A stretch of 64,000 nt of DNA from Loxodes magnus (lineage: Eukaryota > Ciliophora > Karyorelictea > Loxodida > Loxodidae), in the NCBI GenBank assembly GCA_946699065.1, contig CAMPDV010001327.1, forward strand, positions 1 to 64,000, in the 5' to 3' direction. The notes beneath the pieces were generated by a model that worked only from the letters and a program-made list of their open reading frames with translations, was not told the origin of the DNA and searched no databases. Below, in pieces: positions 1-64,000 of this stretch; position 1 is the stretch's first letter, and each line of letters starts with the position of its first letter. A program made the translations under genes and the position numbers.

Positions 1-3000
1 TTTAAATCTAACTATTTTTAATTCAATTAAAATTAAATTTAAATCTAACTATTTTTAATTTGCTTAAAATTAAATTTAAATCTAACTATTTTTAATTTGC
101 TTAAAATTAAATTTAAATCTAACTATTTTTAATTTGCTTAAAATCAATTTAAATCTAACTATTATTAATTTGCCTAAAATTAAATTTAAATCTAACTATT
201 TTTAATTTGCTTAAAATTAAATTTAAATCTAACTATTTTTAATTCAATTAAAATTAAATTTAAATCTAACTATATTTAATTCAATTAAAATTAAATTTAA
301 ATCTAACTATTTTTAATTTGCTTAAAATTAAATTTAAATCTAACTATTTTTAATTTAATTAAAATTAAATTTAAATCTAACTATTTTTAATTTGCTTAAA
401 ATTAAATTTAAATCTAACTATTTTTAATTTGCTTAAAATTAAATTAGAATCTAACTATTTTTACTTTGCTAAAAATTAAATTTAAATCTAACTATTTTTA
501 ATTTGCTTTAAATTAAATTTAAATCTAACTATTTTTAATTTGCTTAAAATTAAATTTAAATCTAACTATTTTTAATTTGCCTAAAATTAAAGTTAAATCT
601 AACTATTTTTAATTCAATTAAAATTAAATTTAAATCTAACTATTTTTAATTCAATTAAAATTAAATTTAAATCTAACTATTTTTAATTTGCTTAAAATTA
701 AATTTAAATCTAACTATTTTTAATTTGCTTAAAATCAAATTTAAATCTAACTATTTTTAATTCAATTAAAATTAAATTTAAATCTAACTATTTTTAATTT
801 GCTTAAAATCAAATTTAAATCTAACTATTTTTAATTCAATTAAAATTAAATTTAAATCTAACTATTATTAATTTGCCTAAAATTAAATTTAAATCTAACT
901 ATTTTTAATTTGCTTAAAATTAAATTAGAATCTAACTATTTTTAATTCAATTAAAATTAAATTTAAATCTAACTATTTTTAATTTAATTAAAATTAAATT
1001 TAAATCTAACTATTTTTAATTCAATTAAAATTAAATTTAAATCTAACTATATTTAATTCAATTAAAATTAAATTTAAATCTAACTATTTTTAATTCAATT
1101 AAAATTAAATTTAAATCTAACTATTTTTAATTTGCCTAAAATTAAATTTAAATCTAACTATTTTTAATTTGCTTTAAATTAAATTTAAATCTAACTATTT
1201 TTAATTTGCCTAAAATTAAATTTAAATCTAACTATTTTTAATTTGCCTAAAATTAAAGTTAAATCTAACTATATTTAATTCAATTTAAATTAAATTTAAA
1301 TCTAACTATTTTTAATTCAATTAAAATTAAATTTAAATCTAACTATTTTTAATTTGCTTAAAATTAAATTTAAATCTAACTATTTTTAATTTGCTTAAAA
1401 TCAATTTAAATCTAACTATTTTTAATTTGCCTAAAATTAAATTTAAATCTAACTATTTTTAATTTGCCTAAAATTAAATTTAAATCTAACTATTTTTAAT
1501 TTGCCTAAAATTAAAGTTAAATCTAACTATATTTAATTCAATTAAAATTAAATTTAAATCTAACTATTTTTAATTTGCCTAAAATTAAAGTTAAATCTAA
1601 CTATTTTTAATTCAATTAAAATTAAATTTAAATCTAACTATTTTTAATTTGCTTAAAATTAAATTTAAATCTAACTATTTTTAATTTGCTTTAAATTAAA
1701 TTTAAATCTAACTATTTTTAATTTGCCTAAAATTAAATTTAAATCTAACTATTTTTAATTTGCTTAAAATTAAATTAGAATCTAACTATTTTTAATTCAA
1801 TTAAAATTAAATTTAAATCTAACTATTTTTAATTCAATTAAAATTAAATTTAAATCTAACTATTTTTAATTTAATTAAAATTAAATTTAAATCTAACTAT
1901 TTTTAATTTGCTTAAAATTAAATTTAAATCTAACTATTTTAAATTCAATTAAAATTAAATTTAAATCTAACTATTTTTAATTTGCTTAAAATTAAATTTA
2001 AATCTAACTATATTTAATTCAATTAAAATTAAATTTAAATCTAACTATTTTTAATTTGCCTAAAATTAAATTTAAATCTAACTATTTTTAATTCAATTAA
2101 AATTAAATTTAAATCTAACTATTTTTAATTTGCTTAAAATCAAATTTAAATCTAACTATTTTTAATTCAATTAAAATTAAATTTAAATCTTTCTATTTTT
2201 AATTAAATTAAAATTAAATTTAAATCTTACTATTTTTAGATTGCCTAAAATTAAATTTAAATCTAACTATTTTTAATTTGCTTAAAATTAAATTTAAATC
2301 TAACTATTTTTAATTTGCCTAAAATTAAATTTAAATCTAACTATTTTTAATTCAATTAAAATTAAATTTAAATCTAACTATTTTTAATTTGCTTAAAATT
2401 AAATTTAAATCTAACTATTTTTAATTTGCTTAAAATTAAATTTAAATCTAACTATTTTTAATTTGCCTAAAATTAAATTTAAATCTAACTATTTTTAATT
2501 TGCTTTAAATTAAATTTAAATCTAACTATTTTTAATTTGCCTAAAATTAAATTTAAATCTAACTATTTTTAATTTGCTTAAAATTAAATTTAAATCTAAC
2601 TATTTTTAATTTGCTTAAAATCAATTTAAATCTAACTATTTTTAATTTGCCTAAAATTAAATTTAAATCTAACTATTTTTAATTTGCTTAAAATTAAATT
2701 TAAATCTAACTATTTTTAATTTGCCTAAAATTAAATTTAAATCTAACTATTTTTAATTTGCTTAAAATTAAATTTAAATCTAACTATTTTTAATTCAATT
2801 AAAATTAAATTTAAATCTAACTATTTTTAATTTGCTTAAAATTAAATTTAAATCTAACTATTTTTAATTCAATTAAAATTAAATTTAAATCTAACTATAT
2901 TTAATTCAATTAAAATTAAATTTAAATCTAACTATTTTTAATTCAATTAAAATTAAATTTAAATCTAACTATTTTTAATTTGCTTAAAATTAAATTTAAA

Positions 3001-6000
3001 TCTAACTATTTTTAATTTGCTTAAAATTAAATTTAAATCTAACTATTTTTAATTTGCCTAAAATTAAATTTAAATCTAACTATTTTTAATTTGCTTTAAA
3101 TTAAATTTAAATCTAACTATTTTTAATTTGCCTAAAATTAAATTTAAATCTAACTATTTTTAATTTGCTTAAAATTAAATTTAAATCTAACTATTTTTAA
3201 TTTGCTTAAAATCAATTTAAATCTAACTATTTTTAATTTGCCTAAAATTAAATTTAAATCTAACTATTTTTAATTTGCTTAAAATTAAATTTAAATCTAA
3301 CTATTTTTAATTTAATTAAAATTAAATTTAAATCTAACTATTTTTAATTTGCTTAAAATTAAATTTAAATCTAACTATTTTTAATTCAATTAAAATTAAA
3401 TTTAAATCTAACTATTTTTAATTTGCTTAAAATTAAATTTAAATCTAACTATTTTTAATTTGCTTAAAATCAAATTTAAATCTAACTATTTTTAATTCAA
3501 TTAAAATTAAATTTAAATCTAACTATTTTTAATTTGCTTAAAATTAAATTTAAATCTAACTATTTTTAATTTGCTTAAAATTAAATTTAAATCTAACTAT
3601 ATTTAATTCAATTAAAATTAAATTTAAATCTAACTATTTTTAATTTGCTTAAAATTAAATTTAAATCTAACTATTTTTAATTCAATTAAAATTAAATTTA
3701 AATCTAACTATTTTTAATTTGCTTAAAATTAAATTTAAATCTAACTATTTTTAATTTGCTTAAAATTAAATTTAAATCTAACTATATTTAATTCAATTAA
3801 AATTAAATTTAAATCTAACTATTTTTAATTTGCTTAAAATTAAATTTAAATCTAACTATTTTTAATTTGCTTAAAATTAAATTTAAATCTAACTATATTT
3901 AATTCAATTAAAATTAAATTTAAATCTAACTATTTTTAATTCAATTAAAATTAAATTTAAATCTAACTATATTTAATTCAATTAAAATTAAATTTAAATC
4001 TAACTATATTTAATTCAATTAAAATTAAATTTAAATCTAACTATTTTTAATTTGCCTAAAATTAAAGTTAAATCTAACTATTTTTAATTCAATTAAAATT
4101 AAATTTAAATCTAACTATTTTTAATTTGCTTAAAATTAAATTTAAATCTAACTATTTTTAATTTGCTTAAAATCAAATTTAAATCTAACTATTTTTAATT
4201 CAATTAAAATTAAATTTAAATCTAACTATATTTAATTCAATTAAAATTAAATTTAAATCTAACTATTTTTAATTCAATTAAAATTAAATTTAAATCTAAC
4301 TATTTTTAATTTGCTTAAAATCAATTTAAATCTAACTATTTTTAATTTGCCTAAAATTAAATTTAAATCTAACTATTTTTAATTTGCTTTAAATTAAATT
4401 TAAATCTAACTATTTTTAATTTGCCTAAAATTAAATTTAAATCTAACTATTTTTAATTTGCCTAAAATTAAAGTTAAATCTAACTATATTTAATTCAATT
4501 AAAATTAAATTTAAATCTAACTATTTTTAATTCAATTAAAATTAAATTTAAATCTAACTATTTTTAATTTAATTAAAATTAAATTTAAATCTAACTATTT
4601 TTAATTTGCTTAAAATCAATTTAAATCTAACTATTTTTAATTTGCCTAAAATTAAATTTAAATCTAACTATTTTTAATTTGCCTAAAATTAAATTTAAAT
4701 CTAACTATTTTTAATTTGCCTAAAATTAAAGTTAAATCTAACTATATTTAATTCAATTAAAATTAAATTTAAATCTAACTATTTTTAATTTGCCTAAAAT
4801 TAAAGTTAAATCTAACTATTTTTAATTCAATTAAAATTAAATTTAAATCTAACTATTTTTAATTTGCTTAAAATTAAATTTAAATCTAACTATTTTTAAT
4901 TTGCTTTAAATTAAATTTAAATCTAACTATTTTTAATTTGCCTAAAATTAAATTTAAATCTAACTATTTTTAATTTGCTTTAAATTAAATTTAAATCTAA
5001 CTATTTTTAATTCAATTAAAATTAAATTTAAATCTAACTATTTTTAATTTAATTAAAATTAAATTTAAATCTAACTATTTTTAATTTGCTTAAAATTAAA
5101 TTTAAATCTAACTATTTTTAATTCAATTAAAATTAAATTTAAATCTAACTATATTTAATTCAATTAAAATTAAATTTAAATCTAACTATTTTTAATTTGC
5201 TTAAAATTAAATTTAAATCTAACTATTTTTAATTTGCTTAAAATTAAATTTAAATCTAACTATATTTAATTCAATTAAAATTAAATTTAAATCTAACTAT
5301 TTTTAATTTGCTTAAAATTAAATTTAAATCTAACTATTTTTAATTTGCTTAAAATCAATTTAAATCTAACTATTTTTAATTTGCCTAAAATTAAATTTAA
5401 ATCTAACTATTTTTAATTTGCCTAAAATTAAATTTAAATCTAACTATTTTTAATTTGCCTAAAATTAAATTTAAATCTAACTATTTTTAATTTGCTTAAA
5501 ATTAAATTTAAATCTAACTATTTTTAATTTGCTTAAAATTAAATTTAAATCTAACTATATTTAATTCAATTAAAATTAAATTTAAATCTAACTATTTTTA
5601 ATTTGCTTAAAATTAAATTTAAATCTAACTATTTTTAATTTGCCTAAAATTAAATTTAAATCTAACTATTTTTAATTTGCCTAAAATTAAAGTTAAATCT
5701 AACTATTTTTAATTCAATTAAAATTAAATTTAAATCTAACTATTTTTAATTCAATTAAAATTAAATTTAAATCTAACTATTTTTAATTTAATTAAAATTA
5801 AATTTAAATCTAACTATTTTTAATTTGCTTAAAATTAAATTTAAATCTAACTATTTTTAATTCAATTAAAATTAAATTTAAATCTAACTATATTTAATTC
5901 AATTAAAATTAAATTTAAATCTAACTATTTTTATCTCAATTAAAATTAAATTTAAATCTAACTATTTTTAATTTGCTTAAAATTAAATTTAAATCTAACT

Positions 6001-9000
6001 ATTTTAAATTCAATTAAAATTAAATTTAAATCTAACTATTTTTAATTTGCTTAAAATTAAATTTAAATCTAACTATATTTAATTCAATTAAAATTAAATT
6101 TAAATCTAACTATTTTTAATTTGCTTAAAATTAAATTTAAATCTAACTATTTTTAATTTGCTTAAAATCAATTTAAATCTAACTATTTTTAATTTGCCTA
6201 AAATTAAATTTAAATCTAACTATTTTTAATTTGCTTTAAATTAAATTTAAATCTAACTATTTTTAATTTGCCTAAAATTAAATTTAAATCTAACTATTAT
6301 TAAATTGCCTAAAATTAAATTTAAATCTAACTATTTTTAATTTGCTTAAAATTAAATTTAAATCTAACTATTTTTAATTTGCTTAAAATTAAATTTAAAT
6401 CTAACTATTTTTAATTCAATTAAAATTAAATTTAAATCTAACTATATTTAATTTGCTTAAAATTAAATTTAAATCTAACTATTTTTAATTTGCTTAAAAT
6501 TAAATTTAAATCTAACTATTTTTAATTTGCTTAAAATTAAATTTAAATCTAACTATTTTTAATTTGCCTAAAATTAAATTTAAATCTAACTATTTTTAAT
6601 TTGCCTAAAATTAAATTTAAATCTAACTATTTTTAATTTACTTAAAATTAAATTTAAATCTAACTATTTTTAATTTGCTTAAAATTAAATTTAAATCTAA
6701 CTATTTTTAATTTGCTTAAAATCAAATTTAAATCTAACTATTTTTAATTCAATTAAAATTAAATTTAAATCTAACTATTTTTAATTTGCTTAAAATCAAA
6801 TTTAAATCTAACTATTTTTAATTCAATTAAAATTAAATTTAAATCTAACTATTTTTAATTTGCTTAAAATTAAATTTAAATCTTTCTATTTTTAATTAAA
6901 TTAAAATTAAATTTAAATCTTACTATTTTTAGATTGCCTAAAATTAAATTTAAATCTAACTATTTTTAATTTGCTTAAAATTAAATTTAAATCTAACTAT
7001 TTTTAATTTGCTTAAAATTAAATTTAAATCTAACTATTTTTAATTCAATTAAAATTAAATTTAAATCTAACTATTTTTAATTTGCTTAAAATTAAATTTA
7101 AATCTAACTATTTTTAATTTGCTTAAAATCAAATTTAAATCTAACTATTTTTAATTTGCTTAAAATTAAATTTAAATCTAACTATTTTTAATTTGCTTAA
7201 AATTAAATTTAAATCTAACTATTTTTAATTTGCTTAAAATTAAATTTAAATCTAACTATTTTTAATTTGCTTAAAATTAAATTTAAATCTAACTATTTTT
7301 AATTTGCTTAAAATTAAATTTAAATCTAACTATTTTTAATTCAATTAAAATTAAATTTAAATCTAACTATTTTTAATTTGCTTAAAATTAAATTTAAATC
7401 TAACTATATTTAATTCAATTAAAATTAAATTTAAATCTAACTATTTTTAATTTGCTTAAAATTAAATTTAAATCTAACTATTTTTAATTTGCTTAAAATT
7501 AAATTTAAATCTAACTATTTTTAATTCAATTAAAATTAAATTTAAATCTAACTATTTTTAATTTGCTTAAAATCAAATTTAAATCTAACTATTTTTAATT
7601 CAATTAAAATTAAATTTAAATCTAACTATTTTTAATTTGCTTAAAATCAATTTAAATCTAACTATTTTTAATTTGCTTAAAATCAAATTTAAATCCAACT
7701 ATTTTTAATTCAATTAAAATTAAATTTAAATCTAACTATTTTTAATTTGCTTAAAATTAAATTTAAATCTAACTATTTTTAATTTGCTTAAAATTAAATT
7801 TAAATCTAACTATTTTTAATTTGCTTAAAATTAAATTTAAATCTAACTATTTTTAATTTGCTTAAAATCAATTTAAATCTAACTATTTTTAATTTGCTTA
7901 AAATCAAATTTAAATCTAACTATTTTTAATTCAATTAAAATTAAATTTAAATCTAACTATTTTTAATTTGCTTAAAATTAAATTTAAATCTAACTATTTT
8001 TAATTTGCTTAAAATCAAATTTAAATCTAACTATTTTTAATTCAATTAAAATTAAATTTAAATCTAACTATTTTTAATTTGCCTAAAATCAATTTAAATC
8101 TAACTATTTTTAATTCAATTAAAATTAAATTTAAATCTAACTATTTTTAATTTGCCTAAAATTAAATTTAAATCTAACTATTTTTAATTTGCTTAAAATT
8201 AAATTTAAATCTAACTATTTTTAATTCAATTAAAATTAAATTTAAATCTAACTATTTTTAATTTGCTTAAAATTAAATTTAAATCTAACTATTTTTAATT
8301 TGCTTAAAATTAAATTTAAATCTAACTATTTTTAATTCAATTAAAATTAAATTTAAATCTAACTATTTTTAATTTGCTTAAAATTAAATTTAAATCTAAC
8401 TATATTTAATTCAATTAAAATTAAATTTAAATCTAACTATTTTTAATTTGCTTAAAATTAAATTTAAATCTAACTATTTTTAATTTGCTTAAAATTAAAT
8501 TTAAATCTAACTATTTTTAATTTGCTTAAAATTAAATTTAAATCTAACTATTTTTAATTCAATTAAAATTAAATTTAAATCTAACTATTTTTAATTTGCT
8601 TAAAATCAAATTTAAATCTAACTATTTTTAATTCAATTAAAATTAAATTTAAATCTAACTATTTTTAATTTGCTTAAAATTAAATTTAAATCTAACTATT
8701 TTTAATTTGCTTAGAATTAAATTTAAATCTAACTATTTTTAATTTGCTTAAAATTAAATTTAAATCTAACTATTTTTAATTCAATTAAAATTAAATTTAA
8801 ATCTAACTATTTTTAATTTGCCTAAAATTAAATTTAAATCTAACTATTTTTAATTTGCTTAAAATCAAATTTAAATCTAACTATTTTTAATTCAATTAAA
8901 ATTAAATTTAAATCTAACTATATTTAATTTGCTTAAAATTAAATTTAAATCTAACTATTTTTAATTTGCTTAAAATCAATTTAAATCTAACTATTTTTAA

Positions 9001-12000
9001 TTTGCTTAAAATTATATTTAAATCTAACTATTTTTAATTTGCTTAAAATTAAATTTAAATCTAACTATATTTAATTTGCTTAAAATTAAATTTAAATCTA
9101 ACTATTTTTAATTTGCTTAAAATTAAATTTAAATCTAACTATATTTAATTTGCTTAAAATTAAATTTAAATCTAACTATTTTTAATTTAATTAAAATTAA
9201 ATTTAAATCTAACTATTTTTAATTTGCTTAAAATTAAATTTAAATCTAACTATTTTTAATTCAATTAAAATTAAATTTAAATCTAACTATTTTTAATTTG
9301 CTTAAAATTAAATTTAAATCTAACTATTTTTAATTTGCTTAAAATCAAATTTAAATCTAACTATTTTTAATTCAATTAAAATTAAATTTAAATCTAACTA
9401 TTTTTAATTTGCTTAAAATTAAATTTAAATCTAACTATTTTTAATTCAATTAAAATTAAATTTAAATCTAACTATTTTTAATTTGCTTAAAATCAATTTA
9501 AATCTAACTATTTTTAATTTGCTTAAAATCAAATTTAAATCTAACTATTTTTAATTCAATTAAAATTAAATTTAAATCTAACTATTTTTAATTTGCTTAA
9601 AATTAAATTTAAATCTAACTATTTTTAATTTGCTTAAAATCAAATTTAAATCTAACTATTTTTAATTCAATTAAAATTAAATTTAAATCTAACTATTTTT
9701 AATTTGCCTAAAATCAATTTAAATCTAACTATTTTTAATTCAATTAAAATTAAATTTAAATCTAACTATTTTTAATTTGCCTAAAATTAAATTTAAATCT
9801 AACTATTTTTAATTTGCTTAAAATTAAATTTAAATCTAACTATTTTTAATTCAATTAAAATTAAATTTAAATCTAACTATTTTTAATTTGCTTAAAATTA
9901 AATTTAAATCTAACTATATTTAATTCAATTAAAATTAAATTTAAATCTAACTATTTTTAATTTGCCTAAAATCAATTTAAATCTAACTATTTTTAATTTG
10001 CTTTAAATTTTAAATCTAACTATTTTTAATTTGCCTAAAATTAAATTTAAATCTAACTATTTTTAATTTGCTTAAAATTAAATTTAAATCTAACTATTTT
10101 TAATTCAATTAAAATTAAATTTAAATCTAACTATTTTTAATTTGCTTAAAATTAAATTTAAATCTAACTATATTTAATTCAATTAAAATTAAATTTAAAT
10201 CTAACTATTTTTAATTTGCTTAAAATTAAATTTAAATCTAACTATTTTTAATTTGCTTAAAATTAAATTTAAATCTAACTATTTTTAATTTGCTTAAAAT
10301 TAAATTTAAATCTAACTATTTTTAATTTGCTTAGAATTAAATTTAAATCTAACTATTTTTAATTTGCTTAAAATTAAATTTAAATCTAACTATTTTTAAT
10401 TCAATTAAAATTAAATTTAAATCTAACTATTTTTAATTTGCCTAAAATTAAATTTAAATCTAACTATTTTTAATTTGCTTAAAATCAAATTTAAATCTAA
10501 CTATTTTTAATTCAATTAAAATTAAATTTAAATCTAACTATATTTAATTTGCTTAAAATTAAATTTAAATCTAACTATTTTTAATTTGCTTAAAATCAAT
10601 TTAAATCTAACTATTTTTAATTTGCTTAAAATTATATTTAAATCTAACTATTTTTAATTTGCTTAAAATTAAATTTAAATCTAACTATATTTAATTTGCT
10701 TAAAATTAAATTTAAATCTAACTATTTTTAATTTGCTTAAAATTAAATTTAAATCTAACTATTTTTAATTCAATTAAAATTAAATTTAAATCTAACTATT
10801 TTTAATTTGCTTAAAATTAAATTTAAATCTAACTATTTTTAATTTGCTTAAAATCAAATTTAAATCTAACTATTTTTAATTCAATTAAAATTAAATTTAA
10901 ATCTAACTATTTTTAATTTGCTTAAAATTAAATTTAAATCTAACTATTTTTAATTTGCTTAAAATCAAATTTAAATCTAACTATTTTTAATTCAATTAAA
11001 ATTAAATTTAAATCTAACTATTTTTAATTTGCTTAAAATTAAATTTAAATCTTAATTTGCTTAAAATTAAATTTAAATCTAACTATTTTTAATTCAATTT
11101 AAATTAAATTTAAATCTAACTATTTTTAATTTGCTTAAAATTAAATTTAAATCTAACTATTTTTAATTTGCTTAAAATTAAATTTAAATCTAACTATATT
11201 TAATTCAATTAAAATTAAATTTAAATCTAACTATTTTTAATTTGCTTAAAATTAAATTTAAATCTAACTATTTTTAATTAAATTAAAATTAAATTTAAAT
11301 CTAACTATTTTTAGATTGCCTAAAATCAATTTAAATCTAACTATTTTTAATTTGCTTAAAATTAAATTTAAATCTAACTTTTTTTAATTCAATTAAAATT
11401 AAATTTAAATCTAACTATTTTTAATTTGCTTAAAATCAATTTAAATCTAACTATTTTTAATTTGCTTAAAATCAAATTTAAATCTAACTATTTTTAATTC
11501 AATTAAAATTAAATTTAAATCTAACTATTTTTAATTTGCCTAAAATTAAAGTTAAATCTAACTATTTTTAATTTGCCTAAAATTAAATTTAAATCTAACT
11601 ATTTTTAATTCAATTAAAATTAAATTTAAATCTAACTATTTTTAATTTGCATAAAATTAAATTTAAATATAACTATTTTTAATTCAATTAAAATTAAATT
11701 TAAATCTAACTATTTTTAATTTGCCTAAAATTAAAGTTAAATCTAACTATTTTTAATTTGCCTAAAATTAAAGTTAAATCTAACTATTTTTAATTTGCCT
11801 AAAATCAAATTTAAATCTAACTATTTTTAATTTGCCTAAAATTAAATTTAAATCTAACTATTTTTAATTTGCTTAAAATTAAATTTAAATCTAACTATTT
11901 TTAATTAAATTAAAATTAAATTTAAATCTAACTATTTTTAGATTGCCTAAAATCAATTTAAATCTAACTATTTTTAATTTGCTTAAAATCAAATTTAAAT

Positions 12001-12958
12001 CTAACTATTTTTAATTTGCTTAAAATCAAATTTAAATCTAACTATTTTTAATTCAATTAAAATTAAATTTAAATCTAACTATTTTTAATTTGCTTAAAAT
12101 CAATTTAAATCTAACTATTTTTAATTTGCTTAAAATCAAATTTAAATCTAACTATTTTTAATTCAATTAAAATTAAATTTAAATCTAACTATTTTTAATT
12201 TGCTTAAAATCAAATTTAAATCTAACTATTTTTAATTCAATTAAAATTAAATTTAAATCTAACTATTTTTAATTTGCTAAAAATCAAATATAAATCTAAC
12301 TATTTTTAATTCAATTAAAATTAAATTTAAATCTAACTATTTTTAATTTGCTTAAAATTAAATTTAAATCTAACTATTTTTAATTTGCTTAAAATCAAAT
12401 TTAAATCTAACTATTTTTAATTTGCCTAAAATTAAATTTAAATCTAACTATTTTTAATTTGCCTAAAATTAAATTTAAATCTAACTATTTTTAATTTGCC
12501 TAAAATTAAATTTAAATCTAACTATTTTTAATTTGCCTAAAATTAAAGTTAAATCTAACTATTTTTAATTCAATTAAAATTAAATTTAAATCTAACTATT
12601 TTTAATTTGCCTAAAATTAAATTTAAATCTAACTAACTATTATTAATTAAATTAAAATTAAATTTAAATCTAACTATTTTTAATTTGCCTAAAATTAAAT
12701 TTAAATCTAACTATTTTTAATTTGCCTAAAATTAAATTTAAATCTAACTATTTTTAATTTGCCTAAAATTAAATTTAAATCTAACTATTTTTAATTTGCC
12801 TAAAATTAAATTTAAATCTAATTATTATTAATTAAATTAAAATTAAATTTAAATCTAACTATTTTTAATTTGCCTAAAATTAAATTTAAATCTAACTATT
12901 TTTAATTTGCTTAAAATTAAATTTAAATCTAACTATTTTTAATTTAATTAAAATTTAA
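1..12958. repeat. 37-bp AT-rich satellite array
   Basis: Head-to-tail tandem array with a monomer of 37 bp. Nearly every monomer carries the core TTTAAATCTAACTATTTTTA followed by a variable half. The variable half has three main forms: a TTTGCTTAAAATTAAA type, a TTCAATTAAAATTAAA type and a TTTGCCTAAAATTAAA type. Shorter 35-bp monomers ending in AAAATCAA also occur, as do monomers with TATATTTAA in the core. The array is already under way at base 1, so its left edge lies outside the window, and about 350 copies fit here. The right edge is sharp: the last recognisable monomer ends near 12958 and runs into T-rich unique sequence. G and C are almost limited to the TCTAAC and TTGC motifs. Runs of A or T recur roughly every 10-13 bp, which could give curved DNA (inference). 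No coding potential or promoter is visible. A centromeric, pericentromeric or subtelomeric satellite is the likely identity, but the sequence alone cannot say which. Confidence 0.97.
8637..9141. repeat. 500-bp block duplicated inside the 37-bp array
   Basis: This stretch recurs at about 10257-10761 at a fixed offset of 1620 bp. Both copies share rare private variants: TTAGAATTAA (8711 and 10331) and AAAATTATATTTAAATC (9007 and 10627). The same order of monomer types holds across both, and the match breaks at each edge. This points to recent unequal exchange or block duplication and not to independent mutation. A second, older marker pair with the odd TTTCTATTTTTAATTAAATT and TTTTTAGATTGCC monomers occurs near 2188-2250 and 6881-6945. 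Confidence 0.8.
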
Positions 12959-15268
12959 TTATTTATTTTCATAATACTTCCTCTTTTTTAGATTTTTTTT
13001 TATAGATTTAATATATTACTTTTTTTCGTTTTTAAAAGATTTAAACTAGCCTTTTTTTCATAATTACTACATTTTTTTTTTTATTAATTTTTTTTTTCTT
13101 ATTTAACATATTTTTATATAGTTTTTAATAAATTGCCTTTATTTAATCTTTATTTTTATTTTTTTTACTTTTTTTTAAATTTACTTTTTTTTTATGCTTT
13201 TTACCTAACATATTATGAAAAAAGTATTAGATTCTTCTATATAACTTATTTTTTCTATTGGTGCGATTAAAATTAATGTTAGATAAATATTTTATTCAAC
13301 TATTGATAGAATTTAGTATTTAATGATTTGTATTTTTTATTCGATTTTTAAGTTAAATCTTAATTTTATTTATTTGAATTATCTCTAAAAAAAGATTATT
13401 AAAGAATTTATATTTATTTTAAAATACTTATTATTTTATTTTTTTAATTTTCTATCAAAAGTTATTTAATAAAAGCTCTTCTAAAATATGAATCAGACTT
13501 TTATTTGATCCTGATTAAATACTTCTATATGATATATTTATAAATTATTTTTTGCAAGAAGTATTTCAAATTAAAATGCATGCTTCTATCAAGAAATTGA
13601 GAGTAGTCTTTTTTTTTTAATTTTAAGTTATATAAAATTAAGACTAAAGGAAGTATTTTTAAATTTTTTAAAGACAAATAAATTTCTAGAACTAGAATAA
13701 GTTAAATAGAAGATTAATTAATTTATATAATTTTTATTTTAGAAAATAAAAAATAAAACTAAATGTTGAATAAATTTTCTTGATTAAGTATATTAAAACT
13801 AATATTCTAATTTAAACGTAAAAATTTTCAAATATCTTAATTAAAGATAATTATTTTTTGATTATAGCTATAAAAATAAATTTCTTTAGAGCTTTAAATA
13901 TAATATACTTACATCTCTAAGTTTAACTTTAGCAATAATTATTATGGTATATAATTAAAATAATTAAGGATTATATAATTTTTTAATTCAGAAAAAGCTT
14001 AAGCATCATAAAACAGGTTTGAAAGTTAACTATATGAATTGGTTTTAATTTTCTATTTATTCTGTTAACTTAATCATAATTATATCTAAAACGCAATAAG
14101 AGAATTATAATTCTAAAGAAAATAATAGAGCTATATTAATCTATTAAGCTAGCTAAATTTAAAATAGTAAGAGATACTTTAAAAGATAACAATTATAAGT
14201 TATTTTGCTATCTTTATTATTTTTATCTAAGTAAAAATAAATAAATTAGTTAATTATCCTAAAATAATTTTTACTAAATGCCTCTTATGAAATATATCTT
14301 AGCTTTACAATTATTTCAATTTTAAGTATTCAATAAATAAAAATAGAATGCTTGACAAACCATAATTGAAATAAGTTGAATAAAAGTATTTTAATTAATT
14401 AAAATTATACATTCTAGATATTAATGATTATTTGAAACTTCCTTTATTTTAGTAAATAAAAAGCAAAATTTTAGAGGTAAAATTTAAAATTGCTTCTATA
14501 AAGATAAATATAAAAAATCAAGTTAAATATGCTTTAATTTTAAAATTTATGAATTTTAGAAAGAATCTAGTGATTTAAGAAGCATAACTGTAAGAAAATG
14601 CAATCAATTCATGTTTTTATATTTCTCTTACGTAAATTTTATAATGTACTTTAATTATTCAATAAATTCCTTAATCATTTATTTAATGAGAAAAAAAATT
14701 AGTATAATTTGAATACTTAGTTTAAAAATTAATCTAAGAATCCTTATTTTATGAAATTTTTTAAATTCTAAATTATTTTGTAAAGTTTTTAACTTATTTC
14801 GTAATAAATTTAAAATACATTTGTATTTATATATTTTAACAAATTTAACTATTAAAAATTAAAAAATTGTTAATAATGCATAACTATAATGTATTTTAAA
14901 TAGATAGAATAGCCATTTAAATTTAAAATAATATACTCTTAAAGAGAAATAGTTAGAATGCTATATAGATAATAATTTTATTTTTAATTATCTAGAAATT
15001 TTAGAAATAATAGCATTATTTCATTATTAAACTTGATTTTCTTCATTTATTTAATACTACTAATATAACTAATATATATTCTTTCTATAGAAGATCCATA
15101 ATCTAAGTATTTAAGTTAAGTTAATTTAATCATAAAGTTTCATTTTATGTTCTTAATAAATAATAGAGGTTTAGCATATATGATGATACTATTTTATGTA
15201 AGTTATTACTTATGCTTGGTAGCTTATTTAATTATTATCATTTTAATGCTCTATTTTTTATTAAAAAT
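12959..15268. other. AT-rich spacer, no gene seen
   Basis: Non-repetitive sequence to the right of the 37-bp array. The first 250 bases are rich in T homopolymers on the + strand; the rest is mixed A/T with very little G or C. I looked on both strands for protein-like stretches, allowing TAA, TAG and TGA as sense codons, and for RNA-gene signatures, and found nothing I can support before the tRNA relic at 15269. Confidence 0.7.
15263..15267 (-). terminator. T5 Pol III-type terminator after the tRNA relic
   Basis: On the minus strand the discriminator end of the tRNA-like sequence is followed after one base by five T residues, the usual RNA polymerase III stop signal. Its position suggests that the relic was once a normally arranged tRNA gene. 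Confidence 0.5.
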
Positions 15269-15334
15269 GACAGCGGTGGGATTTTAACCCACACCCCGAA
15301 AGACTAGCGCCTTAGACCACTCGGCCACACTGTC
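15269..15334 (-). pseudogene. tRNA-Leu relic lacking the anticodon arm
   Basis: The minus strand gives a 66-nt tRNA-like sequence. The acceptor stem is intact (GACAGTG against CGCTGTC, 7 pairs with one T-G pair). The D arm is a leucine-type GCCGAGTGGTCTAAGGC, which also serves as box A. The T stem is perfect (GTGGG/CCCAC), but its loop is TTAAAAT instead of the standard TTCGAAT, so box B has lost its invariant C and G. Between D arm and T arm only CTAGTCTTTCGGGGT remains, 15 nt where a leucine tRNA has an anticodon arm plus long variable arm of about 30 nt. The TCTTTCGGGGT part resembles a leucine variable arm, so the anticodon arm is what is missing. A CTAG...CTAG direct repeat formed by the two sides of an anticodon stem would explain a slippage deletion of about 13 nt (inference). 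It cannot decode and is best called a pseudogene. Leu fits the arms better than Ser. Confidence 0.75.
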
Positions 15335-17739
15335 TGTTATTAATAGGATATTAGTTTCTTTAAATATTCTAACTTATAAACAAATTAATTATATTCAAGG
15401 TTACTTATAAATTGTTATTATTATAATAAGCATTCATTCTTTATCTTAAAAACTTAAACCTTTATGCTTATCAAGCTAGTAAATAAATATTTTAATTAAA
15501 TAAAATTTTTAATTGATGGCACTTCTATCTAAAAGCTATTTTACTCTAAAAGTTTGAACATCCTTATATTTTTATTCTTCTTTAAAATTAAATGAATAAC
15601 CTTAATTAGCTTTTTAAATGCTAATATAATAATATTGCTAATTTAATAATTATTAAGTTTCTTATTTTATTAGAGTATATATCATTAAGCTGCTAAACAT
15701 TTCTGAAATAGATATTTTAATAGTTCAATTATTATATAGAAACTACTTCAACTACTTACTTATAATGATTCTTAAGAACTAAATTTCAAATTTATTTAAT
15801 CTTATTAAAGTATTCTATTCATTAATTAAAAATCACTTTAATTTAGAAAGAAAGCCTGTTTCTCTAATTTAAGCAGATACTTCACTAAAATGAAGTTCTA
15901 AGTATAAATGTATTAATTAATATAATTAAATTTGTTTAATGTTTAAGTTATATATCTAGATATATAAAGCTTAAGCTTATTAAATTAATTACTAACTTAT
16001 TAATAATTATTTAGAGTTTAGTTTATTTTAATATCGCACTATTTCTTAAAATTATAAAATAAATAGACTCTTAAATTATTAATTTCCTTTTACTTTTAGT
16101 TTTTTCATTTTGATAGATTAAGTTTTCTATAGTAGAATAAATATAATAAAAGGTTAGAAAGAATTAAAATATTAGATATAATATAATATTAAGCTATTAA
16201 TTATTGAGTTAGGAGATTTATAGCTTTATTATTATATTTTATTTAAAATAAACAATTATGCAATTATTATATCTACTAATAAACATCTAACTAACTTTTA
16301 AAATTACATTTAACTATTATTTCAGTTAAAAATTTAATAGCTTTATAAAAAGCAAGATTATTTAACTTTTTACTAGAACTATTTATTTTAAAATCTTATA
16401 ACTATATTATATTCTAATTGTAATAAAACAAATAGTTAATATGATATTTAATAAATTTAAATCTTATTAAATGTTAGTTTAATAAAGGATAGCTAGATTA
16501 AATTATATAATCTTAGTTATATTGTAAATTAAAAATAATAATTATATATTTCTATTTGCTAACTTTATGAAATAAATATCCCTTTCATTTACAAATTATT
16601 AGACAATGCTTGCTAGTTATATTTAAGATTTTATTAATTTAAATTTTATCTATAATTAAAGACTTTTCTTAGTTTTATCTAATTTTAGTTTCAAAGTCTA
16701 TTAAAGTTATCAATGTACCTTATGATGATAATTCTATTGATTAAGGTTTAGAAATAAATTTGTTTAATTAAGCATATTATTTATAAATTCTATATTTTGT
16801 AAAAGAGTTATAAATAGATAAAGTGCTTTATCTTATTACAAAAAGTTTATATTCAAAAGAGATAACCACCAAATCATTATATCTATACCAGATGTTTATT
16901 ATAAATTGTTTTTATTTAAAAAATAAAGATTATTTTTACATTTTAAGCTATAGAAAATAGATTAAGCAATTTTATAGCTTCTTTTTATTAAGAAAAAATG
17001 ATTTTTATTCTTAAAGTAAAAATGCTATTATGAAAGATATAATTTCAATGTATCTGAAACATTTCATTAATTTTATTTAAAATTTTAACTTTAATTTTTT
17101 CAATGAAAACTTAGATACCTTACATTAATTTTAAAATATAGGAAATACTTTTATTTAATAATCTTTATAAGTTATTCATAAAATATCTATTATAAGATTC
17201 ATTAATATTTATTTCAACTAATTTGATCATGTCTTATCTTTTATTTAAGTTAAATCTAAATTATAAAATTTAAATTTAAATTATTTTTTTAAATATGATT
17301 TAATTAAATATTCTGGTTATTGGTATATAATTACTAATATTTTAAATAATTAAAATATTAGTAAAAATTAGGTCTATTTATATATGTGTTTCATGGGAAT
17401 AAATATATTATACTATTCTTTAATCTATTAGTTAATATTACCTAATAATTTATCATCTAAAATCTTTATATTCCTATTTATTTGTACCATCTATTAAATG
17501 CTTATTTCTTCTTCTAATTTATTATGATTTTCATTTAAATTAAAGTTAAAATAAATATATTGCAAACATAACTATAAATGATTAATAAATCTTTTGTTGT
17601 CATATTTTAAATAAATGATTTAACTTTTAGATATAATTTAAAGAAAACTAGGCGTTATATACCTCTTTCTTAAAATTAAAGTGAATAAAGTGATGAGAAT
17701 AAAAAATTATAAGATTAAATAGTAATTTAAAAATGTATA
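15335..17739. other. AT-rich spacer, no gene seen
   Basis: About 2.4 kb of A/T-rich single-copy sequence upstream of the tRNA relic. No tandem repeat, no recognisable protein motif on either strand and no RNA gene could be supported. Low G+C and frequent A/T homopolymers throughout suggest neutral intergenic DNA. Confidence 0.65.
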
Positions 17740-19250
17740 TTATTCTAAGAATTTGGGGGTGAAATATCTCTATTCACTTATAAAATACCTCTAAAAAATA
17801 GTTAACTTTATATATATCTTTTATTTACCAAATATTTGGAAAGATTGTTGTATTATCTACATAGTTTTGAATTTGAATACAATAAAAAAAAGCACTAATA
17901 TCTAATTTATTTAAATCTAGATTAGATTCTGCTTTAGGTATAAAATATTTTCAAATAGATTATTAATATCTTCTAATTAAAAATGCTTCAAAGTTATTTG
18001 CAAAGAATGATGAATCAAAATATTAATTAAAGAGATGTTTAAAGCTTAAAATGATATATGCTTAGAATTAAATATAATTTAGTAAAAGACCTAATGAAGT
18101 AGACACTATTATATAATAATTCATAACTCTAGCTTTAGTTGATTGACTATTTTATTTTATAAAATATAATAATTTCTTAATTTTCTTAGTTAATTTATAA
18201 TAAATCTTAAAGCTTGTTTATTCCTATTGCTATAATTTATTAATTTAAATCTTTTAAATTATTATTTTGCTTTATAGATTATAATATAATGCATAGTTAA
18301 ATATACTTTTTGTCTATTTAAGGCTAAAAGGATAAAATATAAGAGTCATTAGATTCTAGAATTAAGTTTAGCTATTTTCTAATTTTTATCTAAATAGGAT
18401 GATCCTAATTGTATTATAGCTTGATATTTTTAATTTCCCTCTTTTAAACTTAAAATTCTTAAATAAATGTAAAGAGTAGATTTTCTTAATGAGATACATG
18501 CTTAAAAGAATTGAATTACATTCTAAATAAAAATGAAGCAATTAAGTAAATAGGTAGTAGTTTCTAAAGGTTAGATAATATTAGATAGCTCTATGAATTA
18601 TAGGCAACTATAAGTAGCATTGTATATAATAACTAATAATATCTAAATAGTTTAGATATCTGCTTTATATAATGATAGAATTAGCTTTAGAAGTAGATTA
18701 GAGTAATTAATAGTAAATTAGATAAATGTATATAATATAACTCTAAGAATTTAATATAAATGCAAGTATAATCAATCAATCATTTCATTATTCTCTTTAT
18801 TAGAATCTTTAAAACTTAACTTATAACTATTTACTATCTTATAAGCACAAGCTCTTGATTCTAATATCAATGTAAGTACTAATTTTAGAAATTAGGTAGA
18901 CACTATTAAATTAGTAGTTATAATATTAAATAGATATTAAGCTTTATTTTTATTATCTATTTCCAAAGCTAGTTATATTATACTATTTATTACTTAAATC
19001 TAATTATAGTCAGCAATAAATTAAATACTACTATCTTTCTTAGGAATTAAAGGTAGCAACTAAAGAAGCTTGTTAATTATACCAAAGTACCATACTAGCA
19101 ATATTAAAACAAATCCTACTTACCTTTGCATTATTTCCTTAATTAAAATATAAAGATATTATACTAAGAATAATTAAGGCTAATACTTTTATACTATTAG
19201 TTTAATCATAATAGATATAGCTTATTAAGATGAAGGCTACTAGCATAATT
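17740..19250 (-). pseudogene. decayed LINE-type reverse transcriptase relic
   Basis: On the minus strand, two colinear protein-like segments resemble a non-LTR retrotransposon reverse transcriptase. The first (about 19140-18960) reads LLPLIPKKDSSI followed by FIADYNQI, with TAG/TAA read as Gln. In LINE enzymes this place holds the LIPK(K) and D(F/Y)RPISL motifs of the fingers domain. The second (about 17880-17820) reads NYVDNTTIF, close to the YADDTTIF catalytic motif; the second catalytic Asp is Asn here and the Ala is Val. The gap between them is about 1.1 kb, more than the 150-180 codons expected, and I could not find the middle motifs, so there are insertions or heavy decay. The frames differ between segments. 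No endonuclease domain, target-site duplication or poly(A) tail was found. The call depends on short motifs and could be chance in AT-rich DNA, but both lie on one strand in the right order. Confidence 0.4.
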
Positions 19251-19469
19251 ATTATTAAGTTAAGGTTATTTTGACACTAATATATAAATTAAATATATCA
19301 AATGAATAATTATTTTACAAATAAACCAAAGAGTACAAATACTTAAGATATATAAACATTTAGCGAATTTTTAAATTTAAATTATATTCCTTAAGCAATA
19401 TTTAATTATTAACTTGAGCTTTTATTTAAATTTTTACTTAAAAAATAGGATTTAATTAAAGCAAATTAA

Positions 19470-19618
19470 GTTCATTGCCAAACTTCTACCTAAAAGAAAA
19501 TTGAACATGTTAAAGGATCTTTAACTAAACCCTATGTAATTATCGTCATATTTCGGTCTAAATGAATATAATGTCTGAAAAATCCTTCCATACTTACTTT
19601 TATCAAGCCTGCTTCTGG
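19470..19618 (-). other. possible shifted-frame continuation of the 19603-20238 gene
   Basis: Directly beyond the terminal TGA of the gene upstream on this strand, a different frame of the minus strand gives a protein-like stretch beginning YPEAGLIKVSMEGFF and running to about 19470, where composition drops to spacer level. Linking it to the gene needs a one-base frameshift near 19625-19640. An alternative is an intron with GTAAGT at 19597-19592 and TTTCTTTTAG ending at 19491 (107 nt). The two readings exclude each other, because the frameshift reading translates through the GTAAGT. If the frameshift is real, the upstream gene is broken. Confidence 0.3.
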
Positions 19619-20238
19619 GTAACTATGAACTTATTATTTGAAGAATTTTTATCGAAAGATTTATACCAACTCTAAGAGTGAACTGAAACTTAATCTGTAC
19701 AGAAAATTATTTCTTAAACTAAGTACGAATTCGCTTTTCCTGTAGAAAGTTACGCTATTAAAAATGTAGCTTTTTCGATAAATCCGTTATCAGTTCTTAA
19801 TCCTGCTAGAACTGAAACTTTAGAACCTCCTCCTGAACCATAACTATCAAAAATAGATCCTGAAAAAGCACCAGTCATAACTGATTTTTTGGTAATATAT
19901 CCTGCATCATATGAGCCTCCATCAATCGAAAACGCTGCATATGGTCTATCATTGCTGTCTAAAGTCAATGTTAAACATCTACAATCAGCTGGGCTTGAAT
20001 CTAAGAAAGTTTTGTACAGTTCAACTTCTTAACTATCTACTTTCCTAATTCAGCAATCTTAATTTTTAGAACTAATTTATGAATACCCTACTTCATAAAC
20101 ATTTCCATTTGTATCTCTCATAGATTTGGTACTAAGTCTTTCTTGAGTATAGCTTTACTTTTCCATAAAGAACTTATCTATTCTGTGACTTTGAGAAAAG
20201 CCTATAATAGCCAATATCAGTAAGAAGGAAATTTTCAT
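19603..20238 (-). CDS. small secreted protein, unknown function (possibly truncated)
   Basis: The reading frame starts at ATG 20238 and ends at TGA 19605-19603, giving 211 codons when TAA and TAG are read as Gln. The start is chosen because it opens a clear signal peptide, MKISFLLILAIIGFSQS, so the product should enter the secretory pathway. Codon 63 (20052-20050) is an in-frame TGA, which must be Trp, as proposed for the WD40 gene, or a nonsense mutation. The mature part is rich in Gly, Ser and aromatic residues, for example SIDGGSYDAGYI and FDSYGSGGGSKVSVLAG, then FLIAQLSTGKANSYLV. This faintly recalls repeat-type beta-propeller extracellular proteins, but I do not recognise a family. A possible shifted-frame continuation downstream suggests truncation. 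G+C is visibly higher than in the surrounding spacer, which supports past or present coding. It stands alone, with no partner gene on either side. It could be a living gene in a UGA=Trp code or a young pseudogene. Confidence 0.6.
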
Positions 20239-22985
20239 TTATACATGTTAAGTACCAAAGTGAACTTATATGGTTTGGAGTAATTTTAAATAACTACGTA
20301 AGCTATTAAAAGAGTTACTTTAAATAATAAAAGAATAATTGAAATTATTTGAAAATTAACTCTATTATTAAATTAAAATATTTAATTGCTTGATAGATAA
20401 TTAAATTGTAAGATTAAGGATCTTTTTTTTAACTTTAATATCGAAACGTTAATTTAATAGCGAAGCATATATCTATCAGTGCATAATAAAGAAATAAAAT
20501 AAAATAAATATTACTAAGTATTTTCGTAATATCGAAAAGAAACTTTAAAATAATAAATTAAGTTAATAAAATAAAATTTTTTCTTTATTTATTATTTGCT
20601 GCCAAATAGCTCTAATAAATTTTAGAGTATAAATATGACCTAATTTTCTATTTTTATCTTGCTTATAAACATTTTCTTTATATTTTCACTATTTGATCCT
20701 ATTTTCTTACTTTCTTTACTTTCCATTCTTCAAAAAGATCTTGAAATTTCAATTTTAGTTGTTAAATTATTATTAATTTTCAATATTTATAACATCATTC
20801 TCACAGGAATATAAACCTTTAAAATAATTTAATCAAAGTTTTATCTAAATAGTATTAATAAATTTAGATAAATAAATTTCCCATCTATAACTAAAAATTA
20901 TTATTATGTTTTAAAAATTTAAAAATAAAATAAATCATTAAGGCAATCACAAGCCTTCCATAATAAATAATTATCACATTTAAAAGTAGCTAAAATATAA
21001 AAAAATAAATAAGGAATAGATATAACTTTATGAATTTAATTAATTTAAGCTACCATATATAAGCTTAATATTTATTTATCAATCTGATTATTTATAGTTT
21101 CTATATTTTAGTTATCTTTATTTATTTAAGTCTATGTACATTTAATTATTTTCTTATGAAAGCTAATTTTAAAACAGATAGTAAATATCGTCTGCTTTAT
21201 ATTATCATTATAATCTTCATATACTTTGTTTCGTAGCCTAAATAAGGTATATAAACAAAATATATTGATTGATAATGGTAGTTGTAAATAAAGCATGCAA
21301 GTTAAATTAGATAATTAAGAAAACCAAATAAAATGAATCTTATTTTTATATTTTCTTCCAATATATCTTAAAATAAGTTTAATAATAAATTATTCTAAAT
21401 TTCTATGCTAAATTTTAGGATTTTAATAATTAAAACAAAATAAATCTATATAAAATGAGAAATTTATATTAATAGATTCAAATAGCATTTTGATATAGTA
21501 ATAAATGTAGAAATTTATAATTCCGATTTAATTGAAAAAAATCTAAATTTATTATAAAATAACTATGCTTAGTTTTATTGAAAAAGTAATTAAGCAATAC
21601 AATTAAGAAAATTACTTAAAGATAAAATATAAAGCATACTTAGTAGAATTTTATAAACTACCAAGAAGATTTTTAGAATGATTATAAAGTTAATAAATAT
21701 TATTATTTGCTTTTTTTAAAATTAATTATTATATGGCTTTATTAGTCTTATATGTTTTTCTTATTTTAGTTAAAAATTTTATTTTAATTAAATTAAATTA
21801 AATTAAATTAAATTTTCTTTTTTTGTTTAATTTTTTTATCTTTTTTAATCTTATTAAATTATTTTTCTTATTTTTAGAATATCTTATATTTTATTATAGT
21901 TTAATAATTTTTTTTATATTTTTCCATTTTTTTAAGTAAATTTTTATTTATTATTTTCCTTTTTATATTTATTAGCATAATTTTTTATCTTTTGTTTTAT
22001 TTTTTCTTTTAATATTAATTAATTTTTTTATTATTTTTTTAAATTATGTCATTTTGAGTTTATTTCTTAGGATGTTTTAATTTCATTAATATAATGAATT
22101 TTTTTTCAAATTGTATCTTAGTTTATTTCTTTAATTTTTTTAAATAAATTATATTTTATAGATTTTAATATTATTTGAAGTTTCAAACAAATAAATTTAA
22201 CTATCTAATTTTAGATAATATATATCATTATTGGGTGATAATGAATAATTTCCAGGTATTAAATAAAAAATTTTATGTAATTATTTTTTTTTGTAAATTA
22301 GGTTTAAGTATACAAGTTTTTTTCAGATGAATAAAGATTTTATATTCTATTTTTTTTAATAATTTACGTTATTTATTAATAAAAAAAATTTTACTTTTGA
22401 TTATTAAATTCGAAATAATAAGATTTTTTTAAATAATTTAATTTTATATTATAACATATCTTATATATTTTCATTCTTTTAAAATTATAAAAAATTAATT
22501 TGTATTTAATTAATATAAGATTTGTTTTTTTATTTATAAAAAAAATTTTAATTATGATTAAAGTATATTTTTATCATAATAGTTTTATTATTTTTTATTT
22601 GTTCATTAATAGTCTTATTTTTAAATAATTTTTTATATTAAAATAAAAGTTTTTGTAATTGAATTTATCTCAAAATTTATTTAAATTTTTAAAAAAATGT
22701 AAATATATTTTTTTTAATTTTATTTAAAATTTTTAATTTTTTTTTAAAGAAATGAATAATGATATTTAATTTTATTATGTTTGTAAAATTTTAGTGTTCG
22801 CGTTTAATATTTTTATCTAATAGTTATCAAGTTTTTTATTTTTCTTATCAAATATATTTTAATCAAAATTATATATTAATTTTGATAAATTCTTATTTTT
22901 AATTAATATTTATTCTTTTTCAATTTTATTTTCATTGTAATATATGGTATTTATTGAGATACTTTTTTTAAATTAATTATAAGTA
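20239..22985. other. AT-rich spacer between two divergent genes
   Basis: The two genes on either side point away from each other, so this 2.7 kb should hold both upstream regions. No motif can be named as a promoter. From about 21700 the + strand becomes strongly T-rich, with many T homopolymers, up to shortly before the WD40 gene start. A weak protein-like stretch on the minus strand near 20720-20640 (starting MESKESKKIGSNSENIKK) is too short and compositionally simple to call. Nothing else is supported. Confidence 0.6.
21788..21812. repeat. TTAAA pentanucleotide microsatellite
   Basis: Five perfect TTAAA units in a row inside the AT-rich spacer upstream of the WD40 gene. No function is apparent. 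Confidence 0.9.
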
Positions 22986-25364
22986 ATGGATTTAACCGTC
23001 TGTTAGAGTTGTAGCAAAGTCTTTGACTAAAATCAAAGATTACCCAAAATAATAAGTTGTGGTTGCATTTAATGTACTAAATGCTTAAAAACATTTTAAA
23101 AAGTGACTGATACAATAAAATGTAAAATTCATAGCATTTAAGTAAATATAGATGAACAGAATCTGAAGAATTTCGACATAAAAGAGTACTTTAAGTAGGA
23201 AATCAATAATTTTGAACAACAAATCAATTTTAAGTAATTGATAAAAGACATATAAAGTGAATTAAGTTCCTAAAAGAACAAAATGACAGGGATCATTAAC
23301 ACGTGCTTAGATTTTTAAAAGATATTTAGTTAAGTAGTGAAGCAAGTCACTTCGATGTAATATCAAAAAGAAATTAAAAATTTTTAGACGAGTTCATTTT
23401 ATTTCGAGAGCTTCTTAAAAAAAATTAATACAATTAATGTGAAGTTTTGTTAGATAAAATCCCTTAAGATTGTAACTAGTTAAGAGTATAATCGAAGTAT
23501 AAATGTTTTAAAAAACTTGGTAAAAGAGGTTGGAGAATTGTAAAACGAGAGTAAGAAAGTAATTGAGTCAAATTCTAATGACAGTAATTAGAATTTCAAA
23601 ATCATCTAAGAAATTTCATTCAAGGTCTTTTAGGAGATTATGAGTATGAATCCCGAATAAAGATCAAATATGTAAGATTTCGCAGTTGTAATAAGAAAGT
23701 TCTTAGATCAATAAAACCAACTCAAGTAAAACCAGGCAAAAGAAGTGAGACAACCTTAAGAAGAAGTAAAAAAATAAATCTAAGGTCAGCAAGTTAACAA
23801 ATCAATTAAACCTTAAATTCCAAAATAAGTTCAAGCAGTTTAAACAGCAAAATAAACACTTTAGGAGTTCAAAATCGAAAGCATTCAGAACCTTTAAAAT
23901 ATCCTCAATGAATTCCAAAACAAATAAATCGATATGAGTTCCATTTTGAACAATCCATTGAATGTAATCAACTTATGCTAAAAATAAGTGATTCTTTACG
24001 ATTTAATATAATTAAATTCAGCAAAGAATCAATAATAAATGTTGCAGATCTTGAACATAGCTAAAAATCAACCAAAAATGTAAATAGCAGCTGCAAATGC
24101 TATAACAATGTTAAACTTCTTGAACTACAACTTTACGTAATAAAACTTCTCAAACATCGACTTAACAAACTCTGATCTCTCGGACACCACTTTCACAAAC
24201 TGTAAATTCTCCAACTCCAACCTAACATAATCTAACCTCCGTAACTCCAAATTCATAAACTGTGACTTATCCAATGCTAACCTTACCTCAATCTCTTCTG
24301 AGTACCCACACATCTTCACTGGACACTCCAACTCAGTCACCTCCGTGGCCATCTCCTCAGACTCTAATTTAATAGTATCCGCTTCCCTCGACAAAACTCT
24401 AAGACTTTACAACATAGCTACAGGTAGCTGTAAGACCATGAGTGGTCACACTAATTAGGTATGATCTGTGGCTATATCCAGTAATTCAGAGTTCATCGTA
24501 TCGGGAAGTTATGATTAGACGGTGAGACTATGGGACGTCAAGACAGGTACCTGTAAGACCATGAGTGGTCACACTAATTAGGTATGATCTGTGGCTATAT
24601 CCAGTAATTCAGAGTTCATCGTATCGGGAAGTGTAGATTAGACGGTGAGACTATGGGACGTCAAGACAGGTACCTGTAAGACCATGAGTGGTCACACTAA
24701 TTAGGTATGATCTGTGGCTATATCCAGTAATTCAGAGTTCATCGTATCGGGAAGTGTAGATTAGACGGTGAGACTATGGGACGTCAAGACAGGTACCTGT
24801 AAGACCATGAGTGGTCACACTAGTTATGTATCTGCTGTGGCTATATCTAGTGATTCCAACTTAATTATATCTGGATCGGATGACAAAACAATTCGTTTAT
24901 GGAACTCTCGAACTCTGTCTTGTACAATGGTCTTATCGGGACACACAGCTGAAGTCTTATCGGTAATATTCTCGAGTAACAACAAATATATCTTATCAGG
25001 ATCACTTGACAAGTCAATAAGAATCTGAAATATCAATAATGGATAGTGTGAATGTGTACTATTAGGTCATACGGACAGTGTGGGTAGTTTATCATTATCT
25101 AGGGACAACAATTGGTTAGTATCAAGTAACGGAGATAGATGGGGTAACTAATCAAAAGATTACATCATTAGAAGATGGAACTTAGGAAGGCTATTGAATA
25201 TAGTAGATACTAATAGTTAGCAATAGGTAAGTCCATTTTAACACACACATTTATTATAGACTGACTGGAACAAGGTATATGCTGACTATGGATTGCGATT
25301 TAAGAATTGTGTACTGACTAATACTACAATGAGTGTGGAGGACAAGTAGAGATACATCAGGTGA
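22986..25364 (+). CDS. RING finger / pentapeptide / WD40 repeat protein
   Basis: The frame runs unbroken from ATG 22986 to TGA 25362-25364, 792 codons, if TAA and TAG are Gln (several dozen cases) and internal TGA is Trp (codons 493, 534, 575, 681). Residues 6-49 form a RING-like zinc-binding pattern: C6-x2-C9, C25, C27, C30-x2-C33, C46-x2-H49. A long Gln/Asn/Lys-rich, probably coiled-coil section follows (about 54-375). Residues 387-434 are pentapeptide repeats of the (N/D)-L/F-x-x type, such as IDLTNSDLSDTTF. Seven WD40 blades start at GH 446, 487, 528, 569, 610, 652 and 694, enough for one closed propeller. A tail reaches residue 792. RING proteins are usually ubiquitin ligases and WD40 propellers bind partners, so a substrate-binding E3-like role is possible, but RING function is untested because one His is Cys here. 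The start fits because it lies just before the first zinc ligands. Similar domain mixes are typical of ciliate WD40 families. No intron is needed. The 3' half is far richer in G+C than the 5' half. Confidence 0.85.
24431..24821 (+). repeat. 123-bp tandem repeats encoding WD40 blades
   Basis: Three full copies (24431-24553, 24554-24676, 24677-24799) and a partial fourth, each exactly 41 codons, encode WD40 blades 2-4 and the edge of blade 5. The copies are nearly identical at the DNA level; the first differs by TATGAT versus GTAGAT, giving SYDQ instead of SVDQ. Each full copy carries one in-frame TAG and one in-frame TGA at the same two places (GHTNQVW). Neighbouring blades 1, 5, 6 and 7 are much more diverged, so these three arose by recent tandem duplication or are kept alike by gene conversion. 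Confidence 0.95.
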
Positions 25365-25375
25365 TCTATATGGAG

Positions 25376-25415
25376 TTAAACTATTTAAACTATTTAAACT
25401 ATTTAAACTATTTAA
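25376..25415 (+). repeat. 9-bp repeat with serial in-frame TAA codons
   Basis: About four and a half units of TTAAACTAT start 12 bases after the terminal TGA of the WD40 gene. In the frame of that gene they place TAA at 25377, 25386, 25395, 25404 and 25413, separated by ACT ATT. It may be a plain microsatellite in the 3' untranslated region or may act as back-up termination. Confidence 0.85.
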
Positions 25416-25593
25416 TTTTTTTACATTTAAGAATTTAAAATTTTCTAAGTCTTTATTCTAATTAAGTTTGTTTTTAATATTATTATTCTAAGTAAAAAAA
25501 GAAAATTTTTAAAGTTCGTAATTTTTCATAAGTCTTTTTTTTCTGAACTTAGTTATTTTTATTAATATTTTATTTTAATTTAATTTTAAAATC
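25416..25593. other. AT-rich 3' flank of the WD40 gene
   Basis: Short A/T-rich stretch between the 9-bp repeat and the next degenerate repeat array. No feature is supported; it may include the end of the transcript. Confidence 0.5.
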
Positions 25594-25965
25594 AAGTGTT
25601 AGAGTAACTAATAATTTTCTAGAGTTAGGAAAATTTGCAAAGTATGTACTAGCCAAAAATTTTCTAGATTTTTTCCAGTGTTAGAAAAATTTTTGAAGTA
25701 TGTACTAAAGTAAAAAAATATAAATGTTCTAGTGTTTAAAAATTTTGAGGTATGTACTGGATTTAAAAAATTTTAAATATATCTGGTGTTCGAAAAATTT
25801 TTAGAAGTATGTACTAAGCTAATTAATTTAAATTTTCAAGCGTTAGGAAAAATTTTTGAAGTATGTACTCAGCTAAATAATTTAAATTTTCCGGCGTTAG
25901 GAAAATTTTTGAGTTATGTGTTAGAGCTAAAATTTTTTTAATTTTATATTATAGTTTTAGAATTT
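25594..25965. repeat. degenerate tandem repeat of about 60 bp
   Basis: About six diverged copies share a core like GTTAGGAAAAATTTTTGAAG followed by TATGTACT, spaced about 55-65 bp apart. Copies near 25800-25920 are the most alike, with the linkers AATTTAAATTTTC. Divergence among units suggests an old array that is no longer being homogenised. No coding signal is visible. Confidence 0.8.
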
Positions 25966-26079
25966 TTTTGAGTTACGCGTAAGCGCGAAGTTTTTTTTTT
26001 AATTTGTTATAAAATTTAATTACGTTTGTTATTATTTTTAAGTTGCACAATATAATTTTCTGATAGGAAAAATGTAAAA

Positions 26080-26315
26080 TACTGCATTTGAAAGCGCAGC
26101 AGATTAAATTAGCATGAGTTAGAAGCCCTGAAATCGTGAAAAACGTCAAAGCCTTTTTTTGCTCAGCGTTTTACACTATAGGGCTGCGTTGGGACGGAAC
26201 AAGTTGGGGGATTTCGGGATTAGTAGAGGTTCAGAAAGGAATAATTTTTTTTGAGAAAAATTTTCAAAATAAAAAGGTTTTTGAAAAAATTGGAATAAAA
26301 AATTTGAGACTATTT
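26080..26315 (+). repeat. dispersed element, copy A
   Basis: First of two related copies (the other at 26649-26825). Shared blocks are ATCGTGAAAAA, a T-run followed by GCTCAGC(G)TTTTACACT, GGACGGAACAA, then TGGGGG and ATCGGGAT, then CAGAAAGGAA. Within copy A, CCCTGAAATC near 26126 can pair with GATTTCGGG near 26208 with one bulged base, so the segment could fold as a transcript. Its left end (GCATTTGAAAGCGCAGCAGA) and the GGCTGCGTTGGGACG block also resemble parts of the GC-richer island at 27062-27316. It may be a short non-coding mobile element or an RNA gene relic; I do not recognise the family. The 61-codon open frame here is not a gene. Confidence 0.6.
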
Positions 26316-26319
26316 TTTT

Positions 26320-26560
26320 GATTTTGATTTTGATTTTGATTTTGAAAATTTTTGATATTGGTTTTGAAAACTTTTGATTTTGGTTTTGAAAATTTTTGAT
26401 TTTGGTTTGAAAATTGTTGAATTGGGATTCGAAAGTTTCGATATTGGATTTGAAAACTTTAAATTTTGTATTTTGGTTTTGAAGATTTTAGTTTTTGTTT
26501 TGTAAGTTTTTGTTTTGTAAGTTTTTGTTTTTTTGATTTAAAAATTTTCGATTTAGGTGC
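26320..26560. repeat. TTTTGA-rich low-complexity tract
   Basis: Begins with four perfect GATTTT units (26320-26343) and continues as a degenerate tract of about 28-30 bp units built from TTTTGAAAA and TTTTTGATTTTGG. It separates the two copies of the dispersed element. The G/T versus A/C bias on the + strand is strong. Confidence 0.8.
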
Positions 26561-26648
26561 ATGATAAAAATTTTTAGAATTGGGTTTTGATTTTTTTTGA
26601 TTTTTAGAGCTAAATGAAAGGCGAATAAGAGTATTTAAAGCATATAAT

Positions 26649-26825
26649 CGTGAAAAATTTAATTTTGTTTTTTTGCTCAGCTTTTTACACTGCAAGACTT
26701 TTTTCGGACGGAACAAACTGGGGGAAATCGGGATAGATAAAGGTCAGAAAGGAACAAATTTTCTGAAAAAAGTTTCAAAATATAAAAAAGTTTTGAGAAA
26801 AAATGGGATTAAAAAAGATGAAGGA
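26649..26825 (+). repeat. dispersed element, copy B
   Basis: Second copy of the element at 26080-26315, about 518 bp further on in the same orientation. It keeps ATCGTGAAAAA, TTTTTTTGCTCAGC, TTTTACACTGCA, CGGACGGAACAAACTGGGGG and CAGAAAGGAACAA, with many substitutions between. The left part present in copy A is not recognisable here. Divergence between copies looks high, so the duplication is not recent. Confidence 0.6.
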
Positions 26826-26975
26826 TATAATTTTTGATTTCGGTTTCGAAATGTTTTGATTTTGGGTTGTGCTAATTTTTTTTTGAATTGGGTTGTGATA
26901 ATTTTTTTGATTTTTGGGTAATGAAAATTTTTTGCTATTTAGAGTTAATAAAAGTAGAAAAAGATCTTGAAATAC

Positions 26976-26990
26976 AAAAAAAAAAAAAAA
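26976..26990. repeat. A15 homopolymer
   Basis: Fifteen A residues in a row follow copy B of the dispersed element by about 150 bp. It could be the tail of a retroposed transcript, but no target-site duplication was found. Confidence 0.6.
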
Positions 26991-27061
26991 TCTACTAAGA
27001 AGAAATATTTCAAAAATAATGATAAAATAAAAATATGCAAAAAAAAGTAAGAAATGGTAAT

Positions 27062-27316
27062 TAAAAGATGGTGGGAGCAGAGATTAACCTTCTGAATCAT
27101 ACTTTATGGTTTTATGGATAGGAACAAGTTCATTTAATGAAGTGAGAAAGCCCCTGGTAAAAGTCAAACATTGCAAGGGAACGCCTTCCTCTTGATTATC
27201 AACTCCGGTAGGAGCTTGAAGTCAGGCTGCCAATAGTGATGGAGCACCCTGGCAGCTGCTATTTGAAAGCAACAGAATATCCACGAAATCCCATGAAGGC
27301 TGTGTTGGGATCGTAA
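27062..27316. other. GC-richer island of unknown nature, possible ncRNA
   Basis: About 255 bp stand out sharply from the 15-25% G+C around them, with roughly balanced base use. A perfect 7-bp stem, GCTGCCA with TGGCAGC, closes an 18-nt loop near 27227-27258, and CTCC-GGTA-GGAG makes a small hairpin near 27202-27213. On the minus strand the island ends in CCACCATCTTTT, so a Pol III-type stop would fit a minus-strand RNA. Two minus-strand reading frames are largely open, one of 76 codons from 27394 and one needing TGA and TAA as sense, but neither has a recognisable domain. Its right end shares short blocks with the dispersed element at 26080 (ATTTGAAAGC, GTTGGGA). I compared it with SRP, RNase P, U3, spliceosomal and group I intron signatures and found no convincing match. 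Function unknown. Confidence 0.45.
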
Positions 27317-27529
27317 AATGAAAGAAGATGCAGTCAGAAACTCATTAAGCTTAAAAATATATAATAAGAAAAGAAAAAATAAAATTTTTCGCAAAATGAA
27401 TAAAAGGAAAATAATAATTAAAAGTAACTTTTTATTAAAAAATGAAAGTTATTATAAAAAAAGCAAGTATAAAAATAAGATCATATTCACAGTAGATTAA
27501 AAAAAAAAAATGAAATGTTGCAAAAAAGA

Positions 27530-27965
27530 GATGATTTAAGTATTTACATTAGTGAAGAAGTAAAGTGAGTAAAGAAAAAAGAATTTCAGCCTCGATGAAT
27601 TACAAGAAAGTAGAGATAAAAAAAAGTTAAAAGAATTTATAAAAGTGAGGATATAAAGTAAGAAAAGAAGAAAGAATTAAACTTTTAGAATTACTTTAAT
27701 TAGAAATAAAAAGAAGTTATAAGAATTATAAAGTAAAGAAGTAAAGTAAGAAAAGAAGGAAGAAATTCAGCTTTATGAATTACTATAACTTAGAGATAAA
27801 AAGAAGTTATAAGAATTTATAAAAGTTAAGAAGTAACGTAAAAAAGAAAAAAGAATTTCAGCTTTATGAATTGAATAACTTAGAGATAAAAAGAAGTTAA
27901 AAAAAATTTATAAAAGTGAAGAAATAAATTAAGAAAAGAAGAATCAATTTCAGTTTTAAGGAGTA
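27530..27965. repeat. 91-bp purine-rich tandem array
   Basis: Five diverged copies spaced 89-92 bp apart, anchored by TTTCAGCTTTATGAATT-like blocks near 27585, 27677, 27766, 27857 and 27949. Units also share TAGAGATAAAAAGAAGTTA and AAAAGTGAAGAAGTAAAG-like blocks. The array is strongly A/G-rich on the + strand and adjoins the large satellite, with which it shares composition and short words such as AAGAAAAG and GTGAAG. It may be an older edge of the same satellite family (inference). Confidence 0.75.
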
Positions 27966-30900
27966 TGCTTTGAAAGAAAAGATATCAGTATTTTGAAAAG
28001 TGATGAAGTAGAAAAGTAAGTAAAAGAGTTTGAAGATCATAATTGAAAGTAATAATAGAAAATGAGAAAGAAAGATGAGATTTCAAAGAAAAGTGAAGTA
28101 GAAAAGCAAGTAAAAGAGTTTGAAGATCATAATTGAAAGTAATAATAGAAAATGAGAAAGAGAGATGAGATTTCAAAGAAAAGTGAAGTAGAAAAGCAAG
28201 TAAAAGAGTGTGAAGATCATAATTGTAAGGTATCTAGAAGTTAAATAAGATTTCTAAGAAAAGTGAATAAGAAAAGCAAGTAAAAGAGTCTGAAAATCAT
28301 AATTGAAAGTAATAATAGAAAATGAGAAAGAGAGATGAGATTTCAAAGAAAAGTGAAGTAGAAAAGCAAGTAAAAGAGTTTGAAGATCATAATTGAAAGT
28401 AATAATAGAAAATGAGAAAGAGAGATGAGATTTCAAAGAAAAGTGAAGTAGAAAAGCAAGTAAAAGAGTGTGAAGATCATAATTGTAAGGTATCTAGAAG
28501 TTAAATAAGATTTCTAAGAAAAGTGAATAAGAAAAGCAAGTAAAAGAGTCTGAAAATCATAATTAAAAGTAATAAAATGAGAAAGAGAGATGAGATTTCA
28601 AAGAAAAGTGAAGTAGAAAAGCAAGTAAAAGAGTGTGAAGATCATAATTGAAAGTATCTAGAAGTTAAATAAGATTTCTAAGAAAAGAGAATAAGAAATG
28701 TAAGAAAAAGAGTGTGAAGATAATAATTGAAAGTATCTAGAAGTTAAATAAGATTTCTAAGAAAAGAGAATAAGAAATGTAAGTATAAGAGTTTGAAGAT
28801 CATAATTGAAAGCATCTAGAATTCAAATAAGATTTCTAAGAAAAGTGAATAAGAAAAGCAAGTAAAAGAGTCTGAAGATCATAATTAAAAGTATCAAGAA
28901 GTTAAATAAGATTTCAAAGAAAAGTGAATAAGAAAAGCAAGTAAAAGAGTGTGAAGATGATAATTGAAAGTATCTAGAAGTTAAATAAGATTTCTAAGAA
29001 ATGTGAAGTGGAAAAGCAAGCAAAAGAGTTTGAAGATCATAATTGAAAGTAATAAAATGAGAAAGAGAGATGAGATTTCAAAGAAAAGTGAAGTAGAAAA
29101 GCAAGTAAAAGAGTGTGAAGATCATAATTGAAAGTATCTAGAAGTTAAATAAGATTTCTAAGAAATGTGAAGTAGAAAAGCAAGTAAAAGAGTTTGAAGA
29201 TCATTTTGAAAGTATCTAGAAGTTAAATAAGATTTCTAAGAAATGTGAAGTAGAAAAGCAAGTAAAAGAGTGTGAAGATCATAATTGAAAGTAATAAAAT
29301 GAGAAAGAGAGATGAGATTTCAAAGAAAAGTGAAGTAGTAAAGCAAGTAAAAGAGTTTGAAGATCATAATTAAAAGTATCAAGAAGTTAAATAAGATTTC
29401 AAAGAAAAGTGAATAAGAAAAGCAAGTAAAAGAGTGTGAAGATCATAATTGAAAGTATCTAGAAGTTAAATAAGATTTCTAAGAAAAGAGAATAAGAAAT
29501 GTAAGAAAAAGAGTGTGAAGATAATAATTGAAAGTATCTAGAAGTTAAATAAGATTTCTAAGAAAAGAGAATAAGAAATGTAAGTATAAGAGTTTGAAGA
29601 TCATAATTGAAAGCATCTAGAATTTAAATAAGATTTCTAAGAAAAGTGAATAAGAAAAGCAAGTAAAAGAGTGTGAAGATCATAATTGAAAGTATCTAGA
29701 AGTTAAATAAGATTTCTAAGAAAAGAGAATAAGAAATGTAAGAAAAAGAGTGTGAAGATAATAATTGAAAGTATCTAGAAGTTAAATAAGATTTCTAAGA
29801 AAAGAGAATAAGAAATGTAAGCAAAAGAGTTTGAAGATCATAATTGAAAGTAATAAAATGAGAAAGAGAGATGAGATTTCAAAGAAAAGTGAAGTAGAAA
29901 AGCAAGTAAAAGAGTGTGAAGATCATAATTGAAAGTATCTAGAAGTTAAATAAGATTTCTAAGAAATGTGAAGTAGAAAAGCAAGTAAAAGAGTGTGAAG
30001 ATCGTAATTGAAAGTATCTAGAAGTTAAATAAGATTTCTAAGAAATGTGAAGTAGAAAAGCAAGTAAAAGAGTGTGAAGATCATAATTGAAAGTAATAAA
30101 ATGAGAAAGAGAGATGAGATTTCAAAGAAAAGTGAATAAGAAATGTAAGAAAAAGAGTGTGAAGATCATAATTGTAAGTATCAAGAAGTTAAATAAGATT
30201 TCTAAGAAAAGTGAATAAGAAGAGCAAGTAAAAGAGTCTGAAGATCATAATTAAAAGTATCTAGAAGTTAAAAAAGGTTTCAAAGAAAAGTGAAGTTGAA
30301 ATGTAAGTAAAAGAGTGTGAAGATCATAATTGAAAGTTTCTAGAAGTTAAATAAGATTTCTAAGAAAAGAGAATAATAAATATAAGAAAAAGAGTGTGAA
30401 GATCATAATTGAAAGTATCAGAAATAAAATAAAATTTCTAAGAAAAGTGAATAAGAAAAGTAGGAAAAAGAGTGTGAAGATCATAATTGTAAGGTATCTA
30501 GAAGTAAAATAAGATTTCTACAAAAAGTGAATAAGAAAAGCAAGTAATAGAGTCTGAAGATCATAATTGAAAGTAATAAAATGAGAAAGAGAGATGAGAT
30601 TTCAAAGAAAAGTGAAGTAGTAAAGCAAGTAAAAGAGTCTGAAGATTTAATTGAAAGTAATAATAGAAAATGAGAAATAGTGATGAGATTTCAAAGCAAA
30701 GTGAAAAAGAAGAGCAAGTAAAAGAGTCTGAAGATCATAATTGTAAGTATCTAGAAGTTAAAAAAGATTTCAAAGAAAAGTGAAGTAGAAATGCAAGTAT
30801 AGAGTGTGAAGATCATAATTGAAAGTATCTAGAAGTTAAATAAGATTTCTAAGAAAAGTGAATAAGAAAAGCAAGAAAAAGAGTGTGAAGATCATAATTG

Positions 30901-33675
30901 TAAGTATCAAGAAGTTAAATAAGATTTCTACAAAAAGTGAATAAGAAAAGCAAGTAAAAGAGTCTGAAGATAATAATTGAAAGTATCTAGAAGTTAAATA
31001 AGATTTCTAAGAAAAGAGAATAAGAAATGTAAGTATAAGAGTTTGAAGATCATAATTGAAAGCATCTAGAATTTAAATAAGATTTCTAAGAAAAGTGAAT
31101 AAGAAAAGCAAGTAATAGAGTCTGAAGATCATAATTGAAAGTAATAAAATGAGAAAGAGAGATGAGATTTCAAAGAAAAGTGAAGTAGTAAAGCAAGTAA
31201 AAGAGTCTGAAGATTTAATTGAAAGTAATAATAGAAAATGAGAAATAGTGATGAGATTTCAAAGCAAAGTGAAAAAGAAGAGCAAGTAAAAGAGTCTGAA
31301 GATCATAATTGTAAGTATCTAGAAGTTAAAAAAGATTTCAAAGAAAAGTGAAGTAGAAATGCAAGTATAGAGTGTGAAGATCATAATTGAAAGTATCTAG
31401 AAGTTAAATAAGATTTCTACAAAAAGTGAATAAGAAAAGCAAGTAAAAGAGTCTGAAGATAATAATTGAAAGTATCTAGAAGTTAAAAAAGATTTCTAAG
31501 AAAAGTGAATAAGAAATGTAAGAAAAAGAGTGTGAAGATCATAATTGAAAGTATCTAGAAGTTAAATAAGATTTCTAAGAAAAGAGAATAAGAAATGTAA
31601 GTATAAGAGTTTGAAGATCATAATTGAAAGCATCTAGAATTTAAATAAGATTTCTAAGAAAAGTGAATAAGAAAAGCAAGTAAAAGAGTGTGAAGATCAT
31701 AATTGTAAGTATCAAGAAGTTAAATAAGATTTCTAAGAAAAGTGAATAAGAAAAGCAAGTAAAAGAGTGTGAAGATGATAATTGAAAGTATCTAGAAGTT
31801 AAATAAGATTTCTAAGAAATGTGAAGTGGAAAAGCAAGCAAAAGAGTGTGAAGATCATAATTGAAAGTAATAAAATGAGAAAGAGAGATGAGATTTCAAA
31901 GAAAAGGTAAGTAGAAAAGCAAGTAAAAGAGTGTGAAGATCATAATTGAAAGCATCTAGAAGTTAAATAATATTTCTTAGAAAAGTGAATAAGAAAAGTT
32001 GGAAAAAGAGTGTGAAGATCATAATTGAAAGTATCTAGAAGTTAAATAAGATTTCTAAGAAAAGAGAATAAGAAATGTAAGTATAAGAGTTTGAAGATCA
32101 TAATTGAAAGCATCTAGAATTTAAATAAGATTTCTAAGAAAAGTGAATAAGAAAAGCAAGTAAAAGAGTCTGAAGATCATAATTAAAAGTATCAAGAAGT
32201 TAAATAAGATTTCAAAGAAAAGTGAATAAGAAAAGCAAGTAAAAGAGTGTGAAGATGATAATTGAAAGTATCTAGAAGTTAAATAAGATTTCTAAGAAAA
32301 GTGAATAAGAAATGTAAGAAAAAGAGTGTGAAGATCATAATTGTAAGTATCAAGAAGTTAAATAAGATTTCTAAGAAAAGTGAATAAGAAATGTAAGAAA
32401 AAGAGTGTGAAGATCATAATTGTAAGTATCAAGAAGTTAATTAAGATTTCAAAGAAAAGTGAATAAGAAAAGCAAGTAAAAGAGTGTGAAGATGATAATT
32501 GAAAGTATCTAGAAGTTAAATAAGATTTCTAAGAAATGTGAAGTGGAAAAGCAAGCAAAAGAGTTTGAAGATCATAATTGAAAGTAATAAAATGAGAAAG
32601 AGAGATGAGATTTCAAAGAAAAGTGAAGTAGAAAAGCAAGTAAAAGAGTGTGAAGATCATATTTGAAAGTATCTAGAAGTTAAATAAGATTTCTAAGAAA
32701 AGTGAATAAGAAATGTAAGTAAAAGAGTGTGAAGATCATAATTGAAAGTATCTAGAAGTTAAATAAGATTTCTAAGAAAAGAGAATAAGAAATGTAAGTA
32801 TAAGAGTTTGAAGATCATAATTGAAAGCATCTAGAATTTAAATAAGATTTCTAAGAAAAGTGAATAAGAAAAGCAAGTAAAAGAGTCTGAAGATCATAAT
32901 TAAAAGTATCAAGAAGTTAAATAAGATTTCAAAGAAAAGTGAATAAGAAAAGCAAGTAAAAGAGTGTGAAGATGATAATTGAAAGTATCAAGAAGTTAAA
33001 TAAGATTTCAAAGAAAAGTGAATAAGAAAAGCAAGTAAAAGAGTGTGAAGATGATAATTGAAAGTATCTAGAAGTTAAATAAGATTTCTAAGAAATGTGA
33101 AGTGGAAAAGCAAGCAAAAGAGTTTGAAGATCATAATTGAAAGTAATAAAATGAGAAAGAGAGATGAGATTTCAAAGAAAAGTGAAGTAGAAAAGCAAGT
33201 AAAAGAGTGTGAAGATCATAATTGAAAGCATCTAGAAGTTAAATAATATTTCTTAGAAAAGTGAAGTAGAAAAGCAAGTAAAAGAGTGTGAAGATCATAA
33301 TTGTAAGTATCAAGAAGTTAAATAAGATTTCTACAAAAAGTGAATAAGAAAAGCAAGTAAAAGAGTCTGAAGATAATAATTAAAAGTACCTAGAAGTTAA
33401 AAAAGATATCTAAGAAATGTGAAGTAGAAAAGTAAGTAAAAGAGTCTGAAGATCATAATTAAAAGTATCAAGAAGTTAAATAAGATTTCTAAGAAAAGAG
33501 AATAAGAAATGTAAGAAAAAGAGTGTGAAGATCATAATTGTAAGGAATCTAGAAGTTAAATAAGATTTCTAAGAAAAGTGAATAAGAAATGTAAGAAAAA
33601 GAGTGTGAAGATCATAATTGTAAGTATCAAGAAGTTAAATAAGATTTCTAAGAAAAGTGAATAAGAAAAGCAAGT

Positions 33676-34805
33676 AAAAGAGTGTGAAGATAATAATTGA
33701 AAGTATCTAGAAGTTAAATAAGATTTCTAAGAAATGTGAAGTAGAAAAGCAAGTAAAAGAGTGTGAAGATCATAATTGAAAGTAATAAAATGAGAAAGAG
33801 AGATGAGATTTCAAAGAAAAGTGAATAAGAAAAGTAGGAAAAAGAGTGAAAAAATCATAAATGTAAAGTATCTCGAAGTTAAATAAGATTTCTAAGAAAA
33901 GTGAATAAGAAAAGTAAGTAGAAGAGTGTGAAGATCATAATTGAAAGTATCTAGAAGTTAAATAAGATTTCTAAGAAAAGTGAATAAGAAAAGAAGTAAA
34001 AGAGTGTGAAGATAATAATTGAAAGTATCTAGAAGTTAAATAAGATTTCTAAGAAATGTGAAGTAGAAAAGCAAGTAAAAGAGTGTGAAGATCATAATTG
34101 AAAGTAATAAAATGAGAAAGAGAGATGAGATTTCAAAGAAAAGTGAATAAGAAAAGTAGCAAAAAGAGTGTAAAGATCATAATTGTAAGGTATCTAGAAG
34201 TTAAATAAGATTTCTAAGAAAAGTGAATAAGAAAAGTAAGTAGAAGAGTGTGAAGATCATAATTGAAAGTATCTAGAAGTTAAATAAGATTTCTAAGAAA
34301 AGTGAATAAGAAAAGAAGTAAAAGAGTGTGAAGATCATAATTGTAAGTATCTAGAAGTTAAATAAGATTTCTAAGAAATGTGAAGTAGAAAAGCAAGTAA
34401 AAGAGTGTGAAGATCATAATTGAAAGTAATAAAATGAGAAAGAGAGATGAGATTTCAAAGAAAAGTGAATAAGAAAAGTAGGAAAAAGAGTGTAAAGATC
34501 ATAATTGTAAGGTATCTAGAAGTTAAATAAGATTTATAAGAAAAGTGAAGTAGAAAAGCAAGTAAAAAAGTCTGAAGATCATAATTAAAAGTATCAAGAA
34601 GTTAAATAAGATTTCTAAGAAATGTGAAGTAGAAAAGCAAGTAAAAGAGTGTGAAGATCATTTTGAAAGTATCTAGAAGTTAAATAAGATTCTTAGAAAA
34701 GTGAATAAGAAGAGCAAATAAAAGAGTGTGAAGATCATAATTGAAAGTATCTAGAAGTTAAATAAGATTTCTAAGAAAAGTGAATAAGAAAAGCAAGTAA
34801 AAGAG
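33676..34805. repeat. 1.1-kb block copied 18.2 kb away
   Basis: This stretch recurs at 51857-52986 with a constant offset of 18181 bp. Private variants are shared, such as the GTGAAAAAATCATAAATG unit (33847 and 52028), the TAGCAAAAAGAG unit and AGAGCAAATAAAAG (34711 and 52892). Both edges end within a satellite unit. Such distant near-identity inside one array implies recent transposition-like copying or exchange over long distance. Confidence 0.8.
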
Positions 34806-36974
34806 TCTGAAGATCATAATTGAAAGCATCTAGAAGTTAAATAAGATTTCTAAGAAAAGTGAAGTAGAAAAGCAAGTAAAAGAGTGTGAAGATCATAATT
34901 GAAAGCATCTAGAAGTTAAATAATATTTCTTAGAAAAGTGAATAAGAAAAGTTGGAAAAAGAGTGTGAAGATCATAATTGTAAGGTATCTAGAAGTTAAA
35001 TAAGATTTCTAAGAAAAGAGAATAAGAAATGTAAGTATTGGAGTTTGAAGATCATAATTGAAAGCATCTAGAATTTAAATAATATTTCTAAGAAAAGTGA
35101 ATAAGAAAAGCAAGTAAAAGAGTCTGAAGATCATAATTAAAAGTATCAAGAAGTTAAATAAGATTTCTAAGAAAAGAGAATAAGAAATGTAAGAAAAAGA
35201 GTGTGAAGATCATAATTGTAAGGAATCTAGAAGTTAAATAAGATTTCTAAGAAAAGTGAATAAGAAATGTAAGAAAAAGAGTGTGAAGATCATAATTGTA
35301 AGTATCAAGAAGTTAAATAAGATTTCTAAGAAAAGTGAATAAGAAGAGCAAGTAAAAGAGTCTGAAGATCATAATTGAAAGTATCTAGAAGTTAAAAAAG
35401 GTTTCAAAGAAAAGTGAAGTTGAAATGTAAGTAAAAGAGTGTGAAGATCATAATTGAAAGTATCTAGAAGTTAAATAAGATTTCTAAGAAAAGAGAATAA
35501 TAAATATAAGAAAAAGAGTGTGAAGATCATAATTGAAAGTATCAGAAATAAAATAAAATTTCTAAGAAAAGTGAATAAGAAAAGTAGGAAAAAGAGTGTG
35601 AAGATCATAATTGTAAGGTATCTAGAAGTAAAATAAGATTTCTACAAAAAGTGAATAAGAAAAGCAAGTAATAGAGTCTGAAGATCATAATTGAAAGTAA
35701 TAAAATGAGAAAGAGAGATGAGATTTCAAAGAAAAGTGAAGTAGTAAAGCAAGTAAAAGAGTCTGAAGATTTAATTGAAAGTAATAATAGAAAATGAGAA
35801 ATAGTGATGAGATTTCAAAGCAAAGTGAAAAAGAAGAGCAAGTAAAAGAGTCTGAAGATCATAATTGTAAGTATCTAGAAGTTAAAAAAGATTTCAAAGA
35901 AAAGTGAAGTAGAAATGCAAGTATAGAGTCTGAAGATCATAATTGAAAGTATCTAGAAGTTAAATAAGATTTCTAAGAAAAGTGAATAAGAAAAGCAAGA
36001 AAAAGAGTGTGAAGATCATAATTGTAAGTATCAAGAAGTTAAATAAGATTTCTACAAAAAGTGAATAAGAAAAGCAAGTAAAAGAGTCTGAAGATAATAA
36101 TTGAAAGTATCTAGAAGTTAAAAAAGATTTCTAAGAAAAGTGAATAAGAAATGTAAGAAAAAGAGTGTGAAGATCATAATTGAAAGTATCTAGAAGTTAA
36201 ATAAGATTTCTAAGAAAAGTGAATAAGAAAAGCAAGAAAAAGAGTGTGAAGATCATAATTGTAAGTATCAAGAAGTTAAATAAGATTTCTACAAAAAGTG
36301 AATAAGAAAAGCAAGTAAAAGAGTCTGAAGATAATAATTGAAAGTATCTAGAAGTTAAATAAGATTTCTAAGAAAAGAGAATAATAAATATAAGAAAAAG
36401 AGTGTGAAGATCATAATTGAAAGTATCAGAAATAAAATAAAATTTCTAAGAAAAGTGAATAAGAAAAGTAGGAAAAAGAGTGTGAAGATCATAATTGTAA
36501 GGTATCTAGAAGTAAAATAAGATTTCTACAAAAAGTGAATAAGAAAAGCAAGTAATAGAGTCTGAAGATCATAATTGAAAGTAATAAAATGAGAAAGAGA
36601 GATGAGATTTCAAAGAAAAGTGAAGTAGTAAAGCAAGTAAAAGAGTCTGAAGATTTAATTGAAAGTAATAATAGAAAATGAGAAATAGTGATGAGATTTC
36701 AAAGCAAAGTGAAAAAGAAGAGCAAGTAAAAGAGTCTGAAGATCATAATTGTAAGTATCTAGAAGTTAAAAAAGATTTCAAAGAAAAGTGAAGTAGAAAT
36801 GCAAGTATAGAGTGTGAAGATCATAATTGAAAGTATCTAGAAGTTAAATAAGATTTCTAAGAAAAGTGAATAAGAAAAGCAAGAAAAAGAGTGTGAAGAT
36901 CATAATTGTAAGTATCAAGAAGTTAAATAAGATTTCTACAAAAAGTGAATAAGAAAAGCAAGTAAAAGAGTCTG

Positions 36975-39826
36975 AAGATAATAATTGAAAGTATCTAGAA
37001 GTTAAAAAAGATTTCTAAGAAAAGTGAATAAGAAATGTAAGAAAAAGAGTGTGAAGATCATAATTGAAAGTATCTAGAAGTTAAATAAGATTTCTAAGAA
37101 AAGAGAATAAGAAATGTAAGTATAAGAGTTTGAAGATCATAATTGAAAGCATCTAGAATTTAAATAAGATTTCTAAGAAAAGTGAATAAGAAAAGCAAGT
37201 AAAAGAGTGTGAAGATCATAATTGTAAGTATCAAGAAGTTAAATAAGATTTCTAAGAAAAGTGAATAAGAAAAGCAAGTAAAAGAGTGTGAAGATGATAA
37301 TTGAAAGTATCTAGAAGTTAAATAAGATTTCTAAGAAAAGTGAATAAGAAATGTAAGTAAAAGAGTGTGAAGATCATAATTGAAAGTATCTAGAAGTTAA
37401 ATAAGATTTCTAAGAAAAGTGAATAAGAAATGTAAGTATAAGAGTTTGAAGATCATAATTGAAAGCATCTAGAATTTAAATAAGATTTCTAAGAAAAGTG
37501 AATAAGAAAAGCAAGTAAAAGAGTCTGAAGATCATAATTAAAAGTATCAAGAAGTTAAATAAGATTTCAAAGAAAAGTGAATAAGAAAAGAAGTAAAAGA
37601 GTGTGAAGATGATAATTGAAAGTCTCTAGAAGTTAAATAAGATTTCTAAGAAAAGTGAATAAGATAAGCAAGCAAAAGAGTCTGAAGATCATAATTGAAA
37701 GTAATAAAATGAGAAAGAGAGATGAGATTTCAAAGTAAAGTGAAGTAGAAAAGCAAGTAAAAGAGTGTGAAGATCATAATTGTAAGTATCAAGAAGTTAA
37801 TAATATTTCTTAGAAAAGTGAATAAGAAAAGCAAGTAAAAGAGTGTGAAGATCATAATTGAAAGTATCTAGAAGTTAAATAAGATTTCTAAGAAAAGAGA
37901 ATAAGAAATGTAAGAAAAAGAGTGTGAAGATCATAATTGAAAGCATCTAGAATTTAAATAAGATTTCTAAGAAAAGTGAATAAGAAAAGCAAGTAAAAGA
38001 GTCTGAAGATCATAATTAAAAGTATCAAGAAGTTAAATAAGATTTCAAAGAAAAGTGAATAAGAAGAGCAAGTAAAAGAGTGTGAAGATGATAATTGAAA
38101 GTATCAAGAAGTTAAATAAGATTTCTAAGAAATGTGAAGTAGAAAAGCAAGTAAAAGAGTGTGAAGATCATAATTGAAAGTATCTAGAAGTTAAATAAGA
38201 TTTCTAAGAAAAGAGAATAAGAAATGTAAGTATAAGAGTTTGAAGATCATAATTGAAAGCATCTAGAATTTAAATAATATTTCTAAGAAAAGTGAATAAG
38301 AAAATCACGTAAAAGAGTCTGAAGATCATAATTGAAAGTATCTAGAAGTTAAATAAGATTTCTAAGAAAAGAGAATAAGAAATGTAAGAAAAAGAGTGTG
38401 AAGATAATAATTGAAAGTATCTAGAAGTTAAAAAAGATTTCTAAGAAAAGTGAATAAGAAATGTAAGAAAAAGAGTGTGAAGATCATAATTGAAAGTATC
38501 TAGAAGTTAAATAAGATTTCTAAGAAAAGAGAATAAGAAATGTAAGTATAAGAGTTTGAAGATCATAATTGAAAGCATCTAGAATTTAAATAAGATTTCT
38601 AAGAAAAGTGAATAAGAAAAGCAAGTAAAAGAGTGTGAAGATCATAATTGTAAGTATCAAGAAGTTAAATAAGATTTCTAAGAAAAGTGAATAAGAAAAG
38701 CAAGTAAAAGAGTGTGAAGATGATAATTGAAAGTATCTAGAAGTTAAATAAGATTTCTAAGAAAAGTGAATAAGAAATGTAAGTAAAAGAGTGTGAAGAT
38801 CATAATTGAAAGTATCTAGAAGTTAAATAAGATTTCTAAGAAAAGTGAATAAGAAATGTAAGTATAAGAGTTTGAAGATCATAATTGAAAGCATCTAGAA
38901 TTTAAATAAGATTTCTAAGAAAAGTGAATAAGAAAAGCAAGTAAAAGAGTCTGAAGATCATAATTAAAAGTATCAAGAAGTTAAATAAGATTTCAAAGAA
39001 AAGTGAATAAGAAAAGAAGTAAAAGAGTGTGAAGATGATAATTGAAAGTCTCTAGAAGTTAAATAAGATTTCTAAGAAAAGTGAATAAGATAAGCAAGCA
39101 AAAGAGTCTGAAGATCATAATTGAAAGTAATAAAATGAGAAAGAGAGATGAGATTTCAAAGTAAAGTGAAGTAGAAAAGCAAGTAAAAGAGTGTGAAGAT
39201 CATAATTGTAAGTATCAAGAAGTTAATAATATTTCTTAGAAAAGTGAATAAGAAAAGCAAGTAAAAGAGTGTGAAGATCATAATTGAAAGTATCTAGAAG
39301 TTAAATAAGATTTCTAAGAAAAGAGAATAAGAAATGTAAGAAAAAGAGTGTGAAGATCATAATTGAAAGCATCTAGAATTTAAATAAGATTTCTAAGAAA
39401 AGTGAATAAGAAAAGCAAGTAAAAGAGTCTGAAGATCATAATTAAAAGTATCAAGAAGTTAAATAAGATTTCAAAGAAAAGTGAATAAGAAGAGCAAGTA
39501 AAAGAGTGTGAAGATGATAATTGAAAGTATCAAGAAGTTAAATAAGATTTCTAAGAAATGTGAAGTAGAAAAGCAAGTAAAAGAGTGTGAAGATCATAAT
39601 TGAAAGTATCTAGAAGTTAAATAAGATTTCTAAGAAAAGAGAATAAGAAATGTAAGTATAAGAGTTTGAAGATCATAATTGAAAGCATCTAGAATTTAAA
39701 TAATATTTCTAAGAAAAGTGAATAAGAAAATCACGTAAAAGAGTCTGAAGATCATAATTGAAAGTATCTAGAAGTTAAATAAGATTTCTAAGAAAAGAGA
39801 ATAAGAAATGTAAGAAAAAGAGTGTG
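36975..39826. repeat. 1426-bp higher-order tandem duplication
   Basis: Two adjacent copies, 36975-38400 and 38401-39826, each of about 18 satellite units. Rare variants lie exactly 1426 bp apart, for example AAGATAAGCAAGCAAAAGAG (37661 and 39087) and AAAATCACGT (38301 and 39727). The match starts and stops at the duplication joint, as expected for one recent unequal crossover. Confidence 0.85.
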
Positions 39827-42800
39827 AAGATCATAATTGAAAGTATCTAGAAGTTAAATAAGATTTCTAAGAAAAGTGAATAAGAAATGTAAGAAAAAGA
39901 GTGTGAAGATCATAATTGTAAGTATCAAGAAGTTAAATAAGATTTCTAAGAAAAGTGAATAAGAAAAGCAAGTAAAAGAGTCTGAAGATCATAATTGAAA
40001 GTAATAAAATGAGAAAGAGAGATGAGATTTCAAAGAAAAGTGAAGTAGAAAAGCAAGTAAAAGAGTGTGAAGATCATAATTGTAAGTATCAAGAAGTTAA
40101 ATAAGATTTCTACAAAAAGTGAATAAGAAAAGCAAGTAAAAGAGTGTGAAGATCATAATTGAAAGCATCTAGAAGTTAAAAAATATTTCTTAGAAAAGTG
40201 AATAAGAAAAGTAAGAAAAAGAGTCTGAAGATCATAATTGAAAGTAATAAAATGAGAAAGAGAGATGAGATTTCAAAGAAAAGTGAAGTAGTAAAGCAAG
40301 TAAAAGAGTTTGAAGATCATAATTGAAAGTAATATAAGAAAATGAGAAATAGTGATGAGATTTCAAAGCAAAGTGAAAAAGAAGAGCAAGTAAAAGAGTC
40401 TGAAGATCATAAATGTAAAGTATCTAGAAGTTAAATAAGATTTCTAAGAAAAGTGAAGTAGAAATGTAAGTAAAAGAGTCTGAAGATCATAATTGAAAGT
40501 ATCTAGAAGTTAAATAAGATTTCTAAGAAAAGAGAATAATAAATATAAGAAAAAGAGTGTGAAGATCATAATTGAAAGTATCAAGAAGTTAAATAAGATT
40601 TCTAAGAAAAGTGAAGTAGAAAAGCAAGTAAAAGAGTCTGAAGATCATAATTGAAAGTAATAAAATGAGAAAGAGAGATGAGATTTCAAAGAAAAGTGAA
40701 GTAGAAAAGCAAGTAAAAGAGTGTGAAGATCATAATTGTAAGTATCAAGAAGTTAAATAAGATTTCTACAAAAAGTGAATAAGAAAAGCAAGTAAAAGAG
40801 TCTGAAGATAATAATTAAAAGTACCTAGAAGTTAAAAAAGATATCTAAGAAATGTGAAGTAGAAAAGTAAGTAAAAGAGTGTGAAGATCATAATTGAAAG
40901 TATCTAGAAGTTAAATAAGATTTCTAAGAAATGTGAAGTAGAAAAGCAAGTAAAAGAGTGTGAAGATCATAATTGTAAGGTATCTAGAAGTTAAATAAGA
41001 TTTCTAAGAAAAGTGAATAAGAAAAGCAAGTAAAAGAGTGTGAAGATAATAATTGAAAGTATCTAGAAGTTAAATAAGATTTCTAAGAAAAGAGAATAAT
41101 AAATATAAGAAAAAGAGTGTGAAGATCATAATTGAAAGCATCTAGAAGTTAAATAAGATTTCTAAGAAAAGTGAATAAGAAATGTAAGAAAAAGAGTTTG
41201 AAGATCATAATTAAAAGTATCAATAAGTTAAATAAGATTTCTAAGAAAAGTGAATAAGAAAAGCAAGTAAAAGAGTCTGAAAATCATAATTGAAAGTAAT
41301 AAAATGAGAAAGAGAGATGAGATTTCTAAGAAAAGTGAAGTAGTAAAGCAAGTAAAAGAGTGTGAAGATCATAAATGTAAAGTATCTAGAAGTTAAATAA
41401 GATTTCTAAGAAAAGTGAAGTAGAAATGTAAGTAAAAGAGTCTGAAGATCATAATTGTAAGTATCAAGAAGTTAAATAAGATTTCTAAGAAAAGAGAATA
41501 ATAAATATAAGAAAAAGAGTGTGAAGATCATAATTGAAAGTATCAAGAAGTAAAATAAAATTTCTAAGAAAAGTGAATAATTAAAGTAGGAAAAAGAGTG
41601 TGAAGATCATAATTGAAAGTATCTAGAAGTTAAATAAGATTTCAAAGAAAAGTGAATAAGAAAAGCAAGTAAAAGAGTGTGAAGATCATATTTGAAAATA
41701 ATTAAATGAGAAAGAGAGATGAGATTTCAAAGAAAAGTGAAGTAGTAAAGCAAGTAAAAGAGTCTGAAGATTTAATTGAAAGTAATAATAGAAAATGAGA
41801 AATAGTGATGAGATTTCAAAGCAAAGTGAAAAAGAAGAGCAAGTAAAAGAGTCTGAAGATCATAATTAAAAGTATCTAGAAGTTAAAAAAGATTTCAAAG
41901 AAAAGTGAAGTAGAAATGTAAGTAAAAGAGTCTGAAGATCATAATTGAAAGTATCTAGAAGTTAAATAAGATTTCAAAGAAAAGTGAATAAGAAATATAA
42001 GAAAAAGAGTCTGAAGATCATAATTGAAAGTAATAAAATGAGAAAGAGAGATGAGATTTCAAAGAAAAGTGAAGTAGTAAAGCAAGTAAAAGAGTTTGAA
42101 GATCATAATTAAAAGTATCAAGAAGTTAAATAAGATTTCTAAGAAAAGTGAATAAGAAAAGCAAGTAAAAGAGTGTGAAGATCATGATTGAAAGCATCTA
42201 GAAGTTAAATAATATTTCTTAGAAAAGTGAATAAGAAAAGTAAGAAAAAGATTCTGAAGATCATAATTGAAAGTAATAAAATGAGAAAGAGAGATGAGAT
42301 TTCAAAGAAAAGTGAAGTAGTAAAGCAAGTAAAAGAGTTTGAAGATCATAATTGAAAGTAATAATAGAAAATGAGAAATAGTGATGAGATTTCAAAGCAA
42401 AGTGAAAAAGAAGAGCAAGTAAAAGAGTCTGAAGATCATAAATGTAAAGTATCAAGAAGTTAAATAAGATTTCTAAGAAAAGTGAAGTAGAAAAGCAAGT
42501 AAAAGAGTCTGAAGATCATAATTGTAAGTATCAAGAAGTTAAATAAGATTTCTAAGAAAAGAGAATAATAAATATAAGAAAAAGAGTGTGAAGATCATAA
42601 TTGAAAGTATCAAGAAGTAAAATAAAATTTCTAAGAAAAGTGAATAAGAAAAGTAGGAAAAAGAGTGTGAAGATCATAATTGAAAGTATCTAGAAGTTAA
42701 ATAAGATTTCAAAGAAAAGTGAATAAGAAAAGCAAGTAAAAGAGTGTGATGATCATATTTGAAAATAATTAAATGAGAAAGAGAGATGAGATTTCAAAGA

Positions 42801-45800
42801 AAAGTGAAGTAGTAAAGCAAGTAAAAGAGTCTGAAGATTTAATTGAAAGTAATAATAGAAAATGAGAAATAGTGATGAGATTTCAAAGCAAAGTGAAAAA
42901 GAAGAGCAAGTAAAAGAGTCTGAAGATCATAATTAAAAGTATCTAGAAGTTAAAAAAGATTTCAAATAAAAGTGAAGTAGAAATGTAAGTAAAAGAGTAT
43001 GAAGATCATAATTGAAAGTATCTAGAAGTTAAATAAGATTTCTAAGAAAAGAGAATAATAAATATAAGAAAAAGAGTCTGAAGATCATAATTGAAAGTAA
43101 TAAAATGAGAAAGAGAGATGAGATTTCAAAGAAAAGTGAAGTAGTAAAGCAAGTAAAAGAGTTTGAAGATCATAATTAAAAGTATCAAGAAGTTAAATAA
43201 GATTTCTAAGAAAAGTGAAAAAGAAGAGCAAGTAAAAGAGTCTGAAGATCATAAATGTAAAGTATCTAGAAGTTAAATAAGATTTCTAAGAAAAGTGAAG
43301 TAGAAATGTAAGTAAAAGAGTCTGAAGATCATAATTGAAAGTATCTAGAAGTTAAATAAGATTTCTAAGAAAAGAGAATAATAAATATAAGAAAAAGAGT
43401 GTGAAGATCATAATTGAAAGCATCTAGAAGTAAAATAATATTTCTACAAAAAGTGAATAAGAAAAGCAAGTAATAGAGTCTGAAGATCATAATTGAAAGT
43501 AATAAAATGAGAAAGAGAGATGAGATTTCAAAGAAAAGTGAAGTAGTAAAGCAAGTAAAAGAGTTTGAAGATCATAATTGAAAGTAATATAAGAAAATGA
43601 GAAATAGTGATGAGATTTCAAAGCAAAGTGAAAAAGAAGAGCAAGTAAAAGAGTCTGAAGATTATAATTGAAAGTAATAAAATGAGAAAGAGAGATGAGA
43701 TTTCTAAGAAAAGTGAAGTAGAAAAGCAAGTAAAAGAGTGTGAAGATCATAATTAAAAGTATCTAGAAGTTAAATAAGATTTCTAAGAAATGTGAAGTAG
43801 AAAAGCAAGTAAAAGAGTGTGAAGATCATGATTGAAAGCATCTAGAAGTTAAATAATATTTCTTAGAAAAGTGAATAAGAAAAGTAAGAAAAAGAGTCTG
43901 AAGATCATAATTGAAAGTAATAAAATGAGAAAGAGAGATGAGATTTCAAAGAAAAGTGAAGTAGTAAAGCAAGTAAAAGAGTCTGAAGATTTAATTGAAA
44001 GTAATATAAGAAAATGAGAAATAGTGATGAGATTTCAAAGCAAAGTGAAAAAGAAGAGCAAGTAAAAGAGTCTGAAGATCATAATTAAAAGTATCTAGAA
44101 GTTAAAAAAGATTTCTAAGAAAAGTGAATAAGAAAAGTAGGAAAAAGAGTGTGAAGATCATAATTGAAAGTATCTAGAAGTTAAATAAGATTTCTAAGAA
44201 AAGAGAATAATAAATATAAGAAAAAGAGTGTGAAGATCATAATTGAAAGTAATAAAATGAGAAAGAGAGATGAGATTTCAAAGAAAAGTGAATAAGAAAA
44301 GCAAGTAAAAAGAGTCTGAAGATCATAATTAAAAGTATCTAGAAGTTAAATAAGATTTCTACAAAAAGTGAATAAGAAAAGCAAGTAAAAGAGTCTGAAG
44401 ATAATAATTAAAAGTACCTAAAAGTTAAAAAAGATATCTAAGAAATGTGAAGTAGAAAAGTAAGTAAAAGAGTGTAAAGATCATAATTGAAAGTATCTAG
44501 AAGTTAAATAAGATTTCTAAGAAAAGTGAAGTAGAAATGTAAGTAAAAGAGTGTGAAGATCATAATTGAAAGTATCTAGAAGTTAAATAAGATTTCTAAG
44601 AAAAGAGAATAATAAATATAAGAAAAAGAGTGTGAAGATCATAATTGAAAGTAATTAAATGAGAAAGAGAGATGAGATTTCAAAGAAAAGTGAAGTAGAA
44701 AAGCAAGTAAAAGAGTGTGAAGATCATAATTGTAAGTATCAAGAAGTTAAATAAGATTTCTACAAAAAGTGAATAAGAAAAGCAAGTAAAAGAGTCTGAA
44801 GATAATAATTAAAAGTACCTAGAAGTTAAAAAAGATATCTAAGAAATGTGAAGTAGAAAAGTAAGTAAAAGAGTGTGAAGATCATAATTGAAAGTATCTA
44901 GAAGTTAAATAAGATTTCTAAGAAAAGTGAAGTAGAAATGTAAGAAAAAGAGTGTGAAGATAATAATTGAAGTATCTAGAAGTTAAATAAGATTTCTAAG
45001 AAAAGAGAATAATAAATATAAGAAAAAGAGTGTGAAGATCATAATTGAAAGCATCTAGAAGTTAAATAAGATTTCTAAGAAAAGTGAATAAGAAATGTAA
45101 GAAAAAGAGTGTGAAGATCATAATTGTAAGTATCAAGAAGTTAAATAAGATTTCTAAGAAAAGTGAAGTAGAAAAGCAAGTAAAAGAGTCTGAAAATCAT
45201 AATTGAAAGTATCTAGAAGTTAAATAAGATTTCTAAGAAAAGTGAATAAGAAATGTAAGAAAAAGAGTGTGAAGATCATAATTGAAAGTATCTAGAAGTT
45301 AAATAAGATTTCTAAGAAAAGTGAAGTAGAAATGTAAGAAAAAGAGTGTGAAGATAATAATTGAATGTATCTAGAAGTTAAATAAGATTTCTAAGAAAAG
45401 AGAATAATAAATATAAGAAAAAGAGTGTGAAGATCATAATTAAAAGTATCAATAAGTTAAATAAAATTTCTAAGAAAAGTGAATAAGAAAATCAAGTAAA
45501 AGAGTTTGAAGATCATTATTGAAAGCATCTAGAAGTTAAATAAGATTTCTAAGAAAAGTGAAGTAGAAAAGCAAGTAAAAGAGTTTGAAGATCATGATTG
45601 AAAGCATCTAGAAGTTAAATAATATTTCTTAGAAAAGTGAATAAGAAAAGTAAGAAAAAGAGTCTGAAGATCATAATTGAAAGTAATAAAATGAGAAAGA
45701 GAGATGAGATTTCAAAGAAAAGTGAAGTAGAAAAGCAAGTAAAAAAGTCTGAAGATCATAATTAAAAGTATCTCGAAGTTAAATAAGATTTCAAAGAAAA

Positions 45801-46102
45801 GTGAAGTAGAAAAGAAAGTAAAAGAGTGTGAAGATCATAATTGAAAGTATCTAGAAGTTAAATAAGATTTCTAAGAAATGTGAATAAGAAGAGCAAGTAA
45901 AAGAGTGTGAAGATCATAATTGAATGTATCTAGAAGTTAAATAAGATTTCTAAGAAAAGAGAATAAGAAAAGTAAGTAAAAGAGTGTGATGATCATAATT
46001 GAAAGTATCTAGAAGTTAAATAAGATTTCTAAGAAAAGAGAATAAGAAAAGTAAGTAAAAGAGTGTGATGATCATAATTGAAAGCATCTAGAAGTTAAAT
46101 AA

Positions 46103-46740
46103 GATTTATAAGAAAAGTGAATAAGAAATGTAAGATAAAGAGTCTGAAGATCATAATTAAAAGTATCTAGAAGTTAAAAAAGATTTCTAAGAAAAGTGAA
46201 TAAGAAAAGTAGGAAAAAGAGCGTGAAGATCATAATTGTAAGGTATCTAGAAGTAAAATAAGATTTCTACAAAAAGTGAATAAGAAAAGCAAGTAATAGA
46301 GTCTGAAGATCATAATTGAAAGTAATAAAATGAGAAAGAGAGATGAGATTTCAAAGAAAAGGTAAGTAGAAAAGTAAGTAAAAGAGTGTGAAGATCATAA
46401 TTAAAAGTATCTCGAAGTTAAATAAGATTTCAAAGAAATGTGAATAAGAAGAGCAAGTAAAAGAGTTTGAAGATCATAATTGAATGTATCTAGAAGTTAA
46501 ATAAGATTTCTAAGAAAAGAGAATAAGAAAAGTAAGTAAAAGAGTGTGATGATCATAATTGAAAGTATCTAGAAGTTAAATAAGATTTCTAAGAAATGTG
46601 AATAAGAAGAGCAAGTAAAAGAGTTTGAAGATAATAATTGAATGTATCTAGAAGTTAAATAAGATTTCTAAGAAAAGAGAATAAGAAAAGTAAGTAAAAG
46701 AGTGTGATGATCATAATTGAAAGTATCTAGAAGTTAAATA
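46103..46740. repeat. 0.6-kb block copied 3.0 kb away
   Basis: Recurs at 49131-49768 with an offset of 3028 bp. Shared markers include a GATTTATAAG unit, AAGATAAAGAGTCTG and the rare AGAGCGTGAAGATC (46217 and 49245). The copies differ slightly near the right edge. Confidence 0.7.
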
Positions 46741-49700
46741 AGATTTCTAAGAAATGTGAAGTAAAAAAGCAAGCAAAAGAGTTTGAAGATCATAATTGAA
46801 AGTAATAAAATGAGAAAGAGAGATGAGATTTATAAGAAAAGTGAAGTAGAAAAGTAAGTAAAAGAGTGTGAAGATGATAATTGAAAGTATCTAGAAGTTA
46901 AATAAGATTTCTAAGAAAAGTGAATAAGAAATGTAAGTAAAAGAGTGTGAAGATCATAATTGAAAGTATCTAGAAGTTAAATAAGATTTCTAAGAAAAGT
47001 GAATAAGAAATGTAAGTATAAGAGTTTGAAGATCATAATTGAAAGCATCTAGAATTTAAATAAGATTTCTAAGAAAAGTGAATAAGAAAAGCAAGTAAAA
47101 GAGTCTGAAGATCATAATTAAAAGTATCAAGAAGTTAAATAAGATTTCAAAGAAAAGTGAATAAGAAAAGAAGTAAAAGAGTGTGAAGATGATAATTGAA
47201 AGTCTCTAGAAGTTAAATAAGATTTCTACAAAAAGTGAATAAGATAAGCAAGTAATAGAGTCTGAAGATCATAATTGAAAGTAATAAAATGAGAAAGAGA
47301 GATGAGATTTCAAAGAAAAGTGAAGTAGAAAAGCAAGTAAAAGAGTGTGAAGATCATAATTGTAAGTATCAAGAAGTTAAATAAGATTTCTACAAAAAGT
47401 GAATAAGAAAAGCAAGTAAAAGAGTCTGAAGATAATAATTGAAAGTATCTAGAAGTTAAATAAGATTTCTAAGAAAAGTGAAGTAGAAAAGCAAGTAAAA
47501 GAGTGTGAAGATCATAATTGAAAGTATCTAGAAGTTAAATAAGATTTCTAAGAAAAGAGAATAAGAAATGTAAGTAAAAGAGTGTGAAGATCATAATTGA
47601 AAGTATCTAGAAGTTAAATAAGATTTCTAAGAAAAGTGAAGTAGAAATGTAAGAAAAAGAGTGTGAAGATAATAATTGAATGTATCTAGAAGTTAAATAA
47701 GATTTCTAAGAAAAGAGAATAATAAATATAAGAAAAAGAGTCTGAAGATCATAATTGAAAGTATCTAGAAGTTAAATAAGATTTCTAAGAAAAGTGAATA
47801 AGAAAAGCAAGTAAAAGAGTCTGAAGATCATAATTGAAAGCATCTAGAAGTTAAATAAGATTTCTAAGAAAAGTGAAGTAGAAAAGCAAGTAAAAGAGTG
47901 TGAAGATAATAATTAAAAGTACCTAAAAGTTAAAAAAGATATCTAAGAAATGTGAAGTAGAAAAGTAAGTAAAAGAGTGTGAAGATCATAATTGAAAGTA
48001 ATAAATTGAGAAAGAGAGATGAGATTTCTAAGAAAAGTGAATAAGAAAAGCAAGTAAAAAGAGTCTGAAGATCATAATTGAAAGTATCAAGAAGTTAAAT
48101 AAGATTTCTAAGAAAAGTGAATAAGAAATATAAGAAAAAGAGTGAAAAAATCATAATTAAAAGTATCTCGAAGTTAAATAAGATTTCTAAGAAAAGAGAA
48201 TAAGAAAAGTAAGTAAAAGAGTGTGATGATCATAATTAAAAGTATCTCGAAGTTAAATAAGATTTCTAAGAAAAGAGAATAAGAAAAGTAAGTAAAAGAG
48301 TGTGATGATCATAATTGAAAGTATCTAGAAGTTAAATAAGATTTCTAAGAAAAGTGAATAAGAAGAGCAAGTAAAAAGAGTCTGAAGATCATAATTGAAA
48401 GTATCTAGAAGTTAAATAAGATTTCTAAGAAATGTGAATAAGAAGAGCAAGTAAAAGAGTTTGAAGATCATAATTGAATGTATCTAGAAGTTAAATAAGA
48501 TTTCAAAGAAATGTGAATAAGAAGAGCAAGTAAAAGAGTTTGAAGATCATAATTGAATGTATCTAGAAGTTAAATAAGATTTCTAAGAAATGTGAAGTAG
48601 AAAAGCAAGTAAAAGAGTTTGAAGATCATAATTGAAAGTATCTAGAAGTTAAATAAGATTTCTAAGAAAAGTGAAGTAGAAAAGCAAGTAAAAAGAGTCT
48701 GAAGATCATAATTGAAAGTATCTAGAAGTTAAATAAGATTTCAAAGAAAAGTGAATAAGAAAAGTAAGTAAAAAAGTCTGAAGATCATAATTAAAAGTAT
48801 CTAGAAGTTAAATAAGATTTCTAAGAAAAGAGAATAAGAAAAGCAAGTAAAAGAGTTTGAAGATCATAATTGAAAGTATCTAGAAGTTAAATAAGATTTC
48901 TAAGAAAAGTGAATAAGAAGAGCAAGTAAAAGAGTGTGAAGATCATAATTGAAAGCATCTAGAAGTTAAATAATATTTCTTAGAAAAGTGAATAAGAAAA
49001 GTAAGAAAAAGAGTGTGAAGATCATAATTGAAGGTATCTAGAAGTTAAATAAGATTTCTAAGAAAAGAGAATAAGAAAAGCAAGTAAAAGAGTGTGAAGA
49101 TTATTTTGAAAGCATCTAGAAGTTAAATAAGATTTATAAGAAAAGTGAATAAGAAATGTAAGATAAAGAGTCTGAAGATCATAATTAAAAGTATCTAGAA
49201 GTTAAAAAAGATTTCTAAGAAAAGTGAATAAGAAAAGTAGGAAAAAGAGCGTGAAGATCATAATTGTAAGGTATCTAGAAGTAAAATAAGATTTCTACAA
49301 AAAGTGAATAAGAAAAGCAAGTAATAGAGTCTGAAGATCATAATTGAAAGTAATAAAATGAGAAAGAGAGATGAGATTTCAAAGAAAAGGTAAGTAGAAA
49401 AGTAAGTAAAAGAGTGTGAAGATCATAATTAAAAGTATCTCGAAGTTAAATAAGATTTCAAAGAAATGTGAATAAGAAGAGCAAGTAAAAGAGTTTGAAG
49501 ATCATAATTGAATGTATCTAGAAGTTAAATAAGATTTCTAAGAAAAGAGAATAAGAAAAGTAAGTAAAAGAGTGTGATGATCATAATTGAAAGTATCTAG
49601 AAGTTAAATAAGATTTCTAAGAAATGTGAATAAGAAGAGCAAGTAAAAGAGTTTGAAGATAATAATTGAATGTATCTAGAAGTTAAATAAGATTTCTAAG

Positions 49701-52700
49701 AAAAGAGAATAATAAAAAGTAAGTAAAAGAGTGTGATGATCATAATTGAAAGTATCTAGAAGTTAAATAAGATTTCAAAGAAAAGTGAAGTAGAAAAGAA
49801 AGTAAAAGAGTGTGAAAAACATAATTGAAAGTATCTAGAAGTTAAATAAGATTTTAAGAAAAGTGAATAAGAAAAGCAAGTAAAAGAGTCTGAAGATCAT
49901 AATTAAAAGTAATAAAATGAGAAAGAGAGATGAGATTTCAAAGAAAAGTGAAGTAGAAAAGCAAGTAAAAGAGTGTGAAGATCATAATTGAAAGTATCTA
50001 GAAGTTAAATAAGATTTCTAAGAAAAGAGAATAAGAAATGTAAGAAAAAGAGTGTGAAGATAATAATTGAAAGTATCTAGAAGTTAAATAAGATTTCTAA
50101 GAAAAGAGAATAAGAAATGTAAGTATAAGAGTTTGAAGATCATAATTGAAAGCATCTAGAATTCAAATAAGATTTCTAAGAAAAGTGAATAAGAAAAGCA
50201 AGTAAAAGAGTCTGAAGATCATAATTAAAAGTATCAAGAAGTTAAATAAGATTTCTTAGAAAAGTGAAGTAGAAAAGCAAGTAAAAGAGTGTGAAGATCA
50301 TGATTGAAAGCATCTAGAAGTTAAATAAGATTTCTTAGAAAAGTGAATAAGAAAAGTAAGAAAAAGAGTCTGAAGATCATAATTGAAAGTATCTAGAAGT
50401 TAAATAAGATTTCTTAGAAAAGTGAATAAGAAAAACAAGTAAAAAAGTGTGAAGATTATTTTGAAAGTATCTAGAAGTTAAATAAGATTTCTAAGAAAAG
50501 TGAATAAGAAAAGCAAGTAAAAGAGTCTGAAGATCATAATTGAAAGCATCTAGAAGTTAAATAAGATTTCTAAGAAAAGTGAAGTAGAAAAGCAAGTAAA
50601 AGAGTGTGAAGATCATAATTGAAAGTATCTAGAAGTTAAATAAGATTTCTTAGAAAAGTGAATAAGAAAAGTAAGAAAAAGAGTGTGAAGATCATAATTG
50701 AAAGTATCTAGAAGTTAAATAAGATTCTTAGAAAAGTGAATAAGAAGAGCAAGTAAAAGAGTTTGAAGATAATAATTGAAAGTATCTCGAAGTTAAATAA
50801 GATTTCTAAGAAATGTGAAGTAGAAAAGCAAGTAAAAGAGTTTGAAGATCATAATTGAAAGTATCTAGAAGTTAAATAAGATTTCTAAGAAAAGTGAAGT
50901 AGAAAAGCAAGTAAAAGAGTGTGAAGATCATGATTGAAAGCATCTAGAAGTTAAATAAGATTTCTTAGAAAAGTGAATAAGAAAAGTAAGAAAAAGAGTG
51001 TGAAGATCATGATTGAAAGCATCTAGAAGTTAAATAAGATTTCTTAGAAAAGTGAATAAGAAAAACAAGTAAAAAAGTGTGAAGATTATTTTGAAAGTAT
51101 CTAGAAGTTAAATAAGATTTCTAAGAAAAGTGAATAAGAAAAGCAAGTAAAAGAGTCTGAAGATCATAATTGAAAGCATCTAGAAGTTAAATAAGATTTC
51201 TAAGAAAAGTGAAGTAGAAAAGCAAGTAAAAGAGTGTGAAGATCATGATTGAAAGCATCTAGAAGTTAAATAAGATTTCTTAGAAAAGTGAATAAGAAAA
51301 GTAAGAAAAAGAGTCTGAAGATCATAATTGAAAGTATCTAGAAGTTAAATAAGATTCTTAGAAAAGTGAATAAGAAGAGCAAGTAAAAGAGTTTGAAGAT
51401 AATAATTGAAAGTATCTCGAAGTTAAATAAGATTTCTAAGAAATGTGAAGTAGAAAAGCAAGTAAAAGAGTTTGAAGATCATAATTGAAAGTATCTAGAA
51501 GTTAAATAAGATTTCTAAGAAAAGTGAATAAGAAGAGCAAGTAAAAGAGTTTTAAGATCATAATTGAAAGTATCTAGAAGTTAAGTAAGATTTCTAAGAA
51601 AAGTGAATAAGAAAAGAAGTAAAAGAGTGTGAAGATAATAATTGAAAGTATCTAGAAGTTAAATAAGATTTCTAAGAAATGTGAAGTAGAAAAGCAAGTA
51701 AAAGAGTTTGAAGATCATAATTGAAAGTATCTAGAAGTTAAATAAGATTTCTAAGAAAAGTGAATAAGAAGAGCAAGTAAAAGAGTTTTAAGATCATAAT
51801 TGAAAGTATCTAGAAGTTAAATAAGATTTCTAAGAAAAGTGAATAAGAAAAGAAGTAAAAGAGTGTGAAGATAATAATTGAAAGTATCTAGAAGTTAAAT
51901 AAGATTTCTAAGAAATGTGAAGTAGAAAAGCAAGTAAAAGAGTGTGAAGATCATAATTGAAAGTAATAAAATGAGAAAGAGAGATGAGATTTCAAAGAAA
52001 AGTGAATAAGAAAAGTAGGAAAAAGAGTGAAAAAATCATAAATGTAAAGTATCTCGAAGTTAAATAAGATTTCTAAGAAAAGTGAATAAGAAAAGTAAGT
52101 AGAAGAGTGTGAAGATCATAATTGAAAGTATCTAGAAGTTAAATAAGATTTCTAAGAAAAGTGAATAAGAAAAGAAGTAAAAGAGTGTGAAGATAATAAT
52201 TGAAAGTATCTAGAAGTTAAATAAGATTTCTAAGAAATGTGAAGTAGAAAAGCAAGTAAAAGAGTGTGAAGATCATAATTGAAAGTAATAAAATGAGAAA
52301 GAGAGATGAGATTTCAAAGAAAAGTGAATAAGAAAAGTAGCAAAAAGAGTGTAAAGATCATAATTGTAAGGTATCTAGAAGTTAAATAAGATTTCTAAGA
52401 AAAGTGAATAAGAAAAGTAAGTAGAAGAGTGTGAAGATCATAATTGAAAGTATCTAGAAGTTAAATAAGATTTCTAAGAAAAGTGAATAAGAAAAGAAGT
52501 AAAAGAGTGTGAAGATCATAATTGTAAGTATCTAGAAGTTAAATAAGATTTCTAAGAAATGTGAAGTAGAAAAGCAAGTAAAAGAGTGTGAAGATCATAA
52601 TTGAAAGTAATAAAATGAGAAAGAGAGATGAGATTTCAAAGAAAAGTGAATAAGAAAAGTAGGAAAAAGAGTGTAAAGATCATAATTGTAAGGTATCTAG

Positions 52701-53390
52701 AAGTTAAATAAGATTTATAAGAAAAGTGAAGTAGAAAAGCAAGTAAAAAAGTCTGAAGATCATAATTAAAAGTATCAAGAAGTTAAATAAGATTTCTAAG
52801 AAATGTGAAGTAGAAAAGCAAGTAAAAGAGTGTGAAGATCATTTTGAAAGTATCTAGAAGTTAAATAAGATTCTTAGAAAAGTGAATAAGAAGAGCAAAT
52901 AAAAGAGTGTGAAGATCATAATTGAAAGTATCTAGAAGTTAAATAAGATTTCTAAGAAAAGTGAATAAGAAAAGCAAGTAAAAGAGTGTGAAGATCATAA
53001 TTGAAAGTAATAAAATGAGAAAGAGAGATGAGATTTCAAAGAAAAGTGAATAAGAAAAGTAGGAAAAAGAGTGTAAAGATCATAATTGTAAGGTATCTAG
53101 AAGTTAAATAAGATTTATAAGAAAAGTGAAGTAGAAAAGCAAGTAAAAAAGTCTGAAGATCATAATTAAAAGTATCAAGAAGTTAAATAAGATTTCTAAG
53201 AAATGTGAAGTAGAAAAGCAAGTAAAAGAGTGTGAAGATCATTTTGAAAGTATCTAGAAGTTAAATAAGATTCTTAGAAAAGTGAATAAGAAGAGCAAAT
53301 AAAAGAGTGTGAAGATCATAATTGAAAGTATCTAGAAGTTAAATAAGATTTCTAAGAAAAGTGAAGTAGAAAAGCAAGTAAAAGAGTGTG

Positions 53391-56300
53391 AAGATGATAA
53401 TTGAAAGTATCTAGAAGTTAAATAAGATTTCTAAGAAAAGTGAATAAGAAAAGCAAGTAAAAGAGTCTGAAGATCATAATTGAAAGCATCTAGAAGTTAA
53501 ATAAGATTTCTAAGAAAAGTGAAGTAGAAAAGCAAGTAAAAGAGTGTGAAGATCATGATTGAAAGTATCTAGAAGTTAAATAAGTTTTCTAAGAAAAGAG
53601 AATAAAAAATATAAAAAAAAGAGTGTGAAGATCATAATTGAAAGTATCTAGAAGTTAAATAATATTTCTAAGAAAAGTGAATAAGAAAAGCAAGTAAAAG
53701 AGTTTAAAGATCATAATTGAAAGTATCTAGAAGTTAAATAAGATTTCAAAGAAAAGTGAAGTAGAAATGTAGAAAAAATTGTGTGAAGATACTAATTGAA
53801 AGTATCTAGAAGTTAAATAAGATTTCTAAGAAATGTGAAGTAGAAAAGCAAGTAAAAGAGTGTGAAGATCATAATTGAAAGTATCTAGAAGTTAAATAAG
53901 ATTTCAGAGAAAAGTGAATAAGAAAAGCAAGTAAAAGAGTGTGAAGATCATAATTGAAAGTATCTAGAAGTTAAAAAAGATTTCAAAGAAATGTGAAGTT
54001 GAAAAGCAAGTAAAAGAGTGTGAAGATTATTTTGAAAGTATCTAGAAGTTAAATAAGATTTCAAAGAAAAGTGAATAAGAAAAGTAAGTAAAAAAGTCTG
54101 AAGATCATAATTAAAAGTATCTAGAAGTTAAATAAGATTTCTAAGAAAAGTGAATAAGAAAAGTAAGTAAAAAAGTCTGAAGATCATAATTAAAAGTATC
54201 AAGAAGTTAAATAAGATTTCTAAGAAAAGTGAAGTAGAAAAGCAAGTAAAAGAGTGTGAAGATCATAATTGAAAGTATCTAGAAGTTAAATAAGATTTCT
54301 AAGAAAAGTGAATAAGAAGAGCAAGTAAAAGAGTTTGAAGATCATAATTGAATGTATCTAGAAGTTAAATAAGATTTCTAAGAAAAGTGATTAAGAAATG
54401 TAAGATAAAGAGTGTGAAGATCATAATTGAAAGTATCTAGAAGTTAAATAAGATTTCTAAGAAAAGTGAATAAGAAGAGCAAGTAAAAGAGTTTTAAGAT
54501 CATAATTGAAAGTATCTAGAAGTTAAATAAGATTTCTAAGAAAAGTGAAGTAGAAAAGCAAGTAAAAGAGTTTGAAGATCATAATTGAAAGTATCTAGAA
54601 GTTAAATAAGATTTCTAAGAAAAGTGAATAAGAAGAGCAAGTAAAAGAGTTTTAAGATCATAATTGAAAGTATCTAGAAGTTAAATAAGATTTCTAAGAA
54701 ATGTGAAGTAGAAAAGCAAGTAAAAGAGTTTGAAGATCATAATTGAAAGTATCTAGAAGTTAAATAAGATTTCTAAGAAAAGTGAATAAGAAGAGCAAGT
54801 AAAAGAGTTTTAAGATCATAATTAAAAGTATCAAGAAGTTAAATAAGATTTCTAAGAAAAGTGAATAAGAAAAGAAGTAAAAGAGTGTGAAGATAATAAT
54901 TGAAAGTATCTAGAAGTTAAATAAGATTTCTAAGAAATGTGAAGTAGAAAAGCAAGTAAAAGAGTGTGAAGATCATAATTGAAAGTAATAAAATGAGAAA
55001 GAGAGATGAGATTTCAAAGAAAAGTGAATAAGAAAAGTAGGAAAAAGAGTGAAAAAATCATAAATGTAAAGTATCTAGAAGCTAAATAAGATTTCTAAGA
55101 AATGTGAAGTAGAAAAGCAAGTAAAAGAGTGTGAAGATCATAATTGAAAGTAATAAAATGAGAAAGAGAGATGAGATTTCAAAGAAAAGTGAATAAGAAA
55201 AGTAGGAAAAAGAGTGTAAAGATCATAATTGTAAGATATCTAGAAGTTAAATAAGATTTATAAGAAAAGTGAAGTAGAAAAGCAAGTAAAAAAGTCTGAA
55301 GATCATAATTAAAAGTATCAAGAAGTTAAATAAGATTTCTAAGAAATGTGAAGTAGAAAAGCAAGTAAAAGAGTGTGAAGATCATAATTGAAAGTATCTA
55401 GAAGTTAAATAAGATTCTTAGAAAAGTGAATAAGAAGAGCAAATAAAAGAGTGTGAAGATCATAATTGAAAGTATCTAGAAGTTAAATAAGATTTCTAAG
55501 AAAAGTGAATAAGAAAAGCAAGTAAAAGAGTCTGAAGATCATAATTGAAAGCATCTAGAAGTTAAATAAGATTTCTAAGAAAAGTGAAGTAGAAAAGCAA
55601 GTAAAAGAGTGTGAAGATCATGATTGAAAGTATCTAGAAGTTAAATAAGTTTTCTAAGAAAAGAGAATAAAAAATATAAAAAAAAGAGTGTGAAGATCAT
55701 AATTGAAAGTATCTAGAAGTTAAATAATATTTCTAAGAAAAGTGAATAAGAAAAGCAAGTAAAAGAGTTTAAAGATCATAATTGAAAGTATCTAGAAGTT
55801 AAATAAGATTTCAAAGAAAAGTGAAGTAGAAATGTAGAAAAAATTGTGTGAAGATACTAATTGAAAGTATCTAGAAGTTAAATAAGATTTCTAAGAAATG
55901 TGAAGTAGAAAAGCAAGTAAAAGAGTGTGAAGATCATAATTGAAAGTATCTAGAAGTTAAATAAGATTTCAGAGAAAAGTGAATAAGAAAAGCAAGTAAA
56001 AGAGTGTGAAGATCATAATTGAAAGTATCTAGAAGTTAAAAAAGATTTCAAAGAAATGTGAAGTTGAAAAGCAAGTAAAAGAGTGTGAAGATTATTTTGA
56101 AAGTATCTAGAAGTTAAATAAGATTTCAAAGAAAAGTGAATAAGAAAAGTAAGTAAAAAAGTCTGAAGATCATAATTAAAAGTATCTAGAAGTTAAATAA
56201 GATTTCTAAGAAAAGTGAATAAGAAAAGTAAGTAAAAAAGTCTGAAGATCATAATTAAAAGTATCAAGAAGTTAAATAAGATTTCTAAGAAAAGTGAAGT

Positions 56301-59117
56301 AGAAAAGCAAGTAAAAGAGTGTGAAGATCATAATTGAAAGTATCTAGAAGTTAAATAAGATTTCTAAGAAAAGTGAATAAGAAGAGCAAGTAAAAGAGTT
56401 TGAAGATCATAATTGAATGTATCTAGAAGTTAAATAAGATTTCTAAGAAAAGTGATTAAGAAATGTAAGATAAAGAGTGTGAAGATCATAATTGAAAGTA
56501 TCTAGAAGTTAAATAAGATTTCTAAGAAAAGTGAATAAGAAATATAAGAAAAAGAGTGAAAAAATCATAAATGTAAAGTATCTCGAAGTTAAATAAGATT
56601 TCTAAGAAAAGTGAATAAGAAAAGTAAGTAGAAGAGTGTGAAGATCATAATTGAAAGTATCTAGAAGTTAAATAAGATTTCTAAGAAATGTGAAGTAGAA
56701 AAGCAAGTAAAAAAGTCTGAAGATCATAATTAAAAGTATCAAGAAGTTAAATAAGATTTCTAAGAAATGTGAAGTAGAAATATAAGAAAAAGAGTGAAAA
56801 AATCATAATTGAAAGCATCTAGAAGTTAAATAAGATTTCTAAGAAAAGTGAATAAGAAGAGAAAGTAAAAGAGTGTGAAGATCATAATTGAAAGTATCTA
56901 GAAGTTAAAAAAGATTTCTAAGAAAAGTGAAGTAGAAAAGCAAGTAAAAGAGTGTGAAGATCATAATTGTAAGGTATCTAGAAGTTAAATAAGATTTCTA
57001 AGAAAAGTGAAGTAGAAAAGCAAGTAAAAGAGTTTGAAGATCATGATTGAAAGCATCTAGAAGTTAAATAAGATTTCTAAGAAAAGTGAATAAGAAAAGC
57101 AAGTAAAAGAGTGTGAAGATCATAATTGAAAGTATCTAGAAGTTAAATAAGATTTCTAAGAAAAGTGAATAAGAAGAGCAAGTAAAAAGAGTCTGAAGAT
57201 CATAATTGAAAGTATCAAGAAGTTAAATAAGATTTCTAAGAAAAGTGAATAAGAAATATAAGAAAAAGAGTGAAAAAATCATAAATGTAAAGTATCTCGA
57301 AGTTAAATAAGATTTCTAAGAAAAGTGAATAAGAAAAGTAAGTAGAAGAGTGTGAAGATCATAATTGAAAGTATCTAGAAGTTAAATAAGATTTCTAAGA
57401 AAAGTGAATAAGAAAAGCAAGTAAAAGAGTGTGAAGATCATAATTGAAAGTATCTAGAAGTTAAATAAGATTTCTAAGAAAAGTGAAGTAGAAAAGCAAG
57501 TAAAAGAGTGTGAAGATCATAATTGAAAGTAATAAAATGAGAAAGAGAGATGAGATTTCAAAGAAAAGTGAATAAGAAAAGTAGGAAAAAGAGTGTAAAG
57601 ATCATAATTGTAAGGTATCTAGAAGTTAAATAAGATTTCTAAGAAAAGTGAAGTAGAAATGTAGAAAAAGAGTGTGAAGATCATAATTGAAAGTATCTAG
57701 AAGTTAAATAAGATTTCTAAGAAATGTGAAGTAGAAAAGCAAGTAAAAGAGTGTGAAGATCATAATTGAAAGTAATAAAATGAGAAAGAGAGATGAGATT
57801 TCAAAGAAAAGTGAATAAGAAAAGTAGGAAAAAGAGTGTAAAGATCATAATTGTAAGGTATCTAGAAGTTAAATAAGATTTCTAAGAAAAGTGAATAAGA
57901 AGAGCAAGTAAAAAAGTCTGAAGATCATAATTAAAAGTATCAAGAAGTTAAATAAGATTTCTAAGAAATGTGAAGTAGAAAAGCAAGTAAAAGAGTGTGA
58001 AGATCATTTTGAAAGTATCTAGAAGTTAAATAAGATTTCTAAGAAAAGTGAAGTAGAAAAGCAAGTAAAAGAGTGTGAAGATGATAATTGAAAGTATCTA
58101 GAAGTTAAATAAGATTTCTAAGAAAAGTGAATAAGAAAAGCAAGTAAAAGAGTCTGAAGATCATAATTGAAAGCATCTAGAAGTTAAATAAGATTTCTAA
58201 GAAAAGTGAAGTAGAAAAGCAAGTAAAAGAGTGTGAAGATCATGATTGAAAGTATCTAGAAGTTAAATAAGTTTTCTAAGAAAAGAGAATAAAAAATATA
58301 AAAAAAAGAGTGTGAAGATCATAATTGAAAGTATCTAGAAGTTAAATAATATTTCTAAGAAAAGTGAATAAGAAAAGCAAGTAAAAGAGTTTAAAGATCA
58401 TAATTGAAAGTATCTAGAAGTTAAATAAGATTTCAAAGAAAAGTGAAGTAGAAATGTAGAAAAAATTGTGTGAAGATACTAATTGAAAGTATCTAGAAGT
58501 TAAATAAGATTTCTAAGAAATGTGAAGTAGAAAAGCAAGTAAAAGAGTGTGAAGATCATAATTGAAAGTATCTAGAAGTTAAATAAGATTTCAGAGAAAA
58601 GTGAATAAGAAAAGCAAGTAAAAGAGTGTGAAGATCATAATTGAAAGTATCTAGAAGTTAAAAAAGATTTCAAAGAAATGTGAAGTTGAAAAGCAAGTAA
58701 AAGAGTGTGAAGATTATTTTGAAAGTATCTAGAAGTTAAATAAGATTTCAAAGAAAAGTGAATAAGAAAAGTAAGTAAAAAAGTCTGAAGATCATAATTA
58801 AAAGTATCTAGAAGTTAAATAAGATTTCTAAGAAAAGTGAATAAGAAAAGTAAGTAAAAAAGTCTGAAGATCATAATTAAAAGTATCAAGAAGTTAAATA
58901 AGATTTCTAAGAAAAGTGAAGTAGAAAAGCAAGTAAAAGAGTGTGAAGATCATAATTGAAAGTATCTAGAAGTTAAATAAGATTTCTAAGAAAAGTGAAT
59001 AAGAAGAGCAAGTAAAAGAGTTTGAAGATCATAATTGAATGTATCTAGAAGTTAAATAAGATTTCTAAGAAAAGTGATTAAGAAATGTAAGATAAAGAGT
59101 GTGAAGATCATAATTGA
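53391..59117. repeat. 1-kb higher-order block present three times
   Basis: Blocks at about 53391-54430, 55456-56495 and 58078-59117 are near-identical, with offsets of 2065 and 2622 bp. Markers are GATCATGATTGAAAG before a TAAGTTTTC unit (53551, 55616, 58238), ATTTCAGAGA (53901, 55966, 58588) and GTGATTAAGAAATG. Single marker units of the same block, such as the GAAAAAATTGT unit, also appear near 60918, 62925 and 63670. The sequences between the blocks differ, so the three did not arise by one simple tandem event. Confidence 0.8.
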
Positions 59118-62100
59118 AAGTATCTAGAAGTTAAATAAGATTTCTAAGAAAAGTGAATAAGAAATATAAGAAAAAGAGTGAAAAAATCATAAATGTAAAG
59201 TATCTCGAAGTTAAATAAGATTTCTAAGAAAAGTGAATAAGAAAAGTAAGTAGAAGAGTGTGAAGATCATAATTGAAAGTATCTAGAAGTTAAATAAGAT
59301 TTCTAAGAAAAGTGAATAAGAAAAGAAGTAAAAGAGTGTGAAGATCATAATTGAAAGTATCTAGAAGTTAAATAAGATTTCTAAGAAAAGTGAATAAGAA
59401 AAGCAAGTAAAAAAGTGTGAAGATCATAATTGAAAGCATCTAGAAGTTAAATAAGATTTCTAAGAAAAGTGAATAAGAAATGTAAGAAAAAGAGTGTGAA
59501 GATCATAATTGTAAGTATCAAGAAGTTAAATAAGATTTCTAAGAAAAGTGAAGTAGAAAAGCAAGTAAAAGAGTGTGAAGATCATAATTGTAAGGTATCT
59601 AGAAGTTAAATAAGCGTTCTAAGAAAAGTGAAGTAGAAAAGCAAGTAAAAGAGTTTGAAGATCATGATTGAAAGCATCTAGAAGTTAAATAAGATTTCTA
59701 AGAAAAGTGAATAAGAAAAGCAAGTAAAAGAGTGTGAAGATCATAATTGAAAGTATCTAGAAGTTAAATAAGATTTCTAAGAAAAGTGAATAAGAAGAGC
59801 AAGTAAAAAGAGTCTGAAGATCATAATTGAAAGTATCAAGAAGTTAAATAAGATTTCTAAGAAAAGTGAATAAGAAATATAAGAAAAAGAGTGAAAAAAT
59901 CATAAATGTAAAGTATCTCGAAGTTAAATAAGATTTCTAAGAAAAGTGAATAAGAAAAGTAAGTAGAAGAGTGTGAAGATCATAATTGAAAGTATCTAGA
60001 AGTTAAATAAGATTTCTAAGAAAAGTGAATAAGAAAAGCAAGTAAAAGAGTGTGAAGATCATAATTGAAAGTATCTAGAAGTTAAATAAGATTTCTAAGA
60101 AATGTGAAGTAGAAAAGCAAGTAAAAGAGTGTGAAGATCATAATTGAAAGTATCTAGAAGTTAAATAAGATTTCTAAGAAAAGTGAAGTAGAAAAGCAAG
60201 TAAAAGAGTGTGAAGATCATAATTGAAAGTAATAAAATGAGAAAGAGAGATGAGATTTCAAAGAAAAGTGAATAAGAAAAGTAGGAAAAAGAGTGTAAAG
60301 ATCATAATTGTAAGGTATCTAGAAGTTAAATAAGATTTCTAAGAAAAGTGAAGTAGAAAAGCAAGTAAAAGAGTGTGAAGATCATAATTGTAAGGTATCT
60401 AGAAGTTAAATAAGCGTTCTAAGAAAAGTGAAGTTGAAAAGCAAGTAAAAGAGTGTGAAGATCATAATTGTAAGTATCGAGAAGTTAAATAAGATTTATA
60501 AGAAAGGTGAAGTAGAAATGTAAGAAAAAGAGTGTGAAGATCATAATTGAAAGTATCTAGAAGTTAAATAAGATTTCTAAGAAAAGGAAATAAGAAAAGC
60601 AAGTAAAAAAGTGTGAAGATCATAATTGAAAGCATCTAGAAGTTAAATAAGATTTCTAAGAAAAGTGAATAAGAAGAGAAAGTAAAAGAGTGTGAAGATC
60701 ATAATTGAAAGTATCTAGAAGTTAAATAAGTTTTCTAAGAAAAGAGAATAAAAAATATAAAAAAAAGAGTGTGAAGATCATAATTGAAAGTATCTAGAAG
60801 TTAAATAATATTTCTAAGAAAAGTGAATAAGGAAAGCAAGTAAAAGAGTCTGAAGATCATAATTGAAAGTATCTAGAAGTTAAAAAAGATTTCAAAGAAA
60901 AGTGAAGTAGAAATGTAGAAAAAATTGTTTGAAGATACTAATTGAAAGTATCTAGAAGTTAAATAAGATTTCTAAGAAATGTGAAGTAGAAAAGCAAGTA
61001 AAAAGAGTCTGAAGATCATAATTGAAAGTATCAAGAAGTTAAATAAGATTTCTAAGAAAAGTGAATAAGAAATATAAGAAAAAGAGTGAAAAAATCATAA
61101 ATGTAAAGTATCTCGAAGTTAAATAAGATTTCTAAGAAAAGTGAATAAGAAAAGTAAGTAGAAGAGTGTGAAGATCATAATTGAAAGTATCTAGAAGTTA
61201 AATAAGATTTCTAAGAAAAGTGAAGTAGAAAAGCAAGTAAAAGAGTGTGAAGATCATAATTGAAAGTAATAAAATGAGAAAGAGAGATGAGATTTCAAAG
61301 AAAAGTGAATAAGAAAAGTAGGAAAAAGAGTGTAAAGATCATAATTGTAAGGTATCTAGAAGTTAAATAAGATTTCTAAGAAAAGTGAAGTAGAAATGTA
61401 GAAAAAGAGTGTGAAGATCATAATTGAAAGTATCTAGAAGTTAAATAAGATTTCTAAGAAATGTGAAGTTGAAAAGCAAGTAAAAGAGTGTGAAGATCAT
61501 AATTGTAAGTATCGAGAAGTTAAATAAGATTTATAAGAAAGGTGAAGTAGAAATGTAAGAAAAAGAGTGTGAAGATCATAATTGTAAGGAATCTAGAAGT
61601 TAAATAAGATTTCTAAGAAAAGGAAATAAGAAAAGCAAGTAAAAAAGTGTGAAGATCATAATTGAAAGCATCTAGAAGTTAAATAAGATTTCTAAGAAAA
61701 GTGAATAAGAAGAGAAAGTAAAAGAGTGTGAAGATCATAATTGAAAGTATCTAGAAGTTAAAAAAGATTTCTAAGAAAAGTGAAGTAGAAAAGCAAGTAA
61801 AAGAGTGTGAAGATCATAATTGTAAGGTATCTAGAAGTTAAATAAGATTTCTAAGAAAAGTGAATAAGAAATATAAGAAAAAGAGTGAAAAAATCATAAA
61901 TGTAAAGTATCTCGAAGTTAAATAAGATTTCTAAGAAAAGTGAATAAGAAAAGTAAGTAGAAGAGTGTGAAGATCATAATTGAAAGTATCTAGAAGTTAA
62001 ATAAGATTTCTAAGAAAAGTGAAGTAGAAAAGCAAGTAAAAGAGTGTGAAGATCATAATTGAAAGTAATAAAATGAGAAAGAGAGATGAGATTTCAAAGA

Positions 62101-64000
62101 AAAGTGAATAAGAAAAGTAGGAAAAAGAGTGTAAAGATCATAATTGTAAGGTATCTAGAAGTTAAATAAGATTTCTAAGAAAAGTGAAGTAGAAATGTAG
62201 AAAAAGAGTGTGAAGATCATAATTGAAAGTATCTAGAAGTTAAATAAGATTTCTAAGAAATGTGAAGTTGAAAAGCAAGTAAAAGAGTGTGAAGATCATA
62301 ATTGTAAGTATCGAGAAGTTAAATAAGATTTATAAGAAAGGTGAAGTAGAAATGTAAGAAAAAGAGTGTGAAGATCATAATTGTAAGGAATCTAGAAGTT
62401 AAATAAGATTTCTAAGAAAAGGAAATAAGAAAAGCAAGTAAAAAAGTGTGAAGATCATAATTGAAAGCATCTAGAAGTTAAATAAGATTTCTAAGAAAAG
62501 TGAATAAGAAGAGAAAGTAAAAGAGTGTGAAGATCATAATTGAAAGTATCTAGAAGTTAAAAAAGATTTCTAAGAAAAGTGAAGTAGAAAAGCAAGTAAA
62601 AGAGTGTGAAGATCATAATTGTAAGGTATCTAGAAGTTAAATAAGATTTCTAAGAAAAGTGAAGTAGAAAAGCAAGTAAAAGAGTCTGAAGATCATAATT
62701 GAAAGCATCTAGAAGTTAAATAATATTTCTTAGAAAAGTGAATAAGAAAAGTAAGAAAAAGAGTCTGAAGATCATAATTGAAAGTAATAAAATGAGAAAG
62801 AGAGATGAGATTTCAAAGAAAAGTGAATAAGAAAAGCAAGTAAAAAAGTCTGAAGATCATAATTGAAAGTATCTAGAAGTTAAAAAAGATTTCAAAGAAA
62901 AGTGAAGTAGAAATGTAGAAAAAATTGTGTGAAGATACTAATTGAAAGTATCTAGAAGTTAAATAAGATTTCTAAGAAAAGTGAATAAGAAAAGTAAGTA
63001 AAAAAGTCTGAAGATCATAATTAAAAGTATCAAGAAGTTAAATAAGATTTCTAAGAAAAGTGAAGTAGAAGAGCAAGTAAAAGAGTGTGAAGATCATAAT
63101 TGAAAGTATCTAGAAGTTAAATAAGATTTCTAAGAAAAGTGAAGTAGAAGAGCAAGTAAAAGAGTGTGAAGATCATAATTGAAAGTATCTAGAAGTTAAA
63201 TAAGATTTCTAAGTAAAAAAAGTGAAAGTAAGAAGTTAAATAAGATTTCTAAGAAAAGTGAATAAGAAGAGCAAAAAGAGTTTGAAGATCATAATTGAAT
63301 GTATCTAGAAGTTAAATAAGATTTCTAAGAAAAGTGAATAAGAAGAGCAAGTAAAAAGAGTCTGAAGATCATAATTGAAAGTATCAAGAAGTTAAATAAG
63401 ATTTCTAAGAAAAGTGAATAAGAAATATAAGAAAAAGAGTGAAAAAATCATAAATGTAAAGTATCTCGAAGTTAAATAAGATTTCTAAGAAAAGTGAATA
63501 AGAAAAGCAAGTAAAAGAGTGTAAAGATCATAATTGTAAGGTATCTAGAAGTTAAATAAGATTTCTAAGAAATGTGAAGTAGAAAAGCAAGTAAAAGAGT
63601 GTGAAGATCATAATTGAAAGTATCTAGAAGTTAAATAAGATTTCAAAGAAAAGTGAAGTAGAAATGTAGAAAAAATTGTGTGAAGATACTAATTGAAAGT
63701 ATCTAGAAGTTAAATAAGATTTCTAAGAAATGTGAAGTAGAAAAGCAAGTAAAAGAGTGTGAAGATTATTTTGAAAGTATCAAGAAGTTAAATAAGTTTT
63801 CTAAGAAAAGTGAATAAGAAATGTAAGAAAAAGAGTGTGAAGATCATAATTGAAAGTATCTAGAAGTTAAATAAGATTTCTAAGAAAAGTGAAGTAGAAA
63901 AGCAAGTAAAAGAGTTTGAAGATCATAATTGAAAGTATCTAGAAGTTAAATAAGATTTCTAAGAAAAGTGAATAAGAAAAGTAAGTAAAAAAGTCTGAAG

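Follow-up and report, generated by a model that had tools for sequence, protein, structure and literature searches.

The window, a stretch of 64,000 nucleotides analysed over its whole length, contains a predicted protein-coding gene on the plus strand at 22986 to 25364, delimited by a frame scan, PF00400 matches and propeller alignments. An ATG at 22986 opens an unbroken frame of 792 codons, after which comes a TGA at 25362 (25362 to 25364), the fifth TGA in that frame. The gene sits between two satellites: a 37-bp satellite at 1 to 12960 (~351 copies, GC ~11%, with a strong GC skew) and a 79-bp satellite at 28428 to 64000, which has a purine-rich strand and forms three overlapping rows, the main one (28428 to 63218) holding ~435 copies. 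Shortly downstream of the gene, at 25613 to 25932, there is also a degenerate 54-bp repeat with the core GTATGTACT. ARAGORN called no tRNA within the 64-kb window. A tRNA-like match to RF00005 (44.1 bits) lies on the minus strand at 15268 to 15334; 9 nt replace 15 model positions around its anticodon arm, and it is perhaps a decayed tRNA.

In-frame TGA codons in a WD40 gene

Translation of the gene yields a match to PF00400 (WD40) with an E value of 2.9e-73, in seven stretches of the C-terminal half (33 families were matched overall), and aligns to solved WD40 propeller structures; since the queries in both cases were translated with TGA as tryptophan, these alignments are no neutral test of the code. 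By eye, the N-terminus is CxxC-rich and RING-like, and a pentapeptide-like stretch precedes the propeller.

The four internal TGA codons that had been noted from the sequence alone, at 24462, 24585, 24708 and 25026, are all present, and the frame is unbroken as had been stated. The first three (24462 to 24464, 24585 to 24587 and 24708 to 24710, all on the plus strand) fall in copies 1, 2 and 3 of a 123-bp tandem repeat found by repeat detection at 24420 to 24856, also on the plus strand, which has 3.6 copies and encodes WD repeats. A tryptophan reading of these codons is suggested in each case by the frame and the repeat, and for the first also by the propeller alignment. Because the three are repeat copies, the gene contains just two independent sense-TGA events, the same duplication and the same count that the sequence-only reading had proposed. 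The fourth codon, at 25026 to 25028 (plus strand), occupies the conserved W position in a WD blade, as judged from the frame, the propeller alignment and column 681 of the family alignment described below. The adjacent repeats do have TGG as the blade W codon, as had been said, at 24531, 24654, 24777 and 24900. The "dozens" of in-frame TAA and TAG codons number 55 (37 TAA and 18 TAG). The terminal TGA on the plus strand at 25362, which was absent from the earlier list of in-frame TGA codons, comes 112 codons after the last sense TGA and would supply the stop that the gene was said to need.

The number of TGA codons in this frame is low for its composition. Each of the other five frames between 22980 and 25380 has 14 to 25 TGA codons, and dinucleotide-preserving shuffles of the gene's own stretch give an expectation of 16.2 in frame (s.d. 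3.5), with five or fewer in 0 of 1000 shuffles. Thus, the frame is depleted of TGA, though it is not free of it.

Such a pattern could arise if TGA were a stop only and the locus were a pseudogene or a germline-limited copy bearing two nonsense mutations, of which the repeat had copied one, an alternative that the sequence-only reading had left standing. The presence of just two independent events in the gene speaks for this explanation; the evidence from the rest of the genome, given below, makes it very improbable and points instead to TGA as a sense codon within genes.

The WD40 family in the same genome

A search of the gene's own genome returned at least 59 rows (from 36,997 first-look candidates, of which 57 went through scoring), among which at least 55, including the window gene itself, are near full length and span codons 1 to 731 at least. 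Every one of the 55 near-full-length rows listed has from one to six TGA codons inside it, which argues against chance nonsense mutations at one locus. The ends of these rows differ, with 33 of the 55 reaching codon 791 or 792 and 22 stopping short at codons 731 to 777, and some rows represent duplicate contigs. A wider search of the genome for WD40 domains gave at least 150 matches and found tandem WD40 arrays; one array locus (L002) was left out since its copies are not independent. Numerous WD40 repeats stand in tandem on contig C1503, from ~11 to 102 kb. TGA recurs at equivalent positions in some of them, and the stretch could be either genes or a satellite.

Ten family rows, L075 to L084 with L075 being the window gene, were aligned by codon. 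For counts near the end of the gene, L076, L079 and L080 were left out from column 740 onward, as they are shifted out of frame there, and L083 was left out as identical to L082. TGA occurs in 19 columns. Six columns inside the gene (598, 639, 681, 719, 731 and 761) mix TGA with TGG, and the number is still six once the duplicate row and the frame-shifted ends are removed; after those exclusions, column 761 has TGG in four rows and TGA in two. Column 681, which corresponds to 25026, has TGA in nine of the ten rows and TGG in one (eight and one without the identical copy), so that the claim of a conserved W at this site is borne out within the family. This swap also speaks against the reading of 25026 as a nonsense mutation. 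Of the remaining columns, the TGA in column 776 derives from out-of-frame rows, column 793 is the stop, and column 796, although it mixes TGG and TGA, lies beyond the stop and is hence uncounted.

Another ten in-gene columns (468, 493, 509, 532, 534, 550, 552, 575, 616 and 729) have TGA without TGG. These are compatible with replacement of a tryptophan but also with a nonsense mutation, and they count in favor of the latter. Column 729, for example, has CGA and AGA alongside TGA. The three repeat-borne sites of the window gene belong to this group: column 493 (24462) has TGA in four rows, TAT in three, TTA in two, TTT in one and TGG in none; column 534 (24585) has TGA in five, TAT in four, TTA in one and TGG in none; and column 575 (24708) has TGA in the window gene, TAT in three rows, TCT in three, AAT in two and TTA in one. 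For these three columns, the probable tryptophan reading is drawn from the WD40 pattern and from the code as seen at other sites.

Another point in favor of nonsense mutation is the loss of frame in some family copies towards the end of the gene. In L076, L079 and L080, the frame has shifted just before codon 760, so that the stop column is not in frame and the reading meets other TGA codons at 760 and 767. The early ending of 22 of the 55 near-full-length rows, which these three exemplify, is a second ending of the WD40 family and may represent either decay or a true variant end. The stop column has TGA in six of the ten rows; besides the window gene, the five further rows with a TGA stop have their last sense TGA at least 32 codons before it. 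The full-length row L078, on contig C3306, has TAA at the stop column and its next in-frame TGA at codon 880.

Relative to the window gene, dN/dS, calculated on the assumption that TGA is tryptophan and TAA and TAG are glutamine, is 0.17 to 0.28 over codons 1 to 440 and 0.33 to 0.58 over codons 441 to 757, the WD40 half. From these values, the family looks to be under constraint. Given that TGA and TGG share columns and that dN/dS is 0.17 to 0.28 in the first part of the gene, the internal TGA codons are poorly explained by nonsense mutations arising by chance.

Prp8, eRF1 and the tRNAs

A codon-to-amino-acid inference had been proposed as a check, and it was run on one conserved gene, Prp8, the genome's sole match to PF08083. 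To avoid any pull towards tryptophan, the frame was translated with every TGA as X. The first part (L073) aligns to the human protein over query positions 136 to 1029, with 621 identities in 893 aligned residues. In this part, all 12 masked TGA codons lie opposite a human W, as do eight of the nine TGG codons; two human W residues are opposite the non-Trp codons AAG and CCT. TAA is opposite Q at 17 of 23 sites and TAG at four of seven (together 21 of 30), as compared with four of eight for CAA and none of two for CAG. No TGA occurs in the frame between the region of query position 1029 and the end of L073, nor in the first 133 codons of the second part (L074). From codon 134 of L074 on there are seven TGA codons, four opposite W, two opposite Y and one opposite N, the last of these adjoining a gap. 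Altogether, Prp8 has 19 in-frame sense TGA codons, with 16 opposite a human W and three not (Y, Y and N). The terminal TGA, separated from the last sense TGA by 81 codons, falls at the position of the human C-terminus: the query is aligned to position 874 of 884 and the human chain to 2297 of 2311.

This outcome favors UGA as tryptophan and UAA/UAG as glutamine, as the sequence-only reading had maintained. Judged by its alignment to the human protein, Prp8 is one gene in which a TGA that apparently encodes tryptophan, TAA and TAG that apparently encode glutamine, and a terminal TGA occur together; it is also the single outside gene put to this comparison. A match found once in the genome, with 19 in-frame TGA codons and 16 of them opposite W, is not what nonsense mutation predicts, and the W sites of Prp8 together with the TGA/TGG swaps across the family rows led to the rejection of the nonsense and pseudogene readings.

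The sense reading in Prp8 would also be expected if UGA were wholly and unambiguously reassigned to tryptophan and some other signal terminated translation, and the TAA at the stop column of L078 fits this idea. However, Prp8 stops at TGA at the end of the human protein, and so do both copies of eRF1; the stop column of the WD40 family has TGA in six of ten rows, while TAA and TAG run through the frames; and in the published account of the Loxodes magnus code, UGA is the sole stop (PMC11441545). Full reassignment is consequently extremely improbable, and UGA most probably has both meanings, sense inside a gene and stop where the gene ends.

The two eRF1 genes (L071 and L072) lie ~35 kb apart on contig C196. 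Neither contains a sense TGA. Both end at a TGA that coincides with the human protein end (for the second copy, as judged by eye), with a further in-frame TGA three codons on. Residues of eRF1 that read stop codons have been placed at E55, (TAS)NIKS, YxCxxxF and Ser70, and in Blastocrithidia Ser70 is Gly (PMC12153298). Compared with the human protein, the eRF1 found here has the changes E55A, T58R, S60Q, S70A and Y125F and retains GTS and NIKS; the change of Ser70 to Ala is seen in the L071 copy and, by eye, likewise in L072. It may be inferred from these substitutions that UGA recognition is weakened in this genome.

It had also been suggested that tRNA-Trp(UCA) and tRNA-Gln(UUA/CUA) be looked for. 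A tRNA pattern search gave 164 matches, as against 33 in the reversed control, and among the 100 matches listed, 78 were one tRNA-Trp(CCA) segment, 48 of them on C67 and 30 on C148. When 30 loci were cut out and given to ARAGORN, a tRNA was called in 16, every one of them Trp(CCA), and the copies drawn have an anticodon stem of 4 bp. The stem pairs ATCGA on the 5' side with TCGAC on the 3' side, leaving an A.C on top and four pairs beneath; the mismatch is A27.C43 in the standard 27-43 numbering, which was assigned by hand. The sequence is identical in 212 of 213 ARAGORN rows, which come from overlapping loci (the odd row is apparently clipped at the end of its locus); the 40 DNA matches that were scored, every one of them on C67, carry it without exception. 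The copies form long tandem arrays at C67:482293-491202 and C148:157294-164073, with periods of ~188 bp and ~241 bp. Pattern matches number at least 48 on C67; on C148, at least 29 fall inside the array and one lies outside it, at 155465 on the opposite strand; the copies read fully are those on C67.

CCA was the only type of tRNA-Trp seen at the loci examined. Two strict patterns for tRNA-Trp(UCA) gave 13 matches (control 6) and one match (control 4), respectively, and seven of the 13 are nearly one 31-mer. At the seven of these 14 candidates that were examined with ARAGORN (C9, C11, C25, the first C921 site, C444, C558 and C594), no tRNA of any kind was called, and tRNA-Trp(UCA) was thus not confirmed there; the remaining candidates, outside the ARAGORN check, are C136 (two), C561, the second C921 site, C991, C1144 and C346.

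A first pattern for tRNAs with a UAR anticodon gave no excess (23 matches versus 27 in the control), and a second gave 460 versus 37. As a source of glutamine tRNAs, the second pattern was rejected: 50 of the 72 rows displayed share one sequence at Lys(UUU) genes and another 12 share one that is probably Arg(UCU), so that the pattern is out of register in both groups. For a Gln-shaped arm bearing UUA or CUA as its anticodon, a pattern search gave 251 matches versus one in the reversed control, and these are candidates by pattern. An Rfam tRNA search found 63 places, and ARAGORN, applied to 30 loci cut out, called only Lys(UUU) (32) and Ala(UGC) (14).

A known ambiguous code

Taken together, these results indicate that the window is almost certainly macronuclear DNA of a karyorelict, very probably Loxodes magnus, which uses NCBI table 27: UAA and UAG would encode glutamine, and UGA would encode tryptophan within genes and act as the stop at their ends. 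The odds of this reading rest mainly on Prp8. On the other side stand the three Prp8 TGA codons not opposite W, the ten in-gene family columns that have TGA without TGG, the four of ten rows that lack TGA at the stop column, the 22 early-ending rows and the higher dN/dS of the WD40 half. In the window gene, the in-frame TAA and TAG codons would then be read as glutamine and the TGA codons at 24462, 24585, 24708 and 25026 as tryptophan, the first three having arisen from a single one through the tandem repeat; the stop would be the TGA at 25362. Karyorelictids had been named as possible owners of the sequence, and its repeat content and base composition do fit Loxodes magnus. The assembly has 705,730,643 bp in 7,843 contigs; the published macronuclear assembly is given as 706 Mbp, of which low-complexity tandem repeats make up 231 Mbp (PMC11441545). 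The GC content of the window gene is 33.2% in the coding sequence and 14% in the 100 nt directly 3' of it, and the published values are 33.5% for coding sequence and 18.6% for 3'-UTRs (PMC11441545). Judged by size and composition, an origin from a different karyorelict that shares this code is improbable. In the features tested, which include a coding GC content of ~33% and richness in repeats, no difference from L. magnus as described in that account (PMC11441545) was found.

Karyorelicts, including Loxodes, are stated to use table 27, in which UGA encodes tryptophan and is at the same time the sole stop (PMC11441545), and the assignments found here, UAA/UAG as glutamine, UGA as tryptophan internally and UGA as stop at the ends, are the same as those described for L. 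magnus (PMC11441545). Table 27 is further characterised by an absence of sense UGA from the final ~20 codons, and the genes looked at agree with this: the stop follows the last sense TGA by 112 codons in the window gene, by 81 in Prp8 and by at least 32 in the five other family rows with a TGA stop. The ordinary ciliate code, table 6, likewise has UAA and UAG as glutamine and UGA as stop; here, UGA is additionally tryptophan. For Condylostoma magnum and Parduczia, the same sense meanings of UAA, UAG and UGA are described, together with a stop meaning near transcript ends (PMC4967479), and the part of that account concerned with tRNAs likewise gives no tRNA-Trp(UCA) in C. magnum (PMC4967479). 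However, all three codons also serve as stops in C. magnum (PMC4967479), whereas TGA ends the window gene, Prp8 and the two eRF1 genes here.

A short-stem tRNA-Trp has been reported in Blepharisma and Loxodes (PMC13092985, PMC12005148), with Swart et al. cited for Loxodes (PMC13092985). We suggest, tentatively and with some doubt, that the ambiguous code of karyorelicts may use the two-part kit of Blastocrithidia, consisting of a short-stem tRNA-Trp(CCA) and an eRF1 multiply changed at its stop-reading residues, so that sense would be the default for UGA and termination would require assistance from the end of the mRNA. The two systems do differ in their details: in Blastocrithidia, Ser70 is replaced by Gly, UAR encodes glutamate and UAA is the stop (PMC12153298), while here, Ser70 is replaced by Ala, UAR would encode glutamine and UGA would be the stop.

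A code already known was thus correctly rediscovered, one that is ordinary for a karyorelict. Its novelty was overrated in the sequence-only reading, as the code and its tRNA had already been published, and there is little new biology in it given the existing accounts of the code (PMC11441545) and of the short-stem tRNA of Loxodes (PMC13092985, citing Swart et al.). The main text of the L. magnus paper (PMC11441545) does not mention tRNA, eRF1 or WD40; small, testable additions come from the tRNA-Trp arrays and from the residues at which eRF1 differs, and we do not claim these to be unpublished. An ambiguous code was recognised here from the bare sequence alone, and this matters for gene models in such genomes: annotation with table 6 would cut Prp8 at its first sense TGA and would cut the window gene at 24462, with the loss of most of its propeller.
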